From Phycisphaerales bacterium (GTDB lineage: Bacteria > Planctomycetota > Phycisphaerae > Phycisphaerales > SM1A02): a stretch of DNA of 37,629 nt. Below, piece after piece: positions 1 through 37,629 of the stretch (its first letter is position 1; each line of letters starts with the position of its first letter). Both the position numbers and the translations under genes were made by a program. A model generated the notes under the pieces. The model was not told the origin of the DNA. It made no database searches and saw nothing but the letters and a program-made list of their open reading frames with translations. The stretch is taken from NCBI GenBank assembly GCA_028823105.1, contig JAPKCC010000022.1, positions 1 to 37,629 on the forward strand, read 5' to 3'.

Positions 1-152
1 GAATCGTTGCCCTCCTTCCTCGTGCGTTGCGGAGGTGGCTTCGCCGCCTCCTCGCTTTCTTGAATCGTTGCCCTCCTTCCTCGTGCGTTGCGGAGGTGGC
101 TTCGCCGCCTCCTCGCGTTCTGGATTCCTTCCTTCCGCGTGTTGTCGGATCC
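1..152. repeat. 61-bp tandem repeat, two near-identical copies plus a decayed third
   Basis: Copy 1 spans 1-61 and copy 2 spans 62-122. They differ at only two positions, both in the last seven bases. A degenerate partial third copy follows at about 123-152. Each full copy contains a 9-bp-stem hairpin with a TTC loop (31-51 and 92-112), with one G-T wobble in the stem. The period is not a multiple of three, so an ORF running through the array reads each copy in a different frame; this argues for a DNA- or RNA-level repeat rather than a protein repeat. The array runs off the left edge, so total copy number is unknown. Confidence 0.9.
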
Positions 153-186
153 AGGAGTTCAGGTTGATGAGCCGTTGGTTCTTCAT
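1..186 (-). CDS. Partial small ORF with ideal ribosome binding site, entering the 61-bp repeats
   Basis: On the minus strand an ATG at 186 is preceded, with 6 nt spacing, by a near-perfect AAGGAGG (191-199). The frame stays open for 62 codons to the left edge. It starts MKNQRLINLNSWIRQHAEG and then becomes Arg/Glu/Gly-rich where it runs through the 61-bp repeats. Because the unit is 61 bp, the two copies encode different peptides, so only the first 20 or so residues could be under ordinary protein-level selection. I recognise no family. It may be a real short gene whose 3' part has been overrun by repeats, or a spurious ORF with a fortuitous ribosome binding site. The stop codon lies outside the window. 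Confidence 0.35.
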   Translation of the reverse strand, partial: MKNQRLINLNSWIRQHAEGRNPEREEAAKPPPQRTRKEGNDSRKRGGGEATSATHEEGGQRF

Positions 187-237
187 GCGGCACCTCCTTG
201 CGGGTTGAGAACCTCGTGATCAGGCCACGCTCTTACG

Positions 238-368
238 GAGGTGGTCTCACCACCTCAGGCCTTTCTCGTGATCTTTCGTGCAGGTCCACAATCAGATGGA
301 TCAGCAGGCTCGCCTGCGTCGCCCATTCCGCCCTCGCCGTTCGGTCGCATGGCCGAAGCCATGCGACC
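238..368. repeat. Cluster of REP-like palindromes
   Basis: Three further perfect hairpins follow the two in the 61-bp repeats. At 238-256 there are 8-bp arms (GAGGTGGT) around CTC. At 304-317 there are 6-bp arms (GCAGGC) around TC. At 343-368 there are 11-bp arms (GGTCGCATGGC) around CGAA. None has a U-run, so they do not look like simple terminators. The first resembles the repeat-unit hairpin in stem sequence (GGAGGTGG). Five stem-loops in under 400 bp of non-coding DNA resemble REP/BIME-type intergenic palindromes, but no REP-associated (RAYT) transposase is in the window. Confidence 0.7.
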
Positions 369-564
369 TGAGGCGTGGTTCGTGAGTTGGTCATCCGGCA
401 CTTCCTTTCTGCATTGCTGCATTGGTGGCGAGTTGTCTCACAGGTGACTTGGCATGTACTTCTACGCACCGCCGTATGGGCCGTTCGTATTCCCGTCGGT
501 TTCTCCGAGCGAATCGTTCGATTGCTCAGACGAACGTTCAATCTTCTCGAGGGTTCAAAAAAAG
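369..564. other. Non-coding stretch, no supported gene
   Basis: No convincing gene is visible here. A 50-codon plus-strand frame begins at 454 behind an AGGTGA-like element, but it reads straight through the terminator stem at 565-592 and stops just after it, so I do not call it. Confidence 0.5.
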
Positions 565-592
565 ACGGGGCCGCGTCTGCACGCGGCCCCGT
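565..592 (-). terminator. Rho-independent terminator of the patatin-like gene
   Basis: A perfect 12-bp stem (ACGGGGCCGCGT with its complement) closes a CTGC loop. On the minus strand it is followed by a run of seven U (the A-run at 557-563 of the plus strand). It lies about 120 nt beyond the stop codon of the minus-strand gene ending at 711. The plus side has only a short TTTTT after a spacer, so termination in that direction would be weaker. Confidence 0.85.
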
Positions 593-710
593 ATGGTTTT
601 TGGTGAACGTCGATCGGCGGTCAGCCGTGTTCGTTCGCTCGGTTGTTCTCGAGGCTCGGTCTCCCGACACCACGGTCATCGTGGGATCGGCGACTGGCGA
701 TCTCACTGGA

Positions 711-1976
711 TCACGGCGCGACCGTGTTCCAGGATTTCGGATCCGCCCCGATCCTCTGGCCGTCGTCGGAGAGTGACCGCATCGTCGCGGCGTCGAACAT
801 GTTCATCGGGTTCGGGCTCACGAGTTCCTTCTCGACCGCGATCCACCGGACCTCGACGTCGCCGTTGCCACGGAGCCGAGTCAGTTCCGCCAAGGCATAC
901 AGGTATCGCAGCGAGGTGATCTCGGCCGAGGTGTAGAGGAGCTGGAAGGCACGATCCGCGACCGAGGGCCAGGTCGGCTCCGAGATCGCCGGAGGAATCC
1001 GAAGGTTGCCATTGAGGATCACCCAGTACCGGGTCTTCGGAATCGGGGCGTCGGGGTGGAGCTTCTTCCACATTCCCCCGAACGTATCCTCGGGGGACGA
1101 CGCCCGACCGCCCGAATAGAAGTTTCCGATCGCCCCGCCGTCGACGTAGAGGGTGCCGTCGATCTCTCTCGGGGGAAAGACCGCCGGGATGGCGCAGGAG
1201 GCGAGGATGATCTCGTGGAGATGGGTGGCATCCTTCGACTCGATGGCCTTCCGAGCGGCATCCGAAAAATCGAACACGCCTGGGACCTGTGCGTCGATGT
1301 TGCTGGCCTGAATTATCAGGATCCGGCCGTCAGTCGTCGCCTTGTCGATCTGTTTTGCGAAGTCGAGGTTGATGATCTTTTCAAGATCCCGTTTGATCCC
1401 CGACACCTGCATGAGGCTCAAGTTCTTGGGATGGAAGGAGATCGGTGTTCGCAACGTCACCCAGTCGGGCTTGGGGTTGCGAAAGAAGTCGTCGACTTCC
1501 TTCCTCGCCTCGTCGGTACCGAGGTAGGCGAAGGGGGCGATGAAGGATCCCGTACTGACGCCGGACACACCATCGAAGGTCGGTAGGGCGTCGGGTCCGG
1601 GGGGGACGGTCGCCCAGCCCAGGAGGAAGCCGGCGCCGAAGGCGCCGTTGGCGCCGCCTCCCGAGAGGATGAGAAAGTCAATCGTCGCCTCAGGATCCTG
1701 CTGCTGGCGTGCGAACATGCGTTCCACGAGGGCCTTGGTGTGCGCGTCTTTTTTCGTCTTGCTGGACGCCAGCGCGTCCTTCTTTTGCGTGTCCAGTTCC
1801 GCGGCCGATACCGCCGTTCGTGGAGGCCGGATGTTGTTTCCTTGGATGACTGGTAGAAGCAGGTAGATGACGACCAGCAGGCCGGCGACTGAGAGGACGC
1901 CGAGTAGGAACGAAATGAGGATGGGCCCTCGATGTCGGGGCCTGCCGGATTTTTGGTCGGAGTCATTCTTGGTCAT
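711..1976 (-). CDS. Patatin-like phospholipase, membrane-anchored
   Basis: The product is a 421-residue protein of the patatin-like serine lipase/acyl hydrolase family, expected to cleave acyl esters of membrane lipids with a Ser-Asp dyad. A single hydrophobic segment (about residues 18-45) follows a basic N-terminus and would anchor the protein in the membrane. The oxyanion loop GGGANGAFGAG is at about 106-116. The nucleophile elbow GVSTG is at about 139-143, with Ser141 the likely nucleophile. The catalytic Asp lies in a DGG motif (LYVDGGAIGNF) near residue 280. All expected patatin landmarks are intact. The start ATG lacks an obvious Shine-Dalgarno sequence. The gene is separated from proS upstream on the same strand by the proS terminator and has its own terminator at 565-592, so it is probably monocistronic. 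The substrate cannot be read from the sequence. Confidence 0.9.
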   Translation of the reverse strand: MTKNDSDQKSGRPRHRGPILISFLLGVLSVAGLLVVIYLLLPVIQGNNIRPPRTAVSAAELDTQKKDALASSKTKKDAHTKALVERMFARQQQDPEATIDFLILSGGGANGAFGAGFLLGWATVPPGPDALPTFDGVSGVSTGSFIAPFAYLGTDEARKEVDDFFRNPKPDWVTLRTPISFHPKNLSLMQVSGIKRDLEKIINLDFAKQIDKATTDGRILIIQASNIDAQVPGVFDFSDAARKAIESKDATHLHEIILASCAIPAVFPPREIDGTLYVDGGAIGNFYSGGRASSPEDTFGGMWKKLHPDAPIPKTRYWVILNGNLRIPPAISEPTWPSVADRAFQLLYTSAEITSLRYLYALAELTRLRGNGDVEVRWIAVEKELVSPNPMNMFDAATMRSLSDDGQRIGADPKSWNTVAP

Positions 1977-2111
1977 GGAAGTGATGCTATCGATCGTCTT
2001 GATTTCGCGTGGGGCGAACGCGGAGGCGAAGGCCAGAGCGCGAAGCGGTCGACCCGCGAACGGTCAGCGGGGCGCGGAATCGAGGCCACCCACCACAGGC
2101 CAACGTCGTCG

Positions 2112-2165
2112 TCCGACCTTGGCGTCCTGCTGGGTGGCTGGGGACGCTGCCCGGGCTGGGATTGA
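2112..2165 (+). pseudogene. Possible dockerin-tail remnant
   Basis: A 17-codon plus-strand stretch reads SDLGVLLGGWGRCPGWD then a stop. It closely resembles the ends of the dockerin-like tails elsewhere in the window (ADLGLMLVAWG, ADMGLLLAAWGPC). No matching EF-hand loop or upstream gene is in frame, although a NVVV-like stretch precedes it one frame away. It may be the decayed 3' end of a lost secreted-protein gene, or a chance match in GC-rich DNA. The rest of the gap 1977-2231 shows nothing I can support. Confidence 0.22.
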
Positions 2166-2231
2166 GTGGCAGTTCGGCCGTGGAGGCTCGGCGGTGGACC
2201 TTCGCCGCGAATGCTGACTTCGTAAAACAAA

Positions 2232-2264
2232 AACCCCACGAGCATCGATGACGCTTGCGGGGTT
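2232..2264 (-). terminator. Terminator of proS
   Basis: The arms AACCCCacgagc (2232-2243) and gcttgcGGGGTT (2253-2264) pair with two mismatches. On the minus strand they are followed by the U-rich TTTGTTTTACG. The hairpin sits about 75 nt downstream of the proS stop codon. Confidence 0.7.
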
Positions 2265-2339
2265 CTTGGTTTGATCGGTCGGTTGCGGTGTTGCGGCTTC
2301 GCCCTGCTGTCGCCCCGTGGTCTCGACCGCCGTTCCGAA

Positions 2340-3914
2340 TCAGTAGCTCTTCGCCCAGACCACGCGCTTCGCGCTGGGTTCGCCGGTGAACGGACAGGTG
2401 CCGGGCCGGCCTTGGTCGTCGCAGAGTTTCTGGCCGTCGAGGGGGATGCACCGCACGGTCACCGCGAGGTCGTTCTTGATCCGCTCCTCGAGTTTCGGGT
2501 CGCCGTTGAAGTGGGCCATCACGAAGCCCGCATGAATTGGGGCGGTCTCGTTGTCGGCGGTCTCGGGCGTCTTGAAGAACTCGTAGAACGCCTCTTCGGT
2601 GTCGATGACGTGGGTGTTCGCCTTGCGGAACGCCTTTGCCCTCGCAAGAAGTCCGTCTTGGATCTCCTGGAGGATGTCCGCGGCTCGCTCGACGAAGTCT
2701 TCGAGCTTGAGGCTCTGCTTGTCCTTCGGTCCCTTGTCGCGGCGTGCCATGAAGACGTTGCCTTCGGCCACATCGCGGGGACCGACCTCCAGCCGGATCG
2801 GGGCGCCTCGCTTGATCCACTGCCATGTTTTGTCGCCACCGCGGAGGTCGCGGGTGTCGTATTCCACTTCGATCACCCGGCCGCCGTAGACCTTGGTCTT
2901 GAGCGCCTCGATGATCTTGTCACAGAACGCCATGACCTCGTCCTTCGCCTCGGGCTTGTGGAGGACGGGCTGGATCACGATGTGCGCGGGCGCGACCATC
3001 GGGGGACAGAACATGCCGTCGTCGTCGGCGTGGGTCATGATCGTGCCGCCGATCAGTCGGGTGCTCACGCCCCAACTGGTCGTCCAACAGAATTCGCGGT
3101 TGCCTTCGTCGTCTTGGAACTGGATCTCCTGGGCCTTGGCAAAGTTCTGCCCGAGGAAGTGACTGGTGCCGGCCTGCAGCGCTTTGCGATCCTGCATCAT
3201 CGATTCGATGCACCAGGTCTCGACCGCGCCGGGGAAGCGTTCGCCTTCGGTCTTCTCGCCACGGATCACCGGCATCGCGAGCCAGTTCTCCGCGAAGTCG
3301 GCGTAGACGTCGAGCATCTGCATCGTCTCGGCCTTGGCTTCCTCGTCGGTGGCGTGGGCGGTGTGACCCTCCTGCCAGAGGAACTCCGTGGTGCGGAGGA
3401 ACATGCGGGTCCGCATCTCCCAACGGACGACGTTGGCCCACTGGTTGATCAGGAGCGGAAGGTCGCGATGGCTCTGGACCCACTTGGCAAAGGTGGCGCC
3501 GATGATCATCTCGCTGGTGGGTCGGACGACGAGGGGCTCTTCGAGCTTTCCCGCGGGCACGAGGCCGCCATCGGGACCCGCTTCCAGCCGGTGATGGGTG
3601 ACCACCGCGCACTCCTTGGCGAAGCCGTCGACGTGCTCGGCCTCCTTCTCCAAGAAGGAGAGGGGAATGAACAGGGGGAAGTAGGCGTTCTTGTGGCCGG
3701 TGGCCTTGAACATGCCGTCGAGGCCACGCTGGACGTTCTCCCAGATCGCATAGCCCCACGGCTTGATGACCATGCAGCCGCGAACCGGGCTGGTCTCGGC
3801 GAGATCGGCCGATTTCACCACCTGCTGGTACCACTCGGCGTAGTTCTCCTCGCGGGTGGGGGTGATCGCGGTCTTGGGTTTGCCCTGTTGTTTTTGCTTC
3901 TGCTGCTGGCTCAT
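2340..3914 (-). CDS. proS: Prolyl-tRNA synthetase, archaeal/eukaryal type
   Basis: This class II aminoacyl-tRNA synthetase charges tRNA-Pro with proline in the cytoplasm. The 524-residue protein has class II motif 2/3-like signatures: RPTSEMIIGATFAKWVQSHR, the WANVVRWEMR segment, RTTEFLWQEGHTAH and later GTSHFLGQNF. It lacks the large insertion/editing domain of the E. coli-type enzyme and ends in a C-terminal extension finishing VVWAKSY. Both traits are typical of the shorter archaeal/eukaryal-type enzyme found in a subset of bacteria. The C-terminus keeps only part of the expected zinc cysteines (CDDQGRPGTC). I prefer the ATG at 3914 (MSQQQKQ) to an in-frame TTG nine bases upstream. The gene is divergent from the ketopantoate reductase-like gene, with 71 bp between starts, and is followed by its own terminator. 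Confidence 0.95.
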   Translation of the reverse strand: MSQQQKQKQQGKPKTAITPTREENYAEWYQQVVKSADLAETSPVRGCMVIKPWGYAIWENVQRGLDGMFKATGHKNAYFPLFIPLSFLEKEAEHVDGFAKECAVVTHHRLEAGPDGGLVPAGKLEEPLVVRPTSEMIIGATFAKWVQSHRDLPLLINQWANVVRWEMRTRMFLRTTEFLWQEGHTAHATDEEAKAETMQMLDVYADFAENWLAMPVIRGEKTEGERFPGAVETWCIESMMQDRKALQAGTSHFLGQNFAKAQEIQFQDDEGNREFCWTTSWGVSTRLIGGTIMTHADDDGMFCPPMVAPAHIVIQPVLHKPEAKDEVMAFCDKIIEALKTKVYGGRVIEVEYDTRDLRGGDKTWQWIKRGAPIRLEVGPRDVAEGNVFMARRDKGPKDKQSLKLEDFVERAADILQEIQDGLLARAKAFRKANTHVIDTEEAFYEFFKTPETADNETAPIHAGFVMAHFNGDPKLEERIKNDLAVTVRCIPLDGQKLCDDQGRPGTCPFTGEPSAKRVVWAKSY

Positions 3915-3985
3915 AGTTCGCAAAGGGTAGCGGGGACGGCGTTACGGGGAGTCCACCACCGATCGGTCCTGCTACCTTCAAGTGC

Positions 3986-4951
3986 ATGAAGTCCGGATCC
4001 GAAACCTCAATCTGGCACCTCGTCGGAGGCGGCGCCATTGGTATGGCGCTCGCCTATCGGCTTCACGCCATCGGCGAGCAGGTGCGACTCTCGACTCGAT
4101 CCACGCTCCCCGACCCGGTCGAACTGACCTATCGCTACGGCGATACCCCGGCGGTGACCTGGTCCTGCCCGACGGAGCAATCGGTCGGGCGTTCGGCCGG
4201 GGAAGTCGCGGGTCCGACGGTGAACCGGCTGGTGATCACCACCAAGGCGTTCTCTGTGGCGGAGGCCCTCGACGACTGGGGTCCGATGCTCGCTCCGGAG
4301 GCGCGGGTCTACCTGCTGCAGAACGGCACCGGCTTCCGACGACCCGGCGATCTTCCCGACCATGTTCGCCCGTTGATCGTCGTGAACAGCGGATTCGCGG
4401 CCTTCCGACCCGCCGCTCGATCCGTGGTGCAGACCGCGTGCGAGCCGCTCTGGGTTGGGAACGATGCCGGTGATGCGGCCCCTGCGAGCCCCGAGGTGTC
4501 GGACGATCTTGATCGCCTGGTCGCCGCTGGGTTTCTGGCCGAATGGACGCCGTCGATTCGAGCGCACCAGTGGCTCAAGATTGGTGTGAATGCGGTGATC
4601 AACCCGCTCACCGCCATCTTCGGCTGCCAGAACGGAGCACTGCTCGAGCGTGAGGATGCACGGCAGTTGGTCGAAGATCTCTGCGCGGAGAATGTGCAGG
4701 TGCTCGACGCCCTCGGATTCGGCGGAGAGGCGGGGGACCTCCTTTCGGCCACCCAGCACATCATCCGGGCCACCGCGACCAATATTTCTTCGATGCTCGC
4801 GGACTTGAAGCGAGGCGATGGGCAAAGTGAGCTTGAGTTCATCAACCATCAGTTGATTCGAGCCGCCGCCGATCATGGTGTTCCGGTTCCGATCAACCGG
4901 AAGATCCACGATCAGGCTGCCGCGGTGTTTCTCGAGTCGCGATCGGCCTGA
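3986..4951 (+). CDS. 2-dehydropantoate 2-reductase-like (ApbA/PanE family)
   Basis: The family reduces ketopantoate to pantoate with NADPH in coenzyme A biosynthesis. The 321-residue protein starts with a Rossmann nucleotide-binding motif (VGGGAIGMALAYRL, about residues 13-26). It continues with the NGTGF loop near residue 112, where substrate contacts lie in the family. The C-terminal helical domain contains QWLKIGVNAVINPLTAIFG (about 193-211), the family's K...N...NP catalytic signature. Length is normal (about 300). Several PanE-like paralogues with unknown substrates exist in bacteria, so I leave the symbol blank. The gene heads a plus-strand run with ubiA and the CHAD gene (73 bp to ubiA). 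Confidence 0.85.
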   Translation: MKSGSETSIWHLVGGGAIGMALAYRLHAIGEQVRLSTRSTLPDPVELTYRYGDTPAVTWSCPTEQSVGRSAGEVAGPTVNRLVITTKAFSVAEALDDWGPMLAPEARVYLLQNGTGFRRPGDLPDHVRPLIVVNSGFAAFRPAARSVVQTACEPLWVGNDAGDAAPASPEVSDDLDRLVAAGFLAEWTPSIRAHQWLKIGVNAVINPLTAIFGCQNGALLEREDARQLVEDLCAENVQVLDALGFGGEAGDLLSATQHIIRATATNISSMLADLKRGDGQSELEFINHQLIRAAADHGVPVPINRKIHDQAAAVFLESRSA

Positions 4952-5024
4952 CCGCTGAACCCGACGATTCGGTCGCCGCTGATACCATTTCGATCGACCG
5001 AATTTCAACCGGAGATTCCTGATC

Positions 5025-5921
5025 GTGACCGCGCTTCGAGTCATTGCTGAAGACATCAAGATCGCCCATTCGATCTTCGCCCTGCCGTTTGCGGTACTGG
5101 CGGCGTTCATGGCGGCGCAGTTCGGCGAGATGCCCTTCGCGAGCCTTGCAGCGCCGCTCGGGCTCATCGTGGTGGCGATGGTGTTCGCACGGACTGCGGC
5201 GATGCTCTCAAACCGGATCCTTGATCATCAGATCGATGCGGGGAATCCACGGACCAGTGGCCGAGCGATTCCATCCGGACGGCTTTCCATGCGAGCAGCG
5301 GTGTCCGCCCTCGCGGTATCTTCGATCGGCTTTCTCGTCATCTGCGGCGTCTTCGGCGTGCTTCGGGAGAACTGGTGGCCGCTGGTCCTCGGGCTGCCGG
5401 TGCTCGCCTGGATCTGCGGGTACGGGTTCTTCAAGCGGTTCACGTGGCTCTGCCATCTCTGGCTAGGGGCGAGCCTCGCGCTCAGTCCGGTCGCCGCCGC
5501 CATCGCGGTCGATCCGGCAGCGCTTTCCACGCCGCCGATCTGGCTCCTCGCAGGCATGGTGCTTTGCTGGGTGAGCGGCTTCGACGTGATCTATGCACTG
5601 CAGGACGTCGACATCGATCGGCGCGACGGGCTCAACAGCATCCCGACGAGATTCGGCGTCGACGGCGCGTTGAAACTGAGCCGACTGCTGCATGTCTTCG
5701 CAGTGATTCTCTTGTTCGCGGTGGCTCGAACCGAGTCCGCCTTCGGGGGCCTGTTCCTCGCGGCGGCGATCATGGTCGCGATTCTGCTCCTGATCGAACA
5801 CGCGACGGTGCGGCGCTGGGGAACCACGCGGATGGCGATCACCTTCATGACCATCAACGGGATCGTGAGCATCCTGGTTGGCGCTGCAGGCGTGATCGAA
5901 CTTGTGCGAGCAACGGGATGA
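5025..5921 (+). CDS. UbiA-family prenyltransferase (MqnP/UbiA-like)
   Basis: This polytopic inner-membrane enzyme transfers a polyprenyl chain to an aromatic acceptor, most likely in menaquinone or ubiquinone biosynthesis. The 298-residue protein has about eight hydrophobic helices. Both Asp-rich prenyl-diphosphate/Mg sites are present: NRILDHQIDAGNPRT near residues 64-78 and YALQDVDIDRRDGLNSIP near 189-206. The N-terminal IKIAHSIFALPFA stretch is typical of the 4-hydroxybenzoate prenyltransferase-like group that includes MqnP of the futalosine menaquinone pathway. The MqnP assignment is an inference, because no other mqn gene is in the window. The start is GTG (GTGACCGCGCTTCG). The stop overlaps the CHAD start in an ATGA tetranucleotide, implying translational coupling. 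Confidence 0.9.
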   Translation: MTALRVIAEDIKIAHSIFALPFAVLAAFMAAQFGEMPFASLAAPLGLIVVAMVFARTAAMLSNRILDHQIDAGNPRTSGRAIPSGRLSMRAAVSALAVSSIGFLVICGVFGVLRENWWPLVLGLPVLAWICGYGFFKRFTWLCHLWLGASLALSPVAAAIAVDPAALSTPPIWLLAGMVLCWVSGFDVIYALQDVDIDRRDGLNSIPTRFGVDGALKLSRLLHVFAVILLFAVARTESAFGGLFLAAAIMVAILLLIEHATVRRWGTTRMAITFMTINGIVSILVGAAGVIELVRATG

Positions 5922-6877
5922 GCCGCGGCCGAGTTCCATCCGCTCGACCCCTCGACCCGGCACTCCCCGTTTCGGACGAGATGAAACGCGTTCTGCGAGA
6001 GGAACTCCAACAGGTACTCGACGCGTGCGAGGCGCATGGATCCTGGGAGGTTCGCATGCGAAGCGAGGCGATTCGTCGAGCCCGCAAGGCGCTCAAGCGG
6101 TTCCGAGCAATCCTCGATCTAGTCAAGGGGTCGATCGACGCTGAATCACACGAAGCGATGCGGGTGGCCGCCCGCGGACTCGGCCGCCGGCTTTCGCCGC
6201 TTCGGGATCGGGACGTGATCATGGAACTCCTGGCGGGTCTGCAACAAGACGTGTCTGGGCGGAAGACGCGGGAGGCCATTCGACTGGCGTCGGCGGTGCT
6301 GTCCGCAAGTCAGGCAATCCCCACCGCTCGCGACCATCGGGAGGATGAAGCCATCGTTGCGTCAGTGGGGGCGGATATTCCAAGCGTGGCGGCACAGCTT
6401 CACGCCACAGACTTCGCGAAGGTCGATCACGATTTCGTAATCGGGCGGCTCGAGCGAGCATGGCGGCACCATCGGCGACGTTTTCACGAGGACGCTGCAG
6501 AGAATGACGATCTCTCGCGTCTTCATGAGACGAGAAAGCGGGTGATTCGCCTCCAACTTGGCCTGAGTGCGATCCGTAACGTCAGCGCGAAGTCGATCCG
6601 CCGGGAGATCCGGCGGTTGAAGGCGGTTGCCGGATCGCTTGGTCGCGATCGCGATCTCTCTCTTCTCGAGGGTCTGATCGTCACGCATGCCGATCGATTT
6701 CCGGAGTCCGACCCACGAGCCCGCGTGGAACGTGAGATTCGATCACGTCGGCGGGCACTGCAGCGAAATGCGATTCGCAACGGCCGCCAGGCATCGAGGC
6801 GATCACCGAAAGCGGCTCGTCAACGTCTTGAGAAGTGGTGGAAGGCGGCGTCAAAGCGGTCGCCGTCCGGCGCCTGA
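5918..6877 (+). CDS. CHAD domain protein
   Basis: The 319-residue protein is entirely helical and very rich in Arg, Lys and His. It matches the CHAD (conserved histidine alpha-helical) family, which binds inorganic polyphosphate through basic helices. Visible markers are RMRSEAIRRARKALKRFRAI, the LGRRLSPLRDRDV segment, HRRRFHEDA, LHETRKRVIRLQL, and a second half-repeat RREIRRLKAVAGSLGRDRDL. The two RRL...RDRD halves fit the duplicated four-helix architecture. No CYTH domain or polyphosphate kinase is fused or adjacent. The ATG at 5918 overlaps the ubiA stop (ATGA); the longer upstream frame is only a shadow over ubiA. The gene converges on the VOC gene with just 16 bp between stops. Confidence 0.9.
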   Translation: MSRGRVPSARPLDPALPVSDEMKRVLREELQQVLDACEAHGSWEVRMRSEAIRRARKALKRFRAILDLVKGSIDAESHEAMRVAARGLGRRLSPLRDRDVIMELLAGLQQDVSGRKTREAIRLASAVLSASQAIPTARDHREDEAIVASVGADIPSVAAQLHATDFAKVDHDFVIGRLERAWRHHRRRFHEDAAENDDLSRLHETRKRVIRLQLGLSAIRNVSAKSIRREIRRLKAVAGSLGRDRDLSLLEGLIVTHADRFPESDPRARVEREIRSRRRALQRNAIRNGRQASRRSPKAARQRLEKWWKAASKRSPSGA

Positions 6878-6893
6878 ATCGGTCGGCAGGTAT

Positions 6894-7328
6894 TCAGGTT
6901 GCGAAGAGCTGGGCGGGATCTTTGAACGCCTTGAATTCAAGGGCGTTTCCACTGGGATCCAGCAGGAACATCGTCGCTTGTTCTCCGGGAAGGCCTTCGA
7001 ACCGAAGGTACGGTTCGATGACGAACGTCGTTCCACCGGCTCGAAGTCGATCCGCGAGTTCGTGCCAGGTCTGCCACGGAAGTACCAGACCGAAGTGCGG
7101 CACCGGGACATCATGGCCGTCGACCGCATTCGACTCGGCGTCGTGGTCCGGAGCCGCGGGTTCGATACCGTCCACCATGTGGGCGACGATCTGGTGGCCG
7201 TAAAAATCGAAGTCGATCCACCGATCACTCGATCGCCCTTCGGTACAGCCCAGCAACCCGCCGTAGAACCGTCGGCTTGAGGCGAGATCACGAACCGGAA
7301 ACGCGAGGTGGAACGGGGGGACGGTCAC
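6894..7328 (-). CDS. VOC (glyoxalase/bleomycin resistance-like) family protein
   Basis: The 144-residue protein has the two beta-alpha-beta-beta-beta modules of the vicinal oxygen chelate superfamily. It opens with [20 protein letters not shown]. The second module contains [18 protein letters not shown] and finishes [15 protein letters not shown], a classic VOC C-terminal signature with the metal-binding Glu. Substrate is unknown; homologues include metal-dependent dioxygenase- and isomerase-like enzymes. I choose the GTG at 7328, because it overlaps the metG stop codon (GTGA) and gives the usual VOC N-terminus; a longer frame into metG would add a sequence unlike the family. It is therefore probably coupled to metG translation, although no functional link is obvious. 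Confidence 0.87.
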
Positions 7329-8941
7329 GAAGTCGTGTCCGCCATCGGAGCGTTGGCGGCATCGACCCTTGGAAACAACGCGATCTTCGTGGTCTGGGCG
7401 CCGTCGAGCGAGTTGCCCCAGCAAGCCAGCGTGTCGAGACCACCCTTGGTGGGATCCACGTCGCATCCGATGGCCGGCCAGAGCGTCTCCATGCGTTGCG
7501 GGATGATTGGCCAGAGCATGATCGAGGCGATTCGCACGGCTTCGATGCAGCGGGCGAGCGTCGAGTCGAGTTCATCCTGACGTTCTGGATCCTTGGCGAC
7601 CTTGAACGGTTCGGTGGCATTGATGAAGGCGTCGACGGTTCGAAGCAACCCGATGCCCGCGGCGCAGGCGTCGTCCAGCGCGAAGTCCTCGAGCGCCGCC
7701 CGCCACTCCGCGACGGCCTTGGCGGCAGATGCCTTTAGGTCCCATCCCGGGAAATCGAAACCGGCGTCTACGGGGACCACCCCATCGAAGTACTTGCCGA
7801 GCATCGCGGTGGTCCGACTGGCGCAGTTCCCGACGGTGTTCACGAGATCGGAGGTGTAGGCCTCGTGGAACCCAGCCGCCTGGAAGTCGGCGTCCGTTGC
7901 GCCGAGCGGACCGTTGTTGACCATGTACCAGCGCCAGGCGTCGAGACCGTAGACGTCGAGGTAACGCTCGATGGTGGGCAGGTCCACGAAGTTGCCGAGC
8001 GACTTCGACATCTTCTTGCCTTCGCTGATCCAGAATGAATGAGCGTAGACGGAGCCGGGCATCGGGAGTTCGAGGGCCATCAGGACTGCGGGCCAGATAA
8101 CCGCATGGAACCAGAGGATTTCCTTGCCGATGACGTGGAACGTCGCGGGCCAGTAACGGTGGCGGTCATCATCGGCATCCGCAAGGTTGAGTGCGGTCGC
8201 ATAGTTTAGAAGGGCATCGATCCAGACGTAGATGACGTGCTCTTCATCACCGGGAAACGGAATGCCCCAAGTGAAATTGGTGCGGGTGATCGGAACATCC
8301 TGCAACCCACCTCGAAGTCGGCCAAGTACTTCATTGCGACGAGCCTCCGGTTTTACGAAGCCGGGTTGGTCGGCGAAGAGCGTTTCGAGTCGCTCCTGAT
8401 AGGCGCTGAGTTTGAAGTAGTAGTTCCGTTCGTTGGCTCGGACCAGTGGCTTGCCGGAGATGGGACTGAGGAATTCATTTTCCTTCGCCTTGGTCTCGGT
8501 GACGTACTCCTCTTGGCCTTCGTCGTACCAGCCTTCAAATTCGCCGAGGTAGACATCACCGGTCTCCAGGAGGCGTTTTACGAGCGACTGGACCTGGCGT
8601 TCATGGCGAGGCTCAGTGGTCCGGATGAAATCGTCGTTGGTGAGGTTGAACATCTCCATCACCTTCTGGAACTCGGCGGCATTCTCGTCGGCGAGGGCCT
8701 GCGGTTCGATTCCGCGGGCCTGCGCAGACTTCTCAACCTTGACGCCATGTTCATCGGTGCCGGTGAGAAAGAACACGTCTCGGCCCACGAAGCGCATCGC
8801 ACGCGCCCAGACGTCGCAGAGGGTCGTCGTATAGGCGTGCCCGATGTGTGGCCGGTCGTTGACGTAGTAGATCGGGGTGGTGATGTACGCGGGTGTCAGG
8901 TCGGGCTTCTGGTCTGGATGGAGAGGGTCGGATTGGCTCAT
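7325..8941 (-). CDS. metG: Methionyl-tRNA synthetase
   Basis: This cytoplasmic class I synthetase charges elongator and initiator tRNA-Met. The 538-residue protein shows the HIGH-type signature (PHIGHAYT), [10 protein letters not shown], the WIDALLNY segment and the KMSKS loop ([11 protein letters not shown]). The connective-peptide knuckle reads [13 protein letters not shown], with none of the zinc-binding cysteines found in E. coli-type enzymes. The protein ends without the C-terminal tRNA-binding (EMAP-like) domain, so it is the short form. The ATG at 8941 gives MSQSDPLH just before the conserved [18 protein letters not shown]; a longer frame to 9211 adds unconserved sequence. The stop overlaps the VOC GTG start. 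Confidence 0.96.
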
Positions 8942-9155
8942 GGAACGCGAAGTGTAATGGAGAGAACGTTCCACCTTTCCTCTTCGCCTTGCCGGAGGTC
9001 CCAACGGGGAATGCCGATAGGCTCTACGGATAGGAAATGCCGATGCCCGAGGCTCGCGAACCCCTTGGATGGTGAACCTAGATTTAGGGGTGGCTTCGGA
9101 GGGATCTCGCCCTGAGATCCGTGCGGTCATCGGGAAGAGGAAGGAACGTGAATCA

Positions 9156-9845
9156 GTGTCTGAATCCACCACGCCTCGCCGCCCTGGCGGTGATCGACCA
9201 CCTGCTCGCATTTCCGGGCCAGCGGTTCTGGCGGCTCTGTCGATGGTGGCAGCGGCGATTCTCTTCGGGATCTACGGACCGCGAATGCAGCAACGAGGCG
9301 TCCCTCTTCTTGATGGAACGCCGCTGGCCGATCTCCTCCAGGCCATTTCCAGATCTGCCGTGACCTCTCCGCCAATCAAGGTCGATGAACTCGCGGATCC
9401 GCTTGAGATGACCCGAGAAGCAGCCCGCGACCTCGGCGAGGTTCTCGGGCCGGGCATTGAGCCCCCGGTTTTGGAAGAGGTGGGTCTGGCGTTGGTCGGA
9501 TCGACCATCGAACGGGACCTCGTGGGCACCTCTGGCGTGCAGTTGACCTATGAGTCACGCAAGTCCGGTGAGCGGGTTTTCATCTTCGAGGTGGCGGATG
9601 CCGCGCGGTTCACGCACTTTGATCCGCTTGGGCGGCATCTCCCGCTGCTTCCAGGGGCAAGAATCCTTGAGGAAATCGATCAGGGGGTGGAGCGACTCGG
9701 TTTGGTCATCCTCGGTATCGATGGCCATGCCACCGTGATTATCGCCATCAACCTCGAAAAGGCCATCTTGATCGCCGATGTCATCCGACCGGTGCTCGCG
9801 CCGGGTGATTCTGACGCAGAATCCTCCGTGAGCGGGCTATCCTAA
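9156..9845 (+). CDS. Membrane-anchored hypothetical protein, weakly anti-sigma-like
   Basis: The product is 229 residues if translation starts at the GTG at 9156 (MSESTTPRRPGG), which has AGGAAGGAA about 10-15 nt upstream; an ATG at 9069 in frame is the alternative. A Pro/Arg-rich cytoplasmic N-terminus is followed by one transmembrane helix (ISGPAVLAALSMVAAAILFG). The extracytoplasmic domain contains EVGLALVGSTIERDLVG followed by VQLTYESRKSGERVFIFEV. That pattern resembles the periplasmic domain of RsiW-type anti-sigma factors, but there is no N-terminal zinc-finger domain and no adjacent sigma gene. I therefore do not assign that function. It heads a plus-strand run with the secreted protein that starts at 9957. 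Confidence 0.75.
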   Translation: MSESTTPRRPGGDRPPARISGPAVLAALSMVAAAILFGIYGPRMQQRGVPLLDGTPLADLLQAISRSAVTSPPIKVDELADPLEMTREAARDLGEVLGPGIEPPVLEEVGLALVGSTIERDLVGTSGVQLTYESRKSGERVFIFEVADAARFTHFDPLGRHLPLLPGARILEEIDQGVERLGLVILGIDGHATVIIAINLEKAILIADVIRPVLAPGDSDAESSVSGLS

Positions 9846-9881
9846 GAGGGTGAAATCGGCCGATGGAGAACTCTGACGCCG

Positions 9882-9926
9882 GTTCTCCCGGTTGATGCTG
9901 TTCTCCCCGTTCTCCCTGTTCATCGC
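9882..9926 (+). repeat. Five 9-nt GTT-phased repeat units
   Basis: Five consecutive 9-mers each begin with GTT: GTTCTCCCG, GTTGATGCT, GTTCTCCCC, GTTCTCCCT and GTTCATCGC. They sit in the 111-bp gap between two plus-strand genes and end 30 nt before the ATG at 9957. A similar 9-nt array occurs at 29129-29155. The function is unknown. Confidence 0.75.
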
Positions 9927-9956
9927 CACGCTCAAGATTCCCGTCTGGATCCCATC

Positions 9957-11813
9957 ATGTTCCGATTTGCTGCAGCCGCTCCATCTTCCCGCCAGTCGTC
10001 CGCCACCATCTGCCTCTGGTGCCTGCTCGCGGCCACCTGGTTCCTGACCACGCCCGCGGAAGCGCAACGGAAGATCGAAGGACGAAGGTATGGCGGTGGG
10101 AATAGCTCCGGGCAGGCGCTCGGAAGTGGCACCGGCAATCTCCCAAATGGGCAGTTGGGTCGGGATGCGCTAGGCTCGGGGAACGCGCTCGACGCCAACC
10201 TTGAAGTCGGAAGTGGGGGTAGCAACGGGTATTCACGTCGGGCAGCCGCCTTCAGCTATCAGGCGATTCAGGCCCGGAACCTCGGCGTCACGAACAACAT
10301 TGCGGGCGGTCGCGGATTCCGTGGGGACCCGGGCTATACCGCCCCCCGCGATTTTCGTGGGAACGTCGGCGGCGACGACATCTACGGTTTTCAGCGCGAC
10401 TCGGCGCTCAGCAGCGTGCAGTTCCTGACGAGTCCTCAGCGGTTCGATCCGCTCAAGATCAACGCCAATAAGGGGACCTTCCAGTATCGCCGGGACTTCA
10501 CATCACTTCCTGAGGTGAACAATGCCTTTGCGGCACGCCAGATCGGTGATGCCGAGATCAGACTCGATCGAGTGAACTCCGCCATGATCACAGGATCACT
10601 CCTGACCACGGCAGCGGTTCCGGAAGATGCCGGGTTCACCCGGGGCACCATCACGAGTTCGACGGTTCGAGGGATTCAACCCGCGCTACAGTCTGGAAGC
10701 TTCCAACCGCAGAACCTCTTCGACGAAGCCATGCTCTTCGATTATGGCTCGAATTTGAGACTGGACCCTGGAACGGTCAATCCGTTTCAGCCTCGTCCCT
10801 TCCGATCGCCTTGGGAAGACGAGGATGGGAAGCGTCTCATGCCCAAGGAACAGATCGGCGGAATCGTGGTCGGTGGGCTGAATACGCCGACACCCTACGA
10901 GACCATCGTTCAGAGAGTCGTTGAGAATTATGCAGGTCGTGATAACGTCAACATTGATGACAGCGGCATTCTGAGGATGCGCGAAGACCGAGCCCTCATC
11001 GAAGCGAGGATCACGGCACCCAGGATCGGCACGCCCGAGGACGGCAGACCATCAGACAGTTCGGGGAGTTTCGAGGGGCTTTCTCGACCGGAAGATGATC
11101 CGGATGCAGGGATCGGCCCCGCGTTCCGACGATCGGCCACCAAATTCAACGCGGATGATCCGACCACCAACCAGGGCCGGAATCAAGCGGGCTCGTCGAC
11201 GACGGATCCCGCAACCTCTGGTGCCCCCGCCTCTGAAGATGAAGAGGACAATCTAAGGTCATCCGATGCACTCTTCGAGATCTATCGGCATCGAACCGAA
11301 ATCGGCGGTCTCCAGAACTCCGCCGTCTCGGATCGGGCCAGTGAACTGGTGGATCAAGCCGAGGCCTACATGGTCGAGAACAAGTACGCGAAAGCCACGG
11401 ACCGTCTCAAGGACGCCAAGAGGCTGAATCCCGGGAATCCGATGATTGAAGCCGGGCTGGCCAATGCCCAGATCGGATTCGGAGCCTACTTCTCGGCCGA
11501 GCTCACATTGAGCAAGCTCTTCACTCGCAATCCCGAACTCGTCGGCGCCGCCTACAGCGATCCGAAAGTCATCCCGAATAGGACGAATTTGATGATCGCG
11601 GCGAACGACCTCAAGAGCAGAATCACTGCGGGCAAGAGTGCGCGTTCGAGCCGGAACGCCGGCCTTGGTCTGGTACTCGCCTACATCGGATGGCAGGTCG
11701 ACGATCAGTCGATGATCGAGACAGGACTTGGCGAGATCGCCGACTCGCCGCAAGCAGGGCTCGAGGGACTGCTGCGGGCGATCTGGCTGGCTCCCGATAA
11801 CGCTGCTCCCTGA
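9957..11813 (+). CDS. Secreted protein with C-terminal helical (TPR-like) repeats
   Basis: I recognise no named family. The 618-residue protein begins with a Sec signal peptide (hydrophobic ICLWCLLAATWFLTT, cleavage likely after PAEA, about residue 36). A long low-complexity stretch rich in Gly, Asn, Ser and Arg follows (about 37-330) with repeated FRG and GSG motifs, then an acidic, Pro/Ser-rich linker (about 345-430). The last 170 residues are helical, and ELVDQAEAYMVENKYAKATD with RLKDAKRLNPGNPMIEAGLA reads as one or two TPR-like units. A structural or scaffold role in the cell envelope is plausible but inferred. Codon use matches neighbours. The gene lies 30 nt after the 9-nt repeat array and is followed on the same strand by a small charged protein gene. 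Confidence 0.85.
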   Translation: MFRFAAAAPSSRQSSATICLWCLLAATWFLTTPAEAQRKIEGRRYGGGNSSGQALGSGTGNLPNGQLGRDALGSGNALDANLEVGSGGSNGYSRRAAAFSYQAIQARNLGVTNNIAGGRGFRGDPGYTAPRDFRGNVGGDDIYGFQRDSALSSVQFLTSPQRFDPLKINANKGTFQYRRDFTSLPEVNNAFAARQIGDAEIRLDRVNSAMITGSLLTTAAVPEDAGFTRGTITSSTVRGIQPALQSGSFQPQNLFDEAMLFDYGSNLRLDPGTVNPFQPRPFRSPWEDEDGKRLMPKEQIGGIVVGGLNTPTPYETIVQRVVENYAGRDNVNIDDSGILRMREDRALIEARITAPRIGTPEDGRPSDSSGSFEGLSRPEDDPDAGIGPAFRRSATKFNADDPTTNQGRNQAGSSTTDPATSGAPASEDEEDNLRSSDALFEIYRHRTEIGGLQNSAVSDRASELVDQAEAYMVENKYAKATDRLKDAKRLNPGNPMIEAGLANAQIGFGAYFSAELTLSKLFTRNPELVGAAYSDPKVIPNRTNLMIAANDLKSRITAGKSARSSRNAGLGLVLAYIGWQVDDQSMIETGLGEIADSPQAGLEGLLRAIWLAPDNAAP

Positions 11814-11941
11814 ACCCCCAGTCGCTCTCAGGCGCCGCCAAGACCGGTAAGAACCACTACTTCGCGGTGCGGGTGGCGGGACTGAATGCGGGGCGGGATT
11901 GCTGGATGAGCGGGTGGACGGTTGCCGATGAATCGGTATGA
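11810..11941 (+). CDS. Possible tiny ORF coupled to the next gene
   Basis: Between the secreted-protein stop (11813) and the ATG at 11938 lies an open frame whose TGA (11939-11941) overlaps that ATG as ATGA. It has a protein-like composition (TGKNHYFAVRVAGLNAGRD, then CWMSGWTVADESV). The only upstream starts are a CTG at 11810, overlapping the preceding stop, or an internal GTG at 11867; neither has a clear ribosome binding site. It could be a small coupled protein, a frameshifted tail of the preceding gene, or chance. I recognise no family. Confidence 0.25.
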   Translation: MNPQSLSGAAKTGKNHYFAVRVAGLNAGRDCWMSGWTVADESV

Positions 11942-12243
11942 GCATCTCCGGCATACCTCCTGAGATTTCAGCACTTCAAGCGACTCAAGCCCAGCGCGAA
12001 GCCGCCAAGGCTCGTGACCGCTCGCGCTTCGGATCCGAGCGAGGCCGGAAGACCAACGCTGAGGATGAGCAGTTCCGAGTCGCGGGGCTCGAAGACTCGG
12101 CCGCGATTCGTGGTCTCGACGAAGAGGAGTTGCTCGCCGATGAACGAAGTCGAGGGCAACGCGAATCGCAACGCGAAGAGATCGACGGTCGGCGCGAGTC
12201 CTCGCCGGAGGACGAGAATCCGAGGTTGGACGTCACGGCGTAA
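11938..12243 (+). CDS. Small highly charged hypothetical protein
   Basis: The 101-residue protein is dominated by Arg, Glu, Asp, Gln and Ser. It starts MSISGIPPEISALQATQAQR, continues EAAKARDRSRFGSERGRK, and ends PEDENPRLDVTA. A helical N-terminal third is followed by an apparently disordered acidic/basic tail. There is no signal peptide, membrane segment or Cys. I recognise no family, but the frame has normal codon use and a defined C-terminus. A competing 231-codon minus-strand frame over the same DNA has poor composition and is rejected. The start overlaps the stop of the tiny upstream frame (ATGA). It may be a cytoplasmic adaptor, which is a guess. Confidence 0.65.
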   Translation: MSISGIPPEISALQATQAQREAAKARDRSRFGSERGRKTNAEDEQFRVAGLEDSAAIRGLDEEELLADERSRGQRESQREEIDGRRESSPEDENPRLDVTA

Positions 12244-12275
12244 AGAGCTTCACGCGAGGCGTTCACCGCTGACGG

Positions 12276-13190
12276 TCAGCCGATGCCCCCGGCATCACCT
12301 TGAAATCCACGAGACGTCCGAACGCCGAGATTTCGATGAATCCTCAGGGTCGCGTCGGACTTGTTGAGCGTATAGAAGTGAATGCCGTCGACCTGGCGGT
12401 CGAGGAGATCCCGGCACTGCTCGGTCGCCCAGTGAACGCCGATCTCCGCGATCGACTCGTCATCGCCCTCTGGGGCTCGAGCAAGTGATCGTTGCAGTGA
12501 CGCGGGGAAGACGGTTCCCGCCGCGAGTCCGGCCATCCGGCGAATACTCTTGCGAGTACTGATCGGCATGATTCCCGCGATGATCGGGATCTCGATTCCG
12601 ACGAGTCGACAACGATCCTTCCAATCATGAAACGCGTGGTTGTCGAAGAAGAGCTGCGTGCAGATCCAGTCGGAGCCCGCATCGACTTTCGCCTGCAAAT
12701 GATCCATGCATTCGAGGGTGTTCGGGGTGTCGGGGTGACCCTCGGGAAAGCCTGCGACCCCGATCCGGAATCGATGACCATGCCGCTCGCCAAACGATCG
12801 AATATGCGCGACGAGGTCGGACGCAAAATTGAAGTCGCCCGTCGGCACCTCAACGCCCTCCGCGGGTGGATCTCCGCGTAAGGCCAGAATCGCATCGACG
12901 CCGGCTTCGGCATATCGCTCGAGAATCCGGTCGATATCGTCGCTTCGGTGGCCCACGCAGGTGAGATGGGGGACTGGAGCGAGGGAGGTGTCGTTGATCA
13001 GGCGTTCGACGAGATCGTGAGTGCGATCTCGCGTCGTTCCGCCCGCTCCATAGGTGACCGAGACGAAGGATGGTTCGAGCGGTATCAATTCGCCGATTCG
13101 GCGATCGAGTGCCTCCCAGCCGGCAGGGGTCGCCGGGGGGAAGAATTCGAAGGAGATGGTGGGGGAACTGCCCGTGCTCGTGTCCGCCAT
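12276..13190 (-). CDS. metF: 5,10-methylenetetrahydrofolate reductase
   Basis: This FAD-dependent enzyme reduces methylene-THF to methyl-THF, which supplies the methyl group for methionine synthesis. The 304-residue protein is a TIM barrel of normal MetF length. It shows TISFEFFPPATPAGWEAL, SVTYGAGGTTRDRTHDLVER, HLTCVGHRSDDIDRIL, the ILALRGDPP loop, VAGFPEGHP and the late QLFFDNHAFHDW segment, all characteristic of the family. I chose the ATG at 13190 (MADTSTG), which lies ten residues before the conserved SFEFFPP; an in-frame ATG at 13229 is possible and neither has a strong ribosome binding site. The gene is divergent from rex with about 64 bp between starts. Confidence 0.94.
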   Translation of the reverse strand: MADTSTGSSPTISFEFFPPATPAGWEALDRRIGELIPLEPSFVSVTYGAGGTTRDRTHDLVERLINDTSLAPVPHLTCVGHRSDDIDRILERYAEAGVDAILALRGDPPAEGVEVPTGDFNFASDLVAHIRSFGERHGHRFRIGVAGFPEGHPDTPNTLECMDHLQAKVDAGSDWICTQLFFDNHAFHDWKDRCRLVGIEIPIIAGIMPISTRKSIRRMAGLAAGTVFPASLQRSLARAPEGDDESIAEIGVHWATEQCRDLLDRQVDGIHFYTLNKSDATLRIHRNLGVRTSRGFQGDAGGIG

Positions 13191-13254
13191 GGGGGCATGA
13201 TAGGGGTGTCGCGGATTACTGTCGTTCATCCGGCTGCTCGATAGACTTCGGAGT

Positions 13255-13911
13255 GTGCCTTCCCGCCACCAGATTCCTGCGCCGACCGTCAAACGGCTCA
13301 CCCTCTATCTCAGAGAGGTTGAGCGTCGTCTCTCACAAGGCGAGACCAGCGTGAGTTCACGCCAGCTTGGACAGGGGCTCGGCGTCACGGATACCCAGAT
13401 CCGGAAGGACCTTTCCTGGTTCGGCCAGTTCGGACAGGCGGGGGTCGGCTACGCCATCGAAGATCTGGCGACCCGACTCCGACAGATTCTCGGAAAGGAC
13501 CGGGTCTGGAAGACCGCGCTCGTGGGTGCCGGCCGCCTCGGTCAGGCGATCATGTCCTATGGTCCGTTTGCGAGAGATGGATTCGAGATCGCCGCGGTCT
13601 TCGATGCTGATCCGAGTCTCATTGGTTCTGAGGTCGGCGGCCGCCGAATTCGTCCTATGGAGGAACTCGACCAGATCGTGCGGGAACGGGAGATCATGCT
13701 GGGGATCGTCTCGGTTCCCAAGGAAGCGGCACAATCGATTGCGGAGCGGTTGATTGACGCGGGCGTGCTCGGCATCCTGAATTTTGCGCCGGTTCGACTC
13801 GACGTCGCGGATCGAGCAAGTGTGGTGAGCGTAGACTTCTCGGCGAGGCTCGAACAGTTGGCGTTCCAGGTTTCGTTGGGCTTGAAAGGATCGATCGATG
13901 GCGATGATTGA
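13255..13911 (+). CDS. rex: Redox-sensing transcriptional repressor Rex
   Basis: Rex senses the NADH/NAD ratio and represses fermentation and respiration genes when NAD is high. The 218-residue protein has an N-terminal winged helix (TVKRLTLYLREVERRL, SSRQLGQGLGVTDTQIRKDL, SWFGQFGQAGVGYAIEDL). A Rossmann NAD-binding domain follows, with the ALVGAGRLGQAI glycine loop near residues 85-96 and the later GILNFAPVRLDV segment. The C-terminal swapped helix is present, so the protein looks complete. The start is GTG with a weak CGGAG upstream. Its 3' end overlaps the next lipoprotein gene by 14 bp, so Rex heads a multigene plus-strand run. I see no clear TTGTGA-N6-TCACAA-type operator in the short metF-rex gap. 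Confidence 0.93.
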   Translation: MPSRHQIPAPTVKRLTLYLREVERRLSQGETSVSSRQLGQGLGVTDTQIRKDLSWFGQFGQAGVGYAIEDLATRLRQILGKDRVWKTALVGAGRLGQAIMSYGPFARDGFEIAAVFDADPSLIGSEVGGRRIRPMEELDQIVREREIMLGIVSVPKEAAQSIAERLIDAGVLGILNFAPVRLDVADRASVVSVDFSARLEQLAFQVSLGLKGSIDGDD

Positions 13912-14554
13912 GCACGCATCCTCCGTTCGGACGTTCGTCCTTCTTGTGGTGGTCGGCACGGCCGCTCAGATGGGGATCGGTTGCAGCGTCCAGCTGGGTC
14001 CGAGCAAGGGGAGCGTCTCCCAGGCGGCGGAGATTCGAACCTTGAAGGACGAGGTCGTCCGCTTGGAGGGTGAGCACGCTCGACTCGAAGGCGATCTGCA
14101 GAGTCTCCAAGCCGATCTTTCACCCGCCGAACTCGACCGGCGGGTCGGAATCCCCGTGGCGAATAGGGTGGCAGTGGCGTCCGGTTCGACGGTGCGACTG
14201 GCTGATTCGGGGTCGGAGTTGCGTCTCCGCCTCCGCACCGAGGACGGGTTCAGTCGCTTCGTACAGACCACTGGTCCGGTTCAGGTTTCGGCGATCGCCT
14301 TCGATGCCGCCCAACTGCCGAGGTCGTTGGGCGACTGGACGATCGACGCGACGTCGTGGCGGAGCTCCCTGCGAGAGGGATTCACCGGGACGGCGTATGC
14401 CCTTGACCTGCCCCTTCCTGGAGACTTCGATCTGTCGTCGGGAATGGAGATATTGATTCGGGTGGAGATCTCGGATCCGAGGGTCGAGGAACCATTGGCC
14501 TCCGAATTCTCGATTCCCGTGACCGGCCCGCTCCCTCCGAGGACGCCCGCATGA
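13898..14554 (+). CDS. Predicted lipoprotein with coiled coil, unknown function
   Basis: The 218-residue product starts with a hydrophobic signal (FVLLVVVGTAAQMGIGC) ending in a lipobox-like MGIGC, so it is probably lipidated at Cys near residue 28. A short coiled coil follows (AAEIRTLKDEVVRLEGEHAR and the next helix up to about residue 70). The remainder is a beta-rich domain ending GPLPPRTPA, with no recognised family. It overlaps rex at the 5' end and its TGA overlaps the ATG of the next gene (ATGA), so it belongs to a translationally coupled rex-lipoprotein-lipoprotein set. Alternative ATGs at 13898 and 13904 give almost the same protein. Confidence 0.8.
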   Translation: MAMIEHASSVRTFVLLVVVGTAAQMGIGCSVQLGPSKGSVSQAAEIRTLKDEVVRLEGEHARLEGDLQSLQADLSPAELDRRVGIPVANRVAVASGSTVRLADSGSELRLRLRTEDGFSRFVQTTGPVQVSAIAFDAAQLPRSLGDWTIDATSWRSSLREGFTGTAYALDLPLPGDFDLSSGMEILIRVEISDPRVEEPLASEFSIPVTGPLPPRTPA

Positions 14555-14796
14555 ACCATCCCCGACTCAACCGCCTGCCACATTCGGGATCACGACTCGC
14601 ACGGCGGTACGTCATGCCTCTGTTGGTTCTGGCGACCTTTGGTGGTTGCCAGCAACTCCTGTTCGATCCCGATGACCCACGGACCCAGTTCGAGGTTCAT
14701 GACCGCATGAGGCAGCGATATATTCCTTTGGAAGAGCAGGACGTCTTCGGGCAGCCCCAACCGGCGCTTCGTGCACGCCTTTCTCCGGATGCCTGA
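14551..14796 (+). CDS. Small lipoprotein, unknown function
   Basis: The 81-residue protein has a basic N-terminus, a hydrophobic stretch (VMPLLVLATFGGC) with a GGC lipobox at about residue 33, and a short polar mature part (FDPDDPRTQFEVHDRMRQRY) followed by a Pro/Gln-rich end. It is short but has strong context: ATGA overlap with the preceding lipoprotein gene. I recognise no family. It may be a periplasmic partner of the preceding lipoprotein. Confidence 0.75.
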   Translation: MNHPRLNRLPHSGSRLARRYVMPLLVLATFGGCQQLLFDPDDPRTQFEVHDRMRQRYIPLEEQDVFGQPQPALRARLSPDA

Positions 14797-15002
14797 CGTT
14801 CTCGAACGGTCCGGTATCATTTTGGGCAGGGTGGGCCGACCGGTGGGATCCCTTCAGTTGCACCCATCCAAATCTCCAGATCAACCTGTGGGCAGGATCC
14901 ACAGGAGATCCGCTTGATTGATGAATGCTCACCCTCTGTTCTGGCCGATGGAGGAGGGAGACGAGAGACGACAAAAGTAGTCCCGAGCGGCGGGATACAC
15001 CC

Positions 15003-15746
15003 ATGGGACAGGCTCGCAAGGATCGCGAGCTTGAACGAGGGCATGGCGGCGTGACGAAGCAAGACCAACTCGCTGAACCAAACGGCTTCAACTATCGGAC
15101 ACAGATTGTCTGGATCGCCTTCATGGCGTGCATGACCGTGTTCGGCTTGTTCTTCATCCTCACCAAGCCTCATCCGAGCAGCGTGCTGGGCGAATTACCG
15201 CTCGCGTCGTCATCCGCATTGCTCAGTCCGGATCATGCCGGCATCAGGGACGGTTTCGGGCCGCAGACAGCCGATCTCAAGAACATCTGGAGCAAGATCG
15301 TCATTCACGATTCGGGGTTCTACTTCGATGATGCGGAAGACATCGCTCGGCGGCACATGGCAGGCGGACTTCAGGACATCGGCTACCACTTCGTGATCGG
15401 AAACGGAAACGGGAGCCTCGCAGACGGACAGATCTTCGTCTCGAATCGTTGGGACCTGCAACTCGCTGGCGCTCATGTTGCATCGCGAACCGGTGCCGAT
15501 CCGTTTGAAGCGGACGAAATCAACCGCGTGGCCGTCGGCATCTGCTTGGTGGGGAATGGCGAGCAATCGACGTTCACGCCCTCGCAGACCCATGCCCTCG
15601 CCAACCTGGTGACCAGTCTCCAACGTCGTCTGGATATCGCCGACGGGTTGGTGCTTCTCCACTCCGACCTGAGCGACGTTCGCAGCCCTGGGCGGTTCTT
15701 CCCCGCGGCAAAGTTTGAAGCGCACCTCGCCGGCACCGGCAACTGA
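15003..15746 (+). CDS. Membrane-anchored N-acetylmuramoyl-L-alanine amidase-like protein
   Basis: The 247-residue protein has one N-terminal transmembrane helix (IVWIAFMACMTVFGLFFIL, about residues 36-54) and a C-terminal domain of the amidase-2/PGRP fold. Recognisable elements are IWSKIVIHDSG with the first zinc His, GLQDIGYHFVIGNG with the conserved Tyr, LQLAGAHVAS, the NRVAVGICLVGNGE strand, and a final LLHSDLSDVRSPGRFFP. In catalytic members the last motif supplies His plus Cys or Asp as zinc ligands; here the third-ligand position appears to be Ser. It may therefore bind peptidoglycan-like ligands with weak or altered catalysis. I chose the ATG at 15003 (MGQARKD), as the upstream extension to 14925 is unconserved. 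It lies 206 bp after the lipoprotein gene. Confidence 0.82.
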   Translation: MGQARKDRELERGHGGVTKQDQLAEPNGFNYRTQIVWIAFMACMTVFGLFFILTKPHPSSVLGELPLASSSALLSPDHAGIRDGFGPQTADLKNIWSKIVIHDSGFYFDDAEDIARRHMAGGLQDIGYHFVIGNGNGSLADGQIFVSNRWDLQLAGAHVASRTGADPFEADEINRVAVGICLVGNGEQSTFTPSQTHALANLVTSLQRRLDIADGLVLLHSDLSDVRSPGRFFPAAKFEAHLAGTGN

Positions 15747-15754
15747 AGGCCCCC

Positions 15755-15773
15755 GATCGTCCTTTGGACGATC
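15755..15773. other. Intergenic hairpin between amidase and kinase genes
   Basis: A perfect 8-bp stem (GATCGTCC with its complement) closes a TTT loop in the 100-bp gap. There is no U-run after it, so it is not a canonical terminator. It may stabilise or attenuate the transcript between the two genes, which is speculative. Confidence 0.45.
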
Positions 15774-15846
15774 TCCGAAGGGCACCGGGCCGTGATCGGA
15801 AATCGACATGCGCCACGGACTGCAAACGCCCTGAATCAGGACCGTC

Positions 15847-16686
15847 ATGTCAAATCCAGTCGAACTCTTCGGATATCCGGTGCTTGGGCGGCTTGGTGAC
15901 GGAGCCGCCAGCACCATCTATCGAATTCGAAATCCGCAATCAGGCGAGGAACATGCGCTCAAGCATGTTGTGAAGCGCGGTGAGAAGGACCAGCGATTCA
16001 TCGACCAGCTCGTCGACGAACAGCGGATCGGGGCCCGATTGAGTCATACGTCGATTCGCCGCATCGGCAGGTTGCTTCGGAAGCGTCGCAAGTTTCGGGT
16101 CGCGGAAGTGGGATTGATCATGGAGTATGTGGATGCTCCCGGCCTCGACACGATGCAAGGGAAGACTCTTCTGGAGAACATCCGGATCTTCACCCGCATC
16201 GCGGAAGGCCTCCACTCGATGCACCAGGCAGGCATCGTCCATACGGACATCAAGCCCACGAACGTGCTGGTCGACGACTCCGTCGTGAAGATCATCGATC
16301 TCGGCCAGGCGTGTCCGATCGGGACGACGAAGGGCCGAATTCAAGGTACTCCGGGGTACATCGCGCCGGAACAGGCGCATCGCCGTCGCATCACCGAGCG
16401 AACCGACGTCTACAATCTCGGCGCGACCATGCATTGGGTGTTGTCCGGGAAGCTGATTCCCACCGCGCTGCCACCGAGGGGCTCGGAAAGCAACCTCGCG
16501 ACCGGCCCGTTGGGGCCTGATCGCATCGCGCCGCCCACCCCACTCTCAAAACTGATTCCGGGCACACCGGTCGAGATGTCGGATCTGGTCCTGGATTGCG
16601 TTCGGGTTTCCAGAGGCGATCGCCCCTCCACCATGATCCCGGTGATCGACCGACTTCTTCGGATCGATCGAATGTTGGCGGACTGA
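15847..16686 (+). CDS. Small soluble Hanks-type Ser/Thr protein kinase, non-RD
   Basis: The 279-residue protein is almost entirely a kinase domain with no membrane helix, PASTA or WD extension, unlike most planctomycete kinases. The Gly loop GRLGDGAAST is at about 14-23 and the ATP-anchoring Lys39 in HALKHV. The catalytic loop HTDIKPTN (132-139) keeps Asp134 and Asn139 but has Thr instead of Arg, making it a non-RD kinase. The metal-binding motif is DLG (151-153) instead of DFG. GTPGYIAPEQ holds the APE motif. These residues allow catalysis, so it is probably active rather than a pseudokinase. It sits in the rex plus-strand run, 42 bp before the HAD phosphatase and about 1.3 kb from the FHA-sigma gene. 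Confidence 0.92.
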   Translation: MSNPVELFGYPVLGRLGDGAASTIYRIRNPQSGEEHALKHVVKRGEKDQRFIDQLVDEQRIGARLSHTSIRRIGRLLRKRRKFRVAEVGLIMEYVDAPGLDTMQGKTLLENIRIFTRIAEGLHSMHQAGIVHTDIKPTNVLVDDSVVKIIDLGQACPIGTTKGRIQGTPGYIAPEQAHRRRITERTDVYNLGATMHWVLSGKLIPTALPPRGSESNLATGPLGPDRIAPPTPLSKLIPGTPVEMSDLVLDCVRVSRGDRPSTMIPVIDRLLRIDRMLAD

Positions 16687-16727
16687 TCGGTGCGCGATCT
16701 CGTTCGATCACAGGTAGCCTCCGCCAC

Positions 16728-17408
16728 ATGCCGGTGAGATTTAGCAACATTCTGATCGACCTCGACGGAACGCTTGTGGATTCGATCGACGGTCTGCACG
16801 CCGCCTGTCTGGCGGCTGCGGAGACCATAAAACGACCGCCACCCGATCTCGAGTTCGTCCGCCGGAGCATCGGACGAGGCTCGGATCGACTCCTTCATCT
16901 CGTTCTTCGGGGCGATGCGGAATCAATGCTTGAGCCTGACCTGCATCAACGGGCCCGCGCGGCCTTCGACCGTCACTATGCGTCAGCCTGCCTTGGGGGA
17001 TCGCACCTTCGCGTGGGTGTGGCGGAGAGTCTGAGGGAACTTCGTGCCGAAGGCCGCCGTCTCGTGGTGGCGACCAACAAGCCTCGCCGGCCGGCGGAGC
17101 TCGTCCTGCGGCATCTCGGTCTCGATGATTTGACCGACGGGCTCTGTTGTCCCGAGGATGCGGGGTGCCTCAAGCCCGACCCAGAGTTCGTAACCGCCGC
17201 GGTGGGAAATCCCGATCGGAGCGGCGTCATGCTGGTGGGTGATTCCGGGGTCGATGCGGCGACGGCGGATGCCGCATCAATTCCATTCATCGCGGTGCGT
17301 GGCGGCTATGACGAGGGAAGGGACATCGCGACACGAACGCCTTCGCCCTCGGTGGTGATCGAAACGCCAGAGGGTCTCCCAACCGCGATTCGCGCCCTCG
17401 AGAACTGA
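16728..17408 (+). CDS. HAD-family phosphatase (phosphoglycolate phosphatase-like)
   Basis: The 226-residue protein is a subfamily-I HAD hydrolase. Motif I is IDLDGTLVDS (about 9-18, nucleophile Asp10). Motif II is the Thr in VVATNKP and motif III the Lys in CLKPDPEF. Motif IV, MLVGDSGVDAATA, supplies the metal-binding acidic residues. An alpha-helical cap lies between motifs I and II. The set matches Gph-type phosphatases, which remove phosphate from 2-phosphoglycolate, but substrate specificity cannot be proven. The ATG at 16728 places motif I at the expected distance; the longer frame from 16596 overlaps the kinase gene. It is the last gene of the plus-strand run. Confidence 0.88.
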   Translation: MPVRFSNILIDLDGTLVDSIDGLHAACLAAAETIKRPPPDLEFVRRSIGRGSDRLLHLVLRGDAESMLEPDLHQRARAAFDRHYASACLGGSHLRVGVAESLRELRAEGRRLVVATNKPRRPAELVLRHLGLDDLTDGLCCPEDAGCLKPDPEFVTAAVGNPDRSGVMLVGDSGVDAATADAASIPFIAVRGGYDEGRDIATRTPSPSVVIETPEGLPTAIRALEN

Positions 17409-17423
17409 GCACGCGGGAACAAA

Positions 17424-17460
17424 AACCTCGACGCCCCCATTCAAATGGAGCGTCGAGGTT
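17424..17460 (-). terminator. Terminator between gph-like and Rrf2-like genes
   Basis: The arms AACCTCGACGC and GCGTCGAGGTT pair perfectly and, after one C-A mismatch, an inner CCATT/AATGG stem continues to a two-base loop. On the minus strand the stem is followed by TTTTGTTCCC, so it best serves the minus-strand Rrf2-like gene. Being between convergent genes, it may also stop plus-strand transcripts. Confidence 0.8.
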
Positions 17461-17506
17461 CATGATCTCACGCGATCACCCGGTGACACCGGATGACGTG
17501 GTCGGT

Positions 17507-17971
17507 TCAGCCGGCCTGACGATCTTCCGAGCGTTCGGTCGGCAATTCGGACACCAGCAACATCGGCTGGCCACAGAAAAGGTCGAAGGTCGTCTCGTCG
17601 AGGAGCGAATTCATCGCCTGTTCGACTCGGCCAATCCGGTCTGAAAGGTCGTCCGGGACCGAGACCCCGCAGATTTCACTGCCGACGAATGCGACCCGAC
17701 TGCTTTCTGGTCGTTCGAAAAGCAACCAGACGTCACGAAGGCTGATCTCATTGGGATTCTTGGCGAGGGCGTATCCGCCGCCGGGTCCTGGGGAGCCGCT
17801 GACGATGCCGGCCTGGCTCAAGGAAGAGAGCAACTTCGCCACGAATGGACGTTGGAGCCCGCGGCCATCCGCAATGTCTGCGGCAGAGACGCGTCGTGTC
17901 GCGGGGCCTTCCCAGAGCGCGGCGAGGTAACTCACGGCGGCGATGGCGGTTTCTGTTTGCTTTCCGTACAT
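17507..17971 (-). CDS. Rrf2-family transcriptional regulator lacking the Fe-S cysteines
   Basis: The 154-residue protein has the Rrf2 winged helix: YLAALWEGPATRRVSAADIA, LQRPFVAKLLSSLSQAGIV, the glycine-rich wing PGPGGGYALAKNP and EISLRDVWLLF. Family members such as IscR, NsrR and RsrR bind an Fe-S cluster with three Cys in a C-x5-C-x5/7-C region after residue 90. Here only Cys101 is present in that region (EICGVSVPDD), with Cys133 far away, so cluster binding looks lost or altered. It is divergent from the FHA-sigma gene, with the two starts only 58 bp apart, so it may regulate that gene; this is inference from position. Its own terminator is at 17424-17460. Confidence 0.85.
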   Translation of the reverse strand: MYGKQTETAIAAVSYLAALWEGPATRRVSAADIADGRGLQRPFVAKLLSSLSQAGIVSGSPGPGGGYALAKNPNEISLRDVWLLFERPESSRVAFVGSEICGVSVPDDLSDRIGRVEQAMNSLLDETTFDLFCGQPMLLVSELPTERSEDRQAG

Positions 17972-17987
17972 GGGATCTTTCTCAAAG

Positions 17988-17994
17988 AGGAGGT
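17988..17994 (+). promoter_or_regulatory. Strong Shine-Dalgarno upstream of the FHA-sigma gene
   Basis: AGGAGGT on the plus strand precedes the FHA-sigma gene. The first in-frame ATG (18030) is 35 nt away, too far for normal spacing, while an in-frame CTG at 18006 is 11 nt away. This suggests either a CTG start or a start I have placed too far downstream. Confidence 0.5.
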
Positions 17995-18029
17995 ATCAAC
18001 CAACACTGGGAATCGCAGAAGTCGAACAC

Positions 18030-19088
18030 ATGGATTCAATTCTGCCGATGATGAGCGAGTGGGTGGGGCTTGATTCGTATCTGAAAACGGTCTCTGGAGC
18101 ACTCAAGATGGTCCCGAAGGTCTCTGGCATCGAACTGATCCTCCAAGACGGGTCCCGCTTGATCGGGACGCCCGGTTCGGAGCCTGAGGCAGACATCGTG
18201 GTCGGTCGGTCTTCCGACTCCGGAATTCGACTCGAAGGCGATTCCATCAGTCGCCAGCATGCCTCTCTTCGATCCGATACGTCAGGTCGTTGGTTTGTTC
18301 GCGACCTTGGGAGCCGAGGCGGAACGTCCCTGAACTGGATTCGACTCGACGAATCGGAGGAGCCGCGGGTTCGGACCGGCGACCGACTTCGATTCGGCGA
18401 TACAAACGTTGTCGTCGACCTCCCCGGAGGGGACGGGCAGGATGGAGAAAAAGAGCAAAATCTCAGGATTGAAGCCACCGCAGAGACCCGTCAGGACGAG
18501 TTTCGGACTCGGGGGAGTCTGCTGCTCCGGTTGAACGCCTCCGGAACGATGGAACGGGAGATCGGCTGGACGGATTTCTATGATCGATATGTCCCGCTGA
18601 TCAAGGGATTTGCGCAGCGGGCGGGTGCGAAGGCGGAGGAGGCGGAAGACGTGGCTCACGAGGTGATCGCCAATTTCTTCAGGGCCGCTCATCGATTCCA
18701 ATATGACGCCAGTGCCGGGCGGTTCCGCGGCTACCTCAAGGCCGCGACCCTCAATGCGATGCGGGCCAGATGGCGGAAGCGGAAGGGGCAGGTCAACGTC
18801 GAGGACGAATCATCGCTTCCGGCGGCGGATTCCAATGAATTGGATGCGGTCTGGGATCAGGAGTGGACGCGATCCGTGATTGATCGGGCGATCGTCGCGG
18901 TCCGGATGAACGGCAAGCAGAGCGAGCAATCCTGGGAGGCATTCGATCTCTTTGGTCGTCGAGGGGTGCCGATCAGCGAGATCTCGAGTCGACTCGGCAT
19001 GACCCCCGAGGCGATTCGCCAGGCGAAGAGTCGAATTTCCAGACAGATCCGCGGGGAGATCGAACGCATTCGATCTGAAGAGGGCTGA
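18030..19088 (+). CDS. FHA domain fused to an ECF-type sigma factor
   Basis: The 352-residue protein joins a phosphothreonine-binding FHA domain to an ECF RNA polymerase sigma factor. FHA (about 33-131): DIVVGRSSDS with Gly59-Arg60, ISRQHASL with Ser74-Arg75-x-His77, and GSRGGTSLN with Asn102 are the canonical phosphopeptide-binding residues. An acidic linker (about 132-175) follows. Sigma region 2 (about 178-252) contains TDFYDRYVPLIKGFAQRAGA, AEDVAHEVIANFF and RFRGYLKAATLNAMRARWRK. Region 4 (about 280-345) contains SWEAFDLFGRRGVPISEISS and LGMTPEAIRQAKSRISRQIR. There is no anti-sigma gene beside it. I infer that Thr phosphorylation of a partner, perhaps the kinase at 15847-16686, is read by the FHA domain to control sigma activity. 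The start is uncertain (ATG 18030, or CTG 18006 behind AGGAGGT). Confidence 0.9.
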   Translation: MDSILPMMSEWVGLDSYLKTVSGALKMVPKVSGIELILQDGSRLIGTPGSEPEADIVVGRSSDSGIRLEGDSISRQHASLRSDTSGRWFVRDLGSRGGTSLNWIRLDESEEPRVRTGDRLRFGDTNVVVDLPGGDGQDGEKEQNLRIEATAETRQDEFRTRGSLLLRLNASGTMEREIGWTDFYDRYVPLIKGFAQRAGAKAEEAEDVAHEVIANFFRAAHRFQYDASAGRFRGYLKAATLNAMRARWRKRKGQVNVEDESSLPAADSNELDAVWDQEWTRSVIDRAIVAVRMNGKQSEQSWEAFDLFGRRGVPISEISSRLGMTPEAIRQAKSRISRQIRGEIERIRSEEG

Positions 19089-19094
19089 GTCCGG

Positions 19095-19562
19095 TCAACC
19101 CCTTCGGTCGAGTTCGAGGAACTCCACGCCAGCTTCATCGAAGACCGTCCGGCTTTTCTCGATCGATTCCAGCCAGTGCGCATCACCATGGTCCGATTGA
19201 TCCGGCTGGTACGTGACCACGGTGGTGATCCCCGCCTGAACCAACGCAATCGCGCAGTTGACGCAAGGGAAGAACGATGAGTAGACCGCGCAATCGATCG
19301 GGCTCACGCCGTTCCGGGCGCACTGAATGATCGCGTTCATCTCGGCGTGCACGATGAGGTCGTACTTAGCAGGACGTTCGAGACGCTCGGGTCGATCCTC
19401 GACGCCTCGCGGCAGACCATTGAATCCGGTGGAGACCACCTGCTTGTTGGGCGAGACGATCACGGCGCCGACCCCTCGCGATGGATCCTTGCTCCACCCG
19501 GCGATTTGTTCCGCCAGAGCAAGGAATCTTCGATGCCATTTCTCACTGAACGGGACCGTCAT
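19095..19562 (-). CDS. Deoxycytidylate (dCMP) deaminase family protein
   Basis: The 155-residue protein belongs to the zinc-dependent cytidine/dCMP deaminase family, which makes dUMP from dCMP for dTTP synthesis. Zinc and catalytic motifs are intact: HAEMNAI (His and Glu) and FFPCVNCAIAL (the PCxxC pair). The early segment WSKDPSRGVGAVIVSPNKQV fits ComEB-type dCMP deaminases. The family's second structural zinc site is not obvious. I chose the ATG at 19562 (MTVPFSEKW) because it overlaps the stop of the GH29 fucosidase gene (ATGA). Co-expression of a nucleotide enzyme with a fucosidase looks accidental rather than functional. Confidence 0.88.
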   Translation of the reverse strand: MTVPFSEKWHRRFLALAEQIAGWSKDPSRGVGAVIVSPNKQVVSTGFNGLPRGVEDRPERLERPAKYDLIVHAEMNAIIQCARNGVSPIDCAVYSSFFPCVNCAIALVQAGITTVVTYQPDQSDHGDAHWLESIEKSRTVFDEAGVEFLELDRRG

Positions 19563-21664
19563 CGTTTGAGCGCCTCCGCAGGTAGGGGTTGAAGTTCGAA
19601 GCCCGGTCCGGACCACTTCAGAATCAGATCATCCTGACCGGTGCCTTCAAAGTAGTCGAGGCGGAGAGGGTGCAATCCCTTCTCGAGTGCGATCACGCCG
19701 CTTTTCTCGAGGGCGGAGTGCAGGCCATCGTTATCGACGACCACCACGCTACCCAGTGAGAGCATGCTGCCGTCATCGGAATCGAGCGAGAACCGGTAGA
19801 TCCCGGTTCGTGGCGCGTTGAGGAAGCCGGTGAATCGAATCCCGAAGTTTTCGGAACGGGGCTGCATCGACAGGTCGATCGATGTCGCAACGCCTTCCGC
19901 GGCAGGTTCGAGTCCGTCGAGGCCGGCGACGGTCTCAAAGCTTCCGAGATACGCCGCCCAGCTGAGGCCGGGCCGAGAGGTCAGGGTCTGGACCGCACGC
20001 AGTGGCTTTACCCGCCGAAGTGTCGCAGTCGCAACCTTGCCGACTGGAGCGCCGTCGAAGAAACAGCGAGCCATGACGGTGGCGGAACGTCGAATCTCAA
20101 CTGGTTCATCGCCAGGATCTGACGACTCTGAGAATTCCGGGGTGGTTCCATCGAGCGTGTAACGGATCTCGACTTCATCGCTGGCGGCGGAGAATTTCAA
20201 CATCGTCGACTCGAGAAAGATCGGTTCGGCGACATCGATGCTCGGCGCGTCTACGACGATCGCCGGCCCCTCGATATCGAGGACCAATACGGTGTCAATT
20301 TCTACCGACATCCCTTCGGGGAGTCGAATCGTGAGATCGGCGCCTTCCCGTTCGACGGTGAGTGGTCCGGCGCCAGGATTCGCCAGGAGAAAAGCGCCGC
20401 GTTCCACGGGATCGTTGAGAAGACCTGGTAGTCGGATCACCCCGGACGTTGGCGACTCGAAGACGTGCAGGTAGAGCCGTTGGTTCTGATCGGCAAGGTT
20501 TCTTCGCGTACAGCGACCCCAGTCCAGTCCGGTGAAACAGGAGGCGAAGGTGCCGTGAATGCTTTCATCATTCGCCTGCATCCAGCGGCCGATCGCGGCG
20601 AGCCGCTCGATCGATTGTTCGGGGAAGCGGCCTCGTTCGTCCGGCCCCACGTTGAGCAGAAAATTGCCGCCCTTGCTGGTGATGTCGACGAGTTTCCGAA
20701 CGAGTTCCTTGGTCGGCTTGAATGCCACATCGAAGGATTGGTATCCCCACGACCGGTTCATGGTCATGCAGGTCTCCCAGTCAACGCCAAAGGGCATGCC
20801 GGTCGCGGGAATTTCCTGTTCGGGCGTTCCGAAGTCCCCCCGGTACCCGCCGGATCGGGTGAGTCCCGCCATGCCGGTCCGTCCGGTATCGACACGGTTG
20901 TTCACGATCACGGCCGGGTCGATGGTGCGAACAAAGTCGTACATCGACTGTCCGTCCTCGTGCGTCCAGGTGCCTTCCCACTCTCCGTCGAACCACAGCA
21001 CCGCTGGTTGATATCGCTCGACGAGCTCCTGCAACTGTCCCTTCATGTACCCGACGTACTGCTGGTAGTCGGCATCATTGCTCGGACGATCATCCCACGC
21101 GCGTCGCGGGAGATAGTCGGGTCGCGTCCAGTCCATGATCGAGTGGTAAAGACAGAGGACGATGCCCTCATTGCGGCACGCGGTGGCAAGCTCTCCGAGG
21201 ATGTCGCGGCCGAAGGGTGTTCCCGCGACGTCGAAGTCTGTGAGTTCACTGGGCCAGAGGCAGAAGCCGTCGTGGTGCTTGCTGGTGATGACGATGTACT
21301 TCATCCCGGCGTTCTTGGCCATCATCACCCACTGCATCGGATCGAAGTCGACGGGGTTGAACTGCTGTTGGAGCGGCATGTAGTCGTCGGGGTGAATCTT
21401 CACCGAGTTGAGGATCCATTCCGCGCCGCCGGTTCGTCGGCCTTCCCAGTACCCGCCGGGGATCGCATAGAGACCCCAGTGGATGAAGAGGCCGAAACGA
21501 GATTCGCGCCACCAGGCCATCCGCGCGTCATGTTGCGGGACGGTCTCGACCAGCGGCGTCTCGGTTCGAGGCGGAAGATCCGAAGGCCACCACGTTGCTT
21601 CCGGGGGCGGAAGGGCCCCGGTGGTGATGGCGGCATGGGCGAGCAGGCTGCAGAGGAATGGCAT
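19559..21664 (-). CDS. Secreted GH29 alpha-L-fucosidase with chitobiase-type and PA14-like domains
   Basis: This retaining exo-alpha-L-fucosidase would release fucose from fucosylated glycans outside the cytoplasm. The 701-residue protein has a short signal peptide (MPFLCSLLAHAAITTGA). The GH29 barrel shows FGLFIHWGLYAIPGG (58-71), SKHHDGFCLW (128-137), YHSIMDWTRPDY, and AVLWFDGEWEG with Asp226 the predicted nucleophile. A domain with IRYTLDGTTPEF matches the chitobiase/beta-hexosaminidase C-terminal module. The last 130 residues (DSDDGSMLSLG, then LDYFEGTGQDDLILKWSGPG) are PA14-like and probably bind carbohydrate. I chose the ATG at 21664 for the signal peptide; the longer frame starts at 21733. 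Its stop overlaps the dCMP deaminase start. It follows the GNAT gene by 49 bp and is divergent from the GH95 gene. Confidence 0.93.
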   Translation of the reverse strand: MPFLCSLLAHAAITTGALPPPEATWWPSDLPPRTETPLVETVPQHDARMAWWRESRFGLFIHWGLYAIPGGYWEGRRTGGAEWILNSVKIHPDDYMPLQQQFNPVDFDPMQWVMMAKNAGMKYIVITSKHHDGFCLWPSELTDFDVAGTPFGRDILGELATACRNEGIVLCLYHSIMDWTRPDYLPRRAWDDRPSNDADYQQYVGYMKGQLQELVERYQPAVLWFDGEWEGTWTHEDGQSMYDFVRTIDPAVIVNNRVDTGRTGMAGLTRSGGYRGDFGTPEQEIPATGMPFGVDWETCMTMNRSWGYQSFDVAFKPTKELVRKLVDITSKGGNFLLNVGPDERGRFPEQSIERLAAIGRWMQANDESIHGTFASCFTGLDWGRCTRRNLADQNQRLYLHVFESPTSGVIRLPGLLNDPVERGAFLLANPGAGPLTVEREGADLTIRLPEGMSVEIDTVLVLDIEGPAIVVDAPSIDVAEPIFLESTMLKFSAASDEVEIRYTLDGTTPEFSESSDPGDEPVEIRRSATVMARCFFDGAPVGKVATATLRRVKPLRAVQTLTSRPGLSWAAYLGSFETVAGLDGLEPAAEGVATSIDLSMQPRSENFGIRFTGFLNAPRTGIYRFSLDSDDGSMLSLGSVVVVDNDGLHSALEKSGVIALEKGLHPLRLDYFEGTGQDDLILKWSGPGFELQPLPAEALKR

Positions 21665-21713
21665 GAGGTGGTTCTCCGTCGCTGATCTTATCGAAGCGGC
21701 AGAGATCGTCGAA

Positions 21714-22244
21714 TCATGGCGTCGCGACGTCAATCGGCCTGTGGATGGGATCTTCGCCGCCGAGGTCGAGGCTCCAGTATCCGATGTCGTGCCAACGATC
21801 GAACTTCCAACCGATCGCGGGGAGTCGCCCCGCCTCGCGATACCCGATTCGTTCGTGCATGCGGATGCTGGGGTCGTTGGGAAGGGTGATCACCGCAACC
21901 GCGATTCGGAATCCGGCGCCGCGGAGCGCGTCGAGCAGGGCGAGGGAGAGCTCGGTCCCGAGGCCTCGTCGGTTCTCGGTCGCCCGGACGTACACCGACG
22001 TCTCGGCGGCGAAGCGATACGCGGTTCGATTTCGGAAGCGTGTTGCGTAGGCGTAACCGACGACATCGCCCCGGTCGTCCTCGGCGACGAGCCACGGGTG
22101 CGTCTCTATGGTGCGTTCGATCCGCCGAGCCATCTCGGAGTCGTCGGGGGCGACGGATTCGAAGCTCACGGCGCCTCGATCCACGAACGGCGCGTAGATC
22201 GCGGCGATTGGGGCCGCATCGATGGATGTCGCCGGTCGGATCAC
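21714..22244 (-). CDS. GNAT N-acetyltransferase (phosphinothricin/methionine-sulfoximine acetyltransferase-like)
   Basis: The 176-residue protein opens with MIRPATSIDAAPIAAIYAPF and continues GAVSFESVAPDDSEMARRIE. It carries the acetyl-CoA-binding stretch TENRRGLGTELSLALLDAL, and RMHERIGYREAGRL followed by KFDRWHDIGYWSLDL. This order is characteristic of the phosphinothricin acetyltransferase (PAT/MddA-like) branch of GNAT, which acetylates free amino groups of methionine-sulfoximine-like compounds. The native substrate is unknown. It lies just upstream of the GH29 gene on the same strand and is divergent from GH95 (72 bp between starts), so it may share a bidirectional promoter region, though it has no obvious role in glycan use. 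Confidence 0.88.
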   Translation of the reverse strand: MIRPATSIDAAPIAAIYAPFVDRGAVSFESVAPDDSEMARRIERTIETHPWLVAEDDRGDVVGYAYATRFRNRTAYRFAAETSVYVRATENRRGLGTELSLALLDALRGAGFRIAVAVITLPNDPSIRMHERIGYREAGRLPAIGWKFDRWHDIGYWSLDLGGEDPIHRPIDVATP

Positions 22245-22316
22245 GCGGGGACGATACCATCAGCGAAGGCCCGTCCACGATTTCGCGCCGGCCGGGCCCC
22301 AAACCGGGAGCTACCG

Positions 22317-25295
22317 ATGTCGACCGTCTCAGCCCGTGGTGTCGTAATCGCCGCAATCGCCGCAATCGTCTCCTTCGAGTCGATCGTGTACGGCGATCCG
22401 CCCATCTTGCTCGACGTCCCGTCGTCCTGGAACGACCACGCTGCCACGGAGCTCCCGCTTCATGATGGCTTCGCGTGGTACGTGCTTCCAGTCCAGATTC
22501 CTGCGGACTGGCGGCCTTCGAACCTCAGACTCGATCTCGGGGAGATCGACGACGCCGACGAGACCTTCTTCGATGGCGTACGAGTCGGCAGCACGGGCGG
22601 CATGCCCCCACGGTCCCGGAGTGCCTGGCAGACCGCCCGGCGCTACACCGTGCCTTCCGAACTGGTGCGGCCCGGTGGGACGAGCATCATCGCGGTTCGC
22701 GTGCACGATTCCGGAGGCAATGGGGGCATCTGGAGTGGAGCGCCGCGACTCGAAGGTCCCGACGGCGCCCTCGACCTGTCCGGCGCGTGGATCTTCGAAA
22801 CCGGCGACGAACCGGGACCAATCAAGGCCGAGGCGGGCGAAGCGCGATGGAAGGAATTGCGACGTGCCGCCACCGCCGCCGACATCGGTCCGGCCGGTGC
22901 GGTCGCGTCAACGTGGGTCGCCGCCAGCCGCGCGGATTCACCGGTCGGCGACGTCCTCTGGTACGAAAAACCTGCCGACGCGTGGACCGAGGCGCTTCCG
23001 ATCGGAAACGGACGACTCGGCGGGATGGTCTTCGGTGATCAGTCCGGCGTGATCCAGGTCAATGAAGATTCGGTCTGGGCGGGGTCGCCGATCGATCGGC
23101 ATCGGTCTCCGGGGAGTGGATTACTCGCCGAATCCCGGCGGCTCTGGTTCGAGGGAGACGTCATTGGTGCGCAACGGATCATGCAAAAAGAGTTCATGAG
23201 TGAACGGCTGACTCGAAGCCATCAGACGCTCTTCACGGTCGGGACCCGGTGGGTCGACGACGGCGCGACGATGAAGGACTATCGGCGTTCGCTCGATCTC
23301 GCCACTGGCATCACGGAGACCACGTTCGCCTCGAATGGACATCGGTACCGCTGTCGGATGTTCGCCAGCGAGGCGGATGATGCCATCGTGGTTCGTTGGG
23401 AGACCACTGCCCCGAACGGGATGCATGCGGCGATCGGGGTGGGGCGCCCGGAGATGCGCGAAGGAGGCACCGAGGTGGGAGGTGTCTCGACTGTCACGGC
23501 GGTCGGCAGTTCCATGCTCGTGACCGGCCGGGCGATCAATGGCGACCACCCGGGCGTCCGGTACGCAGGACTCGCATCGATGCGTGGCGAAGCCTTGCAC
23601 GAGCTTCCTGAGGAGATCACGGTTCCCGCGGCATCTGGGCTCGGCGCCGTCTCCAGCTACTCGAACGTCGCTCGACGGGTTCGGGCGTACACGGTGGTCA
23701 TCGCCGGCGCCACCGACATGCCCGGGTACGGCGTTCCCGATCCGAAGGCCGAGGTTGAGAGAATCGCCGCGAAGGCGATCGCGCGTGACTTTGACGACTT
23801 GCTTCGCCGACATCTTGCGTCCTTTCAACCCCCCATGCAGCGGGTCTCAATCGATCTTGGGACGACGCCTCAGGCGGCGAAACCCACCGACGTCCGGCTT
23901 CGGGAACTCCGCGAGGGCGCTGATGACCCGGCGCTCTTCAGTTTGTATTTCCAGTTTGCCCGGTACCTGCTCGTCTCGTGCTCTCGTCCCGGGACGCTGC
24001 CTGCAAACCTCCAGGGACTCTGGAACAATCACGTTTCGGCGCCGTGGAACGCCGACTATCACGTGAACATCAATCTGCAGATGAACTACTGGCCGGCCGA
24101 GGTCGGGAACCTCGCGGAATTTCACGAGCCAGCGTTTGATTTCACGGAGCGTCTCGCAGAGCGAGGGCGAGAGACGGCGCAGCGACTCTACGGCGCCGAT
24201 GGATGGATGGCTCATCACACCTCGGACGCATGGGCCTTCACCGTTCCCATCGGTCAAACCGTGTGGGGCATGTGGCCGCATGGCGGGGGATGGATGACGC
24301 GTCATCTCTGGGAGCACTACCTGTACTCCGGCGATGAGGTCTTTCTTCGAGATCGAGCGTGGCCGCTGTTGCGAGGCGCGTCCGAGTTCTATCTCGACTA
24401 CCTCTGCGAGGACCCGGCAACCGGCCTGCTCGTCTCAGGGCCGAGCAGTTCGCCCGAGAACACGTTCATCACCGACGATGGACAACGAGCGAACATCGGC
24501 ATGGGAAATGCGATGGACCAGGAGATTGTCTGGGATGTCTTCACCAACCTGATCGATGCCGCGACGGTGCTCGGCGAGTCCGATGATGACGTTGTCGTCG
24601 CCGCCGCGGTCGCCCGCGATCGACTTGCGATGCCGACCGTCGGAACCGATGGCCGGCTTATGGAATGGTCGCGACCCTTCGGCGAGGCGGAGCCAGGACA
24701 TCGCCATATCTCCCATCTCTACGGGTTGCATCCGGGTTCACAATTCAATCATCAGACCACGCCTGACCTGCTTGCGGCAGCCCGGAAGTCTCTTGATTTC
24801 CGACTCGCCAACGGCGGCGGTCATACCGGTTGGAGCCGAGCGTGGCTGGTCAACTTCATGGCGAGGCTGCACGATGGGGAGGCGGCGTATAAAAACCTCC
24901 GACTGCTCCTCGTGAAGTCGACGTTGCCGAACCTCTTCGACAATCACCCACCGTTTCAGATCGACGGGAATTTCGGTGGCGCGGCGGGCATCGCCGAGAT
25001 GTTGGTCCAGTCCCATGTCCCGCTCCCGGACGCGTTCGCACCGGGTGTGCCGCCGAGATTCCAGATCGACCTGTTGCCCGCGCTGCCCGACGCCTGGCCC
25101 CGTGGCGAGGTGCGAGGGCTTCGAGTCCGAGGCGGGCTGACCATCGACCGCCTGGCCTGGACACCCGAAGACATCTGGGTGGAGTTCTCGAGCGCTTCGG
25201 CGAAACGGGTTCGGGTGCAACCACCGAACGGCGAGAAACTGGTCGAGATGGCCGAACGCGACGGAAAGATGATCTTCACATTCAAGCGAAAATGA
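22317..25295 (+). CDS. Secreted GH95 alpha-L-fucosidase/alpha-galactosidase-like glycosidase
   Basis: The 992-residue protein is an inverting GH95 enzyme, typically a 1,2-alpha-L-fucosidase. A signal peptide (VVIAAIAAIVSFESIVYG) is followed by an N-terminal jelly-roll (about 30-200) with WYVLPVQIPADWRP and VRVHDSGGNGGIWSG, resembling the sugar-binding domain of GH2-type enzymes. The GH95 part starts LWYEKPADAWTEALPIGNGR with GGMVFGDQSGVIQVNEDSVW. The NxN pair (N584, N586 in HVNINLQMNYWPAE), Glu714 in SSPENTF and Asp883 in QIDGNFGG match the catalytic set known for the bifidobacterial 1,2-alpha-L-fucosidase. The ATG at 22317 has GGGAG upstream and precedes the signal peptide; the frame open back to 21483 is a shadow over GNAT. 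It complements the GH29 enzyme transcribed divergently. Confidence 0.94.
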   Translation: MSTVSARGVVIAAIAAIVSFESIVYGDPPILLDVPSSWNDHAATELPLHDGFAWYVLPVQIPADWRPSNLRLDLGEIDDADETFFDGVRVGSTGGMPPRSRSAWQTARRYTVPSELVRPGGTSIIAVRVHDSGGNGGIWSGAPRLEGPDGALDLSGAWIFETGDEPGPIKAEAGEARWKELRRAATAADIGPAGAVASTWVAASRADSPVGDVLWYEKPADAWTEALPIGNGRLGGMVFGDQSGVIQVNEDSVWAGSPIDRHRSPGSGLLAESRRLWFEGDVIGAQRIMQKEFMSERLTRSHQTLFTVGTRWVDDGATMKDYRRSLDLATGITETTFASNGHRYRCRMFASEADDAIVVRWETTAPNGMHAAIGVGRPEMREGGTEVGGVSTVTAVGSSMLVTGRAINGDHPGVRYAGLASMRGEALHELPEEITVPAASGLGAVSSYSNVARRVRAYTVVIAGATDMPGYGVPDPKAEVERIAAKAIARDFDDLLRRHLASFQPPMQRVSIDLGTTPQAAKPTDVRLRELREGADDPALFSLYFQFARYLLVSCSRPGTLPANLQGLWNNHVSAPWNADYHVNINLQMNYWPAEVGNLAEFHEPAFDFTERLAERGRETAQRLYGADGWMAHHTSDAWAFTVPIGQTVWGMWPHGGGWMTRHLWEHYLYSGDEVFLRDRAWPLLRGASEFYLDYLCEDPATGLLVSGPSSSPENTFITDDGQRANIGMGNAMDQEIVWDVFTNLIDAATVLGESDDDVVVAAAVARDRLAMPTVGTDGRLMEWSRPFGEAEPGHRHISHLYGLHPGSQFNHQTTPDLLAAARKSLDFRLANGGGHTGWSRAWLVNFMARLHDGEAAYKNLRLLLVKSTLPNLFDNHPPFQIDGNFGGAAGIAEMLVQSHVPLPDAFAPGVPPRFQIDLLPALPDAWPRGEVRGLRVRGGLTIDRLAWTPEDIWVEFSSASAKRVRVQPPNGEKLVEMAERDGKMIFTFKRK

Positions 25296-25322
25296 CCCTT
25301 CCCGGTTTGGGGCAAAGAAACA

Positions 25323-25353
25323 GGCCCATCGGAATCGTTGATTCCGATGGGCC
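25323..25353 (-). terminator. Terminator of tRNA-Pro / GH95 convergence
   Basis: A perfect 14-bp stem (GGCCCATCGGAATC with its complement) closes a 3-nt GTT loop. On the minus strand it is followed by TGTTTCTTTG, fitting termination of the tRNA transcript. It begins 28 nt after the GH95 stop codon, so it could also stop that transcript. Confidence 0.8.
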
Positions 25354-25357
25354 CGAA

Positions 25358-25431
25358 TCAGGGCGACAGGATTCGAACCTGCGACCTGCGACTCCCAAAG
25401 CCGCCGCTCTACCAAGCTGAGCTACGCCCTG
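25358..25431 (-). tRNA. tRNA-Pro (anticodon TGG)
   Basis: Read on the minus strand, the acceptor arms CAGGGCG/CGCCCTG pair perfectly with C1-G72, the Pro-type end, and discriminator A. The D arm GCTC..GAGC, a five-base-pair anticodon stem with loop TTTGGGA (anticodon TGG), and a T arm containing GGTTCGAATCC are all present. CCA is not encoded. It reads CCA and, with U34 wobble, other Pro codons. Confidence 0.95.
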
Positions 25432-25500
25432 AATTGATCGGGGATTGTACGCGGCCCCTCGGCCTCGCCAAGGCCTTCGAGCGCTCGGAATATCGAGTTC

Positions 25501-25514
25501 CGGAAGATCTTCCG
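25501..25514. other. 14-bp perfect palindrome upstream of tRNA-Pro
   Basis: CGGAAGATCTTCCG is a perfect zero-loop palindrome about 70 bp upstream of the tRNA on the minus strand and downstream of the sialidase gene. It could be an operator, or chance. The rest of 25432-25667 contains no gene I can support. Confidence 0.35.
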
Positions 25515-25667
25515 TGTTATTTCGGGGAACGAGGTCTCGAATCGGCCTTGATCATCAAGACTGGGGGGTCATGATCGAGATCTTGGCTCGGGCATCGCCG
25601 GCTTCAGCATCACGGTTTTCCGTGGCCAAGGGGGGTCGGGACACTGACGGGCCGAGCCGATGGTCGT

Positions 25668-27713
25668 TCAGCAGGGACCCCACGCCGCCAGCAGCAGTCC
25701 CATATCGGCACCACCGACCGTTCCATCGCCGTCAAGATCCGCGGAGCCGTCCGCCGCCCACTGGCTCAGGAGAAGCCCCATGTCGCGGCCATCGACAAGT
25801 CCGTCACCGCTGAGATCGGCGGGGCACTCATCGATGGCGCAGGGTTTTTCCGGGTCGTTGGTCTCCTCCCCGTCGGTCAGCACCTCGAGCGAGAGGCGAA
25901 GAAAGCGGATGGTCGCGTACCCCGCTCCCTCATAGAGGAGTCCGACATCCTTGCAGGGGTCGAGCACGGCGAGTTGGCTGTAGCCGAATCCGCCGGGGAC
26001 CACCGTCGTCACCAATGGCCATGTCTCGCCTCCGTCTTCGGAGATCACCACGGATCCATTCGAGCGTGAGCTTGTGGACCACGGTCCCGCATAGAGCAGG
26101 CGGCTGGTCGAGAATCCGTCCGTCGTGTCGTTGAAGAGCACGATCGAGGCCATGCAGGTCGGCGTGATCAGTTCATCATCGGGCTCGAGGGTCGTCCAGT
26201 TACGACCTCCGTCGATGGAACTTGATCGGAGGCGGTAGTGCGGCGAACCGTTTCCGCGTGCGTTGAGGAGGATGGTGCCATCGTCGAGCTCGGCGATGGC
26301 GACTTCATCGCCGGTGCCGTTTCCGGAACCATTGTCGACGTCCACGCCCCGCGCCCAATTCTCGCCTCCATCATCTGAGTAGAGCATGAAGATACGCATT
26401 GAGCTCGGGGGTCCCTTGCGGAGCGGAACGACGAGACGCCCCGCGGCATCTCCGTGACGCAGTTGTATTCCCACCCCCGGACTCCCCGCGAAGTTTGACG
26501 AGGCGGGTCGCGCGATTTCGGTGATGTCCAGCGGCGCCGTCCACGTCGCACCTTGATCATCGGAGTGCATCAACCAGTTCCGCGACGTTCCTGGGCCGTA
26601 TCCCGTCGGCACGCAGTGGGTATGGCAGCCTTCGGGAAAGGACATATAGAAGAGGTAGACGCGGCCGGTGTTCGGGCCGGCCCGAACCTCGACCGCGAGT
26701 GGATCGTTGAGCGATGTGCCACCCTGATCATCGAGCAATTGCAGCGGGCCCCACGTCTCCCCGCCGTCGGTCGATCGCTTCAGAATGATGTCGTTCTTGG
26801 CGTGGTCGCCACCGTAGCGCCCTTCGGCGAAGGCGAGAATCGTTCCGTCCTGAAGACTCAGCAAGGAGGGGATTCGAATGTTGGGATAGGTATCGACGCC
26901 GACCTGAAAGACGACCGAGCTGGGTGGGGGCGGGGGAGGTTCCTGAAGGTCGTACCGGCGATCGAGATACGTCTCGATCGCATCGCGATCGCTCGCGTCA
27001 AGCGCCGAGGCATAGACCAGTATCTCGCAGATGCCTCCGGAGAGATGCTGGCTCAGGGAATACCGCGACCCAAGCATGAACCCCGCGAGATCGCTCACGG
27101 AATTGGTCCCGATGGCCACGGTCTTCCCGTTGAGCCGTAACTCTTGCTCACCGCGTGCCATGACGGCCGTCACCATGGTCAGTGCGCCGGGTCCGATGAG
27201 GTCGGACGTGATCGTCGGGTTCGACCCGGTGAACAGTGTCCAGACGGAGGGGTTGGCCGACTCTCCGGTGAGCAGGGCGTTTCGGCCGCCGCTCGAACTG
27301 GAATCGAATACGTATCCCCCATTGGCGGAATCGGGACGAGTCACTACGAAGATCGTTCGCGGCCCAGATATCGTGCCGAACTCACTGCTCGACGCCCAGA
27401 TGAGATCGTTGCCATCGAATTCGAGGGAGGGCATTCCGTTTCCGGCATCGTGGCGGAGAATCGGTCGCGCCCTGGCGTTCGACGCGACTCGAGTCAGATC
27501 GTGCCCGTTGGAGCTCGCGTCATCCCATCGTTCGACGACGGTTCCATCGGGTGGAAGTCCGGCGATGCCGTTGACGCCGGAGTCGGGTCTGTACCAGGCG
27601 TGCAGATCAGAGAACGCGGGATTCGGATCCCCGTTTTCCAGCACGATGGACTGTCCGAAGGACATGGCGCTGGAGCAGGCAAGGACGAGTATGCCGACGA
27701 TGAGGGCTCGCAT
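25668..27713 (-). CDS. Secreted LamG-like / GH33 sialidase / dockerin-like protein
   Basis: This exo-alpha-sialidase would release sialic (or related nonulosonic) acids from glycans outside the cell. The 681-residue protein has a signal peptide (1-20, cleaved near SFGQ) and a LamG/concanavalin-like domain (about 25-255). A polyproline linker (259-264) leads to a six-bladed sialidase (about 268-612). The sialidase carries the RIP motif (R280-I-P), Asp boxes at about 314, 384, 446, 499 and 558 (STDGGETW, SDDQGATW, SDDGGENW, IDGGRNW, SEDGGETW), and candidate catalytic Tyr578 (FGYSQL) with a Glu nearby. A dockerin-like tail (632-681) has two Ca-loop repeats, DLSGDGLVDGRDMGLLL and DLDGDGTVGGADMGLLL. 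It lies 35 bp downstream of its LamG paralogue on the same strand and was probably co-transcribed with it. Confidence 0.92.
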   Translation of the reverse strand: MRALIVGILVLACSSAMSFGQSIVLENGDPNPAFSDLHAWYRPDSGVNGIAGLPPDGTVVERWDDASSNGHDLTRVASNARARPILRHDAGNGMPSLEFDGNDLIWASSSEFGTISGPRTIFVVTRPDSANGGYVFDSSSSGGRNALLTGESANPSVWTLFTGSNPTITSDLIGPGALTMVTAVMARGEQELRLNGKTVAIGTNSVSDLAGFMLGSRYSLSQHLSGGICEILVYASALDASDRDAIETYLDRRYDLQEPPPPPPSSVVFQVGVDTYPNIRIPSLLSLQDGTILAFAEGRYGGDHAKNDIILKRSTDGGETWGPLQLLDDQGGTSLNDPLAVEVRAGPNTGRVYLFYMSFPEGCHTHCVPTGYGPGTSRNWLMHSDDQGATWTAPLDITEIARPASSNFAGSPGVGIQLRHGDAAGRLVVPLRKGPPSSMRIFMLYSDDGGENWARGVDVDNGSGNGTGDEVAIAELDDGTILLNARGNGSPHYRLRSSSIDGGRNWTTLEPDDELITPTCMASIVLFNDTTDGFSTSRLLYAGPWSTSSRSNGSVVISEDGGETWPLVTTVVPGGFGYSQLAVLDPCKDVGLLYEGAGYATIRFLRLSLEVLTDGEETNDPEKPCAIDECPADLSGDGLVDGRDMGLLLSQWAADGSADLDGDGTVGGADMGLLLAAWGPC

Positions 27714-27748
27714 GTTCGGAGTTCCACGAAGGAGAGATCGGGTAATGA

Positions 27749-28954
27749 TCAGGGGCAGTTCTTAGCCTGGGCGACGCACGACGCATCCCATTCGACGTCG
27801 CAGCAGAACACATCGATCTCGCAGACGAAGGAGCAGCACGATGGATCATCGCAGCCGGGAGTGCCGTTGTCCTCTTGGCACGATCCGGAAGCAGGATCGC
27901 CGCATCCCGGGAAACATCCTTCGATCGGGGTGTGAATGCATCGACCGTCAACACAGGTGTCCGTCGTGCATGGGTCCGAGTCATCGCAGTCGATCCCGTC
28001 GCAGGGATCGGCGGGACAAGGGCCCCAGTAGGCGAGCATCAGTCCGACATCAGCGCCGTCGACCACGCCGTCTCCGTTGAGATCGCCAGCTCCGTCCGTA
28101 CTCCAACCGGCGAGAAGCAGGCCCATGTCGGCGCCGTTGACGACGCCGTCTAGGTTCAGGTCGCCGATGCAGGCATCACCCTCGAATCCGTACTTGATGA
28201 GGAGATACGCCATCACGGCTTCCCGATCGGTCTCGGACAGGGCTTCGGCGTAGACCACGGCCTCGCTGATTCCACCGCTCAGCCGGTTCTCGACGTTGTA
28301 TCGAGATCCGAAGATGATTCCGGCCTGATCCTCCGGCATGCCGCTGCTCGACCCCGCGTCTTCGCCGTTGACCTGGATGTCCTGCGTGCCGTCGGCGTTG
28401 AAGATCAACGTCACGATCGATACTTCCCCGATCGCGACGTCGCCACCGCTGAACACGTTCGATCCGCCGGCATACCCGACCCATTGTTCGGGCATCGAGA
28501 TCTGTCCGGTGAAGAGCGCGCTCCGTCCCGCGAACGAACTCGAATCCATGATGTAGCCCCCATCGGCGACGTCGGGTCTGGCGACAAGGAAGAACGTTCT
28601 GGTTCCGGAAAGGCTGCCGTACTCGCCGCTCGACGCCCAGATGAAGTCATCCGTGAACTCGACACCGGGAACTCCCGCTCCGGCGTCCAGGCTGTAACGG
28701 GGCTGAGATCCGAGCGTGGTCCGGGTCAGGTGCCGACCATTGATGCTCGAATCGTTCCAGGAGATCACCAGAGCGCCGTCTTGGGCGTGGCCTTCGGCGC
28801 CGTTGACACCGTTGGTTCCGTCGTACCAGGCGTAGAGGCCCGAGTACTTTGGATTCGGCGTGCCGTCACGAAGCGTGACGCCACCACCCGCCAGCGCGAC
28901 CGTGGAGAGGCTTGCGATGCCAAGCACACACATCGGGGTGGAAAGCTGTCTCAT
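27749..28954 (-). CDS. Secreted LamG-like protein with dockerin-like repeats and Cys-rich C-terminus
   Basis: The 401-residue protein has a signal peptide (about 1-22) and a LamG-like domain (about 28-258) clearly homologous to that of the adjacent sialidase: both share NPxxSxLxAWY, IWASS.EFG/EYG.SG.RT and the SGGI.E..VYA.AL end. Two dockerin-like repeats follow (DLNLDGVVNGADMGLLLAGW and DLNGDGVVDGADVGLMLAYW). The last 80 residues are Cys-rich: first an EGF/dickkopf-like CDDSDPCTTDTCVDGRC, then CCSFVCEIDVFCCDVEWDASC, a module I know from secreted planctomycete proteins. It has no catalytic domain and is perhaps a glycan-binding or surface partner of the sialidase. The start is an ATG preceded by an AT-rich leader with no clear ribosome binding site. 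Confidence 0.88.
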   Translation of the reverse strand: MRQLSTPMCVLGIASLSTVALAGGGVTLRDGTPNPKYSGLYAWYDGTNGVNGAEGHAQDGALVISWNDSSINGRHLTRTTLGSQPRYSLDAGAGVPGVEFTDDFIWASSGEYGSLSGTRTFFLVARPDVADGGYIMDSSSFAGRSALFTGQISMPEQWVGYAGGSNVFSGGDVAIGEVSIVTLIFNADGTQDIQVNGEDAGSSSGMPEDQAGIIFGSRYNVENRLSGGISEAVVYAEALSETDREAVMAYLLIKYGFEGDACIGDLNLDGVVNGADMGLLLAGWSTDGAGDLNGDGVVDGADVGLMLAYWGPCPADPCDGIDCDDSDPCTTDTCVDGRCIHTPIEGCFPGCGDPASGSCQEDNGTPGCDDPSCCSFVCEIDVFCCDVEWDASCVAQAKNCP

Positions 28955-29308
28955 AAAATCTAAGGTACATCGACCTCGCCTTGTCGATCAACAACCGTTT
29001 AGAAAAATGCTGTGTAGCCAATAGAAACGCGGTTTCAGACGCTATTTCAAAGCAAGAAGCGCGTCCGATGCTCGGAGATTCGGAGTTTTCTGAGCTCTAC
29101 GAGATGGTGTTCCTTCATCGCAGCCCATGTGTTGCATGTGTTGCCCGTGTTGCCCACGATGGCAGGAGAAGAAAAAGGGCCCACATCGTGTGGAGGAGGG
29201 ATTCAAGGAGCGCGGACGTGACGCGATGCGGTCCGAGGCTTGTACGCTGTTTCTTGACTCAGGCGAGTGGATCGCCGAACCCGATCATCGAATACTGGAG
29301 ATCAGTCT
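28955..29308. other. 354-bp intergenic region with AT-rich leader and 9-nt repeats
   Basis: The left 120 bp, upstream of the minus-strand LamG gene, are unusually AT-rich for this genome and probably hold its promoter. Three 9-mers at 29129-29155 (GTGTTGCAT, GTGTTGCCC, GTGTTGCCC) form a short tandem array. No gene is supported; a 73-codon frame starting in the array encodes a Cys-rich peptide only because of the repeats. Confidence 0.5.
29129..29155 (+). repeat. Three 9-nt tandem repeat units
   Basis: Three consecutive 9-mers (GTGTTGCAT, GTGTTGCCC, GTGTTGCCC) lie about 150 bp before the plus-strand lipoprotein gene. In the GTT phase they resemble the array at 9882-9926. Confidence 0.75.
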
Positions 29309-30625
29309 GTGCGAACCCAATCGCGAACCACGGGAATTCCTTCGTTGAAGATCCTGCGGATCATCACACCGATCCTGGCTGTGGTCTGGATGCTCCCGGC
29401 GCTCGGATGCCGCACGATGACGCCCCCGGTCGAGACGTACGACGCGTACCCAGCGATCCGTGACGACCTCTCGCCCGAACTGGCGCAACTTCTCCTCCAG
29501 GACTATTCGGCAGCGGCGACGTCATCGGTTGATCTCGCGATGCAGGAAATCGTCGATGGTGCCGTTGACCCCGATGATCCTCTTGTGATCGACCAGGCGC
29601 TCCGATTCCGTGCTGCAGCGGTCTCGGAGATTCGTCGTGCGGCCCTCCGGGTAAATCCCATCGCGGGAGCGCTCGACTCCTGGGTGCTGTTGGAACAAAT
29701 CCGTTGGTTCCTGCTCGACGGATCCGGCGCCGAGGCGTTCCGCGGAAACCGCGAGATCGTCGAGCGGATGATCACGAGCATCGGTCGCGATCTGGACGTC
29801 GCGCTCGATCGGATGCTGGAAGACCGGGAGCTCGCCAAGAAGCTGGTGGACTCGATTGCCGGAGCCCATCCCCTGTCAAGCATGAACCTCTCGCGGCCCT
29901 CGGTAGTCTCTCCGGTTGCGAATGATGATGATCGTCTGCGAACCCTGATGGACGCGGTCGCCTCCTTTGAGTTCCTGGCTCATGCGGCGTACTACCGGCT
30001 TGGAGCCGCGATCGATGATCTCCCTCGGGATCTTCGTTGGCAGTCGGAAATGGTCGTTCGAGACGTGCTCGAAAATCCGCGGGTTGCAGAGGCGATCCAG
30101 AGTCTTGATTCGCTCGACGGGGACATGCGGAGCGTCGCACAGGCGATTTCGGAGATGCCCGCGTCGTTGGATTCAAATGGTGGCGCCATCGTCGCTTCGA
30201 TCACGACCGCGACGCAGACGGCCATGACGGAGGCGCTCGCGGGCATCGCGTTGGAGCGAGCGGCGATCACCGCCGCGATCCGGGAAGAGCGACTGGCGGC
30301 CCAAGTGGACATCGAACGTCAGCGTTTGGAGACGATCGAGGTCCTTCAGGCCGAGCGTGCCTTGGTTCTTAAGGTCGTGACTGCCGAGCGAGAGGCGATC
30401 GAGGCCGCGATCGCCCGGGAGCGCGTGGCCGTGATGACCGACTTTCGGGAGATGATCTCCGAGGAGACGGTGACCGCCGCAGACACGATTCGAAACGCGG
30501 CCGACGCCTCGATCGATCGGGCGATGGGCTGGCTCTTCATTGGCATTCTTCTGGCGACGGTTGGTGCCGTGGTGGCCGGGGTCGCGCTCATCTTCGTCGC
30601 GCGACAATCCCGTCGGCCGGCCTGA
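29309..30625 (+). CDS. Coiled-coil lipoprotein with C-terminal transmembrane segment
   Basis: The 438-residue protein starts at a GTG (MRTQSRTTGIPSLKIL) with GGAG about 9 nt upstream. A signal sequence (IITPILAVVWMLPALGC) ends in a lipobox, with the lipidated Cys near residue 34. The body is almost wholly helical. The segment from about residue 280 to 400 (ERAAITAAIREERLAAQVDI, LETIEVLQAERALVLKVVTA, EREAIEAAIARERVAVMTDF) is a long coiled coil. A strong transmembrane helix (LFIGILLATVGAVVAGVALIFV) near the C-terminus precedes a basic tail. Lipid anchor at one end and membrane helix at the other could tether two membranes or one membrane in a loop. I recognise no family. nuoA follows 243 bp later on the same strand. 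Confidence 0.85.
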   Translation: MRTQSRTTGIPSLKILRIITPILAVVWMLPALGCRTMTPPVETYDAYPAIRDDLSPELAQLLLQDYSAAATSSVDLAMQEIVDGAVDPDDPLVIDQALRFRAAAVSEIRRAALRVNPIAGALDSWVLLEQIRWFLLDGSGAEAFRGNREIVERMITSIGRDLDVALDRMLEDRELAKKLVDSIAGAHPLSSMNLSRPSVVSPVANDDDRLRTLMDAVASFEFLAHAAYYRLGAAIDDLPRDLRWQSEMVVRDVLENPRVAEAIQSLDSLDGDMRSVAQAISEMPASLDSNGGAIVASITTATQTAMTEALAGIALERAAITAAIREERLAAQVDIERQRLETIEVLQAERALVLKVVTAEREAIEAAIARERVAVMTDFREMISEETVTAADTIRNAADASIDRAMGWLFIGILLATVGAVVAGVALIFVARQSRRPA

Positions 30626-30708
30626 ACCTGGATTTCCCGGGCGTGGCGCGGCCGTTCCTTGCGATCGAGGTCCCAAAATCCGCGTTTCGAGGATCGAGGA
30701 AGGCGGTT

Positions 30709-30736
30709 CCGGCCGGTCCGTCAGGCACCCGGCCGG
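30709..30736. other. Inverted repeat in the gap before nuoA
   Basis: Two identical 8-bp self-complementary arms (CCGGCCGG) are separated by 12 nt. No U-run follows. The rest of the gap 30626-30868 has no gene I can support. It may fold in the nuoA leader. Confidence 0.4.
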
Positions 30737-30868
30737 CCTCGGAAGACATGACCATGCAACTCGGCCGCCTTCGATCACCCCGGCCCCGTCGGGATCGGTA
30801 TCCTTTCCACACCCGTGGGCTGCGTTCGCGGGCCCGTATCGCACCGCTTCCCGGATCCAGAGTCTCTC

Positions 30869-31264
30869 ATGACCACCTTCGCCCTCGACGGCATCATCAG
30901 TTATCTCCCGGTCGGCGTCATCATCGCGATGGCGTTCGCCTTCATTGCCGCCAATCTCGTGCTCACCACGATCATCGGCCCGAAGGCTCAGGGCGCGGTC
31001 AAGGGACTTGCCTACGAATCCGGTATGGATCCGATCGGATCGGCACGGAAGCGATTCAATGTGAGGTTCTACATCCTCGCGATGACCTTTCTGGTCTTCG
31101 ACGTCGAGATCATCTTTCTCTACCCGTGGGCGGTGACCTTCTCGAAGCTCGAGCCCCAGTCATCTGAGTCGGCCTTGTTCCTCGGGCGGATCATGTTCTT
31201 CATCGCCACCAGCGTCGTGGCCTACGTCTACGCCTGGAAGAAGGGCGTCTTCCGCTGGGATTGA
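30869..31264 (+). CDS. nuoA: NADH-quinone oxidoreductase subunit A (solitary)
   Basis: This small membrane subunit of respiratory complex I helps form the quinone-binding region. The 131-residue protein has three transmembrane helices: YLPVGVIIAMAFAFIAANLV, the FYILAMTFLVFDVEIIFLYP segment, and LFLGRIMFFIATSVVAYVYA. The loop LAYESGMDPIGSARKRFNVR carries the family signature, although the usual YECG Cys reads YESG here. The helix-2 motif FLVFDVEIIFLYPWA is diagnostic. nuoB and the remaining subunits are not adjacent: the next gene is on the opposite strand and encodes a secreted protein. I chose the ATG at 30869, giving MTTFALDGII. A 32-nt palindromic terminator lies just downstream. Confidence 0.93.
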   Translation: MTTFALDGIISYLPVGVIIAMAFAFIAANLVLTTIIGPKAQGAVKGLAYESGMDPIGSARKRFNVRFYILAMTFLVFDVEIIFLYPWAVTFSKLEPQSSESALFLGRIMFFIATSVVAYVYAWKKGVFRWD

Positions 31265-31295
31265 TGATGATCATCGGCTTCTCTGAGTGAAATTC

Positions 31296-31327
31296 GAACG
31301 ACGTCCGCCGATCGGCGGACGTCGTTC
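31296..31327 (+). terminator. Perfect 32-nt palindrome, probable bidirectional terminator
   Basis: The arms GAACGACGTCCGCCGA (31296-31311) are exactly repeated in inverse at 31312-31327, followed on the plus strand by TTATTC and preceded by AATTC. It sits 31 nt after nuoA and 30 nt before the stop of the convergent FG-GAP gene. The tails are T-rich but short, so it most likely ends nuoA and possibly both genes. Confidence 0.75.
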
Positions 31328-31357
31328 TTATTCATCGCGGAGTTCCCGAGCCTCGTC

Positions 31358-33031
31358 TCAGCCGGTCCAATCAACGAGCAGGAGTCCCAGGTCGGCGCCA
31401 TCGACGAACCCGTTCTGATCGAGGTCGGCTTGGCAGTCGCGGTTGCAGGCCCCCCAAGCGACCAGCATCAGCCCGAGGTCGGCGCCGTTGACCAGTCCAT
31501 CACCATTGAGATCGCCGGGTGCATCGGGGGTGTTGTTTCCACCGTTACTCATCACGATCATCGAATCATCGAGTTCGTCCACGAAGATCAGATCGAGATC
31601 TCCGTCGTTGTCCATGTCGACGGGCAGCGAGCAACTGGCAGCGATCGGCGAAGGGAATGACTCTCTGAAAGTGAAGTTACCCGCACCATCGTTGACGAAG
31701 AGAAACCAGTCTCCCGAATAGCTCGACGTGATCCAGTCCAGATCGCCGTCGCCATCGAGGTCGCCGAGATCGCTTGCGAGGGGAAAGGGGTCCGTCGAAT
31801 ACGTGACACCATTGGCAAGGCCGCCGGATCCGTCGTTTCGGAAGACCTGCCCTGCATTCGCGAATGAGTTGACGGTCGTGACATCGACGTCTCCGTCACC
31901 GTCGAGGTCCGCGAGGTTCAGTTGCCAGCATCGCCCGGCGACGCTTCGGGTTCCAGCGGAGATGAAGTTTCCATTTCCGTCCGCGAGTAGAACCCGGATC
32001 TGATTGGCGCCGCCGACCACCAAGTCGAAGATGCCGTCGCCATTCAGGTCATCGGCCTGAATGCTCCATTCCCCGCTGATGCCCGGTTGGATCGTGGTGG
32101 GTGGGTCGAAGATGCCGTTGCCCTGATTCCGAAGGAGGGTCACGTTGCCCGATGAATAGTTGGTGCTGGCGATGTCCAGGTAGCCATCTCCATCGAGGTC
32201 GAGGGTGGTGATGCCGCGCGGGGCATTCCCGGTTCCCAGTGTCTGGGCGCCGCCGTACGAGCCATCGCCCCCGCCGATCAGGATCGAGACGTTATCGCCG
32301 ATGATGTTCGCGGTGCAGAGGTCGGCGTGTCCGTCGAGATCGAAATCCGCGGGTTCGGAGGGGCTTGGTACGGAACCAACGGAATGCGTCGGGGTTAGGA
32401 ACGGTTGAATGCGCCCAGTTCCATCGCCGGTATTGAGAAACACGCGGACATCATCGGTTTCTTCGTTCACGATGGAGAGGTCGATCCAGCCGTCTTCATC
32501 GAGATCGGTGGCGCTACCGCCATAGGGAACCACGACTTCTCCGGGGAATGCGCTGGTGGTGATCTCTTGGAGAATGAAGAAGTCCATCTCGGCCGCGGCC
32601 GCCGCGGTCCAGAATCGAAACTGGTATCCCGCCGACCGAAGCGTGCTTCGATCGGTACCTCGGATGGAGTTTGCCAGCGTGACCGTCACGGGTTCGCCGG
32701 GGCTGGCGTTCCGGATCGGGTCAAGGGTGACGGTATGTCCATCCGCGGAGAATAAGAACTCGCCTCGGAGGGATCCAGCGCCTCGGCTGAAGGCGTGAAA
32801 CGACGTGACGTCGATGGAATCAGGATCGACCGGACGATCAAAGGTGACGCTAATTGATCCGTTGGTCGAGGCGTCGAGGACCGCTCGGAGCGGAGAAGTG
32901 GTGATCACAGAGAGCGTTCCCCCCGTTGAAGCGGAGGACGTCGCGGCCGGCATGGCGGCCAGGCAGGCAATGAGAACGGGCGTCAGTGATCGCACGAGAG
33001 ACTCCGAGGAACGGGGGAGTTTGAAGGACAT
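31358..33031 (-). CDS. Secreted FG-GAP/VCBS repeat protein with Ig-like and dockerin-like domains
   Basis: The 557-residue protein has a signal peptide (about 1-34) and an SbsA/Big_5-type Ig-like domain (about 40-140; SISVTFDRPVDPDSIDVTSF, then GHTVTLDPIRNASPGEPVTV). It continues with about six FG-GAP/VCBS beta-propeller repeats (about 160-505), each with a Ca-binding loop such as DLDEDGWIDL, DFDLDGHADL, DLDGDGYLDI, DLNGDGIFDL, DLDGDGDVDV and DMDNDGDLDL. The dockerin-like tail (about 510-557) has DLNGDGLVNGADLGLMLVAW and DLDQNGFVDGADLGLLLVDW. No enzyme domain is present, so an adhesive or surface display role is likely. It is the third dockerin-tailed protein in the window. Confidence 0.9.
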   Translation of the reverse strand: MSFKLPRSSESLVRSLTPVLIACLAAMPAATSSASTGGTLSVITTSPLRAVLDASTNGSISVTFDRPVDPDSIDVTSFHAFSRGAGSLRGEFLFSADGHTVTLDPIRNASPGEPVTVTLANSIRGTDRSTLRSAGYQFRFWTAAAAAEMDFFILQEITTSAFPGEVVVPYGGSATDLDEDGWIDLSIVNEETDDVRVFLNTGDGTGRIQPFLTPTHSVGSVPSPSEPADFDLDGHADLCTANIIGDNVSILIGGGDGSYGGAQTLGTGNAPRGITTLDLDGDGYLDIASTNYSSGNVTLLRNQGNGIFDPPTTIQPGISGEWSIQADDLNGDGIFDLVVGGANQIRVLLADGNGNFISAGTRSVAGRCWQLNLADLDGDGDVDVTTVNSFANAGQVFRNDGSGGLANGVTYSTDPFPLASDLGDLDGDGDLDWITSSYSGDWFLFVNDGAGNFTFRESFPSPIAASCSLPVDMDNDGDLDLIFVDELDDSMIVMSNGGNNTPDAPGDLNGDGLVNGADLGLMLVAWGACNRDCQADLDQNGFVDGADLGLLLVDWTG

Positions 33032-33136
33032 GGGCGATTTCCCGCGCGGAGATCGCCACAGGTCTTTGATCCCCTTCGGGTCGGTCGGGTTCCTCAGAAT
33101 TGGAATTCCGCGGGTTCGAAAAGGCCGATTCGCGAC

Positions 33137-33430
33137 TCAGGAAGATTCTAGGGAGGTTTCGAGCCTTCGAGCGGTGGCGATGAGCGTTTGGGTATGGCAC
33201 GCCACGCAGGGCCCGTATTCCGCCAGGAGGAGGCTGCGGGCAGCCTTCAGGCTCTTGGCGCTGGGCAATGGTCCGTCCTCGATCGGCGTCCGGGAATCAG
33301 CGTCAAGTCCGTCGCAGGTCATGCCCGACCCTGCCGCAGGCAGTTTTATTTCGACCAGCGGTCGGTCGAGATGTTGGAGAGGGGTCGGCATAACTTCGAG
33401 CATCGGCGAAAACAGGTCTTGAGCGCTCAC
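33137..33430 (-). CDS. Small ORF with a CxxCH motif, uncertain
   Basis: This 97-codon frame has codon use like its neighbours and ends LLLAEYGPCVACHTQTLIAT followed by ARRLETSLESS. The CVACH is a heme-c-type motif. There is no signal peptide, so it would not be exported for heme attachment unless the start is wrong (GTG at 33430, ATGs at 33403 and 33391, all without a clear ribosome binding site). The protein may be a fragment of a larger cytochrome-like gene or a real small protein. It lies between the aminotransferase-like and FG-GAP genes on the same strand. Competing plus-strand frames here have poorer composition. Confidence 0.4.
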   Translation of the reverse strand: MSAQDLFSPMLEVMPTPLQHLDRPLVEIKLPAAGSGMTCDGLDADSRTPIEDGPLPSAKSLKAARSLLLAEYGPCVACHTQTLIATARRLETSLESS

Positions 33431-33514
33431 GCATCGCGCATGATTTTGGTGTCTTCTCTTCTCGATGGGGTCCGGATCATCCGAGTCACGCCCCCGACGA
33501 ACGCGATGCCGAGG

Positions 33515-34765
33515 TCAATGAGACAGAGATTCTTCGAGCACATCGCACAAGCGATCGACTTCAGACACAGTGTTGTAGTGCACTGGGGAGATTCGGACCA
33601 CTCCCGGATCAATATCGATTCCCATTCGTTCGCAGAGTCGATGGGCATACATGTGTCCGTGGCGGATGCCGAAACCGGCAGAACGGGCGATTTCGACGAT
33701 GCGGCGAGGATCAAGGGAGGTATGGACCATGGACACCGTTGAAACACGGACCCCGATATCGGCGGACTCGGGTCCGATGATTTTTACGGAATCATGCGCG
33801 CGGAGTCGTTCCAGCAGTCTTTTCTGCACCGGCGCCTCCAGCGACGCCATCGCGTCGAAGGCGCGTCGGACGACCTCGAAGTCGCAGGTTTCCGCATCGG
33901 CGGCCGCGGGGCGTTCATCACCGGCGAGGAAGGCAAGCAGTCGCGGAAGTGCGCAGAGACCGGCGCATCCCTCGTGGCTGACGCCGCCAAGTTCGAACTT
34001 GTAGGGGATCTCGTCCTTAGGAATGAAGAAGTGATTCGGACCCTCGAGTTCCGCGATCGCATCGTGTCGGGCGAAGAGGCCGCCCATGTGCGGGCCGTAG
34101 ACTTTGTACGTGCTCCAGGCGTAGAAGTCGACGTCCCACGCGCGGACGTCAATCGCTCGGTGGGGTGCATAGGCAACGCCGTCCACCACGACCCGGCCGC
34201 CGGCAGCGTGCACCATGGCGGTCGCCGTTTGGACGTCCACGATCTCTCCGAGGAGGTTAGAGACGTGTGGAAAGGCGACGATCCGAGTTCGTTCGGAGAG
34301 TACCGATCGGAGATTCTCCAGATCGAGGGAGCCGGTCTTGGGGTCCGCCTTCCACCATCGGATGACGGCGCCATGTCGCTCGAGTTCGAGCCAGCATCCG
34401 ATGTTGGCTTCGTGCCCTTGTTCGCAGACCACGACTTCGTCACCGGGGCGGATGGTGCGGGAGATGCTGTGCGCGAGCACGTGCATCAGGCTGGTGCAAC
34501 TCGAACCGAGGATCACCCGGCCGATCCCCTGGCCGTTCACGAAGCGATCCATGAATCGATGGGCCCGCTCGACGGTGGCGGTCGCACGATCGCTCGCGGG
34601 ATAGCCCGCGCCGAGTTGGACGTAGTCGTTGAGAAGATGGTCGCGGATCGCATCCGCGACGTAGCGCGGAACCTGGGAGCCGCCGGCGTTCTCCAGCAAG
34701 ACCGTCCCTCGCTCGAGGGATGGAAATTGGGAACGGATCGCATCAACGTCGGGAGTGTGGGGCAT
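33515..34765 (-). CDS. Cysteine desulfurase-like class V aminotransferase
   Basis: The 416-residue protein is a PLP-dependent fold-type I enzyme of the cysteine desulfurase-like group. Landmarks are the N-terminal TVLLENAGGSQVPRYVADAI, the phosphate-binding loop GSSCTSLMHVLAHSI, the cofactor-contacting GHEANIGCWLELER, VAFPHVSNLLGEIVDV, DGVAYAPHRAIDV, and the PLP-binding Lys in FYAWSTYKVYGPHMGGLF. The C-terminal domain has GFGIRHGHMYAHRLCERMGI and VVRISPVHYNTVSEVDRLCD. Typical SufS/CsdA enzymes have a catalytic Cys near residue 360; here the Cys lies in HRLCERMGI, so assignment as a desulfurase rather than another class V enzyme is likely but not certain. No other suf genes are adjacent. It follows the AsmA-like gene by 105 bp on the same strand. 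Confidence 0.85.
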   Translation of the reverse strand: MPHTPDVDAIRSQFPSLERGTVLLENAGGSQVPRYVADAIRDHLLNDYVQLGAGYPASDRATATVERAHRFMDRFVNGQGIGRVILGSSCTSLMHVLAHSISRTIRPGDEVVVCEQGHEANIGCWLELERHGAVIRWWKADPKTGSLDLENLRSVLSERTRIVAFPHVSNLLGEIVDVQTATAMVHAAGGRVVVDGVAYAPHRAIDVRAWDVDFYAWSTYKVYGPHMGGLFARHDAIAELEGPNHFFIPKDEIPYKFELGGVSHEGCAGLCALPRLLAFLAGDERPAAADAETCDFEVVRRAFDAMASLEAPVQKRLLERLRAHDSVKIIGPESADIGVRVSTVSMVHTSLDPRRIVEIARSAGFGIRHGHMYAHRLCERMGIDIDPGVVRISPVHYNTVSEVDRLCDVLEESLSH

Positions 34766-34870
34766 GGTTCGAGTTCCGGTCAGGTGGCGGTGTCGAGTTT
34801 CTGGCGAAACAGGTGGATCAATGGCGCCGCTTCGAGACGGCGGGTGAGATTCAGCGGCGGCGTCGAAGAT

Positions 34871-36802
34871 TCAGTCGTCCTTGCTACCACCGAAGAGGTC
34901 GCCGAGACCACCACCGATCACCTCTCCGAGGCCTTTTTGGAGTCCGTCGGGGAGCGTGATTCCTGTCTCTTCTTCCAACTTCTTCAAGCCTCGGCCGATC
35001 TGCTTGTCGGCCTCTTCTTGAGCGCGAGCGGCGAGGAGGTCTGCGCCGGCGGCCTTCAACGCGTCGGCGAGTCGAACTTCGTCGATCAGAATGGATGGAT
35101 CGTCGAGGCGGCCGAGGATATCGATCCGAACCGGAAGTTCACGGATCGTCGCCTGTTCACCGCCGATGCTAATCGTGGTGTCACGGAGTACGACGTCGAG
35201 CGGCGCCGCGATTTGAACCTTCGGTCGGAGCGTGAACACGCCAGCCATCTCGGCATCGATGGTCCCTCCACTGAACGGCGGCGGGTCCGTGGACACCAGT
35301 TGATTCACGATTCTGCCGGCTTCCATTCGGCGGACCGTGAAATCGAATTGGTTTTCAGTGGGGGCTGAAGAGAGTCGTCCGAGACGAATCGCCAGATTGA
35401 TCGAATCGTCGCTTGAAACAAACGAGCAGGAAGGAGGTTCCTCGACGAGAAGCGGTTGGGTCGACAAGGACTCGAGCACAATGTCGTAGGTGAGAGGGGC
35501 CGCGGCCGGGTCTGGTGTTGATCGGACTCCCAACGCTTCGATTCGGCGCACCAGGAACGTCGGAGTTTCGTCGATCAGATGGGTCGCTCGGACGCCGGCA
35601 TATCCATGGAGGTCGATCTGTTCTCGAAGCCAGGCTTCAAAGGATGGTGATCCCGGGCCGTCGGCGGGCCCATCGGCGTTCGGTTCGCCATTTTCAGTCT
35701 GCTCCGGAATTCGAGCGGCGAGCTCGTCGATTCCACGGCTGATCTGTTTCAGCCGCTCACGCCATTCGGCTGCGTTCTGCAAGTAGGACTCGAGCCTGCC
35801 ACCGGGGAGCGTTTCGCCATGCTCGACGTCTCCTTCTGGCGTTGACTCAGCCTCCGTCGCCACGTCCGGATCCACGTTTGGATCCAAGTAGACGACACCA
35901 GGGGTACTTCGAGCAGCATCGCTCATCGCATCTGACACTTGGACGAGATTGACGCTCAACCGCCGCCGCAGAACATCTGCCAAATCAAGATCCACGGTGA
36001 TCTTCGCGGCTTGCAGGAGGTTGCGATCAAGATTGGCCGTGTCACAGATCTGAAGATCGCGAATTTCGGCTCGGCCATCGATCCAGCGAACCTCGACCGC
36101 ACCGACGTCGACGGTGGATCCATTCAGCTGGGTCAATTGCGACTGGAGCATGCCACGGGCGGCCTCGCCCGAGAAGGACCACGTGCCCCACGCGAGAAAG
36201 CCGACGAGAATCGCGACGATGACGATTCCACTGATCCGGATCGGAGAACCATGCCGATCAGCAATGGCACGAAAGCCACCCTTGGGGATTCCGCCAAACA
36301 GAATCCAAGCCGCGAAGCGTGTGCTTCGTCGGGAGGCGATCGCTTTCACCGCTTCTTGATCTGTTTCGAGGGCCGCGAGCGTCCGCCGAAGGCGGATGAC
36401 GGATCGTCCCACGAGCAGGCCCAGCAGGACTCCAATCACCACCCCGAGAACCAGGCCACCGACCGCGAAGTAACTCTCGAAGCCCATCCAGGCGGTCACT
36501 GGTCCATTGGCAAGCGCCCGAGCGATGGGTTCGGTCGGCCCGTCGATCAGAACGCGTCCGATCCAGAAGGAAAGTGGTGCCGCTGCGATCGAGAGCAACT
36601 TTGTTCCCGCGGCGACCAGACCCGCCAAGAAGATGTTGGCGTTGAGCATGAGAAGCAGGAAGACCACGAGGATCGCGGGAATGAGCCCCGGTCCGGCAAT
36701 CGGGAGAAACCCGAGCAGCGAGCCAAGAAGGCACGCCAGCATGATCTGGGTGGGGGTCGCGACCCCGATCAGGGTCTTGAGAAAGCGTCGGATCGTGAGC
36801 AT
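34871..36802 (-). CDS. Fused TIGR03546-like membrane and TIGR03545/AsmA-like protein
   Basis: The 643-residue protein appears to join two families that are normally separate neighbouring genes. The N-terminal 180 residues (MLTIRRFLKTLIGVATPTQI, LLGFLPIAGPGLIPAILVVF, the LLMLNANIFLAGL segment and FAVGGLVLGVVIGVLLGLLV) form several membrane helices in the TIGR03546 (DUF2062-like) pattern. A further helix (ISGIVIVAILVGFLAWGTWS, about 190-210) precedes an AsmA-like domain, with LNGSTVDVGAVEVRWIDGRA, the DLQICDTANL loop and ITVDLDLADVLRRRLSVNLV, in the TIGR03545 pattern. A helical/coiled region (about 340-400) and a Gly/Asp-rich end follow. AsmA-like proteins are linked to lipid transport between membranes; a role here is inference. 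The ATG at 36802 has GGAGG with 9-nt spacing; the longer frame to 36901 is unlikely. Confidence 0.85.
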   Translation of the reverse strand: MLTIRRFLKTLIGVATPTQIMLACLLGSLLGFLPIAGPGLIPAILVVFLLLMLNANIFLAGLVAAGTKLLSIAAAPLSFWIGRVLIDGPTEPIARALANGPVTAWMGFESYFAVGGLVLGVVIGVLLGLLVGRSVIRLRRTLAALETDQEAVKAIASRRSTRFAAWILFGGIPKGGFRAIADRHGSPIRISGIVIVAILVGFLAWGTWSFSGEAARGMLQSQLTQLNGSTVDVGAVEVRWIDGRAEIRDLQICDTANLDRNLLQAAKITVDLDLADVLRRRLSVNLVQVSDAMSDAARSTPGVVYLDPNVDPDVATEAESTPEGDVEHGETLPGGRLESYLQNAAEWRERLKQISRGIDELAARIPEQTENGEPNADGPADGPGSPSFEAWLREQIDLHGYAGVRATHLIDETPTFLVRRIEALGVRSTPDPAAAPLTYDIVLESLSTQPLLVEEPPSCSFVSSDDSINLAIRLGRLSSAPTENQFDFTVRRMEAGRIVNQLVSTDPPPFSGGTIDAEMAGVFTLRPKVQIAAPLDVVLRDTTISIGGEQATIRELPVRIDILGRLDDPSILIDEVRLADALKAAGADLLAARAQEEADKQIGRGLKKLEEETGITLPDGLQKGLGEVIGGGLGDLFGGSKDD

Positions 36803-36927
36803 CAACAGGTCCTCCGGGCTTGCAAGGTACACGCCGCGGTCGTGACTCGCGGCGCGGTACTCTCTCCGTGGAGTCGTGAATTCAGTTTTCGAAAATACCA
36901 CCTGCTACCAGTTCGAAGGAATCCAAG

Positions 36928-37569
36928 ATGATGATTCGCCGATCCGAACGGACTCACCTGACGTCGTCGCTCGCTCGATTGGGGCTGATCCTAGGACTGA
37001 TGGTTTCGGCTGGATGTTCCTCGCAGGATCCAGCGGGCCTTCGCCTGACGCTTCGCGAGGATGGGAAGGGCTCGATCGCGGTCGCGGCGCTCTCGCTGCC
37101 CGACGTCACGTCGATCGAGCAACGGGATACCACCGGCGTCGAATGGGATCTCGCGGCGAAGTTGATGATCACCACGGGGGTATTCGAGTCTCTTGATGAC
37201 GTCGCGTTTGAAGACCTGGAAATCGACTCCGTGAAGTTCACCGACCCGGGTGGAACGATTCGAATCAGCATCCCCCGTGGACCTGAGGCAAAGTGGTACA
37301 AGGCGATCCACGCGTCGACCAAGGAGCGAGGTCGATTGCAGAAGGCCCTAGACGGCGCCATTGATCAGATCAACCTTCATGAAAACGTCACCATCGCGGT
37401 CGAGGTTCAGAAGGCCCGAGTCGCCGCCAGCCTGGTGCAGACCGTGCCTCGAGTGACCGTGAGCGCGAAGCGGGGGGTGGTCTCCGTCGTGATACCGCTC
37501 GAGGTTCTCGAAGCCCCAGGTTCTCCGATGATCCTCGTGATCAACTGGGAAGCAATGAAGTCGAGCTGA
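36928..37569 (+). CDS. Predicted lipoprotein, unknown function
   Basis: The 213-residue protein has a signal sequence ending in the lipobox LMVSAGC, with lipidated Cys at about residue 30. The mature part is mixed alpha/beta: GLRLTLREDGKGSIAVAALS, WDLAAKLMITTGVFESLDDV, IPRGPEAKWYKAIHAS, then a helix and ITVSAKRG-type strands ending VINWEAMKSS. I recognise no family. GAAGGAATCC precedes a double ATG start. It is divergent from the fused membrane/AsmA-like gene (126 bp between starts), a context that suggests an envelope role. A 17-codon frame overlapping its stop (TGATG) is too short to call. Confidence 0.82.
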   Translation: MMIRRSERTHLTSSLARLGLILGLMVSAGCSSQDPAGLRLTLREDGKGSIAVAALSLPDVTSIEQRDTTGVEWDLAAKLMITTGVFESLDDVAFEDLEIDSVKFTDPGGTIRISIPRGPEAKWYKAIHASTKERGRLQKALDGAIDQINLHENVTIAVEVQKARVAASLVQTVPRVTVSAKRGVVSVVIPLEVLEAPGSPMILVINWEAMKSS

Positions 37570-37629
37570 TGAACGAGCGGGGACGAATACGTTCTGACCT
37601 CACGCGCCGCGAACCCTTCTGAATCGTTG
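37570..37629. repeat. Right edge ending in the start of the 61-bp repeat unit
   Basis: The last nine bases (37621-37629, GAATCGTTG) are identical to the first nine bases of both 61-bp repeat copies at 1-9 and 62-70, preceded by CTTCT as copy 2 is preceded by TTCTT. The remaining 51 bases carry nothing I can call. Confidence 0.5.

Follow-up and report, generated by a model that had tools for sequence, protein, structure and literature searches.

The window analysed in this study, which is the whole of contig C113 of genome G000 (positions 1-37629, so that the window starts at the contig edge), opens with a tandem repeat whose units contain hairpins. The question raised by this locus is whether such a repeat is a mobile element related to the REPs, a carrier of a small gene of its own, or a product of purely local expansion. 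To answer it, we compared the locus across eight genomes of the genus (G000-G007, with G000 being the genome of the window) and 29 genomes of other genera. The genus genomes are drafts, and repeats may be collapsed in copy counts. The features are collected in Table 1.

The preliminary description reported two nearly identical 61-bp units with internal hairpins, followed by three further perfect hairpins, and both observations were confirmed. The two units (1-61 and 62-122) are identical at 59 of 61 positions (97%), TRF called the repeat at 1-121 with 2.0 copies, and the exact hairpin GGAGGTGGCTTCGCCGCCTCC is present in both units, with 0 occurrences expected in 100 shuffles when up to three mismatches were allowed. 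Since window base 1 is the contig edge, the array is cut at this point. All three later hairpins were found; the first of them is 74% alike to the repeat hairpin across 34 nt, and the counterpart of the last one in G006 is imperfect. The SD-like stem GGAGGTGG recurs at positions 31, 92 and 237, that is, in both repeat hairpins and in one of the three later hairpins, not in two, as had been proposed. Folding of the initial 400 nt gave z = -3.1 in comparison to dinucleotide shuffles, none of 100 shuffles being equally stable.

Table 1. Features of the repeat locus, of the remaining window and of related loci in the genus (window coordinates unless another source is given)
Feature	Position	Strand	Remarks
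Two tandem 61-bp units	1-122	+	Right-hand end of the array, cut by contig edge
ORF B (mini-gene of the preliminary description)	1-186	-	Start at 186 behind AAGGAGGTGCCGCATGA (199-183); runs off the contig
REP-like hairpin, unit 1	31-51	+	9-bp stem, 3-nt loop
REP-like hairpin, unit 2	92-112	+	
ORF A	233-394	-	53 aa, MTNSRTT...LIVDLHERSRERPEVVRPPP
Perfect hairpin, 8-bp arms	238-256		Covers final codons of ORF A
Perfect hairpin, 6-bp arms, 2-nt loop	304-317		Within ORF A; read by eye
Perfect hairpin, 11-bp arms, CGAA loop	343-368		Within ORF A codons
Two-way terminator-like hairpin	565-592		Boundary of the region
Patatin-like gene	711-1976	-	Beyond the hairpins
Carbohydrate-active cluster	19559-27713		Alpha-L-fucosidase, GH95, BNR-repeat protein
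tRNA-Pro (TGG)	25357-25432		Within the carbohydrate-active cluster
Candidate RNA upstream of the array	L050:7837-8082 = G000:C94:40836-41081; L047:2855-3085		Also in L048, L051, L052
Alternative hairpin repeat of G004/G005	L051:3428-3600; L052, about 6770-6880		Further short gene after it
Terminator locus 1	G000, G003, G006		Unnamed RNA downstream of ubiX
Terminator locus 2	G006, G001		tRNA-Pro-like gene; five units of 89 bp in G006, one unit in G001
Terminator locus 3	G007		Second tRNA-Pro-like gene; two units, the second with RAYT-tail-like flanks

A search of the whole genome for the 61-bp unit revealed further copies at the 3ʹ edge of contig C94 of G000 (41082-41197), located directly after a terminator, which rules out a single-copy unit. 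Duplication by the assembly was rejected as well, because in G006 a single contig spans an array whose units have diverged; moreover, the units at the two contig ends of G000 differ. The gene order in relatives leads us to infer that C94 adjoins C113 in G000. The G006 contig (C23, 5,179 bp) contains, in unbroken order, a gene that we take, from its sequence and relatives, to be ubiX, a conserved RNA-like stretch with its terminator, seven units, ORF B, ORF A, a terminator-like hairpin and, on the minus strand, a gene the end of which is presumably dockerin-like, as judged by eye. Six of the seven units fit the hairpin-core pattern, and the seventh begins with TTACGG. The same order is kept on contig C49 of G003, with two units and with ORF B absent. 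The patatin-like gene of the window occupies the place of another secreted-type gene in G003, G005 and G006, thus the gene on the far side of the hairpins has been exchanged in G000. Farther along, the window includes a carbohydrate-active cluster with a tRNA-Pro gene inside it.

The stretch between ubiX and the array is conserved and structured, about 230 nt long, and provided with its own terminator in five of the eight genus genomes, and we regard it as a candidate new small RNA. Its L047 sequence was matched in five of 61 genomes, every one of them in the genus. Rfam yielded no family for it and nothing credible at E<=10; among known RNA families only a tRNA reaches gathering in the window. 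In the consensus fold of five sequences, 8 of 65 pairs were changed on both sides. In G004 and G005, the same RNA terminator is followed by a different hairpin, CAGRCCCGCAAGGGGCCTG, instead of the REP-like one, and this hairpin occurs twice in G004.

The repeated element itself is a palindrome of about 34 nt that is able to fold as a hairpin, which places it within the 20-50 nt of REPs; its cleanest form is GATCGCTGCGGGGACGGCTCCGCCGTCTCCTCGC and the form found in the window is GCGTTGCGGAGGTGGCTTCGCCGCCTCCTCGC. Like REPs, it is dispersed over the genome, occurring on several unlinked contigs in each of G000, G003, G006 and G007. We based a hairpin-core pattern on the units already known (the window locus, G006:C23, G003:C49, G003:C53, G007:C23, G003:C72, G000:C44 and G005:C123), and this pattern led to new copies on G006:C3, G006:C41, G006:C28, G006:C14, G001:C166 and G007:C47. 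The 28-nt core was matched exactly 20 times in six of the eight genus genomes (five in G000, one in G001, three in G003, one in G005, eight in G006 and two in G007) and in none of the 29 genomes of other genera; the core pattern search found none in G002 and G004. When up to two mismatches were allowed, there were 28 matches in the genus and 10 outside, in comparison to six in the genus for the reversed control pattern, which outside the genus was commoner than the true pattern. The genus genomes contain 1-14 copies each at this level (in drafts where repeats may be collapsed), which is below the canonical REP copy number, usually >100 according to PMC2817692. At the foot of the hairpin, GT[AG]G was absent from both strands of the aligned units and their contexts, stem covariation was not above that of shuffles, and no junction with two states differing by exactly 34 nt was seen among the genomes compared. 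Most units begin after T and end before T (GATCG...CTCGC|T), with C|T steps near both sides.

The preliminary description had advised a search for RAYT transposases, and a Y1_Tnp/RAYT-like gene with the hairpin in its 3ʹ end was indeed found in the genus. PF01797 (Y1_Tnp) was detected in four of the eight genomes, above the cut-off in G001, G003 and G007 (E 1.7e-13 for the RAYT-like gene, with the HUH-type motif NHVH present) and partially in G006. The edge of contig C112 in G000 contains 299 bp that encode the RAYT N-terminus as far as the HUH motif, and no complete gene was seen in this genome; in G005 there was no RAYT at all, yet one hairpin is present. The top NCBIfam family was the REP-associated tyrosine transposase (NF047646), ranked over IS200, with a score of 56.4 bits that lies below the cut-off of 80; PDB sequences gave no match at E<=0.01. 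The full-length gene occurs at most once per genome, and in G000, G001, G003 and G007 RAYT adjoins one common neighbour gene. In G003, it enters the hairpin at its contig edge. Hairpin-bearing fragments of the RAYT 3ʹ end were located in eight places (G003:C72, G003:C22, G005:C123, G000:C44, G006:C41, G006:C28, G006:C14 and G007:C47, the last with two mismatches to the core pattern), which correspond to about four loci if each shared flank is taken only once. In G001:C119, the RAYT tail has no hairpin; relative to it, 23 residues replace one, in frame, in the G003:C72 copy (net +22 residues), and the G003 gene shows the same insert up to the contig edge. Between the RAYT tail and the tRNA loci there are identical runs of 36-41 nt. 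No second, inverted hairpin fitting the pattern was found beside RAYT, only the 3ʹ-side hairpin in G003 and no pattern match on the opposite, 5ʹ side, in a search bounded by the contig ends there in G000, G001, G003 and G007.

The hairpins outside RAYT fragments lie directly behind intrinsic terminators of RNA genes at three of three loci (the tRNA-Pro-like identities at loci 2 and 3 were read by eye); of those inside RAYT fragments, seven of seven tested were not behind terminators, G007:C47 being outside the tested set. In the window, 18 terminators were counted in 74,058 strand positions, and only 0.34% of positions are located within 14 nt after one, thus the position of all three loci is unlikely to be due to chance, with the reservation that this statistic is post hoc, calculated once the loci were known, and uses a home-made terminator rule. 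At the first tRNA-Pro site, the terminator is present without the hairpin in G000 and G003; the hairpin is also absent in G002, G004 and G005, but their flanks differ. At the second tRNA-Pro site, it is absent in G000. A RAYT fragment without the hairpin follows a tRNA terminator in G001:C119. The 89-bp units of G006 repeat a host flank that is single in G001, and since the arrays include host flank, they must have grown after insertion. Our full-text literature search found no description of REP insertion at terminators among the titles and abstract openings listed.

The locus resembles the REP/BIME sequences with TnpA_REP (RAYT), the REPtrons, in its short GC-rich intergenic hairpin, both dispersed and in tandem arrays, and in the link of the hairpin to a Y1 HUH-type transposase gene with a constant location. 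It departs from REP/BIME in the lack of a GT[AG]G head, in the 1-14 copies per genome, in the inverted pairs, of which none was seen, and in the terminator-adjacent sites; unlike in REPtrons, the enzyme motifs are nearest to subclass 2.1. According to PMC6006769 (sections 12 and 17), a hairpin in frame within the transposase gene, as observed here, is reported for subclass 2.4, and atypical REPs without GT[AG]G, similar to our hairpins beside a Y1 gene, are known from class 3 and subclass 2.6, whereas no REPs are given for subclasses 2.1 and 2.3. According to the same source, TnpA_Y1 of class 3 occurs in Planctomycetes with the motifs W[TA] and YV..EQ; our enzyme has WE and YIHGNP instead. Judged by motifs only, NHVH, WE, YIHGNP and a long tail, it looks most like subclass 2.1 (Bertels group 1: NHVH, W[EQ], Y[IV]HLNP and a C-terminal tail). 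Group IIC introns insert adjacent to terminators. The analogy would be confined to this shared type of site, as their enzyme and element are unrelated to those described here.

The preliminary description had also considered that the element carries its own mini-gene, read from the minus strand into the repeat. The start codon and its good Shine-Dalgarno sequence are present, and the mini-gene is unsupported as stated: ORF B ends after 32 codons with KPPP-stop in G006, reads on through the repeat in the window and has no corresponding region in G003, which leaves it unsupported also as a conserved gene. ORF A is better conserved and is probably coding. It was found at the locus in five of the eight genus genomes, with the start and RBS common to all five and with length differences in frame, and dN was lower than dS in 10 of 10 pairs, although G006-G003 was nearly equal (0.113 and 0.121) and the independent contrasts are few. 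It gave no match in Pfam and PHROGs and none better than E = 4.6e-4 elsewhere in 101 genomes, and nothing ties it to the hairpin element. ORF A ends with PEVVRPPP, its final codons being covered by a hairpin, and the thought occurs that this might be an ending of the stalling type. Both ORFs share a 17-nt RBS/start motif and endings in RPPP or KPPP over a hairpin. This similarity and the low dN of ORF A could be explained if the units derived by decay from copies of a mini-gene composed of an RBS, a start, a few codons and a hairpin coding for ...KPPP-stop, acting as a peptide-coding or ribosome-stalling element. However, 61 bp shifts the frame at each unit, ATG is absent from the array units, ORF B is missing in G003 and reads through in the window, and the hairpins elsewhere are not within such ORFs, which makes this explanation highly improbable.

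Alternatively, the array could be a local satellite, in which slippage during replication multiplied a terminator-proximal hairpin at each locus independently of any transposase, the likeness between loci being a convergence of GC-rich stem-loops. The presence of host flank in the tandem units, the frequency of hairpins in GC-rich intergenic DNA and the covariation no higher than in shuffles would agree with this. We nevertheless consider it unlikely, as convergence hardly accounts for an identical 28-nt core at unlinked loci that has no exact match in 29 other genomes, for the long identical runs shared by the RAYT tail and the tRNA loci, or for the orthologous tRNA-Pro site without a hairpin in G000 and G003. 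The hairpin might also be no more than the terminus of an IS200/IS605-like insertion sequence in decay, and the scattered copies might be 3ʹ remnants of transposition that was aborted or incomplete, rather than REPs. Many copies are indeed RAYT 3ʹ fragments with the hairpin, and one hairpin-less fragment lies behind a tRNA terminator. A multi-copy insertion sequence, however, would not be expected as a single full-length gene at most per genome with the same neighbour in four genomes, at three loci RAYT sequence is lacking on one or both sides of the hairpin, and NCBIfam ranks the REP family above IS200; this origin therefore appears improbable.

The reading that we favour, with moderate confidence, is that the window begins with the right-hand end of a tandem REP-like array, and that this array belongs to a family limited to the genus among the genomes searched and linked to a RAYT-like HUH/Y1 gene, presumably mobilised by the RAYT-like enzyme into terminator acceptors and followed by tandem growth. 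The REP-like nature suggested in the preliminary description is largely retained, with regard to the multi-copy unit, the hairpins dispersed in the genus and the RAYT-like gene with the hairpin in its 3ʹ end, and not with regard to GT[AG]G, the copy number and the inverted pair. Because of these three features we did not class the element with the canonical REPs; its mode of action is probably similar to theirs. In the proposed mechanism, the RAYT-like enzyme would recognise the hairpin in single-stranded DNA, cleave at C|T steps beside it and join the element into other sites; cleavage by TnpA_REP at C|T beside the hairpin is described in PMC8266576. Intrinsic terminators, with a GC-rich stem-loop and a C/T-rich tail, may be favoured acceptors owing to their likeness to the enzyme's own substrate. 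One copy would have landed behind the terminator of the unnamed RNA gene downstream of ubiX and would then have been amplified with its flank, by further strand transfer or replication slippage, with a period of 61 bp at the window locus and 89 bp at the tRNA-Pro locus of G006.

A more specific proposal, which we put forward only tentatively and regard as rather doubtful, is that a RAYT of a group reported to have no REPs (the subclass 2.1 type) owns a REP-like element that is devoid of the GT[AG]G guide, and that intrinsic terminators serve this system as acceptors. If this is true, REPs would be targeted to the ends of genes for tRNAs and small RNAs and would expand into arrays there, which bears on how REPs choose their sites and which RAYT groups still move them. 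The link to terminators suggests a simple targeting rule, as well as a reason why draft contigs end at such loci. As the family is low in copy number and its sites are occupied in some genus genomes only, it offers a convenient test of RAYT-driven insertion.

Follow-up and report, generated by a model that had tools for sequence, protein, structure and literature searches.

Phosphorylation-Linked Sigma Factors and FHA Proteins

ECF sigma factors that act in a Ser/Thr kinase pathway without an anti-sigma factor have been described from group ECF43, in the pairs EcfP/PknT of Vibrio parahaemolyticus and EcfK/PknS of Xanthomonas; members of this group have neutral residues in the place of the acidic region-2.2 motif and regain the charge when they are phosphorylated (PMC8103513, PMC13147305). 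ECFs reported from Planctomycetes carry N-terminal regulatory extensions that take the place of the anti-sigma factor (PMC8103513). According to reviews, both the kinase-linked ECF groups and the N-terminal extensions are mechanistically unstudied (PMC8103513, PMC8999054). The planctomycete ECFs paired with kinases include ECF59, ECF61, ECF62 and ECF217, which are listed as phosphorylation-regulated.

Among proteins with an FHA domain, EmbR of Mycobacterium tuberculosis is a transcription regulator whose FHA domain mediates its interaction with, and its phosphorylation by, the kinase PknH (PMC6213207 and references therein). In GarA and OdhI, two small FHA proteins, the FHA surface is under the control of a Thr that becomes phosphorylated; these metabolic regulators have neither a sigma factor nor a DNA-binding part.

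The gene considered here lies in a window (the whole stretch of DNA that was analyzed) of 37,629 nucleotides from a Phycisphaerales bacterium and joins an FHA domain to an ECF sigma factor in one polypeptide. It shares with the ECF43 systems the probable link to Ser/Thr kinases and the lack of an anti-sigma factor, but keeps the acidic motif and carries a reader domain, an extension that, as in other Planctomycetes, may stand in for the anti-sigma factor. EmbR differs from it in that its FHA domain is C-terminal and belongs to an OmpR-like DNA-binding activator, not to a sigma factor, while GarA and OdhI have an N-terminal phospho-Thr stretch that is not conserved in the fusion protein. A full-text literature search, the coverage of which did not include the ECF classification and the planctomycete survey so that absence from the literature is not established, returned no FHA-ECF fusion or FHA extension. 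Rhodopirellula baltica may have an unfused counterpart, as its FHA-domain protein RB1789 and its ECF sigma factor RB1790 bear consecutive locus numbers (PMC2754498).

Domain Composition and Start of the Gene

A single open frame (18030-19088) encodes an N-terminal FHA domain and a C-terminal ECF sigma factor, based on Pfam and NCBIfam searches (Table 1). The FHA match is well above the cut-off (E=4e-16, 59.5 bits vs 20.7), and that of sigma region 2 is above its own. Region 4 by itself scores 15.5 bits, below the Pfam cut-off of 24.1, yet the NCBIfam model TIGR02937 spans regions 2 to 4 (E=8e-16, 58.1 bits vs a cut-off of 42.9), and the sigma-2/sigma-4 pair claimed in the preliminary description, like the union of both domains in one frame, can be upheld. 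The presence of sigma-2 and sigma-4 without sigma-1.1 or sigma-3, together with the ECF model above its cut-off, places the protein among the ECF (group 4) sigma factors. No OmpR-type Pfam domain was detected in the fusion protein; its DNA-binding part is the sigma factor, so it is not a protein of the EmbR type. A profile built from the family matched solved FHA domains with its N-terminal part (1uht, E=5e-15; FhaA, GarA and OdhI; EmbR, E=7e-12) and the solved ECF sigma factors SigE, CnrH and RpoE with its C-terminal part. An AlphaFold model based on four sequences (the window protein and three relatives) reached a mean pLDDT of 54, too poor for judging domain contacts.

Table 1. Positions of the fusion gene, its domains and the neighboring features in the window.
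Feature	Position	Strand	Remarks
Ser/Thr kinase	15847..16686	+	PF00069; 279 aa, HTD (non-RD), no predicted membrane segment
HAD-family hydrolase	16728..17408	+	PF00702/PF13419; between kinase and Rrf2 gene
Rrf2-family regulator	17507..17971	-	PF02082; divergent from fusion; linkage kept in this genus and g298
AGGAGGT	17988..17994	+	Unconserved, in divergent intergenic region beside Rrf2 gene; probably not a ribosome-binding site
Non-coding block, Rrf2 to FHA-ECF	18009..18052	+	Near-identical in three congeners
GGAG, likely ribosome-binding site	18096..18099	+	8 nt before ATG 18108; kept in close congeners
FHA-ECF sigma factor gene	18108..19088	+	326 aa, revised start; Pfam/NCBIfam and congener alignment
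FHA domain	18195..18398	+	PF00498; G33 R34, S48xxH51, N76 of the 326-aa protein
Thr134	18507..18509	+	Just before sigma region 2; candidate phosphosite
Sigma-70 region 2	18576..18785	+	PF04542, E=3e-10, above cut-off; acidic region-2.2 motif E178-A-E-D181
Sigma-70 region 4	18960..19052	+	Weak alone; covered by TIGR02937
dCMP/cytidine deaminase	19095..19562	-	PF00383; convergent neighbor

The strong AGGAGGT upstream, with only a CTG at suitable spacing, had been put forward as a start-site puzzle. In the alignment of congeners the frame from 18030 to 18107 is not conserved: TTG or another codon replaces ATG 18030 in three congeners, and a 1-base indel disrupts the frame between 18030 and 18108. 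The three close congeners with an intact gene (85% identity) encode proteins of 326 aa whose first codon corresponds to ATG 18108, and the fusion proteins of three less closely related congeners have 328-329 aa. Because the upstream frame is unconserved and the congeners yield 326 aa from the same start, the gene extends from 18108 to 19088. A start at the CTG or at ATG 18030 served by the AGGAGGT was rejected on the same grounds, and the puzzle was an artefact of choosing the wrong start. The short block between the Rrf2 gene and the fusion is conserved as DNA despite the frame-breaking indel just downstream, which suggests a promoter or operator; it is a possible Rrf2 operator or autoregulated promoter. 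Such conservation was seen at the genus level only, as no promoter motif common to the genera was found upstream of the fusion.

Distribution and Origin of the Fusion

The fusion gene was found in all 8 genomes of the window genus. One of these copies (in G007, L037 8674-9650) has frameshifts and in-frame stops while the adjoining genes align intact, and it is either a decaying gene or a metagenome-assembly error. Within the Phycisphaerales family to which the window genome belongs, the family profile (E<=1e-40) matched 74 of 181 genomes; in 5 of these only the sigma part was matched, leaving about 69 of the 181 genomes, in about 15 genera, with the fusion (a few of these copies are cut by contig ends). 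Dozens of genomes have a fusion that covers the two domains, and an assembly error or chance read-through as its origin is rejected on that ground. When 392 genomes drawn across the phylum were searched, matches across both domains were confined to this family, a result that holds for this phylum and for a profile that would overlook an FHA domain joined to a very different sigma factor; outside the family the sigma part aligned alone, mostly from about position 134. The architecture is a conserved one in a family of marine Phycisphaerales bacteria, whose named relatives are metagenome assemblies such as Phycisphaera sp. TMED9.

In a tree of the sigma domain the 38 FHA-bearing proteins are gathered in one clade (SH-aLRT 96) that is nested within the FHA-less ECFs, and a kinase frame was present inside the 3.5-kb locus at 24 of 27 loci of FHA-less ECFs taken across the phylum. 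Taken together, the nesting and these kinases indicate that the parent group is that of the ECF sigma factors which planctomycetes encode beside Ser/Thr kinases, a placement that rests on the sigma tree and the neighbors rather than on ECF group models and assigns no ECFxx number. The topology suggests that the FHA domain was probably gained once. From the kinase-paired planctomycete ECFs the fusion differs by its extra N-terminal FHA domain and, in the window genus, by having no dedicated kinase next door.

A second, divergent FHA-ECF paralogue occurs in genera g305 and g19 (L116 11209-12564, L118 6931-7899 and L128 7752-8720), where it directly precedes a membrane kinase gene. These deep-branching copies retain the R, S and H of the FHA domain, and in two of the three, the two g305 copies, N76 is replaced by D.

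Conservation of the Phosphate-Contact Residues

The GR, SxxH and N residues reported for the FHA domain are each found in the protein and have been kept across the family: among 38 members G33, R34 and S48 are invariant (100%), H51 is kept in 97% and N76 in 90%, and in a ranking of 78 FHA columns by conservation these five positions take places 1, 2, 3, 6 and 11. The rest of the domain is divergent between family members. Retention of the contact residues in an otherwise divergent domain is what would be expected of a phosphothreonine-binding site that has been kept, and it is plausible that the FHA domain is a phosphothreonine reader.

Kinases and Other Genes Linked to the Fusion

The immediate neighbors of the fusion in the window encode an Rrf2 regulator, a HAD hydrolase and a dCMP deaminase, and the statement that no anti-sigma gene is adjacent stands. 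The small Ser/Thr kinase gene upstream is of the Hanks type, with HTD in place of HRD. Its position 1.3 kb from the fusion had been taken as evidence for gating, a point that does not survive comparison: the gene is family-wide, being found in 167 of 181 genomes with or without the fusion, and its closest homologues adjoin the fusion only in this genus and the sister genus g298 and have another genomic location in the rest, which makes a role as the cognate kinase improbable. These two genera share synteny over the entire stretch (MTHFR, Rex, amidase, kinase, HAD, Rrf2, fusion and deaminase), and the proximity of the kinase in the window is uninformative and almost certainly incidental. In kinase trees this 279-aa protein falls outside the groups linked to the fusion, and its role as a dedicated partner is not supported; the window genome has no dedicated kinase gene beside the fusion.

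Kinases are few, at 6 to 38 per genome. In 11 genomes of different genera, 7 of the 13 fusion copies have a kinase domain no more than 5 kb away, vs 0.78 expected (P ~3e-6), the expectation being derived from kinase density under random placement, which ignores a possible general clustering of signaling genes. In g50, g16, g14, g305 and g19 the fusion and a kinase gene follow one another on one strand, in either order, with a short gap or an overlap between them, and the second fusion copy of g19 is divergent from its kinase. In the adjacent kinases a membrane segment is predicted beyond the kinase domain and TPR repeats are frequent, and comparison of both trees shows that subclades of the fusion match local groups of kinases, including those of the paralogues L116, L118 and L128. 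Co-occurrence with a kinase is above chance in other genera, and the Rrf2 gene is kept beside the fusion in the window genus and g298.

No kinase is near the fusion in g5, g49, g306, the main copies of g8 and g305 and one copy of g7, and in g9 there is none within 9 kb. Smaller trees had hinted at a kinase class exclusive to the fusion, an idea that dissolved once kinases from seven genomes without the fusion were added: the fusion-linked kinases split into several branches of a family-wide radiation, and kinases of the same broad class are also present in genomes that lack the fusion, so there is no exclusive partner class. Among the eight kinases of the window genome, that encoded at C52:37165-37806 groups with kinases near the fusion in g16, g28 and g21 (support 99, and 92 in a larger tree), and its product is a candidate partner in trans. 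A second kinase, at C170:3401-4180, showed a fusion-linked grouping in one tree that was lost in the larger one; the C52 and C170 kinases (loci L139 and L142) are both large.

Other genes near the fusion vary with the lineage. The dCMP deaminase gene is linked to it in many genera, in varying orientation (L040, L041, L110-L112, L116-L120, L122, L123 and L129). In g49, g305 and g306 (L111, L112, L116-L120) the translation of the same-strand gene directly upstream resembles, by eye, the end of a sodium/solute symporter.

Possible Modes of Control

The preliminary description proposed a sigma factor gated by phospho-protein binding in place of anti-sigma release. In favor of this proposal are the invariant phosphate-contact residues, the membrane kinases that adjoin the fusion in other genera above chance and the intact acidic motif; the kinase of the window, on which it had leaned, no longer counts toward it. 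With no anti-sigma gene adjacent and EmbR as a precedent, docking and gating through the FHA domain is the best reading of the protein: an ECF sigma factor that carries its own phosphothreonine reader and would dock on a phosphorylated kinase or on the substrate of a kinase. We give this reading an even chance of being correct. In such a scheme the kinase, which in several genera would be the product of the neighboring gene, a single-pass membrane protein rich in TPR repeats at its far end, would phosphorylate itself or a substrate on threonine, and the FHA domain would then bind that phosphothreonine. Binding would either recruit the sigma factor for modification or release, or reposition sigma-2 and sigma-4, and would in this way govern, instead of an anti-sigma factor, how the protein gains access to core RNA polymerase. 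In the window genus, which has no adjacent dedicated kinase, the partner may be a kinase encoded elsewhere, such as that on C52. Against docking on a dedicated kinase stand the several lineages with no kinase nearby and the lack of an exclusive class of kinase partners.

Thr134 is kept in 38 of 38 FHA-bearing proteins and in 40 of 40 FHA-less relatives (L017-L030 and L055-L081 among the loci), and the kinase-paired planctomycete ECFs thus share with the fusion the same invariant Thr before sigma-2. By analogy with the N-terminal phosphothreonine of GarA and OdhI, a kinase might phosphorylate this residue and the protein's own FHA domain bind it, closing or opening the sigma factor. This cis switch, which we consider unlikely, would suit the invariance of Thr134 in all 78 aligned sequences, members without FHA included, and its location about 30 residues after the FHA domain. 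However, the residue is just as conserved where there is no FHA domain, so FHA binding cannot be the sole reason for its conservation, and it may be a helix cap; in addition, the length of the linker differs strongly between genera. Thr134 is therefore treated here as a strong candidate phosphosite or structural cap.

It is likewise doubtful, if conceivable, that the FHA domain reads a phosphorylated third protein of metabolic or structural function, so that the sigma factor would be sequestered or recruited as one output of a kinase network of global reach, with no kinase of its own. The many lineages without a nearby kinase would fit this arrangement, as would linked neighbors that change from lineage to lineage (the deaminase in many genera, the symporter-like gene in g305, g49 and g306), but the enrichment of adjacent kinases would be left unexplained.

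A broader and quite unlikely possibility is a phospho-switch common to the superfamily, in which the kinases paired with planctomycete ECFs would phosphorylate T134 and, in this Phycisphaerales lineage, the acquired FHA domain would read the mark in cis or between subunits, giving a phospho-gated sigma factor in one protein.

Descent from a kinase-paired ECF lineage could also suggest direct phospho-activation at region 2.2, by the mechanism of EcfP/PknT and ECF43, in which case the FHA domain would be an accessory. In ECF43 (EcfP/EcfK) neutral residues and a phosphorylatable Thr or Ser occupy this region, whereas the window protein has E-A-E-D, D181 is present in 38 of 38 FHA-bearing proteins, 37 of which have D or E at position 180; the acidic motif being intact, activation of this type was rejected and has, in our estimate, very little probability. 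A structural or dimerizing function of the FHA domain that involves no reading of phosphorylated residues, as might be argued from the untried function of most bacterial FHA domains and from the replacement of N76 by D in 3 of 39 rows, is most improbable given that the phosphate contacts stand out as the best conserved columns of a domain that is divergent elsewhere.

Significance

How planctomycete ECFs that have no anti-sigma factor are controlled is a question to which a lineage with its own phosphothreonine reader may give a direct handle. The ligand of the FHA domain would reveal the phosphorylated partner and the step at which control is exerted, and the invariant Thr134 offers one residue that may be mutated in FHA-bearing and FHA-less members alike. 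If the reading favored here is correct, the fusion would let protein kinases of these marine Phycisphaerales choose genes for expression by means of a built-in phosphate reader, not an anti-sigma factor.
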